From positions 499,001 through 563,000 of the forward strand of contig NZ_CP013630.1 of NCBI RefSeq assembly GCF_001664485.1: a stretch of 64,000 bases of DNA, given 5' to 3'. Both the position numbers and the translations under genes were made by a program. Below are positions 1 through 64,000 of this stretch, in pieces (the first letter of the stretch is position 1; each line of letters begins with the position of its first letter). The stretch is from Rhizobium sp. N324 (GTDB taxonomy: Bacteria; Pseudomonadota; Alphaproteobacteria; Rhizobiales; Rhizobiaceae). The notes under the pieces were generated by a model that did not search any database, was not told where the DNA came from, and worked only from the letters and a program-made list of their open reading frames with translations.

Positions 1-1
1 G

Positions 2-763
2 CGCGCCAGCATCTTCGATTATAATTACGACAAGGAAAGCACCAACTATTCCCGCGATGCGCTGGAGGAGCTGCTGACCCGCACCGCCGCCAATCCCGCC
101 GTCAGCGACGTCACCATCATGGCGCATTCGATGGGCACCTGGCTGACCGTCGAAGCGCTCAGGCAGATGGCGATCCGCAATGGTCACGTCGCGTCCAAGA
201 TCAACAACGTCATCCTCGCCTCGCCGGATCTCGATGTCGACGTCTTCGGCCGCCAGTTCGCAAGCCTCGGCAAGGACCGGCCGCACTTCACCATCTTCGT
301 CTCCAGGGATGACCGGGCGCTGGCGCTGTCGCGGCGCATCTCCGGCAATGTCGATCGCCTCGGCCAGATCGATCCTTCGGTCGAGCCCTATCGCAGCAAG
401 CTTGAGACGGCCGGCATCACCGTGCTCGATCTCACCAAGCTCAAGGGCGGCGACCGGCTGAACCACGGCAAATTCGCCGAAAGCCCCGAAGTGGTGAAGC
501 TGATCGGCGACCGGTTGATTGCCGGCCAGACGATCACCGATTCCAATGTCGGCCTCGGCGAGGCGGTCGGCGCGGTGGCGATGGGCGCTGCCCAGACCGC
601 CGGAAGTGCCGTCAGCGTCGCCGTCAGCACACCGATCGCCATCTTCGATCCGCGCACCCGCCGCAATTACGACGCCCAGCTGAAGCGTCTCGGCCAGTCG
701 ATGAACAACACCGTCGGTTCGGTCGGCGACAGCGTCGGCGCCGGCCTGCCGGAAAGCCAGTAA
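2..763 (+). CDS. Alpha/beta hydrolase of the DUF900 type, 5'-truncated by the window edge
   Basis: The open frame runs in from the left edge, so the start is missing. The visible part opens with a lid/strand region and then has the nucleophile elbow AHSMGT at codons 40-45, with Ser as nucleophile in the G/A-x-S-x-G pattern. DUF900 hydrolases (COG4782) have this layout and a following YRSKLE helix. A second segment, ILASPDLDVDVF, fits the strand carrying the acidic residue, and LNHGKF supplies a possible catalytic His. The C-terminal about 80 residues are Ala/Gly-rich with a possible membrane-associated stretch. Family assignment comes from motifs only and the substrate is unknown. It is followed by a 145-bp gap holding a palindromic element. 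Confidence 0.75.
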   Translation, partial: RASIFDYNYDKESTNYSRDALEELLTRTAANPAVSDVTIMAHSMGTWLTVEALRQMAIRNGHVASKINNVILASPDLDVDVFGRQFASLGKDRPHFTIFVSRDDRALALSRRISGNVDRLGQIDPSVEPYRSKLETAGITVLDLTKLKGGDRLNHGKFAESPEVVKLIGDRLIAGQTITDSNVGLGEAVGAVAMGAAQTAGSAVSVAVSTPIAIFDPRTRRNYDAQLKRLGQSMNNTVGSVGDSVGAGLPESQ

Positions 764-772
764 AAATTCCAC

Positions 773-836
773 CGCGCAATTCCAGCAAAAGTGCCCGGCG
801 GTTTTGTCGGGAAAAGCGCAAGACGGAAATTCTCTA
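773..836. repeat. Rhizobial intergenic palindrome (AATTCCAGCAAAAGTG type)
   Basis: The segment contains AATTCCAGCAAAAGTG, then CGGCGGTTTTGTCGGGAAAA and GAAATTCTCT. It is the same kind of imperfect hairpin seen at 15575, 40815, 45301 and 46886. It lies between the hydrolase and oxidoreductase genes and has no coding potential. Confidence 0.55.
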
Positions 837-908
837 GGCATCACCACCGATCTGATATATCAGGGTGGCGAACGGCAATTCTGTCTGCCGTCTGGGTGGG
901 TTGATAGC

Positions 909-2159
909 ATGGCGGATGAGACGAGGAAGAGGGTGGTTGTCGTCGGCGCGGGCGTGATCGGCGCCTCGATCGCCTTCGAGCTGCAGCGGCGCGGACTTGC
1001 GGTGACGCTGATCGACAAGGGCGAGCCGGGACGCGGCACCTCATTCGGCAATATGGCAAGCATCGCGCTCGATTTCGCCGCCGGCTCGGGCCCTTCGACC
1101 TGGAAGAAAATGCCCGGCTGGCTGCTCGATCCCGAAGGTCCGGTCTGGCTGCGGCCCTCCTATGCCGCCAAGATGCTGCCCTGGTTCCTGCGCTTCCTTG
1201 CCGCCGGCCGCCCGTCGCGCCTGAGAGAGATCGAGGATGCCGGCATGAACCTGTCGCAGCGCGCGCTTGGCGATTTCAGGCAGATGCTCGAGGCGATCGG
1301 CGCGCCCGAGCTGATGACCGACGAGGGGTGTCTGGCGATCTACGAGACCGAGGCGGAATTTGCCGCCGACCGCGGCCATCTCGCCATAATGCAGCGCTAC
1401 GGCCTCGAATTCGAGGTGTTGAGCAACGGCGCCATCCAATATTATGAGCCGGCGCTTTCGCCGTCGATCGCCAAAGCCGTTCTGCTGCCCGACAACAAGT
1501 CGATCCGCGATCCCTATCAGCTGGTGGTAAAGCTCTTCGACGCGGCTAAGGCCGCCGGCACGCGCTTCGTTTCCGGCACCGTGCGGAATATCGAGCGCAA
1601 GGGCGATGGCACGGCCGTCGTTCTTCTCGAAGACGGCGGCCGCATCGAGGCCGGTTCCGTCGTGCTGGCCGCCGGCGTCCACACGCGCTTCCTCGCTGAA
1701 AAACTCGGCGAGCCGATCCCGCTCGAAACAGAGCGCGGCTATCACACCCAGATCATGAAGCCCGGCATCTCCATGCGCTATTCGATGATCTGGCCGGCCC
1801 GCGCCTTCATGGTGACGCCGACGGCGGGCGGCATCCGCGTCGGCGGCAATGTCGAACTTGCCGGTCTCGATGCCGCGCCCGATTTCCGCCGCCCGCGGGT
1901 GTTGGTGCGCCACGCCCAGCGCGCGCTGCCTGGACTGAAACTCGAGGAGGCAACGGACTGGATGGGCCACCGCCCGGCGCTGCCCGATACCATCCCGATC
2001 ATTTCCCCGTCCTCGAAGATGCCGGGTGTTTTCTATGCGACCGGCCACGGCCATCTCGGCCTGACCTATGCCGCGACGACAGCGCGGCTGATCGGCGATA
2101 TGGTGACCGGGCTCAAACCATCCCTCGACATCGCCCCGTTCCGCATAGACCGATATTAG
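909..2159 (+). CDS. FAD-dependent D-amino-acid dehydrogenase-like oxidoreductase (DadA family)
   Basis: The 416-aa protein starts at ATG 909. An upstream in-frame TTG at 804 would add 35 residues lying in an intergenic palindrome. A Rossmann FAD-binding motif VVVVGAGVIGASIAFEL sits at residues 9-25, followed by the RG..VTLIDKGEPGRGTSFGN segment of DAO-family enzymes. The C-terminus has the second FAD contact GHGHLGLTYAA. The family oxidises D-amino acids or imino acids and passes electrons to the respiratory chain. The next gene, 53 bp downstream, is a proline-racemase-family enzyme, so a D-hydroxyproline-type substrate is likely. That substrate is inferred from context. Confidence 0.85.
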   Translation: MADETRKRVVVVGAGVIGASIAFELQRRGLAVTLIDKGEPGRGTSFGNMASIALDFAAGSGPSTWKKMPGWLLDPEGPVWLRPSYAAKMLPWFLRFLAAGRPSRLREIEDAGMNLSQRALGDFRQMLEAIGAPELMTDEGCLAIYETEAEFAADRGHLAIMQRYGLEFEVLSNGAIQYYEPALSPSIAKAVLLPDNKSIRDPYQLVVKLFDAAKAAGTRFVSGTVRNIERKGDGTAVVLLEDGGRIEAGSVVLAAGVHTRFLAEKLGEPIPLETERGYHTQIMKPGISMRYSMIWPARAFMVTPTAGGIRVGGNVELAGLDAAPDFRRPRVLVRHAQRALPGLKLEEATDWMGHRPALPDTIPIISPSSKMPGVFYATGHGHLGLTYAATTARLIGDMVTGLKPSLDIAPFRIDRY

Positions 2160-2212
2160 GATTTACTGTCGATGGCGGCGTCGGCCGTCACATCCGAACT
2201 GGAGTTTACGAC

Positions 2213-3250
2213 ATGAGATGGAAGCGCACGATCCAGCTGCTGGATGTCCATGCCGAAGGCGAGATCGGCCGCGTCGCGATCGGCGGCGTGCCGAAGATCC
2301 CCGGCGACACCATCGCCGCCCAGCTGCATTGGCTGAACACCGACCCGAAGGGCGACGAGCTGCGCCGCTTCCTCTGCCTGGAGCCGCGCGGCGCGCCGAT
2401 CGGCTCGGTCAACCTGCTGCTGCCGGCAAGACATCCCGACGCGGATGCCGCCTTCATCATCCTGCAGCCCGACCAGGCGCATGCCAGCTCCGGCTCGAAT
2501 TCGATCTGCGTGACGACGGCGCTTCTCGAAGCCGGCATCGTCGAGATGCAGGAGCCGGAGACGGTGGTGACGCTCGAAACCGCGGCCGGCCTCGTCAAGG
2601 CGACGGCAACCTGCCGCGACGGGCGCTGCGAAAAGGTCAAGCTCACCATGGTGCCCTCCTTCGTGCATCAGCTCGATGTCGAGATCGACACGCCGCATTG
2701 GGGCAGGATCAAAGCCGATCTCTGCTACGGCGGCATCTTCTATGCGCTTGTCGATGTCGGCCAGATCAATCTCAAGATCGAGAAGGCCAACGCCGCCGGT
2801 CTCGTCCAGGCCGGCATGATCCTGAAAGAACTGATCAACCGCGACATCAAGGTCGTCCATCCGGAAATCCCGGCAATTTCAGGCGTCGCCTATGTCATGT
2901 TCCGCGATACCGAGGCCGACGGCACGGTGCGCACCTGCACCACCATGTGGCCGGGCCGGGCCGACCGCTCGCCCTGCGGCACCGGCAATTCCGCCAACCT
3001 CGCCACGCTTTATGCCCGCGGCAAGGCCAAGGTCGGCGATAGCTTCACCTCGAAATCGATCATCGGCTCCGAGTTCGAGGTCGGGCTGCAGGCGGTGACT
3101 GAAGTGGCCGGCCGCCCGGCCGTCATCCCCACAATCACCGGCCGCGGCTTCACCTTCGGCCTGACCCAGGTCGCCCTCGACCCCTTCGACCCGCACCCCG
3201 GCGGCTTCGCGCTCACGGATGTCTGGGGGCCATCGGCGGGAGAGATCTGA
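2213..3250 (+). CDS. Proline racemase superfamily enzyme, Ser/Cys type (hydroxyproline epimerase or trans-3-hydroxy-L-proline dehydratase)
   Basis: The 345-aa protein has a GGAG-like ribosome site 9 nt before the ATG. Two catalytic residues define this superfamily. Racemases have MCGHG at the first site, whereas this protein has SSGSNSICVTTALLE, so Ser replaces Cys. The second site, DRSPCGTG, keeps its Cys. Cys/Cys members are proline racemases or 4-hydroxyproline 2-epimerases, and Cys/Thr members are trans-3-hydroxy-L-proline dehydratases. Ser/Cys members are reported to act on hydroxyprolines, with epimerase and/or dehydratase activity. Pairing with the DadA-like gene upstream suggests catabolism of hydroxyproline derivatives. 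The exact reaction cannot be read from sequence. Confidence 0.85.
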   Translation: MRWKRTIQLLDVHAEGEIGRVAIGGVPKIPGDTIAAQLHWLNTDPKGDELRRFLCLEPRGAPIGSVNLLLPARHPDADAAFIILQPDQAHASSGSNSICVTTALLEAGIVEMQEPETVVTLETAAGLVKATATCRDGRCEKVKLTMVPSFVHQLDVEIDTPHWGRIKADLCYGGIFYALVDVGQINLKIEKANAAGLVQAGMILKELINRDIKVVHPEIPAISGVAYVMFRDTEADGTVRTCTTMWPGRADRSPCGTGNSANLATLYARGKAKVGDSFTSKSIIGSEFEVGLQAVTEVAGRPAVIPTITGRGFTFGLTQVALDPFDPHPGGFALTDVWGPSAGEI

Positions 3251-3288
3251 ACGTCTTAAGGCCATGGTGGGCCGGGTGGACATCGGCA

Positions 3289-3669
3289 TCAGCCAGGCAG
3301 GCTGACGGCGAGGGTGGCTGTTGAACGTTTGCGGGCAGGCCGCGGGGTCGCGTCAAATGCGCGCTCCGAGCACCTGCGCAGCAGCGAGGGATCGTCGACC
3401 ACATGCGCCGGCACCGCGTAATAGCGGCGAACCGTGACCTCCCTGCCGGCAGCGCGGTAGCTGAACGGTTCGGAGCCATCTGCTTCGAACTCCGCGCGCA
3501 TCGCGGCGTCGACGCGCAGATATAACGTGCCCTTCATGACGAACCCGAACTGCGCGCCGTTTCGGACGAGGGCGGATCCGCCGAAGAACCGCCTTATATC
3601 GATGGCGCCCGGTGGGGCGATCTGGCTCGCAAATTCGAGCGCCAGGCTGCGTGTCGCCTCGTTACCCAT
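3289..3669 (-). CDS. TfoX/Sxy N-terminal-domain protein
   Basis: From the start MGNEATRSL at 3669, which overlaps the upstream gene by 8 bp, the protein is 126 aa. It carries the TfoX-N signature RRFFGGSALVRNGAQFGFV followed by LYLRVD and a YRAAGR..VRRYY segment. TfoX-N proteins are small, often stand-alone, and of unsettled function outside competence in gamma-proteobacteria. A longer frame upstream of 3669 lies inside the preceding gene and was not used. It is the last gene of a three-gene TetR / NTF2-like / TfoX-N operon whose reading frames all overlap. Confidence 0.8.
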   Translation of the reverse strand: MGNEATRSLALEFASQIAPPGAIDIRRFFGGSALVRNGAQFGFVMKGTLYLRVDAAMRAEFEADGSEPFSYRAAGREVTVRRYYAVPAHVVDDPSLLRRCSERAFDATPRPARKRSTATLAVSLPG

Positions 3670-4024
3670 GGTGCCGCCCCGCCAGAGGATCGAAGAAGCC
3701 GGTGATCGCGCTGAGCCGGCCATCGGACATGGCAGCGAAACTCGTCCCCGTTTGCAGGACGGTCTCGTCCTCGTGGCGCAGTTCCCAGCGTGCCAGCGAG
3801 CGTTCATTGTGATGGAGGACGCCCAAAATTATGAACCGGCCTGCCGGTACGCTCTCCTTGAAACCGGCCATGTAAGCCGCGAGACCGGCTCGCCCAGCGA
3901 TCGCTCCATTCGGATCGCAATAGGTCACATCGTCGGCGAGGCATGCCAACATTTCCGGCTCGCGTGCGTCAGCGTCCAGCGACCAGATGGCCGCATATCG
4001 ATTCCATAGCGCCTCAGGCGTCAT
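3662..4024 (-). CDS. SnoaL/NTF2-like protein, small cone-shaped fold
   Basis: The 120-aa protein has the typical SnoaL-like order: MTPEALWNRYAAIW helix, a DDVTYCDPNG strand, GRAGLAAYMAGFKESVP helix, then strands ending in TGFFDPL. Such domains bind small hydrophobic ligands or catalyse isomerisation, and no specific activity is visible. The start ATG overlaps the stop of the TetR gene (ATGA arrangement), so the pair is translationally coupled. It is likely a target of that regulator. Confidence 0.8.
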   Translation of the reverse strand: MTPEALWNRYAAIWSLDADAREPEMLACLADDVTYCDPNGAIAGRAGLAAYMAGFKESVPAGRFIILGVLHHNERSLARWELRHEDETVLQTGTSFAAMSDGRLSAITGFFDPLAGRHHG

Positions 4025-4602
4025 AACAGTGTCTCCAGTTGATTGAATTCGTCTTCGATCGCCTGCCGCAGGCTGGCCTTGTCTTCGCCGCCGCGAATGA
4101 GCACGAGCAGGCCTTGATAGAAGGCAAGGAGGCGGACAGCTGTCCTGTCGGCCTTGGTTCTGTCCGTTTCGCGGGCCAAGCTCGGCGGCTCGCCGAGCCT
4201 CGAGCGGAACGTGCTGCGAAGAAGACCGAGCGCTGCCTCGACACGGGGATGCGTTTTGACGTCACCGCCGAACTCCACAGCCATGTTGGTAATCAGGCAG
4301 CCCAGGGAGCCATTGTCGGGCTCATGCAGCAGTGAAAGGAACAGTTCGCGCAAGCCTTTAAGGCCGCTCCCCGGCGGCGCAAATCGCTCGAGCCGCCCCT
4401 CCAGGACCGCCCGATTGTAATGTCTGAACGCCGCGTCGAAGAGCCCGGCCTTGTCGCCGAAGGCGTGATAGATGCTTCCGCCTTTGAGGCCTGTCGCCTC
4501 TTCGAGGTCTCGGATCGACGCACCTTGATAGCCGTGCTTGCGAAAGACCTGCATCGCCCCCTTCAGCACCGCCTCCTCCTCGAATTCCCGCGTTCTGCCC
4601 AC
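4021..4602 (-). CDS. TetR/AcrR family transcriptional regulator
   Basis: The 193-aa protein has an N-terminal HTH at about residues 8-52 (AMQVFRKHGYQGASIRDLEE, GGSIYHAFGDK), which is the standard TetR layout. The C-terminal ligand domain contains LGCLITNMAVEF, a motif common in TetR proteins of the YxaF/LmrA-like group. It heads a three-gene operon with the NTF2-like and TfoX-N genes. A 16-bp palindrome lies 22-37 bp upstream of its start and suggests autoregulation. The ligand is unknown. Confidence 0.88.
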   Translation of the reverse strand: MGRTREFEEEAVLKGAMQVFRKHGYQGASIRDLEEATGLKGGSIYHAFGDKAGLFDAAFRHYNRAVLEGRLERFAPPGSGLKGLRELFLSLLHEPDNGSLGCLITNMAVEFGGDVKTHPRVEAALGLLRSTFRSRLGEPPSLARETDRTKADRTAVRLLAFYQGLLVLIRGGEDKASLRQAIEDEFNQLETLL

Positions 4603-4623
4603 ACTCGCCTCTGTTCTTTATTG

Positions 4624-4639
4624 GTCGTTCTAGAATGAC
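4624..4639. promoter_or_regulatory. Palindromic operator candidate for the adjacent TetR gene
   Basis: GTCGTTCTAGAATGAC is a 16-bp palindrome with a single mismatched pair, centred on CTAG. It lies just upstream of the TetR start at 4602. Its position and symmetry fit an autoregulatory operator, but binding is inferred. Confidence 0.5.
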
Positions 4640-4754
4640 TGATCAAGAATGCGAATGCAAGAGCCTTTCGTGGCTCATTCGTAAACACCACGTCCGGTGG
4701 CCTTTGCTCACGCTGGGTGCGCTGCATCGCGCTTTCGGATGGGATAGGATGACG

Positions 4755-4841
4755 TTAGCGGAGCATCCTGGCCGTATTTGCATAAAGTGTGGGCTCGCTG
4801 GCCTGGATCACTGCATGGGCGGCGCGCACCTTGGCCGCAGA
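4755..4841 (-). pseudogene. 3' remnant of an RbsD/FucU-type mutarotase gene
   Basis: On the minus strand this stretch reads SAAK followed by VRAAHAVIQASEPTLYAN, then TARMLR and a stop. The intact paralogue at 9991-10464 has VKAAHALIQTSEPRLYAN at the same place. No upstream part of the gene is found, because the homology ends exactly where a diverged copy of a palindromic element begins (4836). It is a non-functional scar. Confidence 0.75.
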
Positions 4842-4894
4842 ATGCCCGCCTTTTCCTTGCAGGCATTTGTGGGGCACCACAGGATGGGCTCTCT
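4836..4894 (+). repeat. Diverged partial copy of the 19.2-kb palindromic element
   Basis: The 59 bases align without gaps with 19288-19346. They share GCAGAATGCCCGCC at the start, GGGCACC and CAGGATG in the middle and GGCTCTCT at the end, with scattered substitutions between. Only the right part of the element is present here. Apart from this copy and the mutarotase remnant, the 4603-4991 gap shows nothing recognisable. Confidence 0.65.
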
Positions 4895-4991
4895 GAAATG
4901 CAGGCGTTCCGGAGGGCGAGGTGTTGGTGTTGCGTGCTTGATTGAAAGCGCCAACCTCTCCTTCGGCCCGACAGACGAACGGATCGTCCCA

Positions 4992-6542
4992 TCAACCGCG
5001 CTGCAAAATCCTGCTGCCAATCTGATCTGCGGTGGTGATTTCCTCGATCGGCGCCGGTCTGCCCAGCAGATATCCCTGGCCGATGTCGCAGCCGAGAGCC
5101 TGGAGCCGCTGGAGCTGGCTCTCTTCTTCGATGCCTTCGGCCGTGATCGTCACGCCCAGTCCGGCGCCGAGAGCGATAATCGCCTTGATCACCTTGTCCT
5201 GCTTGTCATTGGTCTCGAAGGAAGCGACGAAACTCCTGTCGATCTTGATCTTGTCGAACCGGTAGCTCGACAGCTGCGAGAGGCTGGAATAGCCCGTCCC
5301 GAAATCGTCGAGCGCAATCCGGACTCCCGCATTCACCAGATCGTCGAGGACAATCCGCGCCGTGACGGCGTCCTGGATGATGGCGCTCTCCGTTACCTCG
5401 AGCTCGACCCGATGCGCGGGCAGACCGACATCGCCCAAGATCTTGAGGATTCTGAGGCCCAGCAACCGGTCGCTCAGCTGGATCGGAGAGAGGTTGAACG
5501 ACAGGACAAACTCGCTTGGCCAGGACAGCGCATCGGTGCAGGCGCAGCGAAGCAGCCGGTCCGTCAATTCGACGATCAGGCCGGCATCCTCGGCCACGGG
5601 AATAAACTCGCTCGGCGGGATGAATTCGCCGGACGCCGTTTTCCAGCGCGCCAGCGCCTCGAAGCCGATGATCTTCTTCGCCTTCAGGTCGACGAGCGGT
5701 TGATAATAGGGAACGATCTGGCCGTTGCGGATGGCCGTCCGCAGATCGCCTTCTATTCGGATGCGTTTCGCCAGCTCGTCCTGCATCTCGGGCACGAAGG
5801 GCTTCACCAGATTGCGCCCCTGCTTTTTCGCCACATACATCGCGCAGTCCGAATGCCGGATGACTTGGCCGAGCTCCTCGCCGTTCTCCGGATAAAGTGC
5901 GAAGCCGACGCTGGCGCCGAGATCGACGGCGGCGCCATTGAATGTGAACGGCTTGCCGATCGCGCTGACGATGCGGTTCCCCAAAGCGACAAGATCGGGA
6001 TTTCCGATGCGCCGCGCCAGAACCACAAACTCGTCTCCGCCAAGGCGGAAAACGTGCTCGCGGGGAAAGAGCAGGGAGAGCCGCTGTGCGACGGTCTTCA
6101 GCACAGCGTCACCGTGATCGTGCCCCAAGAGATCGTTGACCTTTTTGAAGCCGTCGAGATCGATGCTGAACACGGCATAGGTTTCTTCTGCCCTTTGATC
6201 GGTCATCGCCTGGGCGCATAGGGAATCCAGAAATCTGCGGTTCGGCAGCTCGGTCAGCGTGTCGTGACAGGCAATCCAGTCGACGTTCTTTTCGGCCTGC
6301 AGCCGGCGGTCAACCTCCCTCGACAGATCCCGGATCCGCAGTGCGGAATAGATGAGCCCCAGGAACCCGGAGATATTCAGGGCAAGCAGCCCGTGATCAA
6401 GCGGATAATCGTGATGCCGTTCGATGAACTCATCCAGCCCCTCATGCCAATGGAAGCACCAGGAGAGGCCGAAGAGAAGCAGGAAGATCGCGAGCCAAGC
6501 CAATATCTCCATCTGGGGTCTGGTCGGTCGGATGCGGGGCAT
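4992..6542 (-). CDS. Membrane GGDEF-EAL protein (cyclic-di-GMP turnover)
   Basis: Starting at ATG 6542 (AGGAG 8-12 nt upstream) the protein is 516 aa. A longer frame upstream has no ribosome site. Two hydrophobic segments near residues 11-30 and 48-68 anchor it. A GGDEF domain follows with HDTLTELPNRRF, DLDGFKKVNDLLGHDHGD and an intact LGGDEFVV, then an EAL domain with GFEALARW, DDFGTGYSSL and KIDRSFV. Both catalytic motifs look complete, so it could make and/or degrade c-di-GMP. The net direction cannot be told. It stands alone between a TetR operon and the oxidoreductase operon. The 6543-6821 stretch upstream shows no gene. Confidence 0.9.
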   Translation of the reverse strand: MPRIRPTRPQMEILAWLAIFLLLFGLSWCFHWHEGLDEFIERHHDYPLDHGLLALNISGFLGLIYSALRIRDLSREVDRRLQAEKNVDWIACHDTLTELPNRRFLDSLCAQAMTDQRAEETYAVFSIDLDGFKKVNDLLGHDHGDAVLKTVAQRLSLLFPREHVFRLGGDEFVVLARRIGNPDLVALGNRIVSAIGKPFTFNGAAVDLGASVGFALYPENGEELGQVIRHSDCAMYVAKKQGRNLVKPFVPEMQDELAKRIRIEGDLRTAIRNGQIVPYYQPLVDLKAKKIIGFEALARWKTASGEFIPPSEFIPVAEDAGLIVELTDRLLRCACTDALSWPSEFVLSFNLSPIQLSDRLLGLRILKILGDVGLPAHRVELEVTESAIIQDAVTARIVLDDLVNAGVRIALDDFGTGYSSLSQLSSYRFDKIKIDRSFVASFETNDKQDKVIKAIIALGAGLGVTITAEGIEEESQLQRLQALGCDIGQGYLLGRPAPIEEITTADQIGSRILQRG

Positions 6543-6821
6543 AGAACAGGCTCCTGTTGTGTGAAGAGCCCTCATGGCCAGTTCGCAGGACCGCATCGTC
6601 CCAGGCGGTGGTCGAAGACCGCCACAACTCATTCGGGCGGAATTGAGAGGCCGGCTTGCCGTCGTCGATCAAGCGCGCACCGGCACGTCCAAAGATATCT
6701 TTGAACGTCCAAGGTTAATGGCGGGTTGCCTAGACGAAGCCGCGGGCATTTGGCTGCGCACAACGGATAGCTTTCCCGCAAATCGGATCATGCCTCGAAC
6801 CAAAAATCCGCTTGACAATTT

Positions 6822-6867
6822 TGATGACGACTATCATTAATCACCTATGATGATGAATGTCATTAAA
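6822..6867. promoter_or_regulatory. Two operator-like sites in the promoter of the oxidoreductase / OYE operon
   Basis: Two 20-bp sites, TGATGACGACTATCATTAAT at 6822-6841 and TGATGATGAATGTCATTAAA at 6848-6867, share TGATGAYG and CATTAA and start 26 bp apart. Related sites occur at 9804-9860 in front of the facing TetR gene. A possible -35 TTGACA lies at 6812-6817. The sites probably bind that TetR protein (inferred). Confidence 0.6.
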
Positions 6868-6996
6868 ATAATTGCGTCAATCCGCCGGCCGTCGGGGTAT
6901 GACAGGATTTTCCAGAACCACGGCGATTTCGTGCCGAAGGCCTTTTCGTTCCTTGGCGCCTGACGCCGCAACCGACTTCGAATTGGAGAAAGCCCC

Positions 6997-8001
6997 GTGA
7001 AGGCATTCGTCGTTGATAAGTACAAGAAGAAGGGCGCTTTGCGCCTGGCCAGCCTGCCGGAACCGGAAGTGCAGGACAATGCTGTCCTTGTCCGGATTCA
7101 GGCCACGGCAGTGAACCTGCTGGACTCCAAGGTCCGGGACGGAGAATTCAAGCCTCTTCTTCCCTATCGTCCGCCCTTCGTCCTCGGGCATGACGTTGCC
7201 GGAACAGTTGTCAAAGCCGGACCCAGGGTGAAGCGGTTCAAGGTCGGTGACGAGGTCTATGCACGGCCGCGCGACCATCGGGTCGGCACATTCGCCGAAT
7301 TCATTGCCATCGATGAAGCCGATGTGGCGCTGAAGCCGAACAACCTTGGCATGACGGAGGCGGCGTCCATTCCGCTGGTGGGGCTGACCGCCTGGCAGGC
7401 GCTGGTCGAGGTGGGCAAGGTGAAGCCGGGCCAGAAGGTCTTCATTCAGGCCGGTTCCGGCGGCGTCGGGACGTTTGCCATCCAGCTCGCCAAGCACCTC
7501 GGCGCGATGGTGGCGACGACGACGAGCGCCGGGAATGCCGAGTTGGCGAGAAGTCTCGGAGCGGATGTGGTCATCGACTACAAGACCCAGGATTTCGAAA
7601 AGATCTTGTCGGGCTACGATCTCGTGCTGAACAGCCAGGACCCGAAGACGCTCGAAAAATCTCTGGGCGTGCTCAAGCCGGGTGGCCGGCTCATTTCCAT
7701 TTCCGGTCCGCCCGATCCGGCATTCGCGAGCTCGCTCGGTCTCAACCTGTTCCTGAAACTGGTGCTGCGCCTGCTGAGCCGCGGGGTTCGCAAAAAGGCG
7801 AAGCGTCTCGGCATCCACTATTCATTCCTGTTCATGCGCGCCGACGGGCGGCAATTGGGTGAGATTTCCCGCCTGATCGAACAAGGCGTGATCCGGCCGG
7901 TCGTCGACAAGGTGTTTCCGTTCGAGAAGACCGGCGATGCGCTGGCCTATGTCGAGACCGGGCGCGCCAAGGGCAAGGTGGTCATCGCGGTCGCAGACTG
8001 A
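6997..8001 (+). CDS. NADPH quinone oxidoreductase / zinc-independent medium-chain dehydrogenase
   Basis: The 334-aa protein begins with GTG 6997 preceded by GGAG. The N-terminal GroES-like half has the GHDVAGTVVKAG signature, and the nucleotide-binding half has AGSGGVGTFAIQLAKHLGA, the MDR coenzyme motif. The structural and catalytic zinc ligands of classical alcohol dehydrogenases are absent, which places it with quinone oxidoreductase/enoyl reductase-like enzymes. It lies 72 bp before an Old Yellow Enzyme gene on the same strand. Together they resemble electrophile (quinone, enone) detoxification operons controlled by TetR-type sensors. Confidence 0.88.
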   Translation: MKAFVVDKYKKKGALRLASLPEPEVQDNAVLVRIQATAVNLLDSKVRDGEFKPLLPYRPPFVLGHDVAGTVVKAGPRVKRFKVGDEVYARPRDHRVGTFAEFIAIDEADVALKPNNLGMTEAASIPLVGLTAWQALVEVGKVKPGQKVFIQAGSGGVGTFAIQLAKHLGAMVATTTSAGNAELARSLGADVVIDYKTQDFEKILSGYDLVLNSQDPKTLEKSLGVLKPGGRLISISGPPDPAFASSLGLNLFLKLVLRLLSRGVRKKAKRLGIHYSFLFMRADGRQLGEISRLIEQGVIRPVVDKVFPFEKTGDALAYVETGRAKGKVVIAVAD

Positions 8002-8073
8002 GGTCGACCTGACCGAGATGGCGCGCGTCCTGAGACGAACGCCGGAAATAACTTCCAACTCTGAAAGTGACAA

Positions 8074-9168
8074 ATGACCAGCAAGAAACTCTTTGAGCCT
8101 TCCGTACTCGGCTCGCTCACCCTATCCAACCGCATCGTCATGGCGCCATTGACGCGCAACAGAGCAGGTGTCGGGTTTGTGCCGGGCGATCTCATTGCCG
8201 AATATTATGCGCAACGGGCCTCGGCCGGCCTGATCATCTCGGAAGCGACCCAGATTTCACAGCAGGGTCAGGGCTATCAGGACACGCCCGGCATCTACAC
8301 GCCGGCGCAGATCGACGGTTGGCGCAAGGTGACCGACGCGGTGCATGCCAAGGGCGGCCGCATCTTCCTGCAACTCTGGCACGTCGGTCGGGTATCGCAT
8401 GTCGACCTGCAGCCGGATGGGCAGCCGCCCGTGGCGCCCTCCGCCATCAGAGCCGAAACCAAGACCTTTGTGAACGATGCCTTCGTCGATGTGTCGGCCC
8501 CTCGGGCGCTCGAACTGCGCGAGATCTCCGGCATTGTCGAGGATTTCCGCCGGGCCGCCGCCAATGCGATTGCCGCCGGCCTCGATGGTGTCGAGGTTCA
8601 CGGCGCAAACGGCTACCTGCTCGACCAGTTCGCCAGGGACGGGGCCAATAGCCGCACCGACGCCTATGGCGGCTCGATCGAAAACCGGGCACGGCTGACG
8701 CTCGAGGTAACGGCTGCGGTCGTCGAGGAAGTGGGAGCGGAGCGAACCGGAGTTCGGATTTCACCTGTGTCGCCGGCCAATGGAATATCCGCAACCGATC
8801 CGCAGGCGCAGTTCAACTACATCGTCGAGAAGCTCGACGAGATGGGCATCGCCTACCTCCATGTCGTCGAAGGTGCGACGGGCGGGCCGCGCGATGTTGC
8901 ACCCTTCGATTACCAGGCGCTTCGCCACAGGTTCAGGAACACTTATATCGCCAATAACGGCTACGATCTGGAACTCGCCACCGCGAGGCTGGAGCAAGGG
9001 CTCGCGGATCTGTTCGCCTTTGGCAGGCCGTTCATCGCCAACCCGGATTTTGTCGAACGCCTGAAAGCCGGTGCATCACTGGCCAATCTCGATATGGCGA
9101 CGCTCTATGGCGGGGGCGCGGCGGGCTATACGGATTATCCTGAAATGGCCGCGCCGGTCGGCGCCTGA
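8074..9168 (+). CDS. Old Yellow Enzyme family alkene reductase (NemA-like)
   Basis: The 364-aa protein shows the full OYE pattern. It has the FMN-binding start SLTLSNRIVMAPLTRNRA, the active-site strand LQLWHVGRVSH, a GANGYLLDQFARDGANSR loop, AYGGSIENRARL, and the phosphate-binding end FGRPFIANPDF. Members reduce activated alkenes, N-ethylmaleimide, nitro compounds and quinones with NAD(P)H and FMN in the cytosol. It follows the quinone oxidoreductase gene in one transcription unit. It converges with the TetR gene 9183-9776, which has related operator-like sequences upstream of both transcripts. Confidence 0.92.
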   Translation: MTSKKLFEPSVLGSLTLSNRIVMAPLTRNRAGVGFVPGDLIAEYYAQRASAGLIISEATQISQQGQGYQDTPGIYTPAQIDGWRKVTDAVHAKGGRIFLQLWHVGRVSHVDLQPDGQPPVAPSAIRAETKTFVNDAFVDVSAPRALELREISGIVEDFRRAAANAIAAGLDGVEVHGANGYLLDQFARDGANSRTDAYGGSIENRARLTLEVTAAVVEEVGAERTGVRISPVSPANGISATDPQAQFNYIVEKLDEMGIAYLHVVEGATGGPRDVAPFDYQALRHRFRNTYIANNGYDLELATARLEQGLADLFAFGRPFIANPDFVERLKAGASLANLDMATLYGGGAAGYTDYPEMAAPVGA

Positions 9169-9182
9169 CGGGATAGGGCCGC

Positions 9183-9776
9183 CTATACGGCGGCTCTATT
9201 ATCCCGCGTTCGATTTTTGATGGCGTCGCGGCAATCCGTCAGGCAGGCGTCGAGCAGTTCGTCCGCCAGCGGGGAATCGTCCGGGCAGGCCCTCGACAGC
9301 ACGATCGCACCGACGGCCTGAGCAAGGATGGTGATGGCTTGCGCGCGGCCCCCGGCGCCGGAAGCGTGATGTTGTGCAAGACCGCCCTCGATCGCGCGCA
9401 CCAGCCTATCTATTCCTGCAGCAAAAACGGCCTTCGTTTCCTCGGGCTGCCGAGCGGCGTCGCAGCTCAGCGCTGCCGCGGTGCACCCCTGGCCGCGCCC
9501 ATCCCGGTGCTCGCGCGCGAGATAAAGTTCCATGACGGCGAGGACGTCATAACCGGCATAGCGCCTCAAGGTCTCGCTCAAACCATTCTCGGTCGCCTCC
9601 GCGATCAACTCCTCCTTGGAGCGGAAGTGATTGTAGAAGCCGCCATGGGTGAGCCCCGCGCGCTCCATCAACTCCGCCACGCCCACGCCATCGAACCCGC
9701 GCTCGCGAAACAGCTCTGACGCGGTGGCGATAATCCGCTCGTGGTTTTCCTGCTTCTTTTCCTTGGTGATCCGCAC
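9183..9776 (-). CDS. TetR/AcrR regulator, probable repressor of the OYE operon
   Basis: The 197-aa protein carries an HTH at about residues 12-56 (ATASELFRERGFDGVGVAELMERAG, HGGFYNHFRSKEEL). The effector domain includes the segment GCTAAALSCDAAR with two Cys residues. Some electrophile-sensing TetR proteins such as NemR use cysteine modification, so a redox-sensitive mechanism is possible but unproven. It converges on the OYE gene with 14 bp between the stops. Operator-like sites at 9804-9860 and 6822-6867 support autoregulation and control of the operon. Confidence 0.88.
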   Translation of the reverse strand: MRITKEKKQENHERIIATASELFRERGFDGVGVAELMERAGLTHGGFYNHFRSKEELIAEATENGLSETLRRYAGYDVLAVMELYLAREHRDGRGQGCTAAALSCDAARQPEETKAVFAAGIDRLVRAIEGGLAQHHASGAGGRAQAITILAQAVGAIVLSRACPDDSPLADELLDACLTDCRDAIKNRTRDNRAAV

Positions 9777-9803
9777 CTTACAGCCCTTTCGACGGCCATG
9801 CCC

Positions 9804-9860
9804 AAGCTATGATGTCGGGCGTCATTATAGCTTGAGCCATTGATGATGTATACCATTAAT
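9804..9860. promoter_or_regulatory. Operator-like sites upstream of the TetR gene
   Basis: An inverted repeat AAGCTATGATG (9804-9814) / CATTATAGCTT (9823-9833) is followed by TGATGATGTATACCATTAAT (9841-9860). The core CTATGATG-6 nt-GTCATTA matches 6845-6865. The second site matches 6822-6841 and 6848-6867. Confidence 0.6.
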
Positions 9861-9990
9861 AATGGCGGTCGGTCCAAGGAGTGTTTTATGACGGAAGCAT
9901 ACGGACCTTCAGCCCCGCGCGTCCTCTCAAGATGCGCAGGCGGAGTTGTCGCGCCTTGAAGAGGCAGCAGCGAGAAGCGAGCTTCCTGTT

Positions 9991-10464
9991 CTAATAGACG
10001 AACGGATCCACCCCCGCCGCCTGGGCGCCCGGCTCTTTCGGATAGATCACGCCCTTGCGCAGGATGATGTTGGCATAGAGCCGAGGCTCGCTGGTCTGGA
10101 TCAGCGCATGGGCGGCCTTCACGCGGCCGTAGAAATCAGGGCCGATCAGCGGTACCACCTGCCGGTGTGGTTCATGGCGGGCGCAGCAGTCGATCATCTC
10201 CTCATGCACCGGATCGAGTTTGTCGCGCTCGGCCTTGACGGTCGAGCGGAATATCGCTTCCGGCACGAAATCGTCGATCGGCAGCACGCTGAGCACGGCG
10301 TTGAGAACCGGAATGAGATGGTGGCCGTCGAGCCGGATCAGCCGGCGGGCATGTTCGACGCCCGGATAATTGCCGTCGACGATGGCGATCTCGTCGCCGT
10401 GGCCCATGGCCCGAAGCGTGAAAAGCAGCTCCGGGCTCAACAGCGGATCAAGTCCCTTCAGCAT
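9991..10464 (-). CDS. RbsD/FucU-family sugar mutarotase
   Basis: The 157-aa protein starts MLKGLDPLLSPELL and contains the family-defining MGHGDEIAIVDGNYP with the conserved His, ending with the YANIILRKGV strand. RbsD/FucU proteins interconvert anomers or ring forms of D-ribose or L-fucose, usually beside a ribose-type ABC transporter. Here the gene overlaps the 3' end of frcR by 17 bp and is probably co-transcribed with it. That suggests a role with the sugar imported by the Frc system, perhaps equilibrating ketose forms (inferred). A second paralogue lies at 43802 and a remnant at 4755. Confidence 0.87.
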   Translation of the reverse strand: MLKGLDPLLSPELLFTLRAMGHGDEIAIVDGNYPGVEHARRLIRLDGHHLIPVLNAVLSVLPIDDFVPEAIFRSTVKAERDKLDPVHEEMIDCCARHEPHRQVVPLIGPDFYGRVKAAHALIQTSEPRLYANIILRKGVIYPKEPGAQAAGVDPFVY

Positions 10465-11695
10465 GGTCTACCTCCTTGAAGAGTACGTTTTGATCTGTGA
10501 GGTAACGCGCAAAGATCGGCAGGCTGGCGCCGCCGATGGCGCGCGCCTGGGCGCCGACCGCGCCCTCGATGATTTCGGGCATGACGACGCCCTGCAGGTC
10601 GAGCTTGGCGGCTTCGTCGATCGTGGCCTGCACGACGCGGCTGCGCACCCAATGGGGAAAGCCGCCGTCGATGACGGCGGCGCTGAAATCGACGATCGAG
10701 GCGGCCGCGACGATCGCCTGCGCCAGCGCCTTGGCGGTGTCCTGGATCCAGATTTCCATCGGCTCGCCGAAATCCACCCAGTCGTCGGCGGAATACCAGA
10801 GCGGCTCGGGATCGATGCCGCGCTCGCGCAGCATGTTTTCCAGCACGAAGATCGAGGCGATTTCGAGCAGCTGCTTGGTTTCGCCGTTCCTGTCGCGCAC
10901 CGGCAGCGGCCCGATGGCGCCCGCCGTGCCGGTGCGGCCGGAAAAGATCGCCGAATTCAAGACGATGCCGCCGCCGATGAAGGAGCCGATGAAGAAATAG
11001 ACGAAATCCGGGTAGGACGGCCCGACGCCGAACACCAGTTCGGCCCCGCAGGCGCTGGTCGCATCGTTCTGCATGAAGACCGGATGGGAGACGCGTGCGG
11101 CGATATCGGCCTGCAGGTCGACCTCGCGCCAGACCTCCATGGCGCCGGGCGGCGCGCCCACCTCTTCGGCCCAGTTCCAGAGTTCGAAGGGTGCGGCGAT
11201 GCCGAGGCCGGCGATGCGGCCACGCTGCTTGTCGTCGAGCCGGTCTTCAAGCTCCTGAATGCCCGAGGTGACGAAGGCGAGGATTTCTTCCGGCAGCGGA
11301 TAGGCATAGGTGCGGTGCAGCTGCATGCGGATGCGGCCGACGAAATCCATCAGCACCAGATCGGCGCTGCGCCGGCCCATCTTCAGGCCGAAGGAATAGA
11401 CGGCGTCCGGGTTGATATGCATCGGGATCGACGGCTGTCCCACACGGCCGCGCACCGGCGCCCCGCGCGACAGCAGCCCTTCCTTCTCCAGCACCCGCAT
11501 GATGACCGAGACGGTTTGGGCCGACAGGCCGCTGCGGCGCGCGATATCGGCCTTCGACAGCGCGCCGTAGAGGCGCACCAGCGACAGCACGAGCCGTTCG
11601 TTATAGGCCCGCACCCTGACCTGGTTCGCACCTCCGGCCGGATTCAAAATTGGCGGCGGGACCGGCGTCTGTTCCGGTCCATCCAAAGACGACAT
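10448..11695 (-). CDS. frcR: ROK-family transcriptional regulator of fructose transport
   Basis: From ATG 11695 (ribosome site GGAG 7-10 nt upstream) the protein is 415 aa. An N-terminal winged helix has ALSKADIARRSGLSAQTVSV near residues 45-65, and a ROK domain follows with FIGGGIVLNSAIFSGRTGTAG. The cysteine zinc motif of sugar-kinase ROK members is missing, as in regulators. It is divergent from frcB across a 226-bp gap, matching the frcR-frcBCAK arrangement of Sinorhizobium meliloti. It probably controls the transporter in response to fructose or a related ligand. Confidence 0.88.
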   Translation of the reverse strand: MSSLDGPEQTPVPPPILNPAGGANQVRVRAYNERLVLSLVRLYGALSKADIARRSGLSAQTVSVIMRVLEKEGLLSRGAPVRGRVGQPSIPMHINPDAVYSFGLKMGRRSADLVLMDFVGRIRMQLHRTYAYPLPEEILAFVTSGIQELEDRLDDKQRGRIAGLGIAAPFELWNWAEEVGAPPGAMEVWREVDLQADIAARVSHPVFMQNDATSACGAELVFGVGPSYPDFVYFFIGSFIGGGIVLNSAIFSGRTGTAGAIGPLPVRDRNGETKQLLEIASIFVLENMLRERGIDPEPLWYSADDWVDFGEPMEIWIQDTAKALAQAIVAAASIVDFSAAVIDGGFPHWVRSRVVQATIDEAAKLDLQGVVMPEIIEGAVGAQARAIGGASLPIFARYLTDQNVLFKEVDHAEGT

Positions 11696-11751
11696 GGCCG
11701 CTCCTCCCGATTGTTGGCCTATGCCTGATTTCCACGGAGCATGCCACATCG

Positions 11752-11808
11752 AATTAATAATTCAATTGGATTTATTTATTGACAAGCCAATTTCTTTTCG
11801 CTTTTAAT
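11752..11808 (+). promoter_or_regulatory. AT-rich divergent promoter/operator region of frcR-frcB
   Basis: The stretch is strongly AT-rich. It holds the imperfect palindrome GAATTAATAATTC (from 11754) and, on the plus strand, TTGACA at 11779 with TTTAAT 18 nt later. This is a plausible frcB promoter with an adjoining FrcR site. Assignment is by position. Confidence 0.4.
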
Positions 11809-11921
11809 TGCCCTCGTCAAGGGCACGGGACGGCTTTGGAAGTTCACAATCCACGGCGAAGTGCCATATCTTAAAATTCCGGCCCGCAGGGGCGGCGCCG
11901 GCAAACTCTGGGAGGAGTTCC

Positions 11922-12941
11922 ATGAAGAAATCTGTTCTCGCTTTCGGCGCGCTCGCGCTTGGTGTCGCCTTTTCCGCTCCGGCGATGGCGGCGGATGTTT
12001 CCGCCTGCCTGATCACCAAGACCGACACCAACCCCTTCTTCGTCAAGATGAAGGAAGGTGCGACGGCCAAGGCCAAGGAACTCGGCGTCTCGCTGAAGTC
12101 CTACGCCGGCAAGATCGACGGTGACAGCGAAAGCCAGGTTGCCGCGATCGAAAGCTGCATCGCCGACGGCGCCAAGGGCATCCTGCTCACGGCTTCGGAC
12201 ACCAAGGGCATCGTGCCTGCGGTCAAGAAGGCCCGCGACGCCGGCCTGCTGGTCATCGCTCTCGACACGCCGCTCGAGCCGGCCGATGCTGCCGACGCGA
12301 CCTTCGCCACCGACAACCTGCTCGCCGGTAAGCTGATCGGCCAGTGGGCCAAGGAAACCATGGGCGACAAGGCCAAGGACGCCAAGGTCGGCTTCCTCGA
12401 CCTGACGCCGTCGCAGCCGACGGTCGACGTTCTCCGTGACCAGGGCTTCATGATAGGCTTCGGCATCGACCCGAAGAATCCGGACAAGATCGGCGACGAA
12501 GACGACAAGCGCATCGTCGGCCATGACGTGACCAACGGCAACGAGGAAGGCGGCCGCAAGGCCATGGAAAACCTTCTGCAGAAGGATCCGGGCATCAACG
12601 TCATCCACACGATCAACGAGCCGGCCGCTGTCGGCGCCTACCAGGCGCTGAAGGCCGTCGGCATGGAAAAGAACGTGCTGATCGTCTCGGTCGATGGCGG
12701 CTGCCCGGGCGTCAAGTCGGTCAAGGAAGGCGTCATCGGCGCCACCTCGCAGCAGTATCCGCTGCTGATGGCGTCGCTCGGTATCGAGGCGATCAAGAAG
12801 TTCGCCGATAGCGGCGAAAAGCCGAAGCCGACCGAAGGTAAGTCCTTCTTCGACACCGGCGTCTCGCTCGTCACCGACAAGCCGGTTTCCGGCGTCAAGT
12901 CGATCGACACCAAGGAAGGCACCGACAAGTGCTGGGGCTGA
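11922..12941 (+). CDS. frcB: Periplasmic fructose-binding protein of the Frc ABC transporter
   Basis: The start ATG 11922 follows GGAGG. The 339-aa precursor has a signal peptide (MKKS then a hydrophobic run ending SAPAMAA, cleavage about residue 23). The mature part is a ribose-type periplasmic-binding fold beginning [20 protein letters not shown], with [11 protein letters not shown], hinge segments and [15 protein letters not shown]. In S. meliloti FrcB binds fructose, mannose and ribose. The gene begins the frcBCAK transcription unit and is separated from frcC by a 156-bp gap with a strong hairpin, which may keep frcB mRNA more abundant. Confidence 0.93.
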
Positions 12942-12963
12942 GCCCAATCTCTTGAAACCAGAG

Positions 12964-12991
12964 CGGCCGGGGCTTGATCCCCGGCCGTTTT
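12964..12991 (+). terminator. Strong hairpin with T-run between frcB and frcC
   Basis: The perfect 9-bp stem CGGCCGGGG / CCCCGGCCG has a CTTGAT loop and is followed by TTTT. It lies 23 bp after the frcB stop. It may be a partial terminator or an mRNA 3'-end stabiliser that raises binding-protein levels over the permease. Confidence 0.75.
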
Positions 12992-13097
12992 CGACGGACG
13001 ATGTGCCGTCGCCCCCACGAACCGGCTCAGAATAGACCGGAAGGATATCGGTGACGGCCCCCGTGCGAGTTCGGCGCACGGATGCGGAGGAGGAACC

Positions 13098-14162
13098 ATG
13101 ACCGGAACTCAGGAATTCGAACGTGTCCTCGACGGCAGCGACAAGAGCGTCGCCTCCTTCGAGCACCAGGATGTCTCGCTGATCAAGCGTGCCCAGCATT
13201 TTCTGCACTCGACGCCGGCCGCCGTGCCGCTGATCGTGCTGGTGCTGGCGATCATCATCTTCGGGGCAACGATCGGCGGACGGTTCTTCTCGTCCTATAC
13301 GCTGACGCTGATCCTGCAGCAGATCGCCATCGTCGGCATTCTCGGCGCCGCCCAGACCCTGGTCATCCTGACCGCCGGCATCGATCTTTCGATCGGCGTC
13401 ATCATGGTGATCTCGGCCGTCATCATGGGCAATGTCGCCATCACCTACGGCATACCGACGCCGATCGCCGTGATCGGCGGCCTGCTGGTCGGCGGCCTCT
13501 GCGGCTTGCTGAACGGCTTCCTCGTCGCCTTCATGAAACTGCCGCCCTTCATCGTCACGCTCGGCACCTGGAATATCGTCATGGCGACGAATTTCATCTA
13601 TTCCGCCAATGAGACGATCCGCGACACCGATGTCGACGAACAGGCGCCGCTGCTGCATCTTTTCGCCGCGAGCTTCAGGCTCGGCAGCGCCGTGCTCACC
13701 CTCGGCGTCATCGCCATGGTGCTGCTCGTCCTGCTGCTGTGGTATGTGCTCAATCACACCGCCTGGGGCCGGCATGTCTATGCGGTCGGCGACGATCCGG
13801 AGGCGGCCAAGCTCTCCGGCATCCAGACCAAGAAGGTGCTGCTCACCGTCTACACCATCTCGGGCGTCATCGCCGCCTTCGCCGCCTGGGTCTCGATCGG
13901 CCGCAACGGCTCGATCTCGCCCTCTTCGGCGGTTACCGATTATAACCTCCAGGCGATCACCGCGACGGTGATCGGCGGCATCTCGCTCTTCGGCGGCCGC
14001 GGCTCCATCCTCGGCACGCTGTTCGGCGCGATGATCGTCGGTGTCGTCTCGATGGGCCTCAACATGCTCGGCGCCGACCCGCAATGGAAAGTGCTTTTGA
14101 CCGGCGTGCTGATCATTGCCGCCGTCGCCATCGACCAGTGGATCAGAAAGGTTTCGGTGTAA
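13098..14162 (+). CDS. frcC: Fructose ABC transporter permease
   Basis: The 354-aa inner-membrane protein is of the RbsC/AraH type (BPD_transp_2), with about 8-10 hydrophobic segments after a 35-residue cytoplasmic N-terminus. The family signature TLVILTAGIDLSIG is present near residue 90, with LPPFIVTLGT and the C-terminal GGISLFGGRGSILGTLFGA loop. The ATG follows GAGGAACC. The gene is followed after 2 bp by frcA. It forms the channel for FrcB-delivered sugar. Confidence 0.93.
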   Translation: MTGTQEFERVLDGSDKSVASFEHQDVSLIKRAQHFLHSTPAAVPLIVLVLAIIIFGATIGGRFFSSYTLTLILQQIAIVGILGAAQTLVILTAGIDLSIGVIMVISAVIMGNVAITYGIPTPIAVIGGLLVGGLCGLLNGFLVAFMKLPPFIVTLGTWNIVMATNFIYSANETIRDTDVDEQAPLLHLFAASFRLGSAVLTLGVIAMVLLVLLLWYVLNHTAWGRHVYAVGDDPEAAKLSGIQTKKVLLTVYTISGVIAAFAAWVSIGRNGSISPSSAVTDYNLQAITATVIGGISLFGGRGSILGTLFGAMIVGVVSMGLNMLGADPQWKVLLTGVLIIAAVAIDQWIRKVSV

Positions 14163-14164
14163 TC

Positions 14165-14947
14165 ATGGCTCGCGAACCCCTTCTCACCGCCCGCGGCTTG
14201 GTCAAGCGTTATGGCCGCGTCACCGCGCTCGACAATGCCGATTTCGACCTCTACCCCGGTGAAATCCTCGCCGTCATCGGCGATAACGGCGCCGGCAAGT
14301 CCTCGCTGATCAAGGCGATTTCAGGTGCCGTCACCCCGGATGAGGGGGTGATCACCCTCGAAGGCAAGCAGGTGCAGTTCCGCTCGCCGATGGAAGCGCG
14401 CGAGGCCGGCATCGAAACCGTCTATCAGAACCTCGCTCTGTCGCCGGCGCTGTCGATCGCCGACAACATGTTCCTCGGCCGCGAGATCCGCAAACCGGGC
14501 ATGCTCGGCTCGATGTTCCGCATGCTCGACCGGCCGGCGATGGAAAAGCTGGCGCGCAACAAGCTCTCCGAACTCGGGCTGATGACCATCCAGAACATCA
14601 ACCAGGCGGTGGAGACGCTCTCGGGCGGCCAGCGCCAGGGTGTCGCGGTCGCCCGCGCCGCCGCCTTCGGCTCCAAGGTCATCATCATGGACGAACCGAC
14701 GGCCGCCCTCGGTGTCAAGGAAAGCCGCCGCGTGCTGGAACTGATCCTCGACGTGCGCGCCCGCGGCCTGCCGATCGTGCTGATCTCGCACAACATGCCG
14801 CATGTCTTCGAGGTCGCCGACCGGATCCATATCCACCGCCTCGGCCGCCGGCTGACGGTGATCGATCCGAAGGAATACACCATGTCCGACGCCGTCGCCT
14901 TCATGACCGGCGCCAAGGCGGTGCCGACGGAGCCGGTCGCGGCATGA
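14165..14947 (+). CDS. frcA: Fructose ABC transporter ATP-binding protein
   Basis: The ATPase is 260 aa from ATG 14165, directly after frcC. An upstream in-frame start lies inside frcC and was rejected. It has Walker A GDNGAGKSS, signature LSGGQRQGVAVARA, Walker B VIIMDEPTAAL and the H-loop SHN. It has one nucleotide-binding domain, unlike the two-domain RbsA type seen at 40932, which is the known difference of Frc systems. Its stop overlaps the frcK start. Confidence 0.93.
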   Translation: MAREPLLTARGLVKRYGRVTALDNADFDLYPGEILAVIGDNGAGKSSLIKAISGAVTPDEGVITLEGKQVQFRSPMEAREAGIETVYQNLALSPALSIADNMFLGREIRKPGMLGSMFRMLDRPAMEKLARNKLSELGLMTIQNINQAVETLSGGQRQGVAVARAAAFGSKVIIMDEPTAALGVKESRRVLELILDVRARGLPIVLISHNMPHVFEVADRIHIHRLGRRLTVIDPKEYTMSDAVAFMTGAKAVPTEPVAA

Positions 14948-15576
14948 CGGTACGCATCGACGAAATCGCCGGCGAGGTTCTCAGCCGCGCCGGCGATGCC
15001 AGACGTTTCCTGATCGGCATTGCCGGGCCACCGGGTTCGGGCAAATCGACCATGGCCGACAATCTGGCGGCGGCGCTGAAAGCCAGAGGCGAAAGCGCCG
15101 CGGTCCTGCCGATGGACGGCTTCCACATGGACAATGCCATCCTGATCGAACGCGGCCTTTTGGCCCGCAAGGGCATCCCTGAAACCTTCGATGTCCGCGG
15201 TTTCCTCGATATCATCGCCGCCGTCCGGCGGGCCGACCAGGAGGTTCTGGCGCCGGTCTTCGACCGCTCGCGCGAACTCGCAATCGCCTCGGCCCGGCCG
15301 ATCGATCCGAAGGACCGCTTCATCATCGTCGAGGGCAATTACCTGCTGTTTACGCAGGGAAAATGGGCCGAACTCGATGGCGTCTTCGACTTTTCGATCA
15401 TGCTGGCGCCGCCGATCGAAGTGCTCGAGGAGCGGCTCTGGGCGCGCTGGCGCGGTTATAATCTCAGCGAAGAGGCCGCCAGCGCCAAGGTCTACGACAA
15501 CGACCTGCCGAACGGCCGGCTGATCCTCGAAAACCGCCGTCCGGCCGATGTGACGCTGGAGATCGCGCTGGCGTGA
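14944..15576 (+). CDS. frcK: FrcK, P-loop kinase-like protein (PanK/uridine-kinase fold)
   Basis: The 210-aa protein begins four bases inside the end of frcA (ATGA). A Walker A IAGPPGSGKST is followed by LPMDGFHMDNA, a loop typical of phosphoribulokinase/uridine kinase/PanK-like proteins, and by IIVEGNYLLF. In S. meliloti frcK is the last gene of the operon. It resembles YggC-type kinases, not the PfkB or ROK fructokinases. The true substrate is not established. Fructokinase activity more likely comes from frk at 21443. Confidence 0.85.
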   Translation: MTVRIDEIAGEVLSRAGDARRFLIGIAGPPGSGKSTMADNLAAALKARGESAAVLPMDGFHMDNAILIERGLLARKGIPETFDVRGFLDIIAAVRRADQEVLAPVFDRSRELAIASARPIDPKDRFIIVEGNYLLFTQGKWAELDGVFDFSIMLAPPIEVLEERLWARWRGYNLSEEAASAKVYDNDLPNGRLILENRRPADVTLEIALA

Positions 15577-15625
15577 TGCATGTCGCCCGGAAGTGTACCG
15601 CGGTTCCGGGAGAACGACATGCATC
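15575..15625. repeat. Rhizobial ATGCATGTCG palindrome
   Basis: GATGCATGTCG at 15575 and CGACATGCATC at 15615 are perfect 11-bp arms around a GGAAGTG...CGGTTCC inner hairpin. The element begins at the frcK stop codon and could act as its transcript end. Confidence 0.7.
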
Positions 15626-15720
15626 AAAACAAAGAGCGAAAGCGCGACGCATGAATCGATTTCAATGCGCCGCACTTTAGTGCTATCGAGGCCGCAGACG
15701 CATCGCTTCGGAGGCCTGCC

Positions 15721-16761
15721 ATGCAATCGATCACCATCCGCCGTCCTGACGACTGGCACCTGCATCTGCGCGATGGCGCCATGCTGGAAGGCGTGATCGC
15801 CGATACGAGCCGCACTTTCGCCCGCGCCATCATCATGCCCAATCTGGTGCCGCCTGTTGTCACCACTTCGGATGCGACGGCCTATCGCGAGCGTATCCTG
15901 AAAGCCCTGCCGGCCGGCCATCGCTTCCAGCCGCTGATGACGCTCTATCTCACCGAGCATACCAGCCCCGACGATGTCGAGGCGGGGGCGAAAAGCGGCC
16001 TGATCACTGCCGTCAAGCTTTATCCGGCCGGCGCCACCACCAATTCGCATGGCGGCGTGCGCGACATGGAAAAGGCGATGCCGGTGCTGGAGCGCATGGC
16101 CAGGATCGGCCTGCCGCTCTGCGTCCATGGCGAGGTGACGACGCCTGAGGTCGATATCTTCGACCGCGAGGCCGTCTTCATCGACACCGTGCTCGATCCG
16201 CTGCGCCGCCGCCTGCCCGAACTGAAGGTGACGATGGAACATGTGACGACAGCTGATGGCATCGACTATATCAAGGCGGCCAAGGCCAATCTCGCCGGCT
16301 CGCTGACCACCCATCACCTGATCATCAACCGCAACGTCATCCTTGCCGGCGGCATCCGCCCGCATTATTACTGCCTGCCGGTCGCCAAGCGCGAAAACCA
16401 CCGGCAGGCGCTGCGCGCCGCCGCCGTCAGCGGAGATCCGCGCTTCTTCCTCGGCACCGATTCCGCCCCGCATGTCGATCCCTTGAAGGAATGCGCCTGC
16501 GGCTGCGCCGGCATCTACACCTCGATCAACACGATGAGCTGCCTCGCCCATGTCTTCGAGCAGGAGGGTGCTCTCGACAAGCTCGAAGCCTTCGCCTCGC
16601 TGAACGGCCCGGCCTGGTATGGGCTTTCGCCGAACGAGGAACGCATCACCTTGTCCAAGCAGGCCGAGCCGGTCACTTTTCCCGCCAAGATAGAAACCGA
16701 CGCCGGCCCGGTGACGGTGTTCGATCCGATGTATCCGCTGCATTGGCAGGTGATGGCGTAG
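15721..16761 (+). CDS. pyrC: Dihydroorotase, type II
   Basis: The 346-aa enzyme cyclises N-carbamoyl-aspartate to dihydroorotate in pyrimidine synthesis. GGAGG precedes ATG 15721. Metal ligands are visible in order: DWHLHLRDG (two His), the carbamylated Lys in [14 protein letters not shown], His in LCVHGEVTT, His in MEHVTTADG, and Asp in FLGTDSAPH. It is the E. coli-like, zinc-only, stand-alone form with full length. It is monocistronic between the frc operon and a diguanylate cyclase gene. pyrE lies 4 kb downstream on the same strand. Confidence 0.96.
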
Positions 16762-16772
16762 CGCCAGGATCT

Positions 16773-16913
16773 GCCCCTCACCCTAACCCTCTCCCCGTTC
16801 TGACGGGGCGAGGGGACGTGCCCTGCTTGACGTCGGCGAGGGACGGAGAGAGTGCGGCTTGCCCCCCTTCGCCCCGCGCGCGGGGAGAAGGTGCCGGCAG
16901 GCGGATGAGGGGC
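16773..16913 (+). repeat. Dispersed palindromic element, copy A1
   Basis: The 141-bp element starts GCCCCTCACCCTAACCCTCT and ends GGCAGGCGGATGAGGGGC, with two internal hairpins (CTCCCCG..CGGGGCGAGGGG and CGCCCCGCG..CGGGGAG). Further copies lie at 22411, 24417, 28977, 59867 and 60418. It resembles RIME-class rhizobial mosaic elements. Confidence 0.85.
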
Positions 16914-17049
16914 CATGCCAAGTTACCACCCTAACATTTGTGTCTGCAGTGCCTCATTTTTTAACGGAATGCGTAAGACATTCCTCATCGCCGATCGCAT
17001 AGGTTGCCAACATTATCCGGCGTGGCCGCGGTCGCGGAGACTGAAAAGC

Positions 17050-18228
17050 ATGATGCTTGACTATAACTCCCTGTTGCTGGCGCTCGGCGTCTCCACGGCC
17101 TGTCTTGCCGTGACCTTGATGGGCGGCTGGCTTGTCCGCCGGGCCGAAACCGTGCTGCTCACCGCCACGGTCGGCCTGGTCTTCGTCGTCAGCGGTATTT
17201 TTGTCTACAGCGCCTATGTGAACAGGCCGGAGATGGGCTTCGGCATCGCCAATTTCGTGCTGTTTCATGCTGGTTTCGCCACCATCTGGGGTGCCGGCCG
17301 GCAGTTTCTCACCGGCCGCCTGTCCTTGCCGGGCATTGCGATCCGCGCCCTGGCGGCGATGGTCTTCTCCATCGTGCCGCTGGTATCGGGTTATGACGGC
17401 CTGGCCTTCATCGCTGACAATCTTGCCATTGCGCTGCTGCTCTTTGCCACCGCCAGGCAATATTGGCTCGCCCGCGCTGAGGCCCCGGCGCCGATCCTCG
17501 GCATTGCCGCACTCTATACCGCCACGGCGATCTCCTTCGTGCTTTGCGCCGCCGTTTTGATCTCCGACGGCAAGCTGGTGCTCGGCAAGGCGCCGAGCAA
17601 CTGGGCCGAGGATCTGAGCCTTGCCGTCTGCATTGCCGGCATGACCGGGATCGGCGCCCTGTCGCTGGCGCTGCATCAGTGGCGGCTCGCCGCCCGCCAT
17701 CGGCTCGAAGCGATCACCGATCCGCTGACCGGGCTGCTCAATCGCCGCGCCCTGTTCGACCAATACGGCACACGCCCGATGGGCTCGGCCACCGCCGTCA
17801 TCGTCTTCGATATCGACCATTTCAAATCCGTCAACGACCGCTTCGGCCATGCGGCTGGCGATCGCGTGATCAAGGTCTTCGCCGCCGAACTCTCGGCCAA
17901 CTGCCGCCCCGGCGATACTGCCGCGCGGTTGGGCGGCGAGGAGTTTGCGCTGGTGCTGAAGGAGACCATGCCCGGCCGGGCGGAACTGGCGGCCGAGCGC
18001 ATCCGCAGGGATTTCGAGGCACGCGAGATTCCGATCGACGATGCGGTGCTGAAATGCACGGTCAGCGTCGGCGTTGCGCCCGGGCGCGCCAAAAGCCTGG
18101 ATTTCGATGCCATGCTGAGTGCTGCCGACAAGGCGCTCTATGCCGCCAAGCGCGGCGGCCGCAACCGGGTCGAGTTGGCCGGTCACCTGCAGGCTGTTCC
18201 GCTCGAGGTGGCGCGCACGGCGTCTTGA
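17050..18228 (+). CDS. Membrane diguanylate cyclase (GGDEF)
   Basis: From ATG 17050 (GCGGAGA 9 nt upstream) the protein is 392 aa. Extending to 16915 would add a poorly coding segment. About six hydrophobic helices fill residues 5-210. The GGDEF domain follows with AITDPLTGLLNRRALF, FDIDHFKSVNDRFGHAAGD and the active motif LGGEEFAL, then the AADKALYAAKRGGRN end. The active site looks intact, so it should convert two GTP to c-di-GMP. No EAL domain is present. It has no evident operon partners. Confidence 0.9.
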   Translation: MMLDYNSLLLALGVSTACLAVTLMGGWLVRRAETVLLTATVGLVFVVSGIFVYSAYVNRPEMGFGIANFVLFHAGFATIWGAGRQFLTGRLSLPGIAIRALAAMVFSIVPLVSGYDGLAFIADNLAIALLLFATARQYWLARAEAPAPILGIAALYTATAISFVLCAAVLISDGKLVLGKAPSNWAEDLSLAVCIAGMTGIGALSLALHQWRLAARHRLEAITDPLTGLLNRRALFDQYGTRPMGSATAVIVFDIDHFKSVNDRFGHAAGDRVIKVFAAELSANCRPGDTAARLGGEEFALVLKETMPGRAELAAERIRRDFEAREIPIDDAVLKCTVSVGVAPGRAKSLDFDAMLSAADKALYAAKRGGRNRVELAGHLQAVPLEVARTAS

Positions 18229-18431
18229 TTGCTGGCTGCTCCTCTCATAATATCGCCTTTGGCCGGATGCGGCCAGCCGCCCCGCGGCGCCCGACGTTTG
18301 ACCGTTTGGCGTTATGGTGAATGCATCCAGATACCATCCTTCACGTCCCTTGCCGTTTGGCGATCGATGGCGAACGGGTCAGCAGACGCGGGCACTGATC
18401 TTCCTGTTTGCCGCCAACGGAAGGATGACAT

Positions 18432-18968
18432 ATGCGCGATTTTCGCGATGCCAAGCTCATGGCAAAGACTTTGCGGCAGGCGCTTGCCGACCGCGACATT
18501 TCGCTGACCCATAGCGAAACCCTCGAAATCGTCGCCCGCCAGCTCGGGCTCGACCAATGGAATATTCTCTCGGCGAAGATCGATGCGGCGGGTGCTTCCC
18601 GCTCCGCCGTCGGCATCGAACCGCCGATGCCGATCTTCCGCATCTTCTCGGTGGAGAAGGCCATGGAATTCTATTGCGGCTTCCTCGGCTTCCATCTCGA
18701 CTGGGAGCACCGCTTCGAGGAAAACTCCCCGCTCTATTGCCAGGTCTCGCGTGACGGCATGGCGCTGCATTTGAGCGAACATTCCGGCGACGCCAGCCCC
18801 GGCGCCAGGGCCTTCGTCCGCGTCGCCAATGTGCGCGCCTACCACGCCGAACTCGCCGGCAAGGACTACCGCTACATGAAGCCCGGCGTGGAAGAGGCGC
18901 CCTGGGGGCTGGAAATGACCGTCATCGACCCCTTCAGCAACCGCATCGCCTTTTGCGAGCAGGTATAG
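18432..18968 (+). CDS. Glyoxalase-superfamily protein with N-terminal glyoxalase-related helix domain
   Basis: The 178-aa protein has an N-terminal about 55 residues (DAKLMAKTLRQALADRDISL, LEIVARQLGLDQWN). These match the small helical domain often fused to VOC proteins in alphaproteobacteria. A VOC half follows, with MPIFRIFSVEKAMEFYCGFL, CQVSRDGMALHLSEH and VIDPFSNRIAF. VOC proteins of this shape include bleomycin-resistance-like binding proteins and dioxygenases, and no activity can be assigned. It is monocistronic. The 203-bp gap before it shows nothing notable. Confidence 0.8.
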   Translation: MRDFRDAKLMAKTLRQALADRDISLTHSETLEIVARQLGLDQWNILSAKIDAAGASRSAVGIEPPMPIFRIFSVEKAMEFYCGFLGFHLDWEHRFEENSPLYCQVSRDGMALHLSEHSGDASPGARAFVRVANVRAYHAELAGKDYRYMKPGVEEAPWGLEMTVIDPFSNRIAFCEQV

Positions 18969-19050
18969 GCGAGGCGGCTGACAAAGCCTGCTGACGCCTC
19001 TTTGGTCGTGCTCGGGCACCACAAAGGCCGGTTGTTGGGCGCTGCCATAT

Positions 19051-19091
19051 CCCACCCTCATTCCTGTGACGAGCACAGGAGTGAGGGTGGG
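19051..19091 (+). terminator. Long GC-rich hairpin downstream of the glyoxalase-like gene
   Basis: Arms of 18 bp, CCCACCCTCATTCCTGTG and CACAGGAGTGAGGGTGGG, have one mismatch and an ACGAG loop. There is no T-run, so it may be a transcript end or just a palindromic repeat. Confidence 0.5.
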
Positions 19092-19208
19092 TGAGTGTCG
19101 GCTGATGGACGAATCCCCTGTCTCGCGGGGCCAGCAGCGAGCTTTGCTGGATCATCACTGCACCAAGGACAACGAAACGGAAACCAAGCCGCGGCATCCA
19201 CCAACGTC

Positions 19209-19339
19209 CCTCATCCTGAGGCGTGGAAGCCGAAGGCTGGAGCCTCGAAGGACGCGCCGCAACGCTGCTCCTTGCCTATATCGGGCGCAGAATGCCCGCC
19301 TCGTCCTTCGAGGCCCCTGCGGGGCACCTCAGGATGAGG
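19209..19339. repeat. 131-bp palindromic element with nested arms
   Basis: The outer arms CCTCATCCTGAGG / CCTCAGGATGAGG and inner arms GCCTCGAAGGACG (19242) / CGTCCTTCGAGGC (19302) are perfect. A diverged partial copy is at 4836-4894. Together with the hairpin at 19051 it accounts for most of the 18969-19385 gap. Confidence 0.8.
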
Positions 19340-19385
19340 CTCTCTTGACTGCCGGCATTTGCCTGCGAGAGCCCCTTGCGTTGCC

Positions 19386-19868
19386 TCAAACGATCATCAA
19401 CGCCCGGACGAAGGCGACCGAGGCGAGCAGCGAGGCTGCCGTCCTGACATGGTTCCACCACGTCCAGTCCCTGAGATAGGTCGCCCAGAGCGCGGCCGCC
19501 TCCGGCCCGCCGCCGCTCATTTTTTCCAGCGCGTCATTCATCGGCACGTTGAAGATGATGGTCGAGAGGAACGAGGCGACGACATAGAGCGCCGCTCCCG
19601 CCAGCATCAGCGCGGACGCGCCGCCGCGCCAGTTCATCAGCGCCAGCACTGCGATGACGATGCAGAGGATTGCCGTCGGGACGAACAGCGCCATGAAGGG
19701 CGAGCGGACGATCGTCACGTTGATCGAGTTCATCGCCGCAATGCCTTGCTCGGCTGGAATGCGCGAGAAGGCGGTCATGATGAAGGTCGAGAAGGCGAAG
19801 AAGATGCCGGCAACGAGGCCGCTGCCGATTGCAGCGGCGACGAGGGAAAGGGTGAGGACGATCTGCAT
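19386..19868 (-). CDS. DUF1772 integral membrane protein
   Basis: The 160-aa protein has four hydrophobic helices (residues about 4-27, 54-75, 82-104, 140-157). It contains the DUF1772 pattern FFAFSTFIMTAFSRIPAEQG..AMNSIN and a NVPMNDAL loop. The family is related to anthrone-oxygenase-like proteins and its physiological role is unknown. It is divergent from a TetR gene, with a 50-bp dyad between them, so it is probably the regulated target. Confidence 0.82.
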   Translation of the reverse strand: MQIVLTLSLVAAAIGSGLVAGIFFAFSTFIMTAFSRIPAEQGIAAMNSINVTIVRSPFMALFVPTAILCIVIAVLALMNWRGGASALMLAGAALYVVASFLSTIIFNVPMNDALEKMSGGGPEAAALWATYLRDWTWWNHVRTAASLLASVAFVRALMIV

Positions 19869-19893
19869 GTCGAAGCTCCTTCCGAAGGTTTAC

Positions 19894-19943
19894 AAATAAG
19901 AGAAACTCTCTCATTTGCAAAATGAGATAAACTCTCTTATTTT
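19894..19943. promoter_or_regulatory. Double dyad operator between DUF1772 and TetR genes
   Basis: AAATAAGAGA at 19894 and TCTCTTATTT at 19934 form the outer dyad. Inside lie two similar boxes, ATAAGAGAAACTCTCTCAT and ATGAGATAAACTCTCTTAT, which are each other's near-inverse. The gap between the two starts is 99 bp. It is a probable binding site for two TetR dimers. Confidence 0.65.
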
Positions 19944-19967
19944 CTTTGTCAACCGTGAGGAGAGACG

Positions 19968-20618
19968 ATGTCGCAACAGCCGGTCGCAACACGCAGGCGC
20001 CAGCAGCCTACCGGCCAGCCGCGTCGGATCCCCAGCCAGCAGCGCGGCCGCGAACGCTTCGAAAAGATCCTCACCGTCGCCTCGGAGCTGATCGAGAGCC
20101 GCGGCAGCGACGGCTTGAAGATGAGCGAGATCGTCGAAAAGGCCGGCCTGTCCTTCGGCGCGCTCTACCAATATTTCCCCGATAAAAGCGCGATCATCCG
20201 GACATTGGCCGAGCGTTTCAACGAAGAGGGCAGGCGGTGCGTCGAGGCGGAACTGGCGAAGGTCGCTGATCCAGCGGCGCTCGCCGGCGCGCTCGCCACT
20301 ATCGCCGACGAATATTATGCCTTTTTCCGCCGCGAGCCTGTGATGCGCGACATCTGGCATGCGACCCATGCCGACAAGCTGCTGCAGCAGGTCGATGCCG
20401 AAGACATGGAATTCCATGCCCAGGCATTGCTCGCCGTGCTCGTCCGCCTGTGGCCGGAGCGCGACCGCGGCGCGCTTCTGGCGATCGCCCGGCTGACGAT
20501 GCAGCTGCTTGCCGCCGCCGTGCGCTATGCCGTTTCGCTGGATGCGGAAGCGGGCGATGCGGCGATTGCCCTGTTCAAGAAGATGCAGGGACCCGATATC
20601 GGCCGTCTCTTGCTGTAA
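19968..20618 (+). CDS. TetR/AcrR family transcriptional regulator
   Basis: The 216-aa protein has a basic, Gln/Arg-rich 28-residue N-terminal tail before the HTH (KILTVASELIESRGSDGLKM.., SFGALYQYFPDKSAII). The C-terminal domain has ADEYYAFFRREPVMRDIWHA, as in TetR proteins of the TetR_C_17 type. It is divergently arranged with the DUF1772 gene, sharing the dyad region at 19894-19943. It is followed 72 bp later by pyrE on the same strand, although that gene probably has its own promoter. Confidence 0.85.
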   Translation: MSQQPVATRRRQQPTGQPRRIPSQQRGRERFEKILTVASELIESRGSDGLKMSEIVEKAGLSFGALYQYFPDKSAIIRTLAERFNEEGRRCVEAELAKVADPAALAGALATIADEYYAFFRREPVMRDIWHATHADKLLQQVDAEDMEFHAQALLAVLVRLWPERDRGALLAIARLTMQLLAAAVRYAVSLDAEAGDAAIALFKKMQGPDIGRLLL

Positions 20619-20690
20619 GGCTCGCCTTGCGTCTGGAAACGATGGGCTCTTGCTGCTATTGCCGGAGACGCAAAGCTGAAGGAGAGCCGC

Positions 20691-21380
20691 ATGATCCAGA
20701 CGACATTTCCCGACCGCGCCGTCATGGCCGAACTGGTGGCCAAGATGCTCTGGGAGATCAAGGCCGTGCATTTCAATGCGACCCAGCCCTATAAGCTCGC
20801 CTCCGGCATGGCGAGCCCCGTCTATATCGATTGCCGCAAGCTGCTTTCCTTCCCGCGCATCCGCTCGACGGTGATGGATTTCGCCGCCAGCACCCTGCTG
20901 CGCGATGCCGGCTTCGAGCAGTTCGACTGCATCGCCGGTGGCGAGACCGCCGGCATTCCCTTCGCCGCCCTGCTCGCTGACCGCCTCGGCCTGCCGATGA
21001 TCTATGTCCGCAAGCAGCCGAAGGGCCATGGCCGCAATGCCCAGATCGAAGGCAATATGCCGGAAGGCTCGCGGGTGCTGGTCATCGAGGACCTGACGAC
21101 GGCCGGAACCAGCATGTTCAAATTCATCGATGCGGTGCGCGCCGCCGGCGGCATCGTCGATCACGGCATCGCGCTGTTTTTCTACGACATTTTCGGCCAG
21201 CAGCGCTTTACCGACGGCAAGGTCAGGCTGCATCACATCGCCACCTGGCGTAATATGCTTGGAGTCGCCAAAGCGCAGAAACTGTTCGACGACAAGACGC
21301 TTGAGGAGGTCGAGGCCTTCCTCGATGCGCCGCTCGCCTGGTCGGGACGGAATGGCGGCGTCAGTGAGCTTTCGCTCTAG
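20691..21380 (+). CDS. pyrE: Orotate phosphoribosyltransferase
   Basis: The 229-aa enzyme joins orotate and PRPP to give OMP. GGAG precedes ATG 20691. It has the N-terminal hood with [21 protein letters not shown], the substrate loop [18 protein letters not shown] and the PRPP-binding motif [13 protein letters not shown] at about residues 127-139. Length and motifs match the longer alphaproteobacterial PyrE. The pathway partner pyrC is at 15721. Confidence 0.96.
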
Positions 21381-21442
21381 CCAGTTGACAAAAGCTCGCT
21401 TAATCGGTTGATGAACCTATCGATGCTGTTGGGAGGAATATG

Positions 21443-22369
21443 ATGATTTTGTGCTGCGGCGAAGCCCTGATCGACATGCTGCCGAGGGACACGACCCTCG
21501 GTGAAAAGGGCTTTGCTCCCTACGCCGGCGGTGCGATCTTCAACACCGCCATCGCGCTCGGCCGCCTCGGCATCCCCACCGCCTTCTTCACCGGCATTGC
21601 CGACGACATGATGGGCGAAATCCTGCTTGCGACGCTGAAGGCCGCCAATGTCGATTACAGCCCCTGCGCCATCACGCAGCGCCCATCGACGATCGCCTTC
21701 GTCAAACTCGTCAACGGCCAGGCGACCTATGCTTTCTACGATGAGGGCACGGCCGGCCGCATGATCACCACGGCCGACCTGCCGACCCTCGGCGACGATT
21801 GCGAAGCGCTGCATTTCGGCGCGATCAGCCTGATCCCCAGCCCCTGCGGCGAGACTTATGAAGCGCTGCTCGACCGCGAGGCCGGCAAACGCGTCATCTC
21901 GCTCGACCCGAACATCCGCCCCGGCTTCATCAAGGACAAGCCGGCGCATATGGCCCGCATCAAGCGCATGGCGGCCAAAGCCGACATCGTCAAATTCTCC
22001 GACGAGGACCTCGACTGGTTCGGTCTCACCGGCGACCACGATACGCTCGCCGCCCATTGGCTCGCCCACGGCGCCAAGCTCGTCGTCATCACCAAGGGTG
22101 CCGAAGGTGCATCCGGCTATACCAAGGAGCGCAAGGTGACGGTGCCCAGCGAACGCGTCGCCGTCGTCGACACGGTCGGCGCCGGAGACACCTTCGATGC
22201 CGGCGTGCTGGCCTCGCTGAAGATGGATGGCCTGCTGACCAAAGCCCAGGTCGCCTCGCTCGACGAAAAGGCGTTGCGCAATGCCTTGGCGCTGGGCGCC
22301 AAGGCCGCCGCCGTCACCGTCTCCCGCGCCGGCGCCAATCCGCCCTGGGCGCATGAGATCGGGCTTTAA
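21443..22369 (+). CDS. frk: Fructokinase, PfkB family
   Basis: The 308-aa kinase has two adjacent ATGs at 21440 and 21443. GGAGG at 21432-21436 lies 6 nt before the second, which is preferred. PfkB signatures are present: YAGGAIFNTAIALGRLG near the N-terminus and the catalytic DTVGAGDTFDAGVL with Asp as base at the C-terminus. It phosphorylates fructose with ATP to fructose-6-phosphate. Rhizobium leguminosarum Frk is a group I fructokinase of this type. Clustering with otsA and pgi, and with frc upstream, supports the role. Confidence 0.92.
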   Translation: MILCCGEALIDMLPRDTTLGEKGFAPYAGGAIFNTAIALGRLGIPTAFFTGIADDMMGEILLATLKAANVDYSPCAITQRPSTIAFVKLVNGQATYAFYDEGTAGRMITTADLPTLGDDCEALHFGAISLIPSPCGETYEALLDREAGKRVISLDPNIRPGFIKDKPAHMARIKRMAAKADIVKFSDEDLDWFGLTGDHDTLAAHWLAHGAKLVVITKGAEGASGYTKERKVTVPSERVAVVDTVGAGDTFDAGVLASLKMDGLLTKAQVASLDEKALRNALALGAKAAAVTVSRAGANPPWAHEIGL

Positions 22370-22410
22370 GGCTTAAGCCAGCGTCGGCTCCAGCCGCGAG
22401 TTCCCGGCCT

Positions 22411-22549
22411 GCCCCTCATCCGCCTGCCGGCACCTTCTCCCCGCGCGCGGGGCGAAGGGGATCTGCGGTAACCTCTCGGTCCCCATCAACGCCTCGCAGG
22501 GCACGTCCCCTCTCCCCGTTTTGACGGGGAGAGGGTTAGGGTGAGGGGC
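22411..22549 (-). repeat. Dispersed palindromic element, copy A2 (inverted)
   Basis: It reads GCCCCTCATCCGCCTGCCGG at the left end and GGGTTAGGGTGAGGGGC at the right, which is the reverse orientation of copy A1. It lies between the convergent frk and otsA 3' ends. Confidence 0.85.
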
Positions 22550-22599
22550 ATTTTGTGATTTGACTTCGTTTCCAGCGATGACGGGTGGTCGCCGATCGA

Positions 22600-24015
22600 T
22601 CAGGAGACTGTCCGGGAGCCATGCTCCGATTGGAGCTCCGGAGCAGCCATCAGGTCCCGCAGGAAATCTTTGCACCACAACGAGACGTCGTGCGAGAGCA
22701 GATGCTCCATCATCATGCTCCAGCGGTCGCGGCGTTCCTCGAGGGACATGGCAAGGCCCCTGGCGACGGCATTGGCCGTGCCTTCGACATCGTAGGGGTT
22801 GACCAGCAGCGCGCCCTTCAACTCGCGTGCGGCGCCGGCAAAGCGTGACAGCACCAGGACACCCGGCTGATCCGGATCCTGGGCGGCGACATACTCCTTG
22901 GCGACCAGGTTCATGCCGTCGCGCAACGGCGTGACCAGCCCGATCGTCGCCAGCCGGAAAAGCCCGGCGAGCACGTTGCGGCTGATCGATCGGTTGACAT
23001 AGCGGATCGGCACCCAGTCGACCGTTCCGATGGCGCCGTTGACGCGGCCGGCCTGTTCGGCGACCATCTTCTGCATCTGCTCGTATTCGGGCACTTCGGA
23101 ACGCGATTTCGGCGTGACCTGCAGAAAGGTCACCTTGTTCTGGTAGGCCGGATTGCCGGTGATGAAGCGCTCGAAGGCTTCCAGCCGCTCGATGATGCCC
23201 TTCGAATAATCGAGCCGGTCGACGCCGATGATCATATCGCGGCCTTCGATGCTGCGCCGGGTCTTCTGGACCATGACGTTCTCTGCCGCCCTTTCGGCGA
23301 ATTCGGCAAAGGCGGCGGTTTCGATGCCGATCGGATAGGCGCCGGCCTTGAAGATCCGCCCGTGGGAATCGAACAATCCGTTGCCCAGGTCGTCGCCAAT
23401 GCCCTCCCGTCTGAGATAGCCGGCGAAGTTCTGCAGATCGTAGTCCGTCTGGAAGCCGACGAGATCGTAATGCGACAGCCCCCGCATGATCTCCTCGTGC
23501 ACCGGCATGGTGACGAGAATGTCGGCCGGCGGCCAGGGAATGTGCAGAAAGAAGCCGATGCGGTTCTTCAGTCCCATCTGGCGCAGTTCGGCGGCCAGCG
23601 GGATGAGGTGGTAGTCGTGAACCCAGATAATATCATCAGGCTCGATCAACGGCGCCAGCCGGTGCGCAAAGAAGCGGTTGACGCGGAAATAACCGGCCAT
23701 TTCCTTGCGGCCATATTCGGCGAGATCCAGGCGGTAGTGGCAAATCGGCCAGAGAACGCGGTTTGCAAAGCCGCGATAATATTCCTCGACGTCGGTGTCG
23801 GTGAGGTCGGTCAGGGCATAGGTGATATTGCCCTTCTGCAACTGCGACAGCGCGCCCGGTTCCCTGTCGCCGCTCGATTCTCCCGACCATCCCATCCAGA
23901 TGCCGCCGCGCTCCTGCAGGGCTGCCTGCAGAGCGACGGCGAGGCCGCCGGCGGCCGCACCGCCATCTTTGTTCGGCACGGGAACACGGTTGGAAACGAC
24001 GATAAGACGGCTCAT
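22600..24015 (-). CDS. otsA: Alpha,alpha-trehalose-phosphate synthase (UDP-forming)
   Basis: The GT20 enzyme is 471 aa from ATG 24015 (AGGA upstream). It transfers glucose from UDP-glucose to glucose-6-phosphate. It begins MSRLIVVSNRVPVP and has YHYRLDL-type and WVHDYHLIPLAAELRQMG segments. The substrate site is GVDRLDYSKGIIERLEAFE, and the C-terminal donor loop is TPLRDGMNLVAKEYVAAQ. Trehalose is a compatible solute important in rhizobial desiccation and osmotic tolerance. No otsB lies next to it. frk converges on it and pgi is upstream in the same direction. Confidence 0.95.
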   Translation of the reverse strand: MSRLIVVSNRVPVPNKDGGAAAGGLAVALQAALQERGGIWMGWSGESSGDREPGALSQLQKGNITYALTDLTDTDVEEYYRGFANRVLWPICHYRLDLAEYGRKEMAGYFRVNRFFAHRLAPLIEPDDIIWVHDYHLIPLAAELRQMGLKNRIGFFLHIPWPPADILVTMPVHEEIMRGLSHYDLVGFQTDYDLQNFAGYLRREGIGDDLGNGLFDSHGRIFKAGAYPIGIETAAFAEFAERAAENVMVQKTRRSIEGRDMIIGVDRLDYSKGIIERLEAFERFITGNPAYQNKVTFLQVTPKSRSEVPEYEQMQKMVAEQAGRVNGAIGTVDWVPIRYVNRSISRNVLAGLFRLATIGLVTPLRDGMNLVAKEYVAAQDPDQPGVLVLSRFAGAARELKGALLVNPYDVEGTANAVARGLAMSLEERRDRWSMMMEHLLSHDVSLWCKDFLRDLMAAPELQSEHGSRTVS

Positions 24016-24416
24016 GGGGTTCCTTTTGTGAAGATGGGACATGAAAACGCTGTGTGACGGGCGTCTTGAGGCATCTCCTGAACTTGGGCAGGGACCATAC
24101 GGTGAAGGCGCCGACATCGACAGAGCCGACCCGGACGCGAGCGGCCCGGTACAGATGCCAACGGGGACAACGGAGAATTTCCGCACAGAATTTGCTTAAA
24201 TCTAGGGCGATTCCATCAGATTGAAAGAATTCTTTCTAAAATTTTCCATTAGAAGAACGTTCAATCCGGTTCGTGCCGCAGGGCCTATCGCCAGGAATAC
24301 ACGCAGGCCGGCCGCTTTCAGTTCATCATTTGCGGGCCGCAATGACCATGTTGGCGCCAATCCGCTCTGGTGCATGAGCTTGGTTTGTAAGGCTGGAGCC
24401 CGCTTCGCCCCTCATC
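24016..24416. other. otsA upstream region without a gene
   Basis: About 400 bp without a credible coding frame. It is AT-rich around 24196-24260 (TTGCTTAAATCTAGG, then a run of A/T), where the otsA promoter probably lies. No operator was recognised. Confidence 0.5.
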
Positions 24417-24546
24417 CGGCTGCCGCCACCTTCTCCCCGTAAACGGGGCGAAGGGACAATGCCGCAACCTCTCCGTTCCCCACTCACCTCTCGCATGGCA
24501 CGTCCCCTCTCCCCGTCAGAACGGGGAGAGGGTTAGGGTGAGGGGC
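24417..24546 (-). repeat. Dispersed palindromic element, copy A3 (inverted)
   Basis: It starts GCCCCTCATCCGGC and ends GGGTTAGGGTGAGGGGC, and is 130 bp long. It ends 13 bp before the pgi stop codon, so it lies directly at the 3' end of the pgi transcript. Confidence 0.85.
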
Positions 24547-24558
24547 AATCTCAAGCGC

Positions 24559-26184
24559 TTAATTCGCCAGCTTCGACAGCGCCGCAACCAGGCCTTGCGT
24601 CGAGGAATCGTGGCCTGCCGCGCTCTCCTTGCCTTCGACAACCGGCAGCAGGCCCGTCGCCAGTTCTTTGCCGAGCTCGACGCCCCACTGGTCGAAGGAG
24701 TTGATGCGGAAGAGCACGCCTTCGACGAAGACGCGGTGTTCGTAGAGCGCGATGAGGCGGCCGAGTGCGTAAGGGGTGAGCTTGTCGTAAACGAAGGTGA
24801 TCGACGGCCGGTTGCCGGTGAAGACGCGGTGCGGGGCGATGAAATCGGCCTTTTTGTCGTCCATGCCCTTATCGGTCAGCTGCTTCTTGGCTTCTTCGAA
24901 GCTGCGGCCCTTCATCAGCGCTTCCGACTGGGCAAGAACGTTGGAGATCAGCAGCTGGTGCTGATGGCGCAACTCCGGCTCGAAGGCATTGGCGGCGATC
25001 ATGAACTCGGCCGGGATGATGCTCGTGCCCTGATGGATCAGCTGGTAGAAGGCGTGCTGGCCGTTGGTGCCGGGCTCGCCCCAGACGACAGGGCCGGAAT
25101 TGCCCTCGACCGGTGTGCCGTCGATGGTGACGCCCTTGCCGTTCGATTCCATGTCGAGCTGCTGCAGATAGGCCGGGAAACGCGACAGGCGCTGGTCATA
25201 GGGCAGGATGGCGCGGGTGGGATAACCGAGCACATTGCGGTGGTAGAAGCCGATCAGGCCGAGCAGCATCGGCAGGTTTTCGGCAATCGGCGCCTGACGG
25301 AAATGATTGTCGACGGCATGGGCGCCGTCGAGGAACTTGCTGAAATTCTCCGGCCCGACGGCGATCATCAGCGGCAGGCCGATCGCCGACCAGATCGAGT
25401 AGCGGCCGCCGACCCAATCCCAGAAGCCGAAGACGCGGGCGCTGTCGATGCCGAAGGCGGCAACCTTGTCGAGCGCCGTCGAGACGGCGGCAAAATGGTG
25501 CTGCACGGCCGCTTCGCCGAGCGCCTTGGCGATGAATTTGCGCGCCGTCTGCGCATTGGTCATCGTTTCCACGGTGGTGAAGGTCTTCGAGGCGACGATG
25601 AACAGCGTTGTCTCGGGCTGAACCAGCTTGAGGATATCGGCGATATGGGCGCCGTCGATGTTAGAAACGAAATGGGCACGCGGGCCGTCATGGAAGGGCG
25701 CGAGCGCCAGCGTCGCCATGACAGGGCCGAGATCCGAGCCGCCAATGCCGATATTGACGACGTCGGTGATCGCTTTGCCGGATGCGCCCTTCAGTGCGCC
25801 GGAGCGGATCTCGTCGGCAAACTTGCCCATGGCAGCCAGCACCGCGTTGACATCCGGCATGACGTCCTTGCCGTCGACCAGAACCGGCGTGTTGGAGCGG
25901 TTGCGCAGTGCGGTGTGCAGCACGGCGCGGTCCTCGGTGAAATTGATCGCCTTGCCGGAGAACATCTCCTCGCGCTTCTTCTCGACGCCGCCGTCTTGCG
26001 CGAGCTTGACCAGCAGCTTGAGGATATCGTCATTCACCGCCGTCTTGGAAAAATCCATCAGCAGGTCGTCGAGCGCGACGGAGAAACGCGAAAAACGCTC
26101 GGAATCGGCGGCGAAGGCCGCCCGGATATCGGTCGCCTTGGTGGCGGCGGCAGTGCTTTTCAGCTGTTCAACGATGGCGTTCAT
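24559..26184 (-). CDS. pgi: Glucose-6-phosphate isomerase
   Basis: The 541-aa enzyme interconverts glucose-6-phosphate and fructose-6-phosphate. AAAGGAG precedes ATG 26184. Both PGI signature regions are present. [16 protein letters not shown] leads to the first, with FTTVETMTN. The second is [19 protein letters not shown], with the catalytic His/Lys in [18 protein letters not shown] and [13 protein letters not shown] near the C-terminus. The length is normal for the E. coli-like form. With frk and otsA it links fructose entry to glucose-6-phosphate and trehalose. Confidence 0.97.
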
Positions 26185-26269
26185 GGGAGGCTCCTTTGGA
26201 GGCGGAAAGGGTTGCGGAAACTATTCGCTTTCTCAGGCCCAAATCAAGTTCAGCCGCCGCTCCAATATG

Positions 26270-26299
26270 AAAAAAGCCACCCGCGGCAAGCGGATGGCT
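26270..26299 (-). terminator. Hairpin plus T-run on the minus strand
   Basis: Read on the minus strand, AGCCATCCGC-TTGCC-GCGGGTGGCT is followed by TTTTTT. It lies between fadD and pgi, in the right orientation to end minus-strand transcripts reaching from fadD. Confidence 0.65.
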
Positions 26300-26500
26300 C
26301 AGTTTGCTGACAAAGTCTCCTCCGTCATGCTTGGCCTTGTGCCGAGCATCTGACCACGATCATTGTTTGACAGGAAAACATTTATTTTCAGAGGCCTAAT
26401 GAGGCCGGCGTAGATCCTCGGCACAAGACCGAGGATGACGTCGCGGGTTTTGCAGTGGTTTGTCCGCAGCCTGAGCCATCTGCAGGAAGCGGATGGCTGT
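26300..26500. repeat. Large imperfect inverted repeat between pgi and fadD
   Basis: The arms CTTGGCCTTGTGCCGAGCATC (26330 region, given in part) and ATCCTCGGCACAAGACCGAGG (26415 region, in part) face each other. Outer pieces GGATGGCTCAG (26292) and CTGAGCCATC (26471) also pair. It is non-coding and resembles the GTCATCCTCGGCACAAGCCG-type palindromes of rhizobia. Confidence 0.55.
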
Positions 26501-26508
26501 TAATTTCA

Positions 26509-26560
26509 TTACAGCGCCATGCGTCTGAAAGACGCGCAAAGACGCTGTAACACTTTGAAT
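26509..26560. repeat. Rhizobial TTACAGCG...CGCTGTAACACTTTGAATT element
   Basis: TTACAGCG and CGCTGTAA flank an inner GCGTC..GACGC stem. CACTTTGAATT follows, a tail I associate with this repeat in other rhizobial genomes. It ends at the fadD stop and may be part of its transcript end. Confidence 0.65.
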
Positions 26561-26569
26561 TCGTCAAAT

Positions 26570-28270
26570 TCAGCCGCGCAGATCCTTGCGCAGGATCTTG
26601 CCAACCGGCGACTTCGGCAGCTCGGTGCGGAATTCGATGAAGCGCGGGCGTTTGTAATTGGTGAGATTGGCGATGCAATGGGCTTTCACCTCGGCCTCCG
26701 TCAGGTTCGGATCCTTCCTGACGACGAAGAGTTTGACCGCCTCGCCCGAATGCCCGTCCGGCACGCCGATCGCCGCCGCTTCGAGAATGCCGGCATGCAT
26801 GGCGGCGACCTCTTCGATCTCGTTCGGATAGACGTTGAAGCCGGAAACCAGGATCATGTCCTTCTTGCGGTCGACGATCTTGGTATAACCGCGTGCATCC
26901 ATGAAACCCATGTCGCCCGAGCGGAAATAGCCGTCGTCGGTCATCACCCGCGCCGTCTCCTCCGGCTTCTGCCAATAGCCGGCCATCACCTGCGGCCCGC
27001 GGATGCAGATCTCGCCGACATCACCAAGCGGCAGCGATTTTCCGTCCTCGTCGCGGATATCGAGATCGGTGGAGGGCATCGGCAGGCCGATCGAGCCGGT
27101 GAATTCGGGCGAATCGAACCGGTTGGCGGTGGCGACGGGCGCTGTCTCGGAAAGGCCGTAGCCCTCCGTTATCGCCGTGCCCGTCATCTTCAGCCAGCGT
27201 TCGGCGACCGGGCGCTGCACGGCCATGCCGCCGCCGAGCGACATGATCAGCGGGGAAAAGTCGAGCTTGGCAAAATCGGCATTGTTCATCAGCGCATTGA
27301 ACAGCGTGTTGAGCCCGGGGAAGATGTGCACATCGGACTTGCCGAATTCCTTGACGAGGCCGGGAATGTCGCGCGGATTGGCGATCAGGATGTTGCGGGC
27401 GCCGAGCGACATGCCCATCAGCGAATTCACCGTCAGCGCGAAGATGTGGTAGAGCGGCAAAGCGCAGAGGAAATTCAGCACCTCGGGCTGTTTCTTGCGC
27501 TCGAAGGCCGAGCGCAGCCAGAGCGACAGCTGCAGCTTGTTGGCAAGCAGATTTGCATGCGTCAGCACCGCGCCCTTGGCAACGCCGGTCGTGCCGCCGG
27601 TATATTGCAGGAAGGCGATATCGCTGCCGGCAAGCGTGACCGGCTGCAGCGTTTTTTTCGCTCCCTCGCGCAGCACCTGGCCGAAGCTTTTGTGCTGCGG
27701 GATCGACCAGGAGGGGACGAGTTTCTTCACCTTGCGCACGGCGAAATTGACAATCAGCCCCTTCAGCCCCAGCATTTCGCCGAGCGAGGTGACCACGACA
27801 TGGCGAAGGTCGGTCTTGTTCAGAACCTGCTCCACCGTGCGGGCGAAATTCTCCAGCACGAAGATCGCCTTGGCGCCGGAATCGCGCAGCTGGTGTTCGA
27901 GCTCGCGCGGCGTATAGAGCGGGTTGACGTTGACGACGACGAAGCCGGCCCTGAGGATGGCATAGGCCGCGACCGGGTTCTGCAAGACGTTCGGCATCAT
28001 CACCGCGACGCGGTCGCCTTTCTCCAGGCCGGTGCTCTGCAGCCAGGCTGCGACCTTGCGCGTCTGGCTCTCCAGTTCGCGATAGCTCATCGCCTTGCCC
28101 ATGCTGGCAAAGGCGGTCCGGTCGGCGTAACGGGCGCAGGATTTTTCGAGCAGTTCCGCCAGCGAGGCATGTTCCAGCGGCGGAAGCTCGGCCGGGACCA
28201 TCTCCGGATAGGCGGCAAGCCAGGGTTTTTCAGGCTTGGCCCCGTTCGGATGGACGGAAATGCTGTTCAT
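26570..28270 (-). CDS. fadD: Long-chain fatty-acid-CoA ligase
   Basis: The 566-aa member of the ANL adenylate-forming family starts at ATG 28270 after GGGAGAG. Motifs in order are the P-loop LQYTGGTTGVAKGAVLTH, the A4/A5 region ITEGYGLSETAPV, SGDMGFMDARGYTKIVDRKKDMI, VSGFNVYPNEIEEV and the C-terminal Lys in SPVGKILRKDLRG. It activates long-chain fatty acids to acyl-CoA at the inner membrane for beta-oxidation or lipid synthesis. Upstream at 28401 lies a TTGACG/CGTCAA dyad shared with the nitronate monooxygenase promoter at 55895. This suggests a common acyl-CoA/amino-acid catabolic regulator. Confidence 0.92.
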   Translation of the reverse strand: MNSISVHPNGAKPEKPWLAAYPEMVPAELPPLEHASLAELLEKSCARYADRTAFASMGKAMSYRELESQTRKVAAWLQSTGLEKGDRVAVMMPNVLQNPVAAYAILRAGFVVVNVNPLYTPRELEHQLRDSGAKAIFVLENFARTVEQVLNKTDLRHVVVTSLGEMLGLKGLIVNFAVRKVKKLVPSWSIPQHKSFGQVLREGAKKTLQPVTLAGSDIAFLQYTGGTTGVAKGAVLTHANLLANKLQLSLWLRSAFERKKQPEVLNFLCALPLYHIFALTVNSLMGMSLGARNILIANPRDIPGLVKEFGKSDVHIFPGLNTLFNALMNNADFAKLDFSPLIMSLGGGMAVQRPVAERWLKMTGTAITEGYGLSETAPVATANRFDSPEFTGSIGLPMPSTDLDIRDEDGKSLPLGDVGEICIRGPQVMAGYWQKPEETARVMTDDGYFRSGDMGFMDARGYTKIVDRKKDMILVSGFNVYPNEIEEVAAMHAGILEAAAIGVPDGHSGEAVKLFVVRKDPNLTEAEVKAHCIANLTNYKRPRFIEFRTELPKSPVGKILRKDLRG

Positions 28271-28400
28271 CGTGTCTCTCTCCCTTGCGGCCGCCGCGCC
28301 GACGATCGGTCGGCAGATCGACCGAAAGATCCTCCATCTTCAGTCCGGCAGCTTATGCCATTGCTCGAACGGTTCAAGCCGAATTGAAGCTATACTAACC

Positions 28401-28416
28401 TTGACGTAAACGTCAA
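28401..28416. promoter_or_regulatory. TTGACGTAAACGTCAA dyad upstream of fadD
   Basis: A 16-bp dyad with perfect TTGACG/CGTCAA arms, 131 bp upstream of the fadD start. Its core matches the sequence at 55895-55918. It resembles sites described for MerR-family LiuR-type regulators of branched-chain/fatty-acid catabolism in alphaproteobacteria. The regulator is not in the window. Confidence 0.6.
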
Positions 28417-28517
28417 CATTCGCCGACGGCGCGTTGATGCCGGGGAGGGGGAACTTTGAGTCCGCCATGACGTTGATCTTCCATACCCTATCCGAAAAAA
28501 CCAAAAGGAGATGCACA

Positions 28518-28910
28518 ATGCTGAATCAGGATACCGACGCCACCAGCCGCGACCCGAATGCCAAGGGCACACATTCGCTGATCGCCAGCGACCGCGTCGA
28601 AGGCACCCGGGTTTATGGCGCCGATGGCAGGCATATCGGCTCGATCGAGCGCCTGATCATCGGCAAGCTCGACGGCCGCGTCGCCTATGCCGTGCTGAGC
28701 TTCGGCGGCTTCCTGGGCATCGGTCACGACCACTATCCGCTGCCGTGGGAAAAGCTGAACTACGACACACAGCTCGACGGCTATCGCATCGACCTGACCA
28801 AGGAACAGATCGAAGGCGCCCCGAGCTACGCGGACGATGACGACAGCTGGTACAACGATAATGGCCGCCGAGTTTATGACTATTACGGCGTGCCGCCCTA
28901 CTGGATGTAA
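28518..28910 (+). CDS. PRC-barrel domain protein
   Basis: The 130-aa protein starts at ATG 28518 preceded by AAAGGAG. A longer upstream frame was rejected. The PRC-barrel covers about residues 20-95: ASDRVEGTRVYGADGRHIG, IERLIIGKLDGRVAYAVLSF, GHDHYPLPWEKL. A Tyr/Asp-rich tail ends DYYGVPPYWM. Stand-alone PRC-barrel proteins are abundant in rhizobia, often stress-induced, and without known activity. It is monocistronic with a clear terminator. Confidence 0.85.
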   Translation: MLNQDTDATSRDPNAKGTHSLIASDRVEGTRVYGADGRHIGSIERLIIGKLDGRVAYAVLSFGGFLGIGHDHYPLPWEKLNYDTQLDGYRIDLTKEQIEGAPSYADDDDSWYNDNGRRVYDYYGVPPYWM

Positions 28911-28933
28911 CCTCGTCCGCTAGGCTGAGCTGG

Positions 28934-28961
28934 AAGGCCCCGTGCGGTGCGGGGCCTTTTT
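28934..28961 (+). terminator. Rho-independent terminator of the PRC-barrel gene
   Basis: The AGGCCCCG / CGGGGCCT stem with a 7-nt loop is followed by TTTT, 24 bp after the stop codon. Confidence 0.85.
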
Positions 28962-28976
28962 GGTGTGCTGTTGGTT

Positions 28977-29116
28977 GCCCCTCACCCTAACCCTCTCCCC
29001 GTAAAAACGGGGAGAGGGGACGTGCCCTGCGAGACGTTGGTAAGGAACGGAGAGGTCGCGGCACGCCCCCTTCGCCCCGCGTGCGGGGAGAAGGTGCCGG
29101 CAGGCGGATGAGGGGC
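28977..29116 (+). repeat. Dispersed palindromic element, copy A4
   Basis: The 140-bp copy has the same ends as A1 (GCCCCTCACCC... to ...GGATGAGGGGC). It abuts the 3' end of the beta-mannosidase gene. Confidence 0.85.
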
Positions 29117-29119
29117 TTT

Positions 29120-31573
29120 TCACCGCCCTGCAACCAGATCATTGGCCGACCGCAGCACGGTACCGACGACAATGTCATTGGCCGAAATCACCTTCGCCGT
29201 CGCCACCGCAAACACATGGCTCTCGCCCGGCAGCAGCGTCACCAGCATCGTATCGACCACCGCATCCGGATCCAGCCGATCCGCCATCAGGCAGAGATCC
29301 TTGAGGAAATTCTCAGCCGTCACCTTGACTGCAAACCCGCCATCGATCCCGGTGACATCGACCGCCAGCCGCGGCACCGATAAGGCAAGCTCGATATCCT
29401 CGAGGAAATAATGAAAAGCCCGCCGGTCGAGCATCTCGACGACGATGACCTCCTCCTTCGGTAAGCCGGGTCTAACAATATCCTCGGGCAGCGGAAATTC
29501 CTTGGCCTCGAAGCGGTCGCAGAGCAGGCGCCAAAATTCGAATTCGGCCAGCACCGTGCCGTCGAGCCTCAGGCGTTTGCCGGCGATCTTCGCCCGCCAG
29601 AACAATGTGCGTTCATTGACCGCCACTGCTGCCAGTCCGCCGTCGCGCGGCTGGATCGTCAGCAGGCGGGGATCATAGGCGGCCTTCAGCGCATACCAGA
29701 GCGGCTTGCGGCGCCCGGCCGAATCAAGCGCCGCCCACGAGGTCACCGGCCAGCAATCGTTGAACTGCCAGACCACCGCACCCTTGCAGATATCACGGTG
29801 CGAGCGCATGTGCTCGACGGCGAAGCGGATGGCGCGGGCCTGGTTGAGCTGGGTGGCGAAGTGCCAGTCGTCCATCGTCTTCGGCTCCGGCAGATGGCCG
29901 GCGAGACCGCGGATCAGCTTGTCATTACCCTGCGTCGCCTTCTGATGATGGAAGACGCCGTTCGATTGCGGCGTCAGCGGCGCGTCATGCACGCTTTCTT
30001 CGATCGTCGCCCAGGCGGCCGGCGCCTGCCAGCCGAATTCGGAGCAGAAGCGCGGGATATGGTCGCGGTAGACCTCGTAACCGACATCGTTCCACACGTC
30101 CCAGATATGTTTGCAGCCATGGGCGTCGGCATTGGCCTCGATCTCCATCGAACCGGAATAGGGGCTGCCCGGATAATAGGGCCGGTCGGGATCGAGCTCG
30201 GCACAGAGCCGCGGCAGCAGGTCGAGATAATAGCCGAGCCCCCACGTCTCGCCGGCCTTGATGATCGGCCGCCAGCCCCATTCGTCGAAGCCCCAGATGT
30301 TTTCGTTGTTGCCGTTCCAGAGAACCAGCGAGGCATGCGGCATCAGCCGCACGACGTTGTCGCGCACTTCGGCCTCGACCTCACTCTTCAGCGGCTCCTC
30401 CTCGGGATAGGCGGCGCAGGCAAAGAGGAAATCCTGCCAGACCAGCATGCCCATGCGGTCGCAGGCCTCGTAGAATTCGTCGCGCTCGAAGATACCGCCG
30501 CCCCAGACGCGCAGCATGTGGATATTGGCGGCCTTCGCCTCCTCGATCCGCGCGGCGTAGCGCTCGGCCGTCACCCGCGAGGGGAAACAATCGTCGGGAA
30601 TCCAGTTCGCGCCGGCGATGAACAGCGGCACGTCGTTGATGACGAAGGTGAAGGCCGAGCCATGCGCGTCAGCTGCGGTGTCGAGCCTCAGCGAACGGAA
30701 ACCGAGTTCCCGCTGATAGGTGTCGAGCGGATCGCCGCCGGCATCGTCGATCAGTTCGAGCGTCAGGGGATAGAGCGGCTGGGCGCCGAGATGATGCGGC
30801 CACCAGAGTTTTGGCGAGGGCAGGCGAAGCTCGAAGGCGGCTATGTCTTCTCCGGCGCCGATCGCAACCGTCGTCGTCACGCCGCCGAGCGTCGCGACCA
30901 GCCGGCACGGCTTCACCTCGCCATGACGCGCCACCTTCGCATGGATCTTCACCAGCCCGTCGCCACCGGCAAGCGTTGCCGAAACCCTTGTCTCGGCAAG
31001 CCGCGCCCGATCCCAGCTTTCCAGCCTGACCGGTTTCCACAGGCCCGCCGTCACCAGCGTCGGCCCCCAGTCCCAGCCGAAGTTGCAGGCCATCTTGCGC
31101 ATCAGATTGCCCGGTCCCGGATAATTGTTGGGCCGGTAGCCGTAGTGTTTTTCCATCTCCGCGCCATAGGCGTAGGCGGAGCGGAAGCTGACGGTGAGTT
31201 CGTTGGCGCCTGTTTTCAGAAGCCCGGAAACATCGAAACGATAGGTGCGATGCATGTTGAAGCTGCGGCCGACCTCTTCGCCGTTCAGCGCAATCACTGC
31301 GACCGTATCGAGCCCGTCGAAGACGAGTTCCTGCACCCTGCCATCATCAGGCACGGCCTCGAACGTGCAGCGATAGGTCCAGTCGGTCTTGCCGATCCAG
31401 TCGTTGGTGATCTCGTTGACGTCGATATAGGGATCGGGGATCAGCCGGCTGGCGAGAAGGTCGAGGTGCACGCAGCCCGGCACCGTCGCGGGGATCGTAT
31501 CAGGCAGGCCCGGTCTTCCTGTATCGTTGCAGTGAAGCGTCCAGCCGGAATTGAGCTCGGTCTTTTCGATCAT
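29120..31573 (-). CDS. Beta-mannosidase, glycoside hydrolase family 2
   Basis: The protein is 817 aa from ATG 31573 (AGGA 7-10 nt upstream). The frame can begin at TTG 31576. It has the N-terminal GH2 sugar-binding domain (WTYRCTFE.., VFDGLDTVAVIALNGEEVG), HYGYRPNNYPGPGNLMRKM and NFGWDWGPTL, which is characteristic of beta-mannosidases. The acid/base Glu is in LVLWNGNNENIWGFDEW and the probable nucleophile Glu in FCSEFGWQAPAAW. There is no signal peptide, so it acts on imported manno-oligosaccharides in the cytosol. It is the last gene after VOC and osmoprotectant transporter genes on the same strand, with only a 9-bp gap to the VOC gene. Confidence 0.92.
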   Translation of the reverse strand: MIEKTELNSGWTLHCNDTGRPGLPDTIPATVPGCVHLDLLASRLIPDPYIDVNEITNDWIGKTDWTYRCTFEAVPDDGRVQELVFDGLDTVAVIALNGEEVGRSFNMHRTYRFDVSGLLKTGANELTVSFRSAYAYGAEMEKHYGYRPNNYPGPGNLMRKMACNFGWDWGPTLVTAGLWKPVRLESWDRARLAETRVSATLAGGDGLVKIHAKVARHGEVKPCRLVATLGGVTTTVAIGAGEDIAAFELRLPSPKLWWPHHLGAQPLYPLTLELIDDAGGDPLDTYQRELGFRSLRLDTAADAHGSAFTFVINDVPLFIAGANWIPDDCFPSRVTAERYAARIEEAKAANIHMLRVWGGGIFERDEFYEACDRMGMLVWQDFLFACAAYPEEEPLKSEVEAEVRDNVVRLMPHASLVLWNGNNENIWGFDEWGWRPIIKAGETWGLGYYLDLLPRLCAELDPDRPYYPGSPYSGSMEIEANADAHGCKHIWDVWNDVGYEVYRDHIPRFCSEFGWQAPAAWATIEESVHDAPLTPQSNGVFHHQKATQGNDKLIRGLAGHLPEPKTMDDWHFATQLNQARAIRFAVEHMRSHRDICKGAVVWQFNDCWPVTSWAALDSAGRRKPLWYALKAAYDPRLLTIQPRDGGLAAVAVNERTLFWRAKIAGKRLRLDGTVLAEFEFWRLLCDRFEAKEFPLPEDIVRPGLPKEEVIVVEMLDRRAFHYFLEDIELALSVPRLAVDVTGIDGGFAVKVTAENFLKDLCLMADRLDPDAVVDTMLVTLLPGESHVFAVATAKVISANDIVVGTVLRSANDLVAGR

Positions 31574-31582
31574 CAAATATTC

Positions 31583-31978
31583 CTAGAGAAACCGGCCGTG
31601 ACGCTGCAGCACTTCGATCTTGTAGCCGTCGGGATCGGTGACGAAGAAGAACAGGCCGAAGAGTTTGCCGTCGCGGTTGAGTTCCACCAGCTGACCCGGC
31701 TTCAGCCCCAGCTTCGACAGCCGTTCACGCTCGACGGTCACCTCCTCGACGGAGACGGCGAGATGGCCGTAGGCATTGCCCAGATCGTAGGGTTCGCTCC
31801 GGCCCTTGTTGACCGTCAGCTCCAGTTCGAAGCCGGTCTCTGCATTGCTGAGATAGATCAGCGTGAAGGTTTCGAAATCGACGCGGTCGGCGACCGAAAG
31901 GCCGAAGGCCTTGCTGTAGAATGCGACCGAGCGCGCCTCGTCGAGAACGCGGATCATCGAGTGGATCATCTTTGCCAA
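31583..31978 (-). CDS. VOC-family (lactoylglutathione lyase-like) protein
   Basis: The 131-aa protein opens AKMIHSMIRVLDEARSVAFY with TTG as start after GGGAGGCAG. An ATG three codons in is the alternative. It shows two beta-alpha-beta-beta-beta modules: FYSKAFGLSVADRVDFETF, LYGHLAVSVEEV and the C-terminal VTDPDGYKIEVLQRHG. The His of MIHSMIRV, Glu of FELELT, His of GHLAVS and Glu of KIEVLQ fit the glyoxalase I metal set. This makes methylglyoxal detoxification plausible. It lies between the osmoprotectant transporter and the mannosidase genes. Confidence 0.85.
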   Translation of the reverse strand: MAKMIHSMIRVLDEARSVAFYSKAFGLSVADRVDFETFTLIYLSNAETGFELELTVNKGRSEPYDLGNAYGHLAVSVEEVTVERERLSKLGLKPGQLVELNRDGKLFGLFFFVTDPDGYKIEVLQRHGRFL

Positions 31979-32025
31979 TTCTGCCTCCCATTCTTTCGGT
32001 CACAGCAGTCTTGGTAGCGGTCCTT

Positions 32026-32775
32026 TCACGCCGGGCGCAAGCCGATTCTTCGGGTGATCGCCGCTTCGACAAGGCCCATGGCATCATAGATCAGCACCGC
32101 CATCAGGCCGACGATCAGCCCGCCCTGCAGGATGAAGGCGGTATTGTCGGAAATCAGCCCGGCGATGATCACCTCGCCGAGGCCCTTTGCCGCCACCGTC
32201 GAGCCGATCGTCGCCGTGCCGATATTGATGACGGTGGCGACCTTCAGTCCTTCGAGGATCAGCGGCAGGGCGAGCGGCAGTTCGACGCGCAACAGCCGCT
32301 GCGTGGCACTCATGCCCATGCCGTCGGCGGCATCGAGCACCTGCGGCGACACCTGTTTGAGGCCGGCGACGGTGTTTTCGAAGATCGGCAGCAGGCCGTA
32401 GAGAAACAGCGCGATCAGCGTCGGCATGGCGCCGAAGCCGGTGGCGGGCACGGCGAGCGCCAGCACCGCGACCGGCGGAAAGGTCTGCCCGGCATTGGCA
32501 ATCGCCCGCGACAGCGGCAGGAAATCCGCGCCGCTTTCGCGGGTGACGAAGATGCCGCCGAGCACGGCGAGCACGGCGCTGCAGACGATCGATCCGATGA
32601 CGAGCTGCAGATGGCCGGCGGCGAGCGAGGCAAGGCTGTTCTGCGTATAGACGGCCGGCGCATTGTTGCTGGTCAGCGGCGTCAGCAGGAAGGAAAGCCA
32701 CTCGGTCCTGAACAGCAGGATCAACAGCAGGGCGAGCGCCGCCAGGCGGAAGAGATTGGCGACGAGGAGTTTCAT
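32026..32775 (-). CDS. Osmoprotectant ABC transporter permease (OpuCB/YehW-like)
   Basis: From ATG 32775, which overlaps the ATPase stop as ATGA, the protein is 249 aa. It has about six hydrophobic helices and the BPD_transp_1 loop DAADGMGMSATQRLLRVELPLALPLIL (given in two parts: DAADGMGMSA, LLRVELPLALPLI), where the permease contacts the ATPase. Longer upstream frames lie within the ATPase gene and were rejected. It is the third gene after the binding protein and long permease; the order corresponds to E. coli yehZYXW. Confidence 0.9.
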   Translation of the reverse strand: MKLLVANLFRLAALALLLILLFRTEWLSFLLTPLTSNNAPAVYTQNSLASLAAGHLQLVIGSIVCSAVLAVLGGIFVTRESGADFLPLSRAIANAGQTFPPVAVLALAVPATGFGAMPTLIALFLYGLLPIFENTVAGLKQVSPQVLDAADGMGMSATQRLLRVELPLALPLILEGLKVATVINIGTATIGSTVAAKGLGEVIIAGLISDNTAFILQGGLIVGLMAVLIYDAMGLVEAAITRRIGLRPA

Positions 32776-33716
32776 GCCTTGCGGCCCAGTTCGAGCAGCC
32801 GCGTCACCGAAATCGATCCCACCGGCGCCTTTTCGCCATCCTGCACCGCCGCCTCGTCGACCCCCTGCCAGATCATTTCGGCGAGCGCGTCGCGCAGGCT
32901 GAGCGACTGCGGCAGGGCATAGGCAAGCCCGCTCTTGGCCGGTTCCATGCTCTCCTTCAGCGGCAGCAGCGACATCAGCTTCAGCGCCCGGTCGGAGGTG
33001 CCGGTCAATTGCTGGACGAAGGGATCGGCGGGTTCGGTGAGGATCTTTTCCGGGGTCGAGCATTGCAGCAGCCGGCCCTCGCTCATCACAGCGATCTGGT
33101 TGCCGAGATGGAAGGCCTCGTCCATGTCGTGGGTGACGAGAATGATGGTGGTGCCGAACTGTTTCTGGATCGCCAGCAGGTCGTCCTGTGCTTTGCCGCG
33201 GATGACGGGATCGAGCGCCCCGAAGGGTTCGTCCATCAACAGCAGTTCCGGTTCTGCCGCCAGCGCCCGGGCGACCCCGACGCGCTGCTGCTGGCCGCCG
33301 GACAGTTGGTGCGGATATTTGTCGGCGAAGTTTGCCGGATCGAGATTGAACAGCCCGAGCAGTTCCTCGACGCGCCTGGAAATACGTGCGGAATCCCAAT
33401 CGAGAAGCTGCGGCACGGTGGCGATATTCTGCGCCACGGTGCGGTGCGGGAAAAGGCCGTGCCCCTGGATGGCGTAGCCGATCCGGCGGCGAAGCTCGGT
33501 CACCTCGACGTCCATGACGTTCTGCCCGCCGACGAAGATCTGGCCCTCGGTGATCGGCACCAGCCGGTTGATCATCCGCATCAGCGTCGATTTGCCGGAG
33601 CCCGACGTGCCGACGATGACGGTGATCTCACCCTTTTCGACCTGCATCGAGACATTGTCGACGACGGTGGCGGCGCCATAGCGCTTGGTGACGTTGCTGA
33701 TCTCGATCATGCTCAT
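32772..33716 (-). CDS. Osmoprotectant ABC transporter ATP-binding protein (OpuCA/YehX-like)
   Basis: Starting at ATG 33716, which overlaps the upstream stop as ATGA, the protein is 314 aa. It has Walker A VGTSGSGKST, the Q-loop region, signature LSGGQQQRVGVARA, Walker B LLLMDEPFGALDP and H-loop THD. The IRRIGYAIQGHGLFPHRTV-like segment (RIGYAIQGHGLFPHRTVAQN) is typical of quaternary-amine transport ATPases. A C-terminal extension of about 80 residues follows, without a full CBS pair. Confidence 0.92.
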   Translation of the reverse strand: MSMIEISNVTKRYGAATVVDNVSMQVEKGEITVIVGTSGSGKSTLMRMINRLVPITEGQIFVGGQNVMDVEVTELRRRIGYAIQGHGLFPHRTVAQNIATVPQLLDWDSARISRRVEELLGLFNLDPANFADKYPHQLSGGQQQRVGVARALAAEPELLLMDEPFGALDPVIRGKAQDDLLAIQKQFGTTIILVTHDMDEAFHLGNQIAVMSEGRLLQCSTPEKILTEPADPFVQQLTGTSDRALKLMSLLPLKESMEPAKSGLAYALPQSLSLRDALAEMIWQGVDEAAVQDGEKAPVGSISVTRLLELGRKA

Positions 33717-34879
33717 GCGGCGGATCCCCGAATGCTGTCGATGACCGCATCGAGGATGACGGCCGATGAAAAGGCGAAGAAGACGGTCGGCACGGCGCCG
33801 AGCAGGACGAGATCCATGGCCGTCTGGCCGAGGCCCTGGAAGATGAAGATGCCGAAGCCGCCGCCGCCGATCAGCGCCGCGATCGTCACCATGCCGATCG
33901 CCTGCACCAGCACGATGCGGATGCCGGTGAGGATGACGGGAAAGGCGAGCGGCATGTCGATGCCGGTGAGGATCTGCCGGCGCGTCAGCCCCATGCCGGC
34001 CGCCGCATCGCGCACCGAAGGATCGACGCCCTGCAGGCCGACGACGGTATTGGCGACGATCGGCAGCAGCGAATAGAGCACAAGTGCGATCAAGGCAGGC
34101 GCCGTGCCGATGCCGCGAATGCCGATCGCTGATGCCAGCGGCACATGGGTGGCGAGATAACCGAGCGGCAGCATCAAGAGGCCGAAGAGCGCCAGGCTCG
34201 GGATGGTCTGGATCAGGCTCAAGCCCTGCAGCACGATCGCCCGCAGCTTCGGCACCCAGAAGCAGAGGATGCCGAGCGGCAGGCCGAGGATGATGGCAAT
34301 GGCAAGCGAGCCGAAGGCGAGCAGCAGATGCGAGAGTGCCTCGGTCTCGAACTGCGGCGCCCGCGTCGAAAATTCCTTCATGATCGACAGGCTGTCGAGC
34401 AGGCCTGAAGACAGCGAGATGAAGAGCAGCGCCGTATAGGCCGCAAGCGCTGCGACCCGCATCCACGGCGCCAGCCTTATCTTCACCAGCGCATCGGAGA
34501 TGACGAGCCCGATCACCGCAAACAGCACCCAGAAACCGCCGCCGGGCGTCATGCGCGCCACGGTGCTGCCGGGCGGCGTCGCCGCAGTCGAGGTGAGGCC
34601 GATCGCAACGACCAGCGCCGCGAGGCAGATTGTGGCGATGACGAGCCGCGCCATTGCGCTGCGGAGAAACAGCGCGGCGAAGCCGGTGAGAATGAGAAGC
34701 GCGGTCAGGATGACGACGGAGGGCTGGGGAAGAAGCTGCGTCAGCAGCATCGGCTTGCCGGCGGCAATGCGGTTCGCCTTGACGTAGATGAAGGGCATCA
34801 ATGCCGTCGCCGCAATGCCGCCCGCCACCAGAACCACGCCGAGCCGGTCCAGCCTGCGGACCGCTGAGGTTTCTTCCAT
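33713..34879 (-). CDS. Osmoprotectant ABC transporter permease with extra N-terminal membrane domain (YehY-like)
   Basis: The protein is 388 aa from ATG 34879. A TTG at 34927 is possible but less likely. The first about 180 residues hold five hydrophobic helices not found in simple permeases, and the BPD_transp_1 domain follows. This domain has the ATPase-contact loop DAAAGMGLTRRQILTGIDMP. E. coli YehY has the same long form. Together with the shorter permease at 32026 it should make the heterodimeric channel. Confidence 0.9.
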   Translation of the reverse strand: MEETSAVRRLDRLGVVLVAGGIAATALMPFIYVKANRIAAGKPMLLTQLLPQPSVVILTALLILTGFAALFLRSAMARLVIATICLAALVVAIGLTSTAATPPGSTVARMTPGGGFWVLFAVIGLVISDALVKIRLAPWMRVAALAAYTALLFISLSSGLLDSLSIMKEFSTRAPQFETEALSHLLLAFGSLAIAIILGLPLGILCFWVPKLRAIVLQGLSLIQTIPSLALFGLLMLPLGYLATHVPLASAIGIRGIGTAPALIALVLYSLLPIVANTVVGLQGVDPSVRDAAAGMGLTRRQILTGIDMPLAFPVILTGIRIVLVQAIGMVTIAALIGGGGFGIFIFQGLGQTAMDLVLLGAVPTVFFAFSSAVILDAVIDSIRGSAA

Positions 34880-34966
34880 CAAATCAACCCTGTCTGACCA
34901 GTCCCGTCCGGCCAACCCTATCAGCAAAGGGAGGCTCCGCCCGCAGTCGGGCGGAGCGAGCGATGA

Positions 34967-35875
34967 TTATTTCAGGAAGCCTTTTTCCTTGAGATAGGCT
35001 TCTGCGACGGATTTCGCCGGCTCGCCATCGACCTGGATCTTGGCGTTGAGCTTGCGCAACTCGTCGGCGGTCAGGCTCTTGAAGATCGGCGAAAGCACTT
35101 CCTCGATCTTCGGATTGGCCTTCAGCACCTCTTCGCGGATGATCGGCGTCGGTGCATAGACCTGCTGCACGTTCTTGTCGTCTTCGAGAACCGTCAGTTC
35201 GGCCGCTTCGATCGCGCCGTCCGTGCCGTAGACCATGGCGGTGTTGACGCCGTTCGTCTGGTCTGCTGCCGCCTTGATCGTCGCCGCCGTGTCGCCGCCG
35301 GAGAGCACGACCATCTGGTCGGGCTTCAGCTGGAAACCGTAGGTGGTCTGGAAGGCGGGAAGCGCGCCGGCCGAATTGACGAATTCGGAAGACGCCGCAA
35401 GCTTGGCGCTGCCGCCGCCGGCAACCCACTTGCCGAAGTCGGTGAGGCTCTTCAGCTTGTTCGGCTCGGCGACGTCGTTGCGCACGGCGAGCGCCCAGGT
35501 GTTGTTAGCCGGCGACGGCGTCAGCCAGACGATCTTGTTGGCATCGTAATCGAGCTTCTTCGCCAGTTCATAACCTTGGTCGATATTCTTCCAGGCGGCG
35601 TCATCGGCCTTGTTGAAGAAGAAGCCGGCATTGCCGGTATATTCGGGATAGATGTCGATTTCACCTGCAGTGATCGCCTTGCGCACGACCGGCGTGGCCC
35701 CGAGCGCGATGCGGTCCTGCGTCTTGATGCCGTTGGCTTCGAGCGCAAGTGCGATGACATTGCCGAGCAGCGTGCCCTCCGTGTCGATCTTCGACGAGAC
35801 GACGACATCCGCGGCATGGGCCGCACCCGCCGCGAAGGCGGAGAGCGAGACGGCGAGTGCGAGTTTCTTCAGCAT
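34967..35875 (-). CDS. Osmoprotectant-binding periplasmic protein (OsmF/YehZ/OpuCC-like)
   Basis: The 302-aa precursor has a signal peptide (MLKKLALAVSLSAFAAGAAHA, cleavage about residue 21). It also shows the OpuAC-type fold features VVVSSKIDTEGTLLGNVIALA, the YPEYTGNAG motif and TPSPANNTWALAVR. YPEYTGN is characteristic of the glycine betaine/choline/osmoprotectant binding family. It heads the four-gene transporter operon on the minus strand. Confidence 0.92.
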   Translation of the reverse strand: MLKKLALAVSLSAFAAGAAHAADVVVSSKIDTEGTLLGNVIALALEANGIKTQDRIALGATPVVRKAITAGEIDIYPEYTGNAGFFFNKADDAAWKNIDQGYELAKKLDYDANKIVWLTPSPANNTWALAVRNDVAEPNKLKSLTDFGKWVAGGGSAKLAASSEFVNSAGALPAFQTTYGFQLKPDQMVVLSGGDTAATIKAAADQTNGVNTAMVYGTDGAIEAAELTVLEDDKNVQQVYAPTPIIREEVLKANPKIEEVLSPIFKSLTADELRKLNAKIQVDGEPAKSVAEAYLKEKGFLK

Positions 35876-36246
35876 GGAAAGTCCCCTTCGTTAACACCGT
35901 TGAAAATGGCGCAAACCTCGGCGGGAGGCCTGCGCACGCAGAAAATCCGCCGGCACCGGGACCACAGGGGCCGCCATGCCGGAATTGCGTGCGTCATGGA
36001 AATAGCGTGCACGCTCGAAAAATCGATGCAAGCCCCCTCCAGTATTTGCCGTCGCGGCACGATTATGGCGGCGAATGCGCCTCCGCGCGCGAAAACGCAT
36101 TCCCTTTTCCAGGGCCGGCGCGATTTGTTTTTGTCCCCTTGCGTGTTTCCACGATGGTCCGGTGCTCTTGCGCGGATTGCCGCCGCCCGGATTTCTTATG
36201 GTGGAAACGATAGTCCGGCTCTGCTGATGCAGGGATATCTTTTTTC
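35876..36246. other. Divergent promoter region between osmoprotectant operon and LysR-type gene
   Basis: 371 bp without a gene. A partial direct repeat occurs: CACGATGGTCCGG near 36149 and AACGATAGTCCGG near 36206, both upstream of the LysR-type start. It could be a regulator site. No clear -10/-35 pair was identified. Confidence 0.4.
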
Positions 36247-37539
36247 GTGAACACACCATATCGTCCGGTTTTTCCAGCGCTTTCCGGAGGGAGAGATTTG
36301 CATCTCGGTGCCCTGTTCATAAGCCATCATGTCCTCACCTCCGGTTCGGTCCGTAAGACGGCGCGGCGTTTCCAGCTGTCGCCTTCCACCGTCTCGACGG
36401 CGATCCGCCATCTCGAGACCGAACTGGCGATCAAGCTAACGGAACGCGCATCCGGCGAACTGGTGACGCTGCTTGCCAGCGGCCGAGTACTGGATGGCCT
36501 GGCGCCGATCACCGCCGCGATCGGTGAGCTCGGTCAATTCACCGGTCATGATGCCGCGGCCGCCGACGCCGCCGCGGCCTGGGCATCGCGCATTTCCGTC
36601 AAGATCGTCACCATCGAGCGGTTTCTCGAAGTCGCCGATCAGGGCAGCATCAATCGTGCCGCGCGCCGCCTTCGCCTGGGTCAGCCGCAGCTTTCGCTTC
36701 AGCTTGCCAATCTGGAGAAATTTCTGGGTCACCGGCTGTTCGAGCGGCAGGCGCATGGCTCGGTGCTGACGGAGGAGGGCAGGCGTGCCTACCAGATCTT
36801 CACGACGATCAGCCAGGCGTGGAACGATCTGAAGTCGTCGGCGGACGAGCGTTATCGGCGCGCGGCCCGGTCGCTGCGCATCGGCTCGATCATCCCCACC
36901 GGCTCGGAAAGCTGGGTGGCGCGCTGCCTGGGCTCGCTGGTTTCCGAATGGAATGCGCGGCGCAGCAACAATGCGATCTCGCTCGTTTCGATGACCGCCG
37001 ACGATCTGCGCGAGGCGCTGAAGAGCGGCCGCATCGATGTGGCGATCCTGGATTCGGTCTTCGGCCTGGACGACTTCCGCCATCGCGAACTGCTGCAGAC
37101 CGATATGGTGGTGATCGCACCGCCCGATAGTACCGGAACCACGGTCGCCGATCTCGTCGCCGGCCACGCTATCTGCATGCCGAGCCCGCGCACCGGCCTC
37201 GGCCACGCGGCCATGGCCTTCAGCGATGAACGTGCGCCCAACCGGCGCTTGCGCAGCCGGGATATCACCGCCGCGGATTCGCTGCCCGTCATCGTCGACC
37301 TCGTCGCCAATCACGGCTACGTCTCCTTTCTCGGCCGCGTCAGCGCCATGCCGATCGCCGATAAGGTGCGCATTGTCGATCTCGACGAATATCTGCCGAT
37401 GTCATATCACGTCGCCTACAACCATCGTAAAGCCGCCGCCGATGCCTCTGCCGCCATAATCGAGGCGGCGGCGAGACTTACGTCGGAAGCCGTCGCGCAG
37501 ACTGTGGCGCGCGCGCAAGCCAGGGAGAGTGCCGCGTGA
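36247..37539 (+). CDS. LysR-type regulator with two tandem HTH domains
   Basis: The 430-aa protein starts at GTG 36247. Residues about 19-78 form one LysR-type winged HTH (SGSVRKTARRFQLSPSTVST, IRHLETEL). Residues about 120-178 form a second, better conserved one (FLEVADQGSINRAARRLRLG, LFERQAHGSVLTEEG). A LysR substrate-binding domain fills the rest. Standard LysR proteins are about 300 aa with a single HTH, so the first domain is an addition. The stop overlaps the cutC start (GTGA), so the two proteins are translationally coupled. The ligand is unknown. Confidence 0.87.
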   Translation: MNTPYRPVFPALSGGRDLHLGALFISHHVLTSGSVRKTARRFQLSPSTVSTAIRHLETELAIKLTERASGELVTLLASGRVLDGLAPITAAIGELGQFTGHDAAAADAAAAWASRISVKIVTIERFLEVADQGSINRAARRLRLGQPQLSLQLANLEKFLGHRLFERQAHGSVLTEEGRRAYQIFTTISQAWNDLKSSADERYRRAARSLRIGSIIPTGSESWVARCLGSLVSEWNARRSNNAISLVSMTADDLREALKSGRIDVAILDSVFGLDDFRHRELLQTDMVVIAPPDSTGTTVADLVAGHAICMPSPRTGLGHAAMAFSDERAPNRRLRSRDITAADSLPVIVDLVANHGYVSFLGRVSAMPIADKVRIVDLDEYLPMSYHVAYNHRKAAADASAAIIEAAARLTSEAVAQTVARAQARESAA

Positions 37540-38264
37540 CCGTCCTGCTGGAAGTGTGTGTGGATAGCGCCGACGGCCTTGCCGCCGCCATCGAGGGCGG
37601 CGCCGACCGCATCGAGCTCTGCTCGGCGCTGGAGCTCGGCGGTCTGACGCCTTTGCCGAGCTTGATGCGGATCGCCGCTAGGGCGCGCATTCCTGTTTAT
37701 GCGATGATCCGCCCGCATGCCGGACCCTTCATCTTCGGCAGCGCCGACGAGGAAGCGATGCTGCTCGATATCGATGCCGTGCGCGCCGCCGGCCTTGCCG
37801 GCGTCGTCATCGGCGCCAACCGGCCGGACGGTACGCTCGACATGCCGCTGATCCACCGCCTGAAGGCGCATGCTGCCGGCTTGGGATCAACGCTGCACCG
37901 GGCTTTCGATCTGGTGCCGGATGCCGATCGGGCGCTGGAACAGGCGGTCGAACTCGGCGTTGAGCGCATCCTGACCTCGGGTTGCGCGTTGAAGGCCGCG
38001 GATGGCATCGAAACGCTGAAACGCCTCTCGGACAAGGCCGCCGGGCGTATCTCCATCATGCCCGGCAGCGGCATCCGCCCCGCCAATGTCGGCGCAATAT
38101 TGCAGGCGACCGGCGCCCGCGAGGTGCATGGTTCCTGCAGCTCGCCTGTGGAAAGCGCCGACCCCCGTGCGGTTGCCTTCGGCTTCGAAGCGAAGAGCAG
38201 CAATAGGACAGACAGTGCGGTTGTCAGGGAGATGTGCAGGGCGATTGCGTCAATGGAGCTTTAG
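37536..38264 (+). CDS. cutC: CutC family protein
   Basis: The 242-aa TIM-barrel protein starts at GTG 37536, overlapping the LysR-type stop by four bases. Motifs: LLEVCVDSADGLAAAIEGGA, DRIELCSALELGGLTPL, PVYAMIRPHAG, STLHRAFDL, ILTSGCALKA and IMPGSGIRPANV. CutC was named for copper homeostasis in E. coli, but its biochemical role remains uncertain and some members are linked to sugar or glycan loci. Coupling to a LysR regulator is consistent with regulation by a small ligand. Confidence 0.9.
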   Translation: MTVLLEVCVDSADGLAAAIEGGADRIELCSALELGGLTPLPSLMRIAARARIPVYAMIRPHAGPFIFGSADEEAMLLDIDAVRAAGLAGVVIGANRPDGTLDMPLIHRLKAHAAGLGSTLHRAFDLVPDADRALEQAVELGVERILTSGCALKAADGIETLKRLSDKAAGRISIMPGSGIRPANVGAILQATGAREVHGSCSSPVESADPRAVAFGFEAKSSNRTDSAVVREMCRAIASMEL

Positions 38265-38318
38265 CGGTCTCGCATTCCGGGCGGAAAGTGTGATGCGCTT
38301 TTGAACGCGAATGCAGTG

Positions 38319-38720
38319 CTTGCCGCATGGGTCCTCGGGTCAAGCCCGAGGACGACGGAGGGTGGAGGAACGCGTGCGGCAAGGACCGCAAATGCGTGGT
38401 GATTTTTGTGGGAATCGCCGTCTTTGTTTGAGCGATCCGCACGCAAAGCCGCCTGCGCATTTTGCTGAAATTCCTCCCGACGTCCCGCCTCTTGCCGCAT
38501 GGGTCCTCGGGTCAAGCCCGAGGACGACGGCGGGTGGGGAAACACGTGCGGCAAGGACCGCAAGGGCGTGGTGATTTTTGTGGGATTGCCGTCTTTGTTT
38601 GAGCGATCCGCACGCAAAACCGCCTGCGCATTTTTGCTGGAATTGCTCCGAACGTCCCGCTTCTTGCCGCGCGGACTCCCCACTCTCCGTCATACTCGGG
38701 CTTGACCCGAGTATCCCACG
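38319..38720. repeat. Tandem array of a ~172-bp palindrome-containing repeat (2.3 copies)
   Basis: The units start with CTTGCCGCATGG at 38319 and 38492 and CTTGCCGCGCGG at 38663, spacing 173 and 171 bp. Each full unit contains GTCCTCGGGTCAAGCCCGAGGAC, reported here as arms GTCCTCGGG / CCCGAGGAC. TTTGAGCGATCCGCACGCAA and GCATTTTTGCTGGAATT-type tails follow. The third unit is truncated after a TCGGGCTTGACCCGA hairpin. It fills the cutC to dehydrogenase gap. Confidence 0.85.
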
Positions 38721-38754
38721 CCGCGCACTCCACGTACGTCTTACCCGTGGTACC

Positions 38755-39774
38755 CTAACCCCCAACCCGGATCACCGCCTTGATCAGCCCGCTCTTCTCA
38801 TGTGCCCAGCGGGCGAGATCGCGCGGCGCATCGGCAAGCGTCGTGCGATGGGTGATCAGCTTATCCACCGGCACCAGCCGCTTGGCGATCGAATCCGCCA
38901 CATGTTCGAAATCGGCGCGAGTGGCGTTGCGGCTGCCGATCAGCGTCATTTCGCGTTTGTGGAATTCGGGATCGGAGAAGCGGATGTCGTCCTTGACGAC
39001 GCTGACCAGCACCAGCGCGCCGCCATGGGCGACGAAGGAGAAGGCTTTTTCCATCGATGGGCCGTAACCCGTGGCATCGAAGACCACGTCGAAACCATCG
39101 CCATTGGTTTTTTCCCGCACGGCATCAGCGGTCATTTCATTGGCGACGATGCCGGAGGTGAAGCCGAAGCGCTCGGCCGCCATCTGCAGCCGCTCGGCGC
39201 TGGTATCGAGCAGCGTCACCTCATGGCCGGCAATGCGCGAGAAGATCGCCGCGCCGAGCCCGATCGGGCCGGCGCCGATGACGAGCGCCTTGGCGCCGGC
39301 GCCGGTCATCGAACGGCGCACCGCATGGGCGCCGATCGCCAGGAACTCGACGGTTGCCGCTGCCTCGAGGCTTAAGCCCTCGGCGGCATAGAGGTTGCCT
39401 GCCGGAACCGAGATCTCCTCGCAGAAGGCGCCGTCCGTATGGACGCCGAGCACCTTGATATTGGTGCAGCAATTCGGCTTGCCCTTGATGCAGGCGACAC
39501 ATTGGCCGCAGGAGAGATAGGGATTGACGATGACGGGTGTTCCCGCCGCCATGGCGACGCCGTCGCCGGCTTCCAGCACCGTCGCCGAGACCTCATGTCC
39601 CATCACCCGGGGATATTCGAGGAAAGGATGTTTGCCCTCGAAGATGTGGTAATCGGTGCCACAGATGCCGACATGGCTGACGGCGAGCCGAACCCAGCCG
39701 GGCGCCGGTGCCGCAGGCGAAGGACGCTCGACGATCTCGAGCACGCCGGGCTCCCGGCAAACAACTGCTTTCAT
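38755..39774 (-). CDS. Zinc-dependent medium-chain alcohol dehydrogenase
   Basis: The 339-aa protein has the catalytic zinc ligand segment VGICGTDYHIFEGKHPF and GHEVS. A structural zinc lobe follows with four Cys (CGQCVACIKGKPNCC), and then the cofactor motif VIGAGPIGLGAAIFS. The family includes sorbitol, threonine and L-galactonate/idonate-type dehydrogenases. It is the last gene of the L-fucose-like catabolic cluster and could oxidise a 2-keto-3-deoxy sugar acid or a sugar alcohol. That substrate is inferred from neighbours. Confidence 0.88.
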   Translation of the reverse strand: MKAVVCREPGVLEIVERPSPAAPAPGWVRLAVSHVGICGTDYHIFEGKHPFLEYPRVMGHEVSATVLEAGDGVAMAAGTPVIVNPYLSCGQCVACIKGKPNCCTNIKVLGVHTDGAFCEEISVPAGNLYAAEGLSLEAAATVEFLAIGAHAVRRSMTGAGAKALVIGAGPIGLGAAIFSRIAGHEVTLLDTSAERLQMAAERFGFTSGIVANEMTADAVREKTNGDGFDVVFDATGYGPSMEKAFSFVAHGGALVLVSVVKDDIRFSDPEFHKREMTLIGSRNATRADFEHVADSIAKRLVPVDKLITHRTTLADAPRDLARWAHEKSGLIKAVIRVGG

Positions 39775-39836
39775 GACGGGTCTCGCATTCCTGGAAATTT
39801 AAGAAGCCGGCTGTTCGACCGGCTTCTCTGTGTTTC

Positions 39837-40811
39837 TCAATTGCTCTTGCGGCGGCGCAGCTGGTCGAAGAAGACGATCACGATGATCAGCAGACCGGTG
39901 ATGATGCGCTGCCAGAAGGAGTTGACGTTCAGAAGGTTGGCGCCGTTGTTGATGGTGGCGAGGATGAAGGCGCCGATCAGCGGCCCGTGCACCGAGCCGA
40001 CCGCGCCGAACAGGCTGGTGCCGCCGATGACCGAGGAGGCGATCGCCTGCAGTTCCCAGCCATCGGCCTGCGTCGCATTGCCGATGGCGATGCGCGAGGC
40101 GAGCAGCACGCCGACGAAGGCGGCAAAGCCCGCCGACAGGATATAGGCAAGGTAGATCATGCCCTTGACGTTGACGCCGGAAAGGCGCGCAGCTTCAGCG
40201 TTCGAGCCGACGGCGAAGAGATAGCGGCCCCAGCGGCTCAGATGCAGGAAGACGAAGGACGGCACCGCCACCAGGATGACCATCCAGAACAGGCTCGGAA
40301 TGCCGAGGAAATCGGCGCGGGCGAAATTGCTGAAACCCTCGTCGGTGATGCTGATCGTCGAACCGTTGGTGATCAGCAGGCCGATGCCGCGCAGCGATGT
40401 CAGCGTCGCCAGCGTGATGATGAAGGGTGGCAGGCCCATATGCACGATGCCGAAGCCGTGGAAGGCGCCGATCGCCACGCCGATGGCGAGCGTCAGCACG
40501 ATCGCCCCCCAAAGCGGCACGCCCGCCTGCAAAAGCCAGGCGATGATGACGGTGCAGAAGCCGACGATGGCGCCGACGGAAAGATCGATGCCGGCGGTGA
40601 TGATGACGAAGGTCTGGCCGAGCGCCAGGATCGCCGTCATTGCGCCTTGACGCAGCAGGTTGGAAATATTGAGCGGCGTCCAGAAGCTCTCGGTGACGAA
40701 GCCGAGCACGACCCAGAGGAAGATCAGCAGGCCGATCAGGGTCAGGCCGAACAGGATGTTCATCTTCCGGCGTGGCGGCGGCGCGACGATTTCGGTGGGG
40801 GTGGCAGTCAT
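39837..40811 (-). CDS. Ribose-type sugar ABC transporter permease
   Basis: The 324-aa inner-membrane protein (BPD_transp_2) has about eight to ten helices. Signatures are TFVIITAGIDLSVGAIVGF, LPPFIITLATLTSLRGIG, and the C-terminal GGTSLFGAVGSVHGPLIGAF. It belongs with the ATPase at 40932 and binding protein at 42607 in one minus-strand operon. These are classed as a deoxy-sugar importer from gene context. Confidence 0.92.
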   Translation of the reverse strand: MTATPTEIVAPPPRRKMNILFGLTLIGLLIFLWVVLGFVTESFWTPLNISNLLRQGAMTAILALGQTFVIITAGIDLSVGAIVGFCTVIIAWLLQAGVPLWGAIVLTLAIGVAIGAFHGFGIVHMGLPPFIITLATLTSLRGIGLLITNGSTISITDEGFSNFARADFLGIPSLFWMVILVAVPSFVFLHLSRWGRYLFAVGSNAEAARLSGVNVKGMIYLAYILSAGFAAFVGVLLASRIAIGNATQADGWELQAIASSVIGGTSLFGAVGSVHGPLIGAFILATINNGANLLNVNSFWQRIITGLLIIVIVFFDQLRRRKSN

Positions 40812-40814
40812 GAA

Positions 40815-40930
40815 TTTTCTCCCTCTTAGAGAATTTCCGTTTTTTCGAATGACGGAAATGCTCTATCTCTTTGTTCTCACGCAAATTCCGGAGGCAAAAC
40901 CGCTACGCACTTTTGCTGGAATTGCTTGTG
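40815..40930. repeat. Rhizobial GAATTTCCG / GCTGGAATTGCT intergenic palindromes
   Basis: TTTCCGT / ACGGAAA form one hairpin (40827 and 40844 regions). GCAAATTCCGGAGGCAAAAC and TTTTGCTGGAATTGC follow, matching the tail of the 38.3-kb repeat units. It lies between ABC ATPase and permease genes. Confidence 0.55.
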
Positions 40931-40931
40931 C

Positions 40932-42485
40932 TCAGACACCGATCGCTTCGCTGAGCACTTGTTCATGCGTCGCCGCGTGGAAATCATGGCTCGCGACGAG
41001 CTTGCCGCCGCGGAAGACATGCAGCCGGTCGGCCAGTTCGTAGACCTCGGGCAGGTAGGATGAGATCAGAATGATGCCCGCCCCCTCCTTCAGCAGCTTG
41101 GCGAACAGCCTGTAGATTTCCGCCTTGGTGCCGACGTCGACGCCGACTGTGGGTTCGTCGAAGATGAACAGCCGGGCACCGTGGCTCAGCCACTTGCCGA
41201 TGACGATCTTCTGCTGGTTGCCGCCCGACATGCTGGAGGCCGGGACGCGCCGGCTCGGCGTCTTGATGCTGAGATTGCGGATCTGCCCGTCGGCATTGGC
41301 CGATTCCCGCGCGTGGTTGATGACGGGCCCGTGGCTCAGCCGTCCGAACACCGGCAGGTTGATGTTGAGGCCGATCGGCAGGTTGAGGCAAAGCCCCTGG
41401 TCGCGCCGGCTTTCCGGCGCCAGCGCAATGCCGAGCTCCATCGCCGTGCGTTCGTTCTTAATATCGACAGGCTTGCCCATCCACTGGATGTCGCCTGCGC
41501 TGATCGGCTGGCGCCCGTAGAGGCCGAGCGCGAATTCGCTGCGCCCGGCGCCGATCAACCCGTAGAGACCGACGATCTGCCCGGCTTTGACGCTGAGCGA
41601 CACGTCTTCGAAGCCCGGGCCGGAAAGTCCGCGGACCTCGACGATCGTCTCGCCGATGGCGATCTCTTCCTTGTGGTAGATCTGTTCGATCGAGCGGTTG
41701 ATCATCAGCGCGATCAGCTCGGCATCGTTGGTTTCGCCGATCAGCCGCGTGCCGACATGGGTGCCGTCGCGCAGCACCGAGACACGATCGGCAAGCTCGA
41801 AGACTTCCTCCATGCGGTGGCTGATATAGACGATGGTGACGCCTTCGCCCTGCAGGCGGCGGATCAGCTTGAACAGCTGCGCCGATTCCTGGCGGGTGAG
41901 ATAGGCTGTCGGTTCGTCGAAGATCAGGAACTGGGTGCCGCGCATTGCCGCGCGCGCGGTTGCCACCAGCTGCTGCTGGCCGATCGTCAGCGAACTCAGC
42001 AGCGCGCCGGCCGGCAGGCCGAAGCCGAGATCGTCGAGCACGGCCTGCGCCAGCTTCTCCATCTGCTTTTTGCGCATCAGGCCGTAGCGGTTCACCTCGT
42101 CGCCGAGGAAGAGGTTGGCGGCGACCGTCAGGTGCCGGCAGAGCACGACTTCCTGGTGCACGGCGTTGATGCCGCGGGCGATCGCCTCGTTCGGTGTCGA
42201 CAAGCCCACAGGCTGGCCGCACCACAGCACTTCGCCGGCCGTGCGGGTGATGACGCCGGTCAGCAATTTGATCAGGGTGGATTTGCCGGCGCCGTTTTCG
42301 CCGACGATCGCGTGGATTTCACCGGCGAGAAAGGTCAGCGTCGCCGGCTTCAGCGCCTGCACATGACCGTAATTCTTCTGCAGGCCCTTGAGTTCGAGGA
42401 TAGGCGATCCGGTGGGAATGCGATTGGCTTCTTTCAGCGTGGCGCTGTCATCGTGGCGATGACTGACCTCTTCCAGTCCGATCAT
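40932..42485 (-). CDS. Ribose-type ABC transporter ATPase, two nucleotide-binding domains
   Basis: The ATPase is 517 aa from ATG 42485, preceded by GAGGAGGAGAGG. The first domain is complete: Walker A GENGAGKST, signature LTIGQQQLVATARA, Walker B LIFDEPTAYL. The second has the usual degenerate Walker A YGLIGAGRSE, signature MSGGNQQKIVIGKWL and IFDEPTVGVDVG. This RbsA/MglA arrangement is typical of CUT2 sugar importers. It energises the permease at 39837 and belongs to the putative L-fucose-like operon. Confidence 0.93.
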   Translation of the reverse strand: MIGLEEVSHRHDDSATLKEANRIPTGSPILELKGLQKNYGHVQALKPATLTFLAGEIHAIVGENGAGKSTLIKLLTGVITRTAGEVLWCGQPVGLSTPNEAIARGINAVHQEVVLCRHLTVAANLFLGDEVNRYGLMRKKQMEKLAQAVLDDLGFGLPAGALLSSLTIGQQQLVATARAAMRGTQFLIFDEPTAYLTRQESAQLFKLIRRLQGEGVTIVYISHRMEEVFELADRVSVLRDGTHVGTRLIGETNDAELIALMINRSIEQIYHKEEIAIGETIVEVRGLSGPGFEDVSLSVKAGQIVGLYGLIGAGRSEFALGLYGRQPISAGDIQWMGKPVDIKNERTAMELGIALAPESRRDQGLCLNLPIGLNINLPVFGRLSHGPVINHARESANADGQIRNLSIKTPSRRVPASSMSGGNQQKIVIGKWLSHGARLFIFDEPTVGVDVGTKAEIYRLFAKLLKEGAGIILISSYLPEVYELADRLHVFRGGKLVASHDFHAATHEQVLSEAIGV

Positions 42486-42606
42486 GGACCTCTCCTCCTC
42501 TTGTCGTCTCTCGCTCCATCCCTGCTGAACCATAACATGGCCCCGGATAACATGGATGGAAAAAGCCGCGCCGATTTTTGAAGCCGGCGCGGCTTGTCTG
42601 TCGTGC

Positions 42607-43596
42607 TTACTTGATCTTCGGGTTCAGCAGTGCGTCGATCTTCGGATCGGCCATATTCGCCTTGGTGACGAGGTTGGCGCCGGTGTCGACATTGGCCTCG
42701 ACCTTCTCGCCCTTGGAGACGGCAAGCGCGGTCTTGATGCCGTCATAGCCCATGCGATAGGGGTCCTGAACGACGAGGCCGGCAATGGCGCCGTCCTTGA
42801 GGAAGCCGACCGTCTTGTCGTCGCTGTCGAAGCCGATGACCTTGATCTTGTCGCCGAGCTTGTTTTCGGCGATCGCCTGGCCAACGCCCTGCGCCAGGAT
42901 GAGGTTCGAGGCGAAGACGCCGACGAGCTTCGGGTTGGCGGTGATCAGGTCGGTCATCATGTTGAGGCCGGTCGTCGCCTGGCCGTCGCCATACTTGTCG
43001 GCGATGACCTTCAGGCCGGGATGCTTGGTCTTGATCTGATCCAGGAAGCCTTCGCGGCGCTGTTCCAGCGAGCCGACGCCGGGAAGATTGGTGAGGATGA
43101 CGATGTCGCCTTCTTCCTTGCCCGTCATCTCCTTAATGGCAGCGGCAAGACCATCGGCGGCGATGCGGCCGCCCTGGACGTTGTCGGTCGTCAGGAACGA
43201 CTTGAACGCCTTGGAGTCGGCGCCGGAGTCGATGCCGATGATCGGAACCGACTTGGCGGCTTCATCGATCGGCTTGCCGAGCGCCTTGAATTCGGTCGGC
43301 GAAATGACGATAGCGGCCGGCTTGCCGGCAACGGCGTTCTCCAGAATGCTGATCTGGCCATTGATGTCGGATTCTGCCTGGGCGCCGAGTTCCGGCACCT
43401 TGACGCCGAGATCCTGGCCTGCCTTGCGGGCGCCGGCCAGCACGATCTGCCAGTAGAAGGACGTCGTGTCCTTGACGATGATCGGGATCGTCACGTCGGC
43501 GGCAAAGGACGTGACCGGCATCGCCGTGGCAATGACGGCGGCGCCGGCAAGCGCGGTAAAGGCGCGGCGCGACAGAAGGGATTTCACGATGGTCAT
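42607..43596 (-). CDS. Periplasmic sugar-binding protein (ribose/deoxy-sugar type)
   Basis: The start ATG 43596 follows GGAGAA. The precursor is 329 aa, with signal peptide MTIVKSLLSRRAFTALAGAA and cleavage after TSFAA. The mature part has the periplasmic-binding fold of CUT2 systems: IPIIVKDTTSFYWQIVLAGA, AIVISPTEFKALGKPI, VPIIGIDSGAD, GFDSDDKTVGFLKDGAIAG. The 15-bp-plus palindrome at 43661 in its leader suggests control by the GntR protein at 47108. Its ligand is probably a 6-deoxy-hexose, judging from neighbours. Confidence 0.92.
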   Translation of the reverse strand: MTIVKSLLSRRAFTALAGAAVIATAMPVTSFAADVTIPIIVKDTTSFYWQIVLAGARKAGQDLGVKVPELGAQAESDINGQISILENAVAGKPAAIVISPTEFKALGKPIDEAAKSVPIIGIDSGADSKAFKSFLTTDNVQGGRIAADGLAAAIKEMTGKEEGDIVILTNLPGVGSLEQRREGFLDQIKTKHPGLKVIADKYGDGQATTGLNMMTDLITANPKLVGVFASNLILAQGVGQAIAENKLGDKIKVIGFDSDDKTVGFLKDGAIAGLVVQDPYRMGYDGIKTALAVSKGEKVEANVDTGANLVTKANMADPKIDALLNPKIK

Positions 43597-43660
43597 AAGG
43601 GTTCTCCTCTCAGGATGCGTTCTCCTCCGAATAAACCGGCCGCTGAACGCAGGCGGACGA

Positions 43661-43685
43661 TTTTTATCGATAAAAAACATTTGCA
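43661..43685. promoter_or_regulatory. Palindromic operator candidate of the deoxy-sugar cluster, site 1
   Basis: TTTTTATCGATAAAAA at 43661-43676 is a perfect 16-bp palindrome. The 25 bp 43661-43685 match 46937-46961 at 21 positions. It lies 65-90 bp upstream of the binding-protein start. Confidence 0.65.
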
Positions 43686-43801
43686 AGGAGAAGCTAGCCG
43701 AGGCGCAATCAAATTGCAAGAGTGCCGATCCGGCTTTTTTGCTTTGGTAAACTCCTCCCAAGCAACTGATTTTATTCCAATACAACGATAGCCTAAAATA
43801 G

Positions 43802-44251
43802 CTACCGGCCGAGATCGACCTCGTGCGGATGCACGACGCCCTTTTTCAAAATCAGGTTGCCATACAGCCGGAATTCCGTCGTCGCGACGATATAGGCAGC
43901 CTTGCGGGCCATCGCGTAGAAGGCGAAACGCTCGACCGGCACGATCGCAAAATCGCCGGCGCGCCTGGAGACGATCTGCTGGAACTCGGCGCAGACCTCC
44001 GGCACGGCGTGCGGGTCGCCGACCACCTCCATCCGCCAGGCCGTTTCCGGCACGAAGGTGTCGAGCGGCATGTGGGCGAGGATCGCCTCGGCCATCGCGG
44101 TGGCGCTGACGCCGTCGGCGCGAATGACCGGCGGGCCCATCGAGCCCGAGGGGAAATTGGCGTCCGCGATGACGATGTCGTCGCCATGTCCCATCGTCTT
44201 CAATGCGTGGAGCAGGTCGGGGCCGAGCAGCGGATGAATACCCTTGAGCAT
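43802..44251 (-). CDS. L-fucose/ribose mutarotase family protein (FucU/RbsD)
   Basis: The 149-aa protein starts MLKGIHPLLGPDLLHALKTM, has the conserved MGHGDDIVIADANFP, and ends TEFRLYGNLILKKGV. This family converts anomers of L-fucose (FucU) or pyranose forms of ribose (RbsD). Beside an aldo-keto reductase that acts on the beta or alpha anomer, mutarotation would speed flux. It is distinct from the 9991 paralogue (about half identical over aligned motifs). Confidence 0.88.
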   Translation of the reverse strand: MLKGIHPLLGPDLLHALKTMGHGDDIVIADANFPSGSMGPPVIRADGVSATAMAEAILAHMPLDTFVPETAWRMEVVGDPHAVPEVCAEFQQIVSRRAGDFAIVPVERFAFYAMARKAAYIVATTEFRLYGNLILKKGVVHPHEVDLGR

Positions 44252-44260
44252 AGTGGTTCC

Positions 44261-45280
44261 TCAGACTCGGACGGCTTCGGCGCCGAGCGGCGGCGCGACC
44301 AGCGTATAGGGTTCGAATTCGGCATAGATCTCGTCGGCAAGCCGTGGCTCGACGATCTCCATGTTGCGGATCAGGCTCGACGGTTTGGCGGTGCCGATCA
44401 GCACCGATGCGACGATCGGCTCGCGCAGCGGAAACTGCAGGGCGGGTGCGGCCAGCGGCACGCCGTGGCGCTTGGCGATCGCCTCCATGGCGCCGACCTT
44501 GGCCAGCACCTCCTCATCGGCCGGCATATAGTCGAAATGGGCGCCCGGCACCGGGCCGGTGGCGAGAATGCCGGAGTTGAAGACGCCGCCGACGACCAGC
44601 GATGTGCCCTTCTGCCTGCAGAGCGGCAAGAGTTCGGCGACGGCCGAGCGGTCGAGCAGCGTGTAGCGGCCGGCCATCAGGATGCAGTCGAGATCGGCGT
44701 TGCGCATGACGTCGAGGCAGACGGGCACTTCGTTGACGCCGAGGCCGAAGGCGGCGATGGCACCGGAGGATTTCAGTTCTTCGAGCGCCTTGATGCCGGA
44801 ATCGAGCAGTTGCTTCTGGTAGACCGCATTCTTCGCCGCGCCATGCGTATAGCCGCCGATGTCGTGCACATAGAGAATATCGATGCGGTTGAGGCCGAGG
44901 CGGGCATAGCTGAATTCGACCGAGCGCATGATGCCGTCATAGGAATAGTCGTAATCGGCATCGAAGGAGAGGGGATCGACATAGCTGTAATCGGGCACGG
45001 TGCCGGTCAGCACCGGCCGAAGCAGCCGGCCGACCTTGGTGGAGAGCACGTAAGAGCCATCAGGCTGGTCGCGCAGGAAATCGCCGACGCGGCGTTCGGC
45101 CAGGCCGAGTCCGTACCAGGGGGCTACGTCGAAATAGCGGATGCCGCTATCCCAGGCCGCCTGCAGCGTTTCCATCGCTACCTCGCGCGGGCAGGCGCGG
45201 TAAAGACCGCCGAGCGCTGCCGCGCCGAAGCTGATTTCGGTCACCTCGAGCCCGGTCTTGCCGATGCGTCTCGTCTTCAT
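44261..45280 (-). CDS. Aldo-keto reductase (L-fucose / D-threo-aldose 1-dehydrogenase type)
   Basis: The start is ATG 45280. ATG 45283 is just one base from AGGAGG, so the second ATG is preferred, giving 339 aa. The AKR catalytic set is visible: Asp and Tyr in YFDVAPWYGLGLAERRVGDF, Lys in LSTKVGR, His in LYVHDIGG. Members of this branch (D-threo-aldose 1-dehydrogenase, pyridoxal 4-dehydrogenase) oxidise L-fucose to L-fuconolactone with NAD(P). It is 9 bp from the mutarotase gene. Function is inferred from family and context. Confidence 0.87.
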   Translation of the reverse strand: MKTRRIGKTGLEVTEISFGAAALGGLYRACPREVAMETLQAAWDSGIRYFDVAPWYGLGLAERRVGDFLRDQPDGSYVLSTKVGRLLRPVLTGTVPDYSYVDPLSFDADYDYSYDGIMRSVEFSYARLGLNRIDILYVHDIGGYTHGAAKNAVYQKQLLDSGIKALEELKSSGAIAAFGLGVNEVPVCLDVMRNADLDCILMAGRYTLLDRSAVAELLPLCRQKGTSLVVGGVFNSGILATGPVPGAHFDYMPADEEVLAKVGAMEAIAKRHGVPLAAPALQFPLREPIVASVLIGTAKPSSLIRNMEIVEPRLADEIYAEFEPYTLVAPPLGAEAVRV

Positions 45281-45369
45281 CATGCCTCCTTACGAAGAAC
45301 GTGAAATTTTCAGGGCAATTCCAGGAAAAGCGTGAAGCGGTTTCCCGGCAATGCGTCGAAACTAAAAGG

Positions 45370-46872
45370 TCACAGCGTCGCGCCCAGATGCCACGGCACG
45401 AATTCATTGTCGCCGTAGCCGAAGAGTTCGCTCTTGGTCTTCTTGCCGGAGGCCGTGTCGACGATGAGCTCGAAGATCTCGCGGCCCTTGCCGCTGATCG
45501 TCGCGTCGCCGGTGGCGATCGTGCCGCAATCGATGTCCATGTCCTCTTCCATCGAGGCGTAGAGCGCCGAATTGCTGGAAAGCTTCAGCGACGGCGCCGG
45601 CCGGCAGCCGAAGCAGCTGCCACGGCCCGTGGTGAAGGCGATCATATTCGCCCCGCCGGCCACCTGGCCGGTCGCCGAGACCGGGTCGTAGCCGGGTGTG
45701 TCCATGAAGACGAGGCCGGGGGCGGTGACCCGCTCGGCATAACCATAGACCGCCGTCAGCGGCGAGCGCCCGCCCTTGGCGACCGCGCCGAGCGATTTTT
45801 CCAGGATGGTGGTGAGACCGCCGCGCTTGTTGCCGGGCGAGGGATTGTTGTCGAGCGAGGCGCCGTGCAGGGCGACATAGTCCTCCCACCAGGCGATCTT
45901 CTCGTCGAGCTTCCTGGCCACGTCGTCGCTGACCGCACGGCTGCGCAGCAGATGTTCGGCGCCGTAGATTTCCGAGGTTTCCGACAGGATCGCCGTGCCG
46001 CCGGCCGCTGCCAGCAGATCGGCCGCGACACCCAGCGCCGGATTGGCGGTGATGCCGGAAAAGCCGTCCGAGCCGCCGCACTGCAGGCCGATGATGATCT
46101 CGCCGACCGACATCGGCACACGTTTTTCCTTGCCGACATCGGCGGCGATTTCGCGCAGCATGCCCATGGCGCGCTCGACCGCGCGGCGCGAACCGCCGGC
46201 ATCCTGAATGTTGAAATGCCGCTTGGAGGCGCCGGCGCCGCTCTGGCCGTAAAGCGTCAGCTGGTTGACCTCGCAGCCGAGGCCGATCATCAGCACGCCG
46301 CCGAAATTGACATGCCTGGTGTAGCCGGCAAGGGTCCGGTGCAGCACGTTCATGCCGTCGCCGGTCGAGCTCATGCCGCAGCCCTGATCGTGCACGATCG
46401 GCACGAAACCGTCGATGCCCTCGTAATGCGGCAGGATCGTCCGGTTGGCCTCGTCGGCGATCGCCCGGCAGACCGTGGTGGAACAGTTCACGCTGGCGAT
46501 GATGCCGATATAATTGCGCGTCGCCGCCCGCCCGTCGGCGCGGCGGTAGCCCATGAAGGTGCGCGCCTTGTCGTCGGCGGTTGCTGCTTCCGGCGCCGAA
46601 TTGGCGGTCGCCGCCAGCCGGTCGTTTTCGAAATGCAGGTTGTGGCTATGCACGTGGTCGCCGGCCTTGACCTCGGCGGTGGTGCGGCCGATCGCCTGTC
46701 CGTATTTCACCACGGGAGACCCGAGCGGAATATCCGCGATCGCCACCTTGTGGCCGGGCTCGATCTTTTGGCGGGCCTCGATGCCGGCAACCGTCGAACC
46801 CGGTGCGATGGCCGCCGTTGCGACCGCGACATTGTCGCCGGCCGACAGGATGATCCAAGGCAGTTTGTCCAC
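45370..46872 (-). CDS. UxaA-family sugar-acid dehydratase (altronate/galactarate dehydratase-like)
   Basis: The protein is 500 aa from GTG 46872, with GGGAGA upstream. A longer frame has a Cys/Lys-rich non-coding-like N-terminus. An N-terminal SAF domain (about residues 5-85, GDNVAVATAAIAPGSTV, HVHSHNLHF) precedes the large domain. That domain has GYRRADGRAATRNYIGI, HDQGCGMSS, GLGCEVNQ and LQCGGSDGFSGITANPALG. UxaA enzymes dehydrate altronate, and GarD enzymes galactarate. Here an L-fuconate-type dehydration is suggested by the mutarotase and aldo-keto reductase genes that follow. Confidence 0.88.
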   Translation of the reverse strand: MDKLPWIILSAGDNVAVATAAIAPGSTVAGIEARQKIEPGHKVAIADIPLGSPVVKYGQAIGRTTAEVKAGDHVHSHNLHFENDRLAATANSAPEAATADDKARTFMGYRRADGRAATRNYIGIIASVNCSTTVCRAIADEANRTILPHYEGIDGFVPIVHDQGCGMSSTGDGMNVLHRTLAGYTRHVNFGGVLMIGLGCEVNQLTLYGQSGAGASKRHFNIQDAGGSRRAVERAMGMLREIAADVGKEKRVPMSVGEIIIGLQCGGSDGFSGITANPALGVAADLLAAAGGTAILSETSEIYGAEHLLRSRAVSDDVARKLDEKIAWWEDYVALHGASLDNNPSPGNKRGGLTTILEKSLGAVAKGGRSPLTAVYGYAERVTAPGLVFMDTPGYDPVSATGQVAGGANMIAFTTGRGSCFGCRPAPSLKLSSNSALYASMEEDMDIDCGTIATGDATISGKGREIFELIVDTASGKKTKSELFGYGDNEFVPWHLGATL

Positions 46873-46885
46873 GTCTCTTCTCCCA

Positions 46886-46927
46886 GAGCATGATGCCGAA
46901 AAGTGTGAGCGGTTTTCGGATGCGCAT
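46886..46927. repeat. Rhizobial GCATGATGCCGAAAAGTG palindrome
   Basis: AGAGCATGATGCCGAAAAGT is followed by GTGAGCGGTTTTCGG and GATGCGCAT, an imperfect hairpin of the same kind as those at 773 and 45301. It is located in the divergent gap between the dehydratase and GntR genes. Confidence 0.5.
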
Positions 46928-46936
46928 TGATTTTGT

Positions 46937-46961
46937 TTTTTATCTACAATAAACATTTTCA
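46937..46961. promoter_or_regulatory. Operator candidate of the deoxy-sugar cluster, site 2
   Basis: TTTTTATCTACAATAAACATTTTCA, given in parts (TTTTTATC, ATAAACATTTTCA), matches site 1 at 43661 at 21 of 25 positions. It lies in the divergent region between the dehydratase (start 46872) and GntR (start about 47108) genes. Confidence 0.6.
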
Positions 46962-47107
46962 AGTCAACGGGAATATTGATCCTGTGGACGAGGGAGGCAA
47001 TGAGCCGCAGGCGACCGGAAATAAGCTAAGGTCGTTTGAACAAGCCCCGGTCCGTTTGCCCTGCTTTCGAGCCGGGCGGTGGGCACGAGGGCGGAAAGCG
47101 GGGTCTG

Positions 47108-48007
47108 GTGGCAAGGCAGAATACGGTCTTCAAGGAAGCCTACAACAGGTATGCCGTCGCCCTGCGCACGGATACGGCACTGCCCTCGGAACCGGAGATC
47201 GCCGCCCAGCTCGGCGTCAGCCGCTCGACGGCCCGCGCCATCCTCACCCGTCTCAGCGAAGAAGGCATCATCCGCTGGAACAAGCGCCAGAAGATCGTGT
47301 TGCGCCAGCCGACGGACCACGACCTCTTTCCCTCCGAAGAAACCGACTCCCTGCACGATATCATCGAGCGCAGCTTCATGCAGCGCATCCTCGCCGACGA
47401 TGCGGCGCCCGGCATGCAGATCAACGAGCTGGAGCTTGCCCGCGAAATCGGCACCGGCACAACGAGCGTGCGCGAATTCCTGATCCGCTTCTCCCGCTTC
47501 GGCCTGATCGAGAAACGGCCGAACAGCCACTGGACGCTGAAGGGCTTCACCCGCGAATTCGCCCTCGAACTGGCCGATGTGCGCGAGATGTTCGAGCTGC
47601 ATTCCGCCGCCGAATTCGGCCGGCTTGCCAGGGATAGCCAGGCCTGGACCGACCTCGCCGCCATCCGCGACGAACATCACGCCATGCTTGCCGACATCAA
47701 CCAGCGCTTCAAGGATTTCTCCGTCCTCGACGAGCGCTTCCATCTGCTGATCCACCGCGCCTCGAAGAACCGCTTCATCGCCGATTTCTACGACGCCATC
47801 GCCATCGTCTTCCACTATCACTACCAGTGGAACAAGACCGCCGCCCGCGAACGCAACGAGCGCGCCATCCACGAACATCTGGATTATATCGCCGCGCTTG
47901 AATCCGGCGACCAGGCCGCCATCGAGAAAGCCTGCCGCATCCACCTGCGCTCCGCCCGCCAGACCCTGCTGCAATCCCTGCCGCAGCTGGCGACGGAGAG
48001 CGGTTGA
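47108..48007 (+). CDS. GntR-family regulator with two winged helices and an FCD domain
   Basis: The protein is 299 aa from GTG 47108. A TTG at 47036 is another possible start, and the choice is uncertain. Two winged-helix units are visible. Residues about 8-65 are ALPSEPEIAAQLGVSRSTAR, with LSEEGIIRW. Residues about 83-150 are MQINELELAREIGTGTTSVR, with FSRFGLIEKR. A C-terminal FCD ligand domain follows, with DERFHLLIH and a HEHLDYIAAL His. Usual FadR-type proteins have one winged helix. It is divergent from the deoxy-sugar operon and probably represses it. Confidence 0.82.
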   Translation: MARQNTVFKEAYNRYAVALRTDTALPSEPEIAAQLGVSRSTARAILTRLSEEGIIRWNKRQKIVLRQPTDHDLFPSEETDSLHDIIERSFMQRILADDAAPGMQINELELAREIGTGTTSVREFLIRFSRFGLIEKRPNSHWTLKGFTREFALELADVREMFELHSAAEFGRLARDSQAWTDLAAIRDEHHAMLADINQRFKDFSVLDERFHLLIHRASKNRFIADFYDAIAIVFHYHYQWNKTAARERNERAIHEHLDYIAALESGDQAAIEKACRIHLRSARQTLLQSLPQLATESG

Positions 48008-48032
48008 GCGTAAGCCAAAATCGACAAAGGGC

Positions 48033-48240
48033 GTGCCGTGCAGCCCCCTCATCCGACCCTTCGGGCCACCTTCTCCCCGAGGGGAGAAGAGGGGAGAATG
48101 CCGCTTCGCCAACGATTCCATTGGATGGGGTGTCTTTGGACAGGCGGGTTCGTTTGGGCAGTGCCGGCGCATCTTGCTCCCTCTTCTCCCCAGCGGGGAG
48201 AAGGTGGCCCGCAGGGTCGGATGAGGGGGCTGCACGGCAC
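48033..48240. repeat. 208-bp palindromic element with ~47-bp inverted ends
   Basis: The ends are GTGCCGTGCAGCCCCCTCAT on the left and its complement ATGAGGGGGCTGCACGGCAC on the right. They match over about 47 bp with one mismatch (CCCTTCGGG versus CCCTGCGGG). Inner segments AGGGGAGAAGAGGGG also pair. It is a relative of the A-type elements, but of a different subtype. Most of the 48008-48301 gap is this element. Confidence 0.85.
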
Positions 48241-48301
48241 AACGCCAAACATCGCCTTCCACACACGCATCATGAAACCTTCTGATCCATAAGCCGTTAT
48301 C

Positions 48302-50344
48302 GTGCTTATGAGCGGCGCAAAACTTAAACCGAAATCGGTCGACGACACCGAACCGAAGGGTTCCGAGACGGCGGCCGAGGAGAAGCCATCGACTGCCGAG
48401 GCCGTGCCGCTGCCAGATGTCCCACCGCCAGAAGTCCCCCCGCCGGATGTAATTGAACCCGGTCCGGAACTGACGCCCGAGGAGGCCGAGCAGGCGCGCA
48501 AAAAGTATCTGCTCAAGCGGTTCTGGATCAGCGCGCGCCATTACTGGGGCCGCGGCGGCGACAAGTTCGCCTGGCCGTGCACGCTCGGGCTGTTGGCTCT
48601 GATCGGCATCAATGTCGGCTTCCAATATGGAATCAATCTGTGGAACCGCGGGATCTTCGACGCCATCGAGCGACACGATGCCGGCACCGTCTATTTCCTG
48701 AGCGCCGTCTTCGTGCCGCTGGTGCTCGGCACCGTCGCGGTCGTCACCACGCAGGTCGCGCTTCGCATGATGATCCAGCGCCGCTGGCGGTCCTGGCTGA
48801 CAACTGCGGTCATCCGGCGCTGGCTGGCAAACGGCCGTTACTATCAGTTGAACCTGATCGGCGGCGACCACAAGAACCCCGAGGCGCGCATTTCCGAAGA
48901 TTTGCGGATTGCCACCGAAGCCCCCGTCGATTTCATCGCCGGCGTCATTTCCGCATTCCTGGCGGCTTCGACCTTCATCGTCGTGCTGTGGACGATCGGC
49001 GGGGCATTGACGCTGCCGATCGCCGGTTTCACCGTCACCATTCCCGGCTTTCTCGTCGTCACCGCTGTCCTCTATGCCGCGATCACCTCCAGTTCGATGG
49101 CGGTGATCGGCCGCCATTTCGTCCAGGTCTCCGAGACCAAAAACCAGACGGAGGCCGAATTTCGCTACACGCTGACGCATGTGCGGGAAAACGGCGAGAG
49201 CATCGCATTGCTCGGCGGTGAAGAGGAGGAACGCAACGACCTCGACAAAACCTTCACCAATGTGCTCGGGCAATGGGCGCTGCTTGCCCGCCAGCACATG
49301 CGCACGACGCTGGTGTCGCATGGATCGATGCTGATTGCCCCGGTCGTGCCGGTCTTGCTATGCGCGCCGAAGTTTCTCGAAGGCAGCATGACGCTCGGAC
49401 AGGTCATGCAGGCAGCGTCAGCTTTCGCAATCGTCCAGGGCGCGTTCGGATGGCTGGTCGACAACTATCCCCGTCTTGCCGATTGGAACGCCTGTGCCCG
49501 GCGCGTCGCTTCGCTGATGATGTCGCTCGACGGGTTGGAGCGGGCCGAACAGAGCGACGCGCTCGGGCGCATCAAACGCGGCGAAACGGAAGGCGAAGCG
49601 ATGCTCAGCCTCAACGATCTCTCCGTGTCGCTTGACGACGGCACCGCCGTGGTCACGGAAACCCAGGTGGCGATCGAACCCGGCGAACGGGTGCTGGTCG
49701 CCGGAGAATCCGGGTCGGGCAAGAGCACGCTGGTGCGGGCCATATCAGGTCTTTGGCCGTGGGGCGACGGCAGCGTAAATTTTCACGCCGACCGCCGCTT
49801 GTTCATGTTGCCGCAACGGCCCTACATCCCGTCGGGCACGCTGCGCCGGGCGGTCGCCTATCCCGGCGCCGCCGATAGCTGGACGCTTGATAAGATCAAG
49901 GATGCCCTCAAAAAGGTCGGACTGGACTATCTGAACGACAGGATCGAAGAAGACGCGCCCTGGGACCAGACCTTGTCCGGCGGCGAAAAGCAGCGGCTCG
50001 CCTTTGCGCGCCTCCTGCTGCACACGCCCGATATCATCGTGCTCGATGAAGCAACCTCGGCCCTCGATGAAAAGAGCCAGGATAAGATGATGCAGATGGT
50101 GATCGAGGAATTGCCGGAGGTGACCATCGTCAGCGTCGCGCATCGCGCCGAGCTCGAAGTCTTCCATAGCCGCAAAATCACCCTGGAGCGGCGCGAGGGC
50201 GGCGCAAAGCTGGTCAGCGATATCGATCTGATCAAGCGCACGAGAAAACGGAACTTGCTGTCACGGGTTTTGGAGAATCGTCGCGCGCCGCCGAAGGCCA
50301 GCACGGCCTCTAATAAGGCGACGCAGCCGCGAAATAGACACTGA
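48302..50344 (+). CDS. SbmA/YddA-like ABC transporter, fused membrane and ATPase domains
   Basis: The protein is 680 aa from GTG 48302 (ATG 48308 is also possible; neither has a strong ribosome site). A Pro/Glu-rich N-terminal tail of about 60 residues precedes an ABC_membrane_2 domain with about six helices. The region GVISAFLAASTFIVVLWTIG and ERISEDLRIATEAP-like motifs (ISEDLRIATEAPVDF) are typical of YddA/SbmA. The ATPase has Walker A VAGESGSGKSTL, signature LSGGEKQRLAFARL, and Walker B IIVLDEATSALDE. Relatives export or import vitamin-, peptide- or lipid-like compounds. Substrate unknown. Confidence 0.9.
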   Translation: MLMSGAKLKPKSVDDTEPKGSETAAEEKPSTAEAVPLPDVPPPEVPPPDVIEPGPELTPEEAEQARKKYLLKRFWISARHYWGRGGDKFAWPCTLGLLALIGINVGFQYGINLWNRGIFDAIERHDAGTVYFLSAVFVPLVLGTVAVVTTQVALRMMIQRRWRSWLTTAVIRRWLANGRYYQLNLIGGDHKNPEARISEDLRIATEAPVDFIAGVISAFLAASTFIVVLWTIGGALTLPIAGFTVTIPGFLVVTAVLYAAITSSSMAVIGRHFVQVSETKNQTEAEFRYTLTHVRENGESIALLGGEEEERNDLDKTFTNVLGQWALLARQHMRTTLVSHGSMLIAPVVPVLLCAPKFLEGSMTLGQVMQAASAFAIVQGAFGWLVDNYPRLADWNACARRVASLMMSLDGLERAEQSDALGRIKRGETEGEAMLSLNDLSVSLDDGTAVVTETQVAIEPGERVLVAGESGSGKSTLVRAISGLWPWGDGSVNFHADRRLFMLPQRPYIPSGTLRRAVAYPGAADSWTLDKIKDALKKVGLDYLNDRIEEDAPWDQTLSGGEKQRLAFARLLLHTPDIIVLDEATSALDEKSQDKMMQMVIEELPEVTIVSVAHRAELEVFHSRKITLERREGGAKLVSDIDLIKRTRKRNLLSRVLENRRAPPKASTASNKATQPRNRH

Positions 50345-50354
50345 CGTCTTCCGG

Positions 50355-50735
50355 CTATTGCTTGTTCTGAGGCAGGTTGTCGGCAATGTCGTAATAGTCG
50401 CCCTTGTCACCGACAAAGATATGCATTTTCAGCTTGGTTTCGGTCGCGCCATCAAATGCACCCATCGCCACAGCAATCCAGTCGTGATGAGGTGGATCCC
50501 AAAACAGCGATGATCCACATACCGCGCAAAATCCACGCCTGACCTTTTCCGAGGATTGATACCAGGTAATACTTTCGCCTCCCTGGATCGTGATCTGATG
50601 TCTTGGCACGTCGGTTGAAGCGAAAAAGTGCCCGGATTGTTTTCGACATTTGGAGCAGTGACACGCATCGGGAGCTCGCAGATCGCCTTCGATCTCAAAA
50701 GTGACGGCACCACACAAACAGGATCCTTTGTGCAT
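50355..50735 (-). CDS. GFA (glutathione-dependent formaldehyde-activating) family zinc protein
   Basis: The protein is 126 aa from ATG 50735. GGAGA lies 7 nt upstream, which decides this start over the ATG at 50741. Zinc ligands are seen as CLCGAVTFEIEG, CHCSKCRKQSG and CAVCGSSLFWDP, the two GFA zinc sites. GFA-domain proteins such as CENP-V/Gfa share this fold, but most homologues have no proven activity. The protein is stand-alone. Confidence 0.85.
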   Translation of the reverse strand: MHKGSCLCGAVTFEIEGDLRAPDACHCSKCRKQSGHFFASTDVPRHQITIQGGESITWYQSSEKVRRGFCAVCGSSLFWDPPHHDWIAVAMGAFDGATETKLKMHIFVGDKGDYYDIADNLPQNKQ

Positions 50736-50817
50736 AAGCATTTCTCCAATACCCCTTGCCTCTAAACCTATGCGAAGGGATCCCGCTGGTCGCCGCGGCG
50801 TTCTCGGGCTTGCTGCA

Positions 50818-50929
50818 TCAATCGCCTGACGCAGTCTCCATGCTCGCAATCTGATCCAGATTGTCGCTCAGCCGCTTGAGCAGATCGGAAAGCTATGCCG
50901 CTTCCGCATCCGTGAAGGGCGGTATCGGT
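50818..50929 (-). pseudogene. Decayed 3' fragment of a MarR-like regulator
   Basis: On the minus strand the frame PPFTDAEAA-stop-LSDLLKRLSDNLDQIASMET resembles the last helix of MarR proteins (usually T.EE...L..LL.KL). It has an in-frame TAG at about 50902 and lies one base out of frame with the small ORF immediately upstream, 50930-51166. Confidence 0.5.
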
Positions 50930-51166
50930 TTAGAGCCTGCGCGCTTCCAGACGACGCTTGTCGCGCCCGACATAGTCGGAGCCCAGCTCCGTCAGACGGA
51001 ATTGCCGTTTCTGAAATTCCCCGCGGATTAAGATGAAACCTTGCTCTTCGGCTTCGTTCAATGTCTTCAGGCTGGTGCCTTTAGGGGGAGACTGCCAAGC
51101 CATGCCATCGGCGCTGTGCAGCAAGACCATGATCTTTATAATTTTGTTTCTCCATGGCTGATGCAT
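50930..51166 (-). CDS. Small winged-helix-like ORF, probably part of a broken gene
   Basis: The 78-residue frame starts at ATG 51166 (the frame is open back to 51247). It contains SLKTLNEAEEQGFILIRGEF and QKRQFRLTELGSDYVGRDKR, reading like the recognition helix, wing and LTELG turn of MarR proteins. The following MarR-like fragment is in another frame, so the whole locus (50818-51166) may be one frameshifted regulator gene. If so, it is not functional. Confidence 0.4.
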   Translation of the reverse strand: MHQPWRNKIIKIMVLLHSADGMAWQSPPKGTSLKTLNEAEEQGFILIRGEFQKRQFRLTELGSDYVGRDKRRLEARRL

Positions 51167-51316
51167 GCAGCCGGCTGGATTGCTTGAGCAATCCGATGGT
51201 TCCGCATTATTAATGTCGCACAATCCAGGAGAGCCAATTGATTTCAAAGGGTTGTTTTGGCTGGCCCGGAGTTTCGCAGCTATTGTATAAAGCTCCAGTA
51301 GTGTTGGTCAATTCAA

Positions 51317-51451
51317 TCACTCCGTCCCAACAGGTTTGGTCATGCCCGGCGATTGGCCCCGAGGGCGCTGATTTTCGTAGAAGCGCTCTTCAGCCACTGT
51401 GGTTTTGCCGGTGCCGGAAACGCCTTCGATCAAATAGTTTCTGACGCCCAT
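51317..51451 (-). pseudogene. P-loop NTPase remnant
   Basis: The 44-codon minus-strand frame starts at ATG 51451. It begins MGVRNYLIEGVSGTGKTTVA, a canonical Walker A start of a small kinase-like AAA protein family. The homology-like part stops after TTVAEE, and the frame continues without recognisable sequence to TGA. It lacks all downstream motifs. The rest of 51167-51491 shows nothing else. Confidence 0.55.
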
Positions 51452-51491
51452 TTCGCCCTCGTTAACGCCCGCACCGGCCCGACCGAACCGC

Positions 51492-52982
51492 CTAATGCGA
51501 GGCAGCCTCGCTGGCGACAGCCGCGCCCTCGCGTTTCCGGCTCGGCGCGACCGGGATCAACCAAGTGGTGAAGAAGGTCAGCACCGCGACGACCACCACG
51601 CCCCAGAAGCTCCAATGCAGCGCCGCATTGAAGACGGCGCGGATCGCCGGGTCGGCGGCGAGCGCCGAGAGCCCGGTCGGTTGGTTCAGCGCGGCATGCA
51701 GGCCGGCCGCCGCCTCGCCGCCGGCATAATGATTGATGCCGGCATTGAGGATGGCGCCGAGCACGGTGGCGCCGAGCGTATTGCCGAGGCTGCGGGCAAA
51801 GATGATCGAGGCGGTGGCGCTACCGCGCATCGACCATTCGACGCTGTCCTGTACCAGCACGATGCTGGTGAGGCTGATCAGGCCCATGCCGAAGCCCATG
51901 AAGAAGGACCCGGCACCGGCCAGCGCCGGCGAACTCTCCGGCGTCAGGAATAGCAGGAAGCAGGCGCCGAACGGAAACAGCAGGCTGCCGACCCGCAAGG
52001 TGCGGCGAATGCCGAAGGCTTTATAGAAGCGGCTGGAGAGCATCACCGCCAAGGGCCAGCCGACCACCAGCATGGTGAGCGTGAAGCCGGCAACGATCGG
52101 CGAGCGGCCGAGCACGCCCTGCACGTAGATCGGCAGGATGGTGGAGAGCCCGATCAGCGCCATGCCGGCCAGAAGCGTCGCCGCATTGCTGGTGGCGATC
52201 AGCCGGCGGCTCCAGAGCGGGATCGAAATGATCGGCTCCGGCGCGCGTTTCTCCTGGGCGAGAAAGAGCAGGCCCGCGACCACGAAGACGGCGAACAGCG
52301 ACAACAGGATCCAGGCGCTCGCATCGGTTTCCGTCAGCATGACGAGCAGCGCCACGATCGAGATCGAAAACAGCACCGATCCGAGATAATCGATCTTTGC
52401 CTGCTTGTGCGCCACCTCCTCCTTCAGGAAGATCATGAAGGCGATGATCGAGAGAATGCCGATCGGCAGGTTGATCCAGAAGATCCAGGCCCAGGAGATA
52501 TTGTCGACGATGATGCCGCCGGCCAGCGGCCCGACGACGGCCGAGGTCGCCCAGACGGTCGCCATCGCGCCCTGCACGCGGCCGCGCTCCTCGAGCTTGA
52601 AAAGATCGCCGATGATCGTCATCGTCACCGGCTGGATGGCGCCGGCACCCAGCCCCTGCAGCAGCCGGAACAGCACCAGCGACATCATCGACCAGGCAAG
52701 CCCGCAGAGCAAAGAGCCGACAAGGAAGATCAGGATACCGCCGATCAGCACCGGCTTGCGCCCGAAGATGTCGGAAAGCTTGCCGTAGATCACAGTCGTC
52801 GTCGACTGTGCCAGCAGAAAGGCCGAAAACACCCAGCTGTAATAGGAAAAACCGCCGAGCTGCCCGACGATGCGCGGCATCGCGGTCGCCACGATCGTCG
52901 CCTCGATCGCCACCATGAAGGTCGCGAACATGATGGTCGCGACGACAAGCACGCGGTTTGAGCGATGCGCTGCATTCGACAT
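51492..52982 (-). CDS. MFS drug exporter, DHA2 (EmrB/QacA) family
   Basis: The 496-aa protein has about 14 hydrophobic helices. GAGGA precedes ATG 52982. The DHA2 signatures are DIFGRKPVLIGGILIFLVGS (motif A-like, loop 2-3) and LFRLLQGLGAGAIQPVTMT. A GGIIVDNISWAWIFWINLPI segment, typical of motif C, follows. Family members export hydrophobic drugs or dyes. No regulator gene directly adjoins it. Its 5' end faces a 228-bp gap without gene. Confidence 0.93.
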   Translation of the reverse strand: MSNAAHRSNRVLVVATIMFATFMVAIEATIVATAMPRIVGQLGGFSYYSWVFSAFLLAQSTTTVIYGKLSDIFGRKPVLIGGILIFLVGSLLCGLAWSMMSLVLFRLLQGLGAGAIQPVTMTIIGDLFKLEERGRVQGAMATVWATSAVVGPLAGGIIVDNISWAWIFWINLPIGILSIIAFMIFLKEEVAHKQAKIDYLGSVLFSISIVALLVMLTETDASAWILLSLFAVFVVAGLLFLAQEKRAPEPIISIPLWSRRLIATSNAATLLAGMALIGLSTILPIYVQGVLGRSPIVAGFTLTMLVVGWPLAVMLSSRFYKAFGIRRTLRVGSLLFPFGACFLLFLTPESSPALAGAGSFFMGFGMGLISLTSIVLVQDSVEWSMRGSATASIIFARSLGNTLGATVLGAILNAGINHYAGGEAAAGLHAALNQPTGLSALAADPAIRAVFNAALHWSFWGVVVVAVLTFFTTWLIPVAPSRKREGAAVASEAASH

Positions 52983-53210
52983 GACGATCCTCTTCGGGTG
53001 CTCCGCGGATGCCGGAAAACGGCAGGCTGGGTAGGGCGATCGCCGCTTGCGGAGGGATGCTGTACTATTACGTCCTGGAAACCGGCCGGTAAAGCAGTTC
53101 TCACGACAGCCGCTGTTTTATGCGGTTTCAGGGCCGCCGAGCAAAGGCCCGGCGCGCTCAACCCCGGCGCCTTCATTCTGTCAGGAGGTCAGGCGGACAG
53201 CAGCCTATCC

Positions 53211-53576
53211 TCATTGCGGGCAGGCCTCGCCGCCCGAGCCGGTATCCCCGGAGCCGGCGGTGCAACCCGGCGTCGGCTGCAGATCTGGATTGACCCCACC
53301 GGGATTGATCGTGCTGCGGCCGCGATTGAGCTCGATCCCGCCAGTGCCGCTGGTGCTGCCGGTCGTACCGGGGTCGGTGCCGACAGAGCCGGCGCCGGCC
53401 GAGCCCGTACCAGCAGATCCGGTACTGGCCGAACCCGTGCCAGAGCTCCCCGAGCCGCCGATGACAGGCGCCACCGAAAGCCGCCCACTGGAATTCGCGC
53501 CCCCGGCCGTCTGCGCCAGCGCCGAGCCGGCAAGGCCGATGGAAATAAGCGATATCGCGATCAGTTTGCAGGACAT
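53211..53576 (-). CDS. Secreted Gly/Ser/Thr-rich low-complexity protein
   Basis: The protein is 121 aa from ATG 53576 (GGAG six nt upstream, better placed than the ATG at 53588). A signal peptide is visible (CKLIAISLISIGLAGSALAQ). A Gly-Ser-Thr block with repeats of the type GTGSAGTGSAG and a short Cys-containing tail (TPGCTAGSG..GEACPQ) follow. There are no domains. It may be periplasmic or surface-exposed. Function unknown. Confidence 0.65.
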   Translation of the reverse strand: MSCKLIAISLISIGLAGSALAQTAGGANSSGRLSVAPVIGGSGSSGTGSASTGSAGTGSAGAGSVGTDPGTTGSTSGTGGIELNRGRSTINPGGVNPDLQPTPGCTAGSGDTGSGGEACPQ

Positions 53577-53761
53577 GGTTTGCTCCATCCTTGTTGTCTC
53601 AAGGGGAGAACCAGGTCGGGAGCGGCAGGTTCCTGCCGGAATTGCAGGTTTTCGACGACTTTCGAAGATGCTAACTGACCGCAGACACCAGCAAGCAGAG
53701 GCATCCTATGCACTCGACCAAAGGCGATAGACAGTCATCCGGTCATTCGTCGTCCAGCATT

Positions 53762-53941
53762 CTAAACTTTCGCGCCGCCTGAGGGCAAAGCATCGTGAAC
53801 TGCTTGATTAGGGGCGGCATGCCTGGCCGCGGCCTTGCGCAACCGAAGGGCCGCCCGGCGCAAGATAATATGCAATTCGGTCGCGAGATATCCGCGATCC
53901 GGTTCGCTGCATCTTAAGGTGGCGGTGTCGGGCATCGTCAT
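53762..53941 (-). CDS. Small basic hypothetical protein
   Basis: The frame is 59 aa from ATG 53941, with GGAG eight nt upstream. The centre is amphipathic and Arg/Ala-rich (HIILRRAALRLRKAAARHAA). No known family was recognised. The good ribosome site supports translation, but the frame is short and the island around it is decayed. Confidence 0.4.
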   Translation of the reverse strand: MTMPDTATLRCSEPDRGYLATELHIILRRAALRLRKAAARHAAPNQAVHDALPSGGAKV

Positions 53942-53975
53942 GTTTTCACTCCGCCACCGTCTTTGTCTGGATATT

Positions 53976-54260
53976 TTACTCAATTGATGAAGCCATGACC
54001 GCTACACCAAACGGAACGAGAAACGCAGGGATGGCATGAAGCATTTTTGCCAGACCGATCCATCGGCTGAAAAATGCGGCTACCTGATTGTCGGGAGTTT
54101 CAAAAAAATCGTGAATGGCCTCGAGAACGGACATAGATTGCCACTCTCCCGTTTTCATATAATCAAAAACGGAAGCTCCCAGCATTACGCATCCAAGGCC
54201 GAGAAAACCTATAATAATGATCCCCCTGATGATCATCCCGTTGGCCGATGCGTTACTCAC
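53976..54260 (-). CDS. Small inner-membrane hypothetical protein
   Basis: The protein is 94 aa from GTG 54260, with GAGGGA just upstream. Two hydrophobic segments (IIRGIIIIGFLGLGCVMLGA and the C-terminal AIPAFLVPFGVAVMA) flank a charged middle. No family was recognised. Its base composition is poorer in GC than its neighbours, in keeping with an acquired segment. Confidence 0.5.
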   Translation of the reverse strand: MSNASANGMIIRGIIIIGFLGLGCVMLGASVFDYMKTGEWQSMSVLEAIHDFFETPDNQVAAFFSRWIGLAKMLHAIPAFLVPFGVAVMASSIE

Positions 54261-54441
54261 GGTTCCCTCTCTCTCGTTACTGAAAATACCAATAGCCCCG
54301 AGACGATCAAGTCAATTCCTTTATGCATCACCATCCCGCGGCCGTGACATCGCGTTTCTACACCGCACCTGTTGCCGGCGGCATCATGTTGCCCTGCTTG
54401 CGGTATTTGGGTAAACCAACATCACTTCCGCTTTTGTTGGA

Positions 54442-54615
54442 TCAGCCCCGGTCATGGATGACGCACGAAACCCGTATCGTCTCAGAGAAGGGCGAAAGGT
54501 CTACCGGCAAGTCGGCCGCGAAGCGCTGGCCTCTCAACTTGTCGACCAAATGTAGCGGGACGCGGCGCTTGAATTGCGCGTTAGCGGTTCCCTTCCGTGT
54601 TGTCTGTTTAGCCAT
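54442..54615 (-). pseudogene. N-terminal remnant of a tyrosine integrase, next to tRNA-Thr
   Basis: The 57-codon frame from ATG 54615 reads MAKQTTRKGTANAQFKRRVP followed by LRGQRFAADLPVD. This resembles the DUF6538 start of many phage/island integrases (TRKGT.N.QFRRRVP..). It ends in a stop after HDRG, with no core-binding or catalytic domain. It lies 110 bp beyond the 3' end of the tRNA, the normal position of an island integrase. Confidence 0.6.
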
Positions 54616-54724
54616 TCGAAACGCCATTGATCTGCCGTGTGTCCCTGTGGTGGGGTTCAGTCGGCAGCTATCGAGACATTGATATCATTGAATGAATAAC
54701 GAAATCAAAGAAGAAAGGGAAAAA

Positions 54725-54800
54725 TGGTGCCGCTTGCAGGACTCGAACCTGCGACCCCATCATTACGAATGATGTGCTCTACCACCTGAGCTAAAGCGGC
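54725..54800 (-). tRNA. tRNA-Thr, anticodon CGU
   Basis: The 76-nt cloverleaf is on the minus strand. It has acceptor stem GCCGCTT/AAGCGGC with discriminator A and encoded CCA, D-arm GCTCAGGTGGTAGAGC, anticodon arm CATCA-TTCGTAA-TGATG, variable loop GGGTC and T-arm GCAGG-TTCGAGT-CCTGC. All four stems pair fully. Anticodon CGU reads ACG threonine codons. Confidence 0.97.
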
Positions 54801-54921
54801 ATCTCAGGGCCGAAGCATGCGGCCCGCGATTTGCATGGCGCTGATACAGCCATTGTCCGAAGATTTCAAGCGCCCTGTCATGGCTTTGGCAAAAAAGAGG
54901 GCAGGGTGTGGAAGACTGCCC

Positions 54922-55881
54922 TCAGAGTGCCAGCCGGGCGCGGGCGGCCTTATATTCGGCTTCCAGCCGGTCGACGAGTCTGGCCACCGGCTCGACGGCC
55001 TTGACGGCGCCGATGCCCTGGCCGCTGCCCCAGATGTCCTTCCAGGCCTTGGCGCCGCCGACCGCCTGCTCGAAATCCATCTTCGAGACATCGGCGGCGG
55101 GCAGGTTGTCCGGGTCCATGCCAGCGGCGACGATCGAGGGTTTGAGATAGTTGCCGTGCACGCCGGTGAAATAGTTGGAATAGACGATATCGCCGGCAGC
55201 GCCTTCGACGATCGCCTGCTTGTAGGCCTCGGCGGCGCGCGCTTCTTCAGTGGCGATGAAGGGCGAGCCGATATAGGCCATGTCGGCGCCCATCGCTTCT
55301 GCGGCGAGGATGGCGCCGCCGGTGGAGATCGCGCCGGCGAGCAGCAGCGGTCCGTCGAACCATTCGCGGATTTCCTGGACGAGGGCAAAGGGCGACAGCG
55401 TGCCGGCATGGCCGCCGGCGCCGGCCGCCACCGCGATCAGCCCGTCGGCGCCCTTGCGGATGGCCGAATGGGCGTGGCGGTTGTTGATAATGTCGTGCAG
55501 CACGATGCCGCCATAGGAGTGCACCGCGGCATTGACCTCCGGCACGGCGCCGAGCGAGGAGATGACAACAGGCACCTTGTATTTGACGCAGAGCGACAGG
55601 TCATGCTCCAGCCGCTTGTTCGACATATGGACGATCTGGTTGACGGCAAAGGGGGCGGCCGGCCTGTCGGGATGGGCGGCGTCGTGGCGGGCGAGCTCTT
55701 CGGTGATCTCGGCCAGCCATTCGTCGAGTTGGCTTGCCGGCCGGGCGTTCAGCGCCGGAAACGCCCCGATCACACCAGCCTTGCATTGCGCCAGCGTCAG
55801 CGTGGGATGCGAGATGATGAACAGCGGCGAGCCGATGACCGGCAGTCTCAATTTGTCGCTGAGGATCGGGGGCAGAGCCAT
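54922..55881 (-). CDS. Nitronate monooxygenase / 2-nitropropane dioxygenase-like flavoprotein
   Basis: The protein is 319 aa from ATG 55881. An ATG at 55896 would place the start inside the operator and lacks a ribosome site. The FMN-binding TIM barrel has LRLPVIGSPLFIISHP, VAAGAGGHAGTLSPFAL with the conserved His, LLAGAISTGGAILAAEAMGA and GADMAYIGSPFIAT. NMO-family enzymes oxidise alkyl nitronates. Related members are enoyl-ACP reductase-like. The preceding dyad resembles the one before fadD. Confidence 0.88.
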   Translation of the reverse strand: MALPPILSDKLRLPVIGSPLFIISHPTLTLAQCKAGVIGAFPALNARPASQLDEWLAEITEELARHDAAHPDRPAAPFAVNQIVHMSNKRLEHDLSLCVKYKVPVVISSLGAVPEVNAAVHSYGGIVLHDIINNRHAHSAIRKGADGLIAVAAGAGGHAGTLSPFALVQEIREWFDGPLLLAGAISTGGAILAAEAMGADMAYIGSPFIATEEARAAEAYKQAIVEGAAGDIVYSNYFTGVHGNYLKPSIVAAGMDPDNLPAADVSKMDFEQAVGGAKAWKDIWGSGQGIGAVKAVEPVARLVDRLEAEYKAARARLAL

Positions 55882-55894
55882 GCTTGATGATTCC

Positions 55895-55918
55895 ATTGAC
55901 GTTTACGAAAACGTCAAT
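55895..55918. promoter_or_regulatory. ATTGACGTTT/AAACGTCAAT dyad at the nitronate monooxygenase promoter
   Basis: Two perfect 10-bp arms, ATTGACGTTT and AAACGTCAAT, flank a 4-bp centre, 14 bp upstream of ATG 55881. The core TTGACG...CGTCAA is also present at 28401-28416 before fadD. The site would overlap the promoter, so repression is likely. Confidence 0.65.
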
Positions 55919-56167
55919 CTCATAACAGAGAAGAAAGGCCGATAAAAGAGCGGCCGCCACGCCTTCGTCGATTTCTGCCCGAATATATGCGGCTGACAAA
56001 GCTGGTAGAATAAGGTTCGCAAGCGGTGAAACCGGGCGATTATCCCCGTCGATCCGCTGCAGCCGGGCCTGCAAGGCTTGCGGTTTGCCGCGCTTGCCGC
56101 TACCGAATTTTGATGGAGAACGGCGGGGATTGCAGTCCGATGCCGGGTTCAAGGTGAAGGACTTGAA

Positions 56168-57361
56168 GTGAGCGGATTAGAAACGGCCATCAGAACAGCG
56201 CTCGACAATTCCGATCGCGACAATCCGGAGGTTCGAGCGAGGATCTATCAGTCGGCCCGCCAGGCGCTTGAAGCCGGCCTGCGCAAGCAGGATATCACGG
56301 ATACCGAGGTCGTTGCCCATCATCGCCATCGCCTGGAAAGCACCATCCATGCCATCGAAAGCGAGGAGCGCGACCGCCTGCACCCGCGCCAGAGGCCGCC
56401 TGAGGTGCCCGTGCCGCCCGTCGTGGAAATGCCGCCGCCGCCGGTTCATAAGGGGGATGCCGGCGATATCGACATCGACAGTCCTGTGGCCGCAGGCGAG
56501 AGCCGCGCTCCCGAGGTGGCCCACGGCCGCGGCGACGAGTTCAGCCTCGACGACGTTCATGCCGGCCGTGCCGATCACCTCGCAGCCGCCCCCGTCGGCG
56601 AGGAGCGGCTTGCCCGCGGTCAGCGCGCCACCAATATGGATTTCCGCCCGGAGCGGGCGGCAGGCCGCCGCAAGCCGCGCAAATTCTTTTCCAGGCTTCT
56701 CGTCTGGTGCGTGCTGCTGGCCTTCATCGGCATCGGCGCCTGGTGGGCGCATACATCAGGCCTGCTGATGACAGCCGCCGAGCGCGACACCAGCGTCGCC
56801 AATCCGCCTGCCAGCACCCAGCCGGAGGATTTCACCGGCAATGACGACAGCGCCGGCAATGCCGCGCCGCATACCGACGAGCCGGTGACCATCGATCCGC
56901 AGAACAGCTTTTCGGCCGATTGGATCCCACTGTTCAAGCCCGATGACGCCGACAAGATCCAGAGCGGCCCGCGGGCGCGCACCGAAAAGATCGCCGAGAA
57001 CGACGGGCCTGCCGTTCGCCTGATTTCGCAAAGCGGTGCGGCCGACGGCAATATCTCGATCAGCGTGCCGGCCTCGGTGCTGCAGCAGCTTGCCGGCAAA
57101 TCCTCGACGATCGCGCTGACGCTGCAATCCACCACCGACGAGCCGACGCAGGTGACCGTCGAATGCAATTTCCAGTCGCTCGGCAATTGCGCCCGCCATC
57201 GCTTCAACGTCACCCGCGAAAAGTCGGATGCGCTGCTGCAGGTGAAATTCGACCGCTCGCTGGCGCCGAACGCGCCGGGCACGCTTGTTATCAACAGCGA
57301 TCTCGACGGCAAGGCGCGCGGCATCAACCTCTTCGCCATCCGCATCCTGCCGGGGCAATAA
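56168..57361 (+). CDS. Single-pass membrane protein with disordered N-terminal half
   Basis: The protein is 397 aa from GTG 56168, with GAAGGA six nt upstream. Residues 1-70 are helical and charged, then a Pro/Val-rich linker (PEVPVPPVVEMPPPPV). A basic stretch RRKPRKFF leads to one transmembrane helix near residues 181-200 (LLVWCVLLAFIGIGAWWA). The about 185-residue C-terminal part would be periplasmic. It has a beta-rich region (SIALTLQSTTDEPTQVTVE-like, given in part) with two Cys (VECNFQSLGNCARH) that could form a disulfide. Family unknown. The AKP-type repeat following its stop suggests a lost tail. Confidence 0.7.
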   Translation: MSGLETAIRTALDNSDRDNPEVRARIYQSARQALEAGLRKQDITDTEVVAHHRHRLESTIHAIESEERDRLHPRQRPPEVPVPPVVEMPPPPVHKGDAGDIDIDSPVAAGESRAPEVAHGRGDEFSLDDVHAGRADHLAAAPVGEERLARGQRATNMDFRPERAAGRRKPRKFFSRLLVWCVLLAFIGIGAWWAHTSGLLMTAAERDTSVANPPASTQPEDFTGNDDSAGNAAPHTDEPVTIDPQNSFSADWIPLFKPDDADKIQSGPRARTEKIAENDGPAVRLISQSGAADGNISISVPASVLQQLAGKSSTIALTLQSTTDEPTQVTVECNFQSLGNCARHRFNVTREKSDALLQVKFDRSLAPNAPGTLVINSDLDGKARGINLFAIRILPGQ

Positions 57362-57365
57362 TCCC

Positions 57366-57485
57366 AGCCTCGGCGAAGCCGATGGCGCCGGCTCCGGCGA
57401 AGCCGGTAGCCCCAGCCCCGGCAAAGCCGGTGGCCCCAGCCTCGGCAAAGCCGATGGCCTCGCCCCCAGCCTCGGCGAAGCTGAC
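57366..57485 (+). repeat. Short tandem repeat (24-bp unit) after the stop of 56168-57361
   Basis: About five copies of a unit like AGCCTCGGCAAAGCCGATGG plus CCCC or GCC occur. In the +1 frame they would read PAKPVAPAPAKPVAPASAKP. In the actual frame they are untranslated. One unit has a 6-bp insertion. Confidence 0.75.
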
Positions 57486-57502
57486 GGCTTTCCGCCCGCC
57501 GC

Positions 57503-58384
57503 CTACTTCAGGAATCCGGGCCCCGAGCCGATGATCTCCTTATCGACCTCGCCGAGCGCCTTCTCATCCTTGCCGTCATAATCCATCCTGTTCAGCATGT
57601 GGCGGATGAGTTCGAGGCGCGTCCGCCGCTTGTCGTTGGCGCGGATCACCGTCCAGGGCGCGAAATCCGTATGGGTTTCCTTCAGCATGCGGTCGCGCTT
57701 TTCGCTGTAATCGCGCCACTTCGTCAACGCGGCGATGTCCATCGACGACAGTTTCCAGACTTTCAGCGGATCGTGCCTGCGGTCGTGGAAGCGCTTCAGC
57801 TGCATTTCGCGGCCGATATCGAGATAGAATTTGAAGAAGAAGATGCCCTCATGGGCGATGATCTTTTCGAGCTGCGGCGCCTGCTTGAGAAAATCCTCAT
57901 ATTGCTGCGGCGTACAGAAGCCCATGACCGGCTCGACGCCGGCGCGGTTGTACCAGGAGCGGTCGAACAGCACGAATTCGCCTGCGGTCGGAAACTGCGC
58001 GACATAACGCTGGAAATACCATTGCCCCTGTTCGCGCTCGGTCGGCTTGGTCAGCGCCACGACGCGGGCAAGGCGGGGGTTCATATTCTCCGAGGAGGCC
58101 GAGATCGCGCCGCCCTTGCCGGCCGCATCGCGCCCTTCGAACAGCGCCATCACCCGCTTGCCTGATGCCTGCAGCCAGAACTGCACCTTGACGAGCTCGA
58201 TCTGCAGCTTTTCCAGCTGCTCGACATAGTCCTCTTCCTTCAGCTTCTTCTTGTGGGGAAAGTCGCCGGAGGCAAGCGCGTGTTCCTCCACCCAGTCCGG
58301 CAGGATGGGATCGTCGACATCGAAGATGCGTTGCTTTCCGCGGATCTCCAGCTCCACGGCCCTGCTTTCGACGGTCTCGGCCAT
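57503..58384 (-). CDS. ppk2: Polyphosphate kinase 2
   Basis: The protein is 293 aa from ATG 58384, preceded by AGGAGGAG. The PPK2 core begins [19 protein letters not shown]. The Walker A-like motif is [15 protein letters not shown], then [20 protein letters not shown], the [20 protein letters not shown] lid region (R-x-W-Y) and [16 protein letters not shown]2 class I enzymes use polyphosphate to make ATP/GTP from diphosphates or the reverse. It is near phoR-pst, but convergent with the membrane-protein gene and separately transcribed. Confidence 0.93.
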
Positions 58385-58591
58385 ATGCTCCTCCTTAAGC
58401 TCGATCGGTTCTTTCCTGCAGGCGAACATATTTACCGTTGGAAATCAAATCTCTCGCATTCGCCGATCATTTTTCGTCGGTTTCGGCTGCGGCCTTTCGC
58501 ATCGAAGCGGCAGCCCGAAAATTTCTGTCATGAATTGCCGCTATCAGGCAGAGTTCAATATAAGAAACACGAATCGACGCCGCGAGGGCAC

Positions 58592-59848
58592 TTGCAAGAC
58601 GAAACTCCGTGGAGAAAAAGCCTGTTGGCGCGCATCCGGCGCGAGCGGCCGGTGCTGCTGGCGGCGATCCTCAGCGCGCTTGCCGCGATTGCCGCCGGCA
58701 TGAACAAATGGGTTGTGCTCGGCCTCCTGCTTGTCATGATCGTCACCGCGCTTTTCAATGAGGCGCCCGTCATCAAGGACGAACCGGCCGAGCCGGTGGA
58801 GATTGCGCCGGAGGTGCCGCCGAGCCGGCTGCCTGAGGTGTCCGCCACGCTCGCCGGCCTCGATATTCCGGTCATGGTGCTGTCGGACGACGCCTCGGTG
58901 CTCTTCCAGAACCGCGCTGCCGAAAAGGCCTTCGGCGAGGTGGCGCTCGGCGCCCATATTTCCGGCCGCATGCGTTCGCCCGGCGTGCTCGACATGGTGC
59001 GCGAAACCATCGCCACCAACGCGCCGAACCAGATCGAGCATGCCGAGCGGCTGCCGTCGGAGCGCGTCTATATCGTCCGCAGCGCGCCCGTCGAAGTTTC
59101 GGCCGAAGGCGGGCCGCATGAGCGCTATTTCATCCTCTCCTTCCGCGATATTTCAGAGGTGCGCCGGATCGACCGCATGCGGTCGGATTTCGTCGCCAAT
59201 GCCAGCCATGAGCTGCGCACGCCGCTTGCGTCGCTGCGCGGCTTCATCGAGACCATTCAGGGACCGGCGAAGAACGATCTGAAGGCGCAGGCGCGTTTTC
59301 TCGCCATCATGTTCGATCAGACGACGCGCATGAGCCGGCTGGTCGACGACCTGCTGTCGCTCTCGCGACTGGAGCTGAAATCGCATATCGCGCCGGATGA
59401 GAAGGTCGATCTGGTGCCGCTGCTCGGCCATGTCCGGGATTCGCTGGTGCCGCTCGCAAAAGATGTCGGCGTCGACATCGACCTGCATCTGCCCGACGGC
59501 AAGGTCGAGGTGCTGGGAGACCGTGACGAGCTTGTCCAGGTGTTCGAGAACCTGATGGAGAACGCCTGCAAATACGGCCAGGAGGGCAAGACCGTCGATG
59601 TCTGGCTGAAGAACGGCGCCGGTGAGCCCGTCGAGGTCAGCATCGTCGACAAGGGGCCGGGCATCCCTGCCGAGCATGTGCCGCGCCTGACGGAACGCTT
59701 CTATCGCGTCAGCATCGAGGACAGCCGCTCGAAAAAAGGCACCGGCCTCGGCCTCGCCATCGTCAAACACATCCTCACCCGCCACCGCGCCCGACTGATC
59801 GTCAAGTCCGAAGTCGGCAAGGGTACTGATTTTACAGTTCGGTTCTAA
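58592..59848 (+). CDS. phoR: Phosphate-regulon sensor histidine kinase
   Basis: From TTG 58592 (AGGG just upstream) the protein is 418 aa, the usual rhizobial PhoR length. The open frame extends upstream without a good start, so the start is uncertain. Two hydrophobic segments near residues 17-55 are followed by a PAS-like domain (MVLSDDASVLFQNRAAEKAF). HisKA carries the phospho-acceptor in FVANASHELRTPLASLRGFI. HATPase_c has NLMENACKYG, DKGPGIP and GTGLGLAIVKHIL. It should phosphorylate PhoB. pstS-pstC-pstA follow after a 1-kb gap that holds an unusual insertion. Confidence 0.92.
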   Translation: MQDETPWRKSLLARIRRERPVLLAAILSALAAIAAGMNKWVVLGLLLVMIVTALFNEAPVIKDEPAEPVEIAPEVPPSRLPEVSATLAGLDIPVMVLSDDASVLFQNRAAEKAFGEVALGAHISGRMRSPGVLDMVRETIATNAPNQIEHAERLPSERVYIVRSAPVEVSAEGGPHERYFILSFRDISEVRRIDRMRSDFVANASHELRTPLASLRGFIETIQGPAKNDLKAQARFLAIMFDQTTRMSRLVDDLLSLSRLELKSHIAPDEKVDLVPLLGHVRDSLVPLAKDVGVDIDLHLPDGKVEVLGDRDELVQVFENLMENACKYGQEGKTVDVWLKNGAGEPVEVSIVDKGPGIPAEHVPRLTERFYRVSIEDSRSKKGTGLGLAIVKHILTRHRARLIVKSEVGKGTDFTVRF

Positions 59849-59866
59849 TGACCGAATGGAGAGGCT

Positions 59867-59973
59867 GCCCCTCACCCTAACCCTCTCCCCGCAGGCGGGG
59901 AGAGGGGACCTGTCGCTCTCGTATGGCACGTCCCCTCTCCCCGTAAAACGGGGAGAGGGTTAGGGTGAGGGGC
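59867..59973. repeat. Dispersed palindromic element, copy A5 (symmetrical composite)
   Basis: The 107-bp unit is bounded by perfect 25-bp inverted ends starting GCCCCTCACCCTAACCCTCT and ending AGAGGGTTAGGGTGAGGGGC. Internally it has CCGCAGGCGGG and ACGTCCCC hairpins. It looks like the left half of an A-element facing itself. Its right half is the left boundary of the DUF559 cassette. Confidence 0.85.
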
Positions 59974-60467
59974 AAATCACACGGAACGACATCGATGAGA
60001 GGCCCCAAGCCGAAAACCACCGCCCGAGCGCGATCGTTGCGTCAGTCGGACAACGACGCGGAAGGCAAACTATGGAACGAGCTGCGCGATCGGCGGCTCA
60101 ACGGACATAAATTCGTCCGGCAATTGCCGATCGGCCCCTATTTTGCGGATTTCGCCTGCCGTGAAATGCGGCTGGTGATCGAAATCGACGGCAGCCAACA
60201 CGCAGGCAATCGACGCGACGCAATTCGGGATGTCTTCATGACCGGCAACGGCTGGTCGGTCGTTCGCTTCTGGAATGTGGACGTGCTGAGGGAGCTGTCG
60301 TCCGTGCTGGAGACGATCGTTGCGATCTGCGAGGGACGGCTGGTCGAACGTGTCGAGGCGACGGATTTGCGGTTCTTTCCGGCTGCGGGCGAATAGCGAT
60401 GGCGTGCCATGTGATTTGCCCCTCACCCTAACCCTCTCCCCGTTTTAACGGGGAGAGGGGACGTGCC
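59925..60467. mobile_element. DUF559 cassette bounded by ~60-bp near-perfect inverted repeats
   Basis: 59925-59984 and 60407-60467 are reverse complements except for one substitution (CCGTG versus CCATG) and one inserted A. The interior (423 bp) is filled by the DUF559 gene plus short flanks. The inverted repeats comprise half an A-type palindromic element and extend 7-11 bp past its edge (CAAATCACA / TGTGATTTG). This is a transposon-like layout without a recognised transposase. Confidence 0.6.
59995..60396 (+). CDS. DUF559 (Vsr/restriction-endonuclease-like fold) protein
   Basis: The protein is 133 aa from ATG 59995. A start at 59965 would lie inside the palindromic element. It shows the DUF559 pattern: RQSDNDAEGKLWNELRDRRL, GHKFVRQLPIGPYFADFACR, MRLVIEIDGSQH and NGWSVVRFWNVDVLRELSSV. 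The Asp of ADFAC and the Glu/Asp of IEIDG fit a PD-(D/E)xK nuclease site. DUF559 proteins are related to the very-short-patch-repair endonuclease family, but activities are unproven. It is wholly enclosed between inverted repeat copies, in the middle of the phoR-pstS region. Confidence 0.85.
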   Translation: MRGPKPKTTARARSLRQSDNDAEGKLWNELRDRRLNGHKFVRQLPIGPYFADFACREMRLVIEIDGSQHAGNRRDAIRDVFMTGNGWSVVRFWNVDVLRELSSVLETIVAICEGRLVERVEATDLRFFPAAGE

Positions 60468-60557
60468 CTACGCGATGTGTGCGAGGGACGGAGAGGGTGC
60501 GGCTATCCTCCTTCGCCCCGCAAGCGGGGAGAAGGTGCCGGCAGGCGGATGAGGGGC
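60418..60557 (+). repeat. Dispersed palindromic element, copy A6
   Basis: The 140-bp full-length copy has GCCCCTCACCC... to ...GGATGAGGGGC ends, as in A1. Its first 50 bp are the right inverted repeat of the DUF559 cassette. The bases after it (CAAACACACGGTACGA) resemble those after A5 (CAAATCACACGGAACGA). Confidence 0.85.
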
Positions 60558-60718
60558 AAACACACGGTACGATCTCAATGAAAGGATGCAAAGAGTTCCC
60601 ACTTTTGGTGTGCTTGGTGTATTTGCAATGCAAGGTAGATCGGCGGCCAAAAGTCAGATCCTTGATGACGCGCCGTTCGAAGTGCGTTTAAATTCATATT
60701 AAATATCAATAACATAAC

Positions 60719-60736
60719 CTGTCACAAATGTTTCAC
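60719..60736 (+). promoter_or_regulatory. Pho box upstream of pstS
   Basis: CTGTCACAAATGTTTCAC has two 7-bp half-sites of the PhoB type (consensus CTGTCAT) spaced by 4 A/T-rich bases. It lies 119-136 bp before the pstS start. It indicates PhoR/PhoB activation at low phosphate. Confidence 0.75.
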
Positions 60737-60854
60737 CGATTTGACATAAAAGGACGGTGCTTACAGCGCTAAGAGAGTCCCGCCGATGAAAAAAGGCACT
60801 GCGAGGGCCTCTCGAAAGGCCGCACTCACACAAGCCCAATGCGGGAGATTTCTA

Positions 60855-61889
60855 ATGAACACCTTCAAGCTCACCGTTGCCGCGCTCGCTGCAACCGCCG
60901 CTTTCGCTGGCGCTGCCGTCGCCCGCGACCAGATTCAGGTTGCCGGTTCGTCCACCGTCCTGCCTTACGCAAAGATCGTTGCTGAGTCCTTCGGCGAAAC
61001 CTTCACCAACTTCAAGACGCCGGTCGTCGAATCCGGCGGCACGGGCGCTGGTCTGAAGGAATTCTGCAAGGGCGTCGGCGAAGACACGATTGACATTGCC
61101 AACGCTTCGCGTCCGATCAACAAGAACGAAGCCGAAGCCTGCAAGGCTGCCGGCGTGACCGACATTCAGGAAGTCAAGATCGGTTATGACGGCATCGTCT
61201 TCGCAACCGACTCTTCCAACCCGGATGTCGCCTACGTTCCCGCCGACATCTACAAGGCCCTCGCAGCCCAGGTCGTCGTCGACGGCAAGCTCGTCGCCAA
61301 CCCCTACAAGAAGTGGTCTGAAGTCAACCCGAAGCTTCCGGCTGTTGATATCGCCGCCTACATCCCGGGCGAAAAGCACGGTACCCGCGAAGTCTTCGAA
61401 CAGAATGTTCTCGCTGCCGGCTGCAAGGCTTCGGGCGCAACCGACGTCATCGCCAAGGAAATCTCCGACAAGGCCGCTCAGACGAAGGCCTGCGTCGCAG
61501 TCCGCAAGGACGGCGCTGCTGTCGACATCGACGGCGACTATCCGGAAACGCTCGCCCGCATCGCCGCCAACAAGACCGGCGTCGGCGTATTCGGCCTCTC
61601 CTTCTATGAAAACAACGCCGACAAGCTCAAGGTTGCCAGCATGAGCGGTATCGTTCCGTCGACGGAAACGATCGCCAACGGCACCTATCCGGTTTCCCGC
61701 CCGCTGTTCTTCTACGTCAAGAAGGCACATCTCGGCGCCGTTCCCGGCCTGAAGGAATACGTCAACTTCTTCGTATCCGACCAGATGATCGGCCCCGACA
61801 GCCCGCTCGTCGAATACGGCCTGGTTGCCGCTCCCGATGCCGAGCGCGACGCGATCCGCAAGGACGTCGAAGCCGGCAAGTCCATGTAA
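60855..61889 (+). CDS. pstS: Periplasmic phosphate-binding protein
   Basis: The protein is 344 aa from ATG 60855, with GGGAGA eight nt upstream. An upstream frame from 60786 was rejected. It has signal peptide MNTFKLTVAALAATAAFAGA with cleavage after AVA. The mature part begins RDQIQVAGSSTVLPYAKIVA, with the phosphate-contact segments GSSTVLP, SGGTGAGLKEF and ANASRPI. It fits the PstS/SphX-like high-affinity binding protein. It is the first gene of pstSCA and is preceded by a Pho box. Confidence 0.95.
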   Translation: MNTFKLTVAALAATAAFAGAAVARDQIQVAGSSTVLPYAKIVAESFGETFTNFKTPVVESGGTGAGLKEFCKGVGEDTIDIANASRPINKNEAEACKAAGVTDIQEVKIGYDGIVFATDSSNPDVAYVPADIYKALAAQVVVDGKLVANPYKKWSEVNPKLPAVDIAAYIPGEKHGTREVFEQNVLAAGCKASGATDVIAKEISDKAAQTKACVAVRKDGAAVDIDGDYPETLARIAANKTGVGVFGLSFYENNADKLKVASMSGIVPSTETIANGTYPVSRPLFFYVKKAHLGAVPGLKEYVNFFVSDQMIGPDSPLVEYGLVAAPDAERDAIRKDVEAGKSM

Positions 61890-62054
61890 TGACTTTGCCG
61901 GCGCGGCGCTGCAAAGCCCGCGCCGGCATTGCCTTGTCCCTTCGTGCCGGCGTTTCCGGTGCGGCAGGGTTGAATTCATTCCGCATGATTGGAAGCTGAA
62001 GGCAGGCCGATGAGGCTGCCGGGCTTTGGGGCTACGGGCCTGGGGACGTAACGA

Positions 62055-63536
62055 ATGAGCACATCCATCATACTTTTGTGCCTTGTGGTGATCGGTGCCG
62101 CCGCCTATCTGGTCGCGCGCAGCCGGGCCACAGCACTTGCCGGAGGCAAATCCTCCGCATTGCATTCCCGGCCGGCCTATTACGGCGCCTATGCGGCGAT
62201 CTGGGCCGTTCTTCCCGCCCTCATCGTGCTTTGCGTCTGGCTCTCGGTCAGCCCCGGCATCATCCAGTCGTCCGTTCGCAGCCACTTTCCTGACGACGTC
62301 AAGGCGCAGGCCGCCGTCGAGCAGGATCTCGGCTATTCGATGGTGGCGACGGTCGCCCGCGGCCTGACGATGCTGACCGCGGATGAAACCGCGGCGATCG
62401 GCACCGATCCGGCGGCACTCCAGGCCAAGCTCAGCGAAAAGGGCGTGCCGCTGGCCGGCCAGCCGCTGCCTTACATGCTCGGCGCCGCCAAGACGCTCAA
62501 CGCCATGAGCATGACCAGCCGCCTCGCCATGACGGCGGTGGTCTTCATTCTTGCCGTTGCCGGCGCCTTCTATGCGTTGCGCGCCATCGCCCCCCGCTTC
62601 CGCGCCCGCAACCGGGTCGAGCGCGTCATGCTCTGGGGCCTGCTGCTCGCCTCATCGATCGCCATCCTGACGACGATCGGCATCGTGCTGTCCATGCTGT
62701 CGGAAGCGGCGCGCTTCTTTGCCGCCGTTCCCGCCGCCGACTTCTTCTTCGGCACCGTCTGGGATCCGCGTTTTGCCGGCGCCGGCAGCTCGTCCTTCGG
62801 CCAGTTCGGCCTGATCCCGCTGCTGCTCGGCACGCTTTATATCGGCCTGGTCGCCATGCTGGTCGCCGTGCCGGTCGGCCTGTTTGCCGCCATCTACATG
62901 GCCGAATATGCCTCGCCGAAGCTGCGCGGGATCGCCAAGCCGCTGCTCGAAGTGCTCGCCGGCATTCCGACGATCGTCTACGGCTTCTTCGCGCTCGTCA
63001 CCGTCGGCCCGTTCCTGCGCGATTTCTCTGCTCAGATCAGCGGCCTGCTCTCCGGCAGCTACACCAACTTCATCCAGGCGCAGAGCGTTCTGACCGCCGG
63101 CATCGTCATGGGCATCATGCTGATCCCCTACGTCTCGTCGCTGTCGGACGATATCATCACCGCCGTGCCGCGGGCGCTGCGTGACGGTTCGCTCGGTCTC
63201 GGCGCCACGCGCTCCGAAACAATCAAGAAGGTGGTTCTGCCGGCAGCACTTCCCGGCATCGTCGGCGCGCTGCTGATGACCGCCTCGCGCGCCATCGGCG
63301 AAACCATGATCGTCGTGCTGGCCGCCGGTGTCGCCGCCCGCATCCAGATCAACCCCTTCGAGCCGATGACGACGGTGACCGTCAAGATCGTCAATCAGCT
63401 GACGGGTGACCTCGAGTTCACCTCGCCGCAGACGCTGGTTGCCTTTGCTCTTGGCATCACGCTGTTCTGCATCACGCTTTGCCTCAACATCTATGCGCTC
63501 TACATCGTGCGCAAATACCGGGAGCAGTACGAATGA
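62055..63536 (+). CDS. pstC: Phosphate ABC transporter permease PstC
   Basis: The 493-aa inner-membrane protein is longer than E. coli PstC (319 aa). It has a large N-terminal extension with extra helices and a periplasmic loop (DDVKAQAAVEQDLGYS, TADETAAIG) before the usual permease domain. The permease part has LVAVPVGLFAAIYMAEYASP, LEVLAGIPTIVYGFFALVTV and the ATPase-contact loop GLGATRSETIKKVVLPAALP. Rhizobial PstC proteins share this long form. The stop overlaps the pstA start (ATGA). Confidence 0.93.
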   Translation: MSTSIILLCLVVIGAAAYLVARSRATALAGGKSSALHSRPAYYGAYAAIWAVLPALIVLCVWLSVSPGIIQSSVRSHFPDDVKAQAAVEQDLGYSMVATVARGLTMLTADETAAIGTDPAALQAKLSEKGVPLAGQPLPYMLGAAKTLNAMSMTSRLAMTAVVFILAVAGAFYALRAIAPRFRARNRVERVMLWGLLLASSIAILTTIGIVLSMLSEAARFFAAVPAADFFFGTVWDPRFAGAGSSSFGQFGLIPLLLGTLYIGLVAMLVAVPVGLFAAIYMAEYASPKLRGIAKPLLEVLAGIPTIVYGFFALVTVGPFLRDFSAQISGLLSGSYTNFIQAQSVLTAGIVMGIMLIPYVSSLSDDIITAVPRALRDGSLGLGATRSETIKKVVLPAALPGIVGALLMTASRAIGETMIVVLAAGVAARIQINPFEPMTTVTVKIVNQLTGDLEFTSPQTLVAFALGITLFCITLCLNIYALYIVRKYREQYE

Positions 63537-64000
63537 CGGATATTGTTTCTCCCACAACAGGCGTCACCATCTCCAAGGCGCCGGCGCGCCGCGATATCGG
63601 CATCAAGCGCCGCTACGCCGCCGAGCGCCGGTTCCAGGCCTATGGCATCGCCGCCATCGCCTTCGGCCTCGTCTTCCTGTTCATCCTGCTGTGGACCGTG
63701 ATCGGCAAAGGCTACACCGCCTTTCAGCAGACGGCGATCACCCTGCCGATCGAATTTTCCGAGAAGACGATCGACCCCAGCAACAAGCGTGCGACCGACC
63801 CTTCGGTGCTGATCGCCGCCAACTATCCGGTTCTGCTGCGCGATGCGATCGTCAAGCAGCTGAATATCAACGCCTCGAGTAAGCCTGACGTGCGCGATGC
63901 ATCCGCCATGCTTTCCAAGGGGGCGCCGATCCAGCTGCGCGACATGGTCGTCGCCGACCCGTCGATCATCGGCAAGACGGTCAATGTCACCGTGCTCGCC
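63533..64000 (+). CDS. pstA: Phosphate ABC transporter permease PstA, 3'-truncated by the window edge
   Basis: The start ATG overlaps the pstC stop by four bases. About 156 residues are seen: a cytoplasmic N-terminus (ARRDIGIKRRYAAERRFQAY) and one hydrophobic helix (GIAAIAFGLVFLFILLWTVI). A long periplasmic segment, as in the extended rhizobial PstA, follows. The core permease domain, pstB, phoU and phoB are presumably beyond the window. Confidence 0.92.
   Translation, partial: MTDIVSPTTGVTISKAPARRDIGIKRRYAAERRFQAYGIAAIAFGLVFLFILLWTVIGKGYTAFQQTAITLPIEFSEKTIDPSNKRATDPSVLIAANYPVLLRDAIVKQLNINASSKPDVRDASAMLSKGAPIQLRDMVVADPSIIGKTVNVTVLA

Follow-up and report, generated by a model that had tools for sequence, protein, structure and literature searches.

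The window analysed here comprises 64,000 nucleotides of the Rhizobium sp. N324 genome (contig NZ_CP013630.1). Between a gene for a PhoR-like histidine kinase (58547..59848, plus strand; HisKA and HATPase_c domains) and one for a PstS-like phosphate-binding protein (60786..61889, plus strand; PBP_like_2, true start perhaps further in) lies a small gene on the same strand (59995..60396, ATG at 59995, TAG at 60396), whose 133-residue product belongs to DUF559 (PF04480, E 2.5e-35; 121.1 bits against a curated cut-off of 20.6). The gene is enclosed by inverted-repeat arms at 59925..59984 and 60407..60467. The left arm and the reverse complement of the right arm share 59 matches with one substitution and one 1-base indel, and local alignment of the two flanks gives an inverted-repeat score of 126, compared with a best score of 30 in 500 mononucleotide shuffles. 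An initial annotation of this DNA had described inverted repeats of about 60 bp around a single DUF559 gene between phoR and pstS, with a match that continues beyond the element edge (GGGGCAAATCACA / TGTGATTTGCCCC), and our analysis bears out each of these points. Its reading of the arms as element halves was wrong: both arms belong to complete palindromic elements, of which they form the portion nearest the gene. The left element (59866..59974) is of the A type, symmetric, composed of two hairpins with outer ends TGCCCCTCA...TGAGGGGCA, and its arms at 59866-59891 and 59949-59974 (26 nt each) are 100% complementary. The right element (60417..60558), likewise complete, combines one A-type with one B-type hairpin and contains the repeat families D2, I6 and I7. 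Rfam matches of the left palindrome (59867-59973) were confined to animal miRNA models, all below gathering scores, and were discarded as an artefact of hairpin shape. Directly behind the right element, a stretch at 60559..60605 (plus strand) resembles by eye the start of the DUF559 gene, leader and first codons included, and is a possible relic; similar stretches also occur behind elements in relatives. Terminal inverted repeats around one gene, a trait of insertion sequences, are present both in the window and on Sinorhizobium meliloti pSymB, where a DUF559 gene lies between inverted arms that are identical at 110 of 114 positions.

The window protein is expected to adopt a PD-(D/E)XK / Vsr-like nuclease fold. 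Although the Vsr model (PF03852) does not match it and a Pfam scan at E 0.001 yields DUF559 and MTES_1575 only, its fold is like that of Vsr, and it may work in a similar way. A 29-row alignment that includes the window protein reveals invariant E, RQ, DF, E-x-DG and R positions, which by their sequence look active-site-like. Searches with PADLOC and NCBIfam gave no more than weak, partial matches to large defence proteins, and the window protein scores below the cut-off of PRK09767, the YcjD family. Weak DUF559 matches were also seen in very long open frames (ca. 1,500-2,100 aa) that resemble large proteins such as the NCBIfam anti-phage ProA. In 13 of 60 and 15 of 77 loci from the two locus sets described below, the C-terminus of the DUF559 protein resembles a translated element (e.g., HPNPLPQGER), as judged with a loose pattern that includes some false cases. 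YcjD has been assigned to the PD-(D/E)XK superfamily (PMC1189080), and the Caulobacter DUF559 protein VsrA (CCNA_02930) is SOS-induced, forms foci and is tied to a cytosine methyltransferase, with a role in mismatch repair proposed (PMC12907096).

The elements beside the window gene are members of families dispersed through the N324 genome. The window contains seven copies of GGTTAGGGTGAGGG (average over 100 shuffles, 0.00), including dispersed A-type elements at 16775..16788 (minus), 22534..22547 (plus), 24531..24544 (plus) and 28979..28992 (minus). Genome-wide, the A-type core CCCTCACCCTAACCCTCTCCCC is found at 63 places with at most three mismatches, 54 of them exact, and the B-type core at 27 places, 14 of them exact; control patterns, reversed in the A-type case, were found at none. 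Twelve of the 27 B-type places form six inverted pairs with a spacing of 144-154 bp, and a hairpin scan located one dispersed B-type pair in the window at 48070..48203 (cores at G000:C1:547050 and 547195). Short palindromes in many copies, some of them in inverted pairs, are a trait shared with REP systems. The genome carries four full DUF559 genes and one fragment, and by eye a palindromic element adjoins all four full genes, with three different sequences: the A type at the window gene, the B type at two genes, and a CCCCTCCCCAACCCCTCCCC type, which lies outside the genome-wide counts, at the fourth. Two of the DUF559 genes lie 3.4 kb apart with different element types (G000:C1:3594508 and 3597904; L002 and L004), and in five other genera DUF559 genes occupy different slots of what seems to be the same neighbourhood. 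In the relatives G045 and G085, at the counterpart of window positions 28850-29160, as well as in two phoR-pstS gaps (L044, L050), a second palindrome resembling GGGTCCGAAGGACGGGTCGAGACCCGTGGCTCGACCC is nested inside A-type elements. The stretch around the B-type pair (window 47950-48330) measures ca. 1.5-2.0 kb in the same two relatives compared with 0.38 kb in the window, and in G045 the extra DNA starts inside a B-type element.

The initial annotation had stated that its cassette idea would fail if DUF559 homologues of other rhizobia were not enriched beside these palindromes; the enrichment proved strong there and extends into other phyla. From each of three samples (family, class and phylum), 20 DUF559 genes of other genomes were hand-picked from the match lists, with high-scoring matches and long contigs first rather than at random, and the surrounding regions of up to 20 kb were taken, 60 in all. 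Without reference to any motif, the share of bases in exact inverted repeats is 17.5% up to 150 bp from the gene, 8.9% between 150 and 300 bp and 0.9-1.8% farther away. An inverted repeat lies within 300 bp of 29 of the 60 DUF559 genes and of 87 of 685 control genes (p = 3e-10); the motif-free enrichment is pronounced in the family sample (15/20 vs 22/245) and modest in the class (6/20 vs 28/231) and phylum (8/20 vs 37/209) samples. With a C/G-rich hairpin motif, picked after these loci had been read, 47 of 60 DUF559 genes but only 35 of 685 control genes have a hairpin within 300 bp (p = 6e-40; family 16/20 vs 10/245, class 15/20 vs 16/231, phylum 16/20 vs 9/209). The motif was then frozen and applied to 77 further loci, the best 80 of more than 512 matches in named genomes less three duplicates, and it was found at 61 of these compared with 12 of 163 control genes. 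Group labels in this set come from record titles, and many records are metagenome bins in which stray contigs are possible; with this proviso, the counts are 43/55 vs 8/121 in alpha-, beta-, gamma- and unspecified proteobacteria and 18/22 vs 4/42 outside them. The latter 22 loci comprise seven from Chloroflexota, eight from delta/Desulfobacterota, two from Rokubacteria, one each from Nitrospirota, Bipolaricaulota, Binatota and Marinimicrobia, and one unplaced. An element can be recognised by eye at 10 or more of the 16 loci that the frozen motif missed. Enrichment of hairpins with other sequences is weak (8/22 vs 9/42, p = 0.24, outside the named proteobacteria; 25/55 vs 30/121, p = 0.008, within them). 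Genes for true Vsr proteins lack the element: none of 29 has an element hairpin compared with 70 of 79 DUF559 loci from genomes shared with the 60-locus set (strand-blind counts; one Vsr and three DUF559 loci below 3 kb excluded).

The elements share a common anatomy and a preferred orientation. The unit consists of a hairpin of the approximate form YYTCYCCC-loop-GGGRGARR followed by a tail like GGTTAGGGTGAGGGG or GGATGAGGGG. In the 77-locus set, 72 one-sided tails point toward the gene and three away from it: upstream, 35 loci have tails toward the gene only, one away only, seven both and 34 none, and downstream the respective numbers are 37, two, six and 32. In the 60-locus set, the corresponding upstream counts are 16, two, four and 38, and the downstream counts 15, eight, five and 32. 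Tails face inward from both sides at 33 of 77 and 13 of 60 loci; 0.2-0.7% of background windows contain a tail.

Element type also tracks the DUF559 protein. Of 64 loci from the family sample, 55 were typed by regular expressions; the other nine show an element by eye, seven of them labelled by hand and two left unlabelled. Element type changes 12 times on a DUF559 tree, compared with at least 29 times in 1000 shuffles; the tree was built from few columns and leaves 30 of its 61 inner branches open. When labels were shuffled only within the 13 genomes harbouring several types, at least 16 changes were needed (0/1000 at or below 12), and the 55 regular-expression labels alone gave 10 changes (0/1000; 1/1000 when shuffled within 10 genomes). 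One DUF559 clade of 19 is wholly of type C and one of eight wholly of type D. Both the association between DUF559 genes and palindromes and this clade pairing are well established by the data. The pairing of a clade with its adjacent element type could be plain linkage, and linkage between a gene and its neighbour can be the source of part of it. Counts over whole genomes give a second view: each of the 18 genomes with a C-type gene has at least three type-C places (median 26), the 23 typed genomes in which no C-type gene was seen, some with further untyped DUF559 genes, have a median of two (p = 5e-4), and 36 of 40 DUF559-negative genomes have none. For type D, a hand count puts 20 of 76 places no farther than 400 bp from a DUF559 gene (11 of 21 genomes), and three of nine genomes with a D-type gene (G116, G159, G178) have no type-D place at the strict pattern. 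One genome, G113, has 16 type-D places and a single DUF559 match of the C type; its type-D elements may have outlived their gene or may be acted on in trans.

Co-occurrence extends to whole genomes. We counted hairpins of the pattern CTCCCC-N2-6-GGGGAG in 101 genomes of the family sample, 61 with and 40 without DUF559, the latter including G140, whose weak match in a 1908-aa frame was entered as negative. Median densities were 6.0 per Mb with and 0.0 per Mb without DUF559 (p = 5e-11), and among genomes of at least 3 Mb 6.0 (61 genomes) vs 0.22 (32 genomes; p = 9e-9); a reversed control pattern gave medians of 0.24 and 0.08 (p = 0.03). A single DUF559-positive genome has no hairpin, and 10 of the 32 larger DUF559-negative genomes reach at least one per Mb. 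Five genomes (G138, G110, G145, G151, G135) carry 19-76 hairpins of this class with no DUF559 match. N324 itself has 153 such hairpins.

A DUF559 gene with a neighbouring element is also present in Escherichia coli K-12, where ycjD (b1289) is annotated as DUF559. Downstream of ycjD lies CCCCTCGCCCCTCTGGGGAGAGGGTTAGGGTGAGGGG, an element that contains the same GGGGAGAGGGTTAGGGTGAGGGG string and is dispersed genome-wide; it differs in being a single hairpin with a tail, and the palindrome upstream of ycjD has another sequence. Of 5426 genomes, 5357 contain matches to the 46-base E. coli element, at one to 26 places (median 14). In 60 records spread across a ranking of 5375, the element is found elsewhere in the genome at a median of 16 places (10-25) in the 37 records with ycjD compared with 3 (1-15) in the 23 without (p = 2e-9); 10 of the 23 keep 8-15 copies. 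These counts are not independent of each other because ycjD tracks lineage (PMC12817139). In addition, ycjD alternates with the eefRABCD operon (PMC12817139), and E. coli therefore offers no clean pair of occupied and empty sites and was set aside for that comparison. The sapF-fabI interval holds either ycjD or the eefRABCD efflux operon depending on the strain, and element copy number differs too. An Erwinia DUF559 gene used as blastn query retrieved nothing in E. coli.

At phoR-pstS, the best 30 phoR loci were read out of 99 genomes with a match: DUF559 is present in five (N324, G017, G026, G039, G077) and absent from 22, and three (L049, L051, L059) end before pstS. The nearest relative, G023, has no DUF559 gene at this site but one A-type element. 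The gene of G077 has a broken frame, and that of G026 lacks three residues beside the active-site strand. Among the four copies other than that of G077, dN/dS is 0.06-0.17, and DUF559 at this locus is under purifying selection. By eye, relics of the 3' end (L058) or 5' end (L044, L050, L054, L056) of the gene lie in the gap; blastn backs the one in L056 alone (26 nt, E 2e-4). Relics beside elements suggest, and fit, an old presence with repeated loss. The initial annotation had proposed a small mobile cassette comparable to RAYT transposases and REP sequences. The link between DUF559 and palindromes and the parallel to RAYT/REP stand, whereas a simple, recently moving cassette at phoR-pstS is not supported by five occupied loci, 22 unoccupied ones and relics. 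Target-site duplications, another of its proposed checks, were found neither in five collinear relatives at five element sites, which display presence or absence of elements with messy junctions, nor in a comparison of Sinorhizobium with Shinella. In the latter, an element-DUF559-element cassette in Sinorhizobium splits two genes that adjoin in Shinella, an empty site known from the unannotated sequence of one record of another genus, with flanks too diverged for a duplication to be called. Two neighbourhoods recur around DUF559 genes of different genera among the 20 family regions, where the genes sit at differing offsets from common neighbours.

In REP/RAYT systems, many short intergenic palindromes, often in inverted pairs and with a tetranucleotide tail, are served by one nuclease gene per family, which is flanked by its own repeats and mostly inherited vertically, and repeat families track gene clades. 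REP/REPIN elements with RAYT (TnpA-REP) partners, the subject of PMC3116915, PMC2817692 and PMC8266576, are among the closest known systems. Shared with them are numerous short palindromes, inverted pairs, and a nuclease gene that is flanked by its own repeat family and whose clade matches that family. The nuclease differs: RAYT is a Y1 HUH transposase, whereas DUF559 has a PD-(D/E)XK / Vsr fold, and the DUF559 elements bear G-rich hairpin tails (GGGTGAGGG type), unlike the RAYT-type tetranucleotide. Because no Y1 partner was found in the N324 genome (no match to PF01797 at E 0.001), we do not file the DUF559 system under REP/RAYT. RIME in rhizobia and Box C in E. coli are intergenic palindromic repeats of the same hosts. 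Vsr and Caulobacter VsrA resemble the window protein in fold and active-site layout, and VsrA falls in the same Pfam family; palindromic repeats go unmentioned in the available part of the VsrA paper (PMC12907096). The homing endonuclease I-Bth0305I (3r3p) is a further fold relative; unlike this enzyme, which is intron-borne in its known form, the DUF559 gene is free-standing and lies beside whole repeats rather than inside them.

We consider it probable that a superfamily of REP-like palindromic elements has its dedicated partner nucleases in the small stand-alone DUF559 proteins, each protein clade with an element family of its own. Each element is a hairpin rich in C and G that carries a tail resembling GGGTGAGGG or GGATGAGGGG; one or two elements lie directly beside the gene, tails mostly inward, and further copies are spread across the same genome. 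DUF559 may recognise the hairpin and tail of its cognate family, most likely in single-stranded or cruciform form, and nick there; host repair would subsequently copy the element elsewhere or homogenise existing copies. The gene with its flanking elements might occasionally be relocated as a unit, and would mostly be inherited vertically and often lost. Binding, cutting and copying or mobilisation of elements are inferred, and RAYT-like action by an unrelated nuclease would be the most economical mechanism. Counting against this reading are elements in genomes with no detected DUF559 gene (or, in G113, none of the matching type), the possible share of linkage in the clade pairing, the missing target-site duplications, the modest motif-free enrichment in the class and phylum samples, and the tie of the Caulobacter protein to mismatch repair instead (PMC12907096).

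Some of the same observations could arise in other ways. DUF559 might be a homing-type selfish gene that cuts a site in or beside a gene-less element, whereupon the gene is copied in by recombination of the elements on either side, and the dispersed elements would be target sites and footprints rather than passengers. We regard this as unlikely, since the gene-side elements are often complete rather than split, a family genome has no more than 1-6 matches of the gene but tens of elements, and loss at phoR-pstS looks vertical. A comparably low probability attaches to DUF559 acting as a Vsr-like mismatch or structure-specific repair enzyme, in which case nearby palindromes would be regulatory sites of the gene itself or places nicked by accident, and the link seen across genomes would reflect tolerance of palindromes in cells able to process them. 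The absence of elements from Vsr genes speaks against such a role, and a general repair function gives no reason to expect distinct element families for different DUF559 clades within one genome.

A passive link, with the hairpins serving as terminators or DUF559 landing in hot intergenic sites that gather elements, would draw on the intergenic position of both and on the hairpins that ca. 5-8% of control genes also have. Enrichment drops to background within 300-500 bp, though, and the elements lie on both sides in fixed orientation and track the protein clade even within a genome; as far as the enrichment, orientation and clade tests go, this explanation is refuted, and we give it very little weight. 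The elements could also be ordinary REPs moved by a RAYT (Y1) transposase, with DUF559 as a bystander, in line with their REP-like shape and with Y1_Tnp matches in 13 of the 101 family-sample genomes. In N324, however, with its many hairpins, no Y1 gene was found, and five of the 13 Y1-positive genomes (G100, G118, G163, G164, G183) have none of the hairpins, which makes this the least credible of the alternatives, at a barely appreciable probability.

Neither the association nor the pairing was reported in the open-access literature that we searched, where no paper connects DUF559 with palindromic repeats. Returning to dedicated partner nucleases, a bolder form of this reading, which we advance tentatively as somewhat short of an even chance, is that DUF559 constitutes a second, independently evolved class of repeat-mobilising enzyme that copies hairpin-plus-tail elements without a transposase; equally tentatively, this class might span Pseudomonadota, Chloroflexota, Desulfobacterota, Rokubacteria and others, and include YcjD in E. 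coli K-12. For palindromic repeats in RAYT-less genomes, there has so far been no candidate for spreading or keeping them. A specific small nuclease partner that is present in E. coli K-12 as ycjD makes this question accessible to direct experiments and suggests a role for a family of "unknown function" that has lately been read as acting in mismatch repair. If true, gene-plus-repeat partnerships of the REP kind would have arisen at least twice, from unrelated nucleases.
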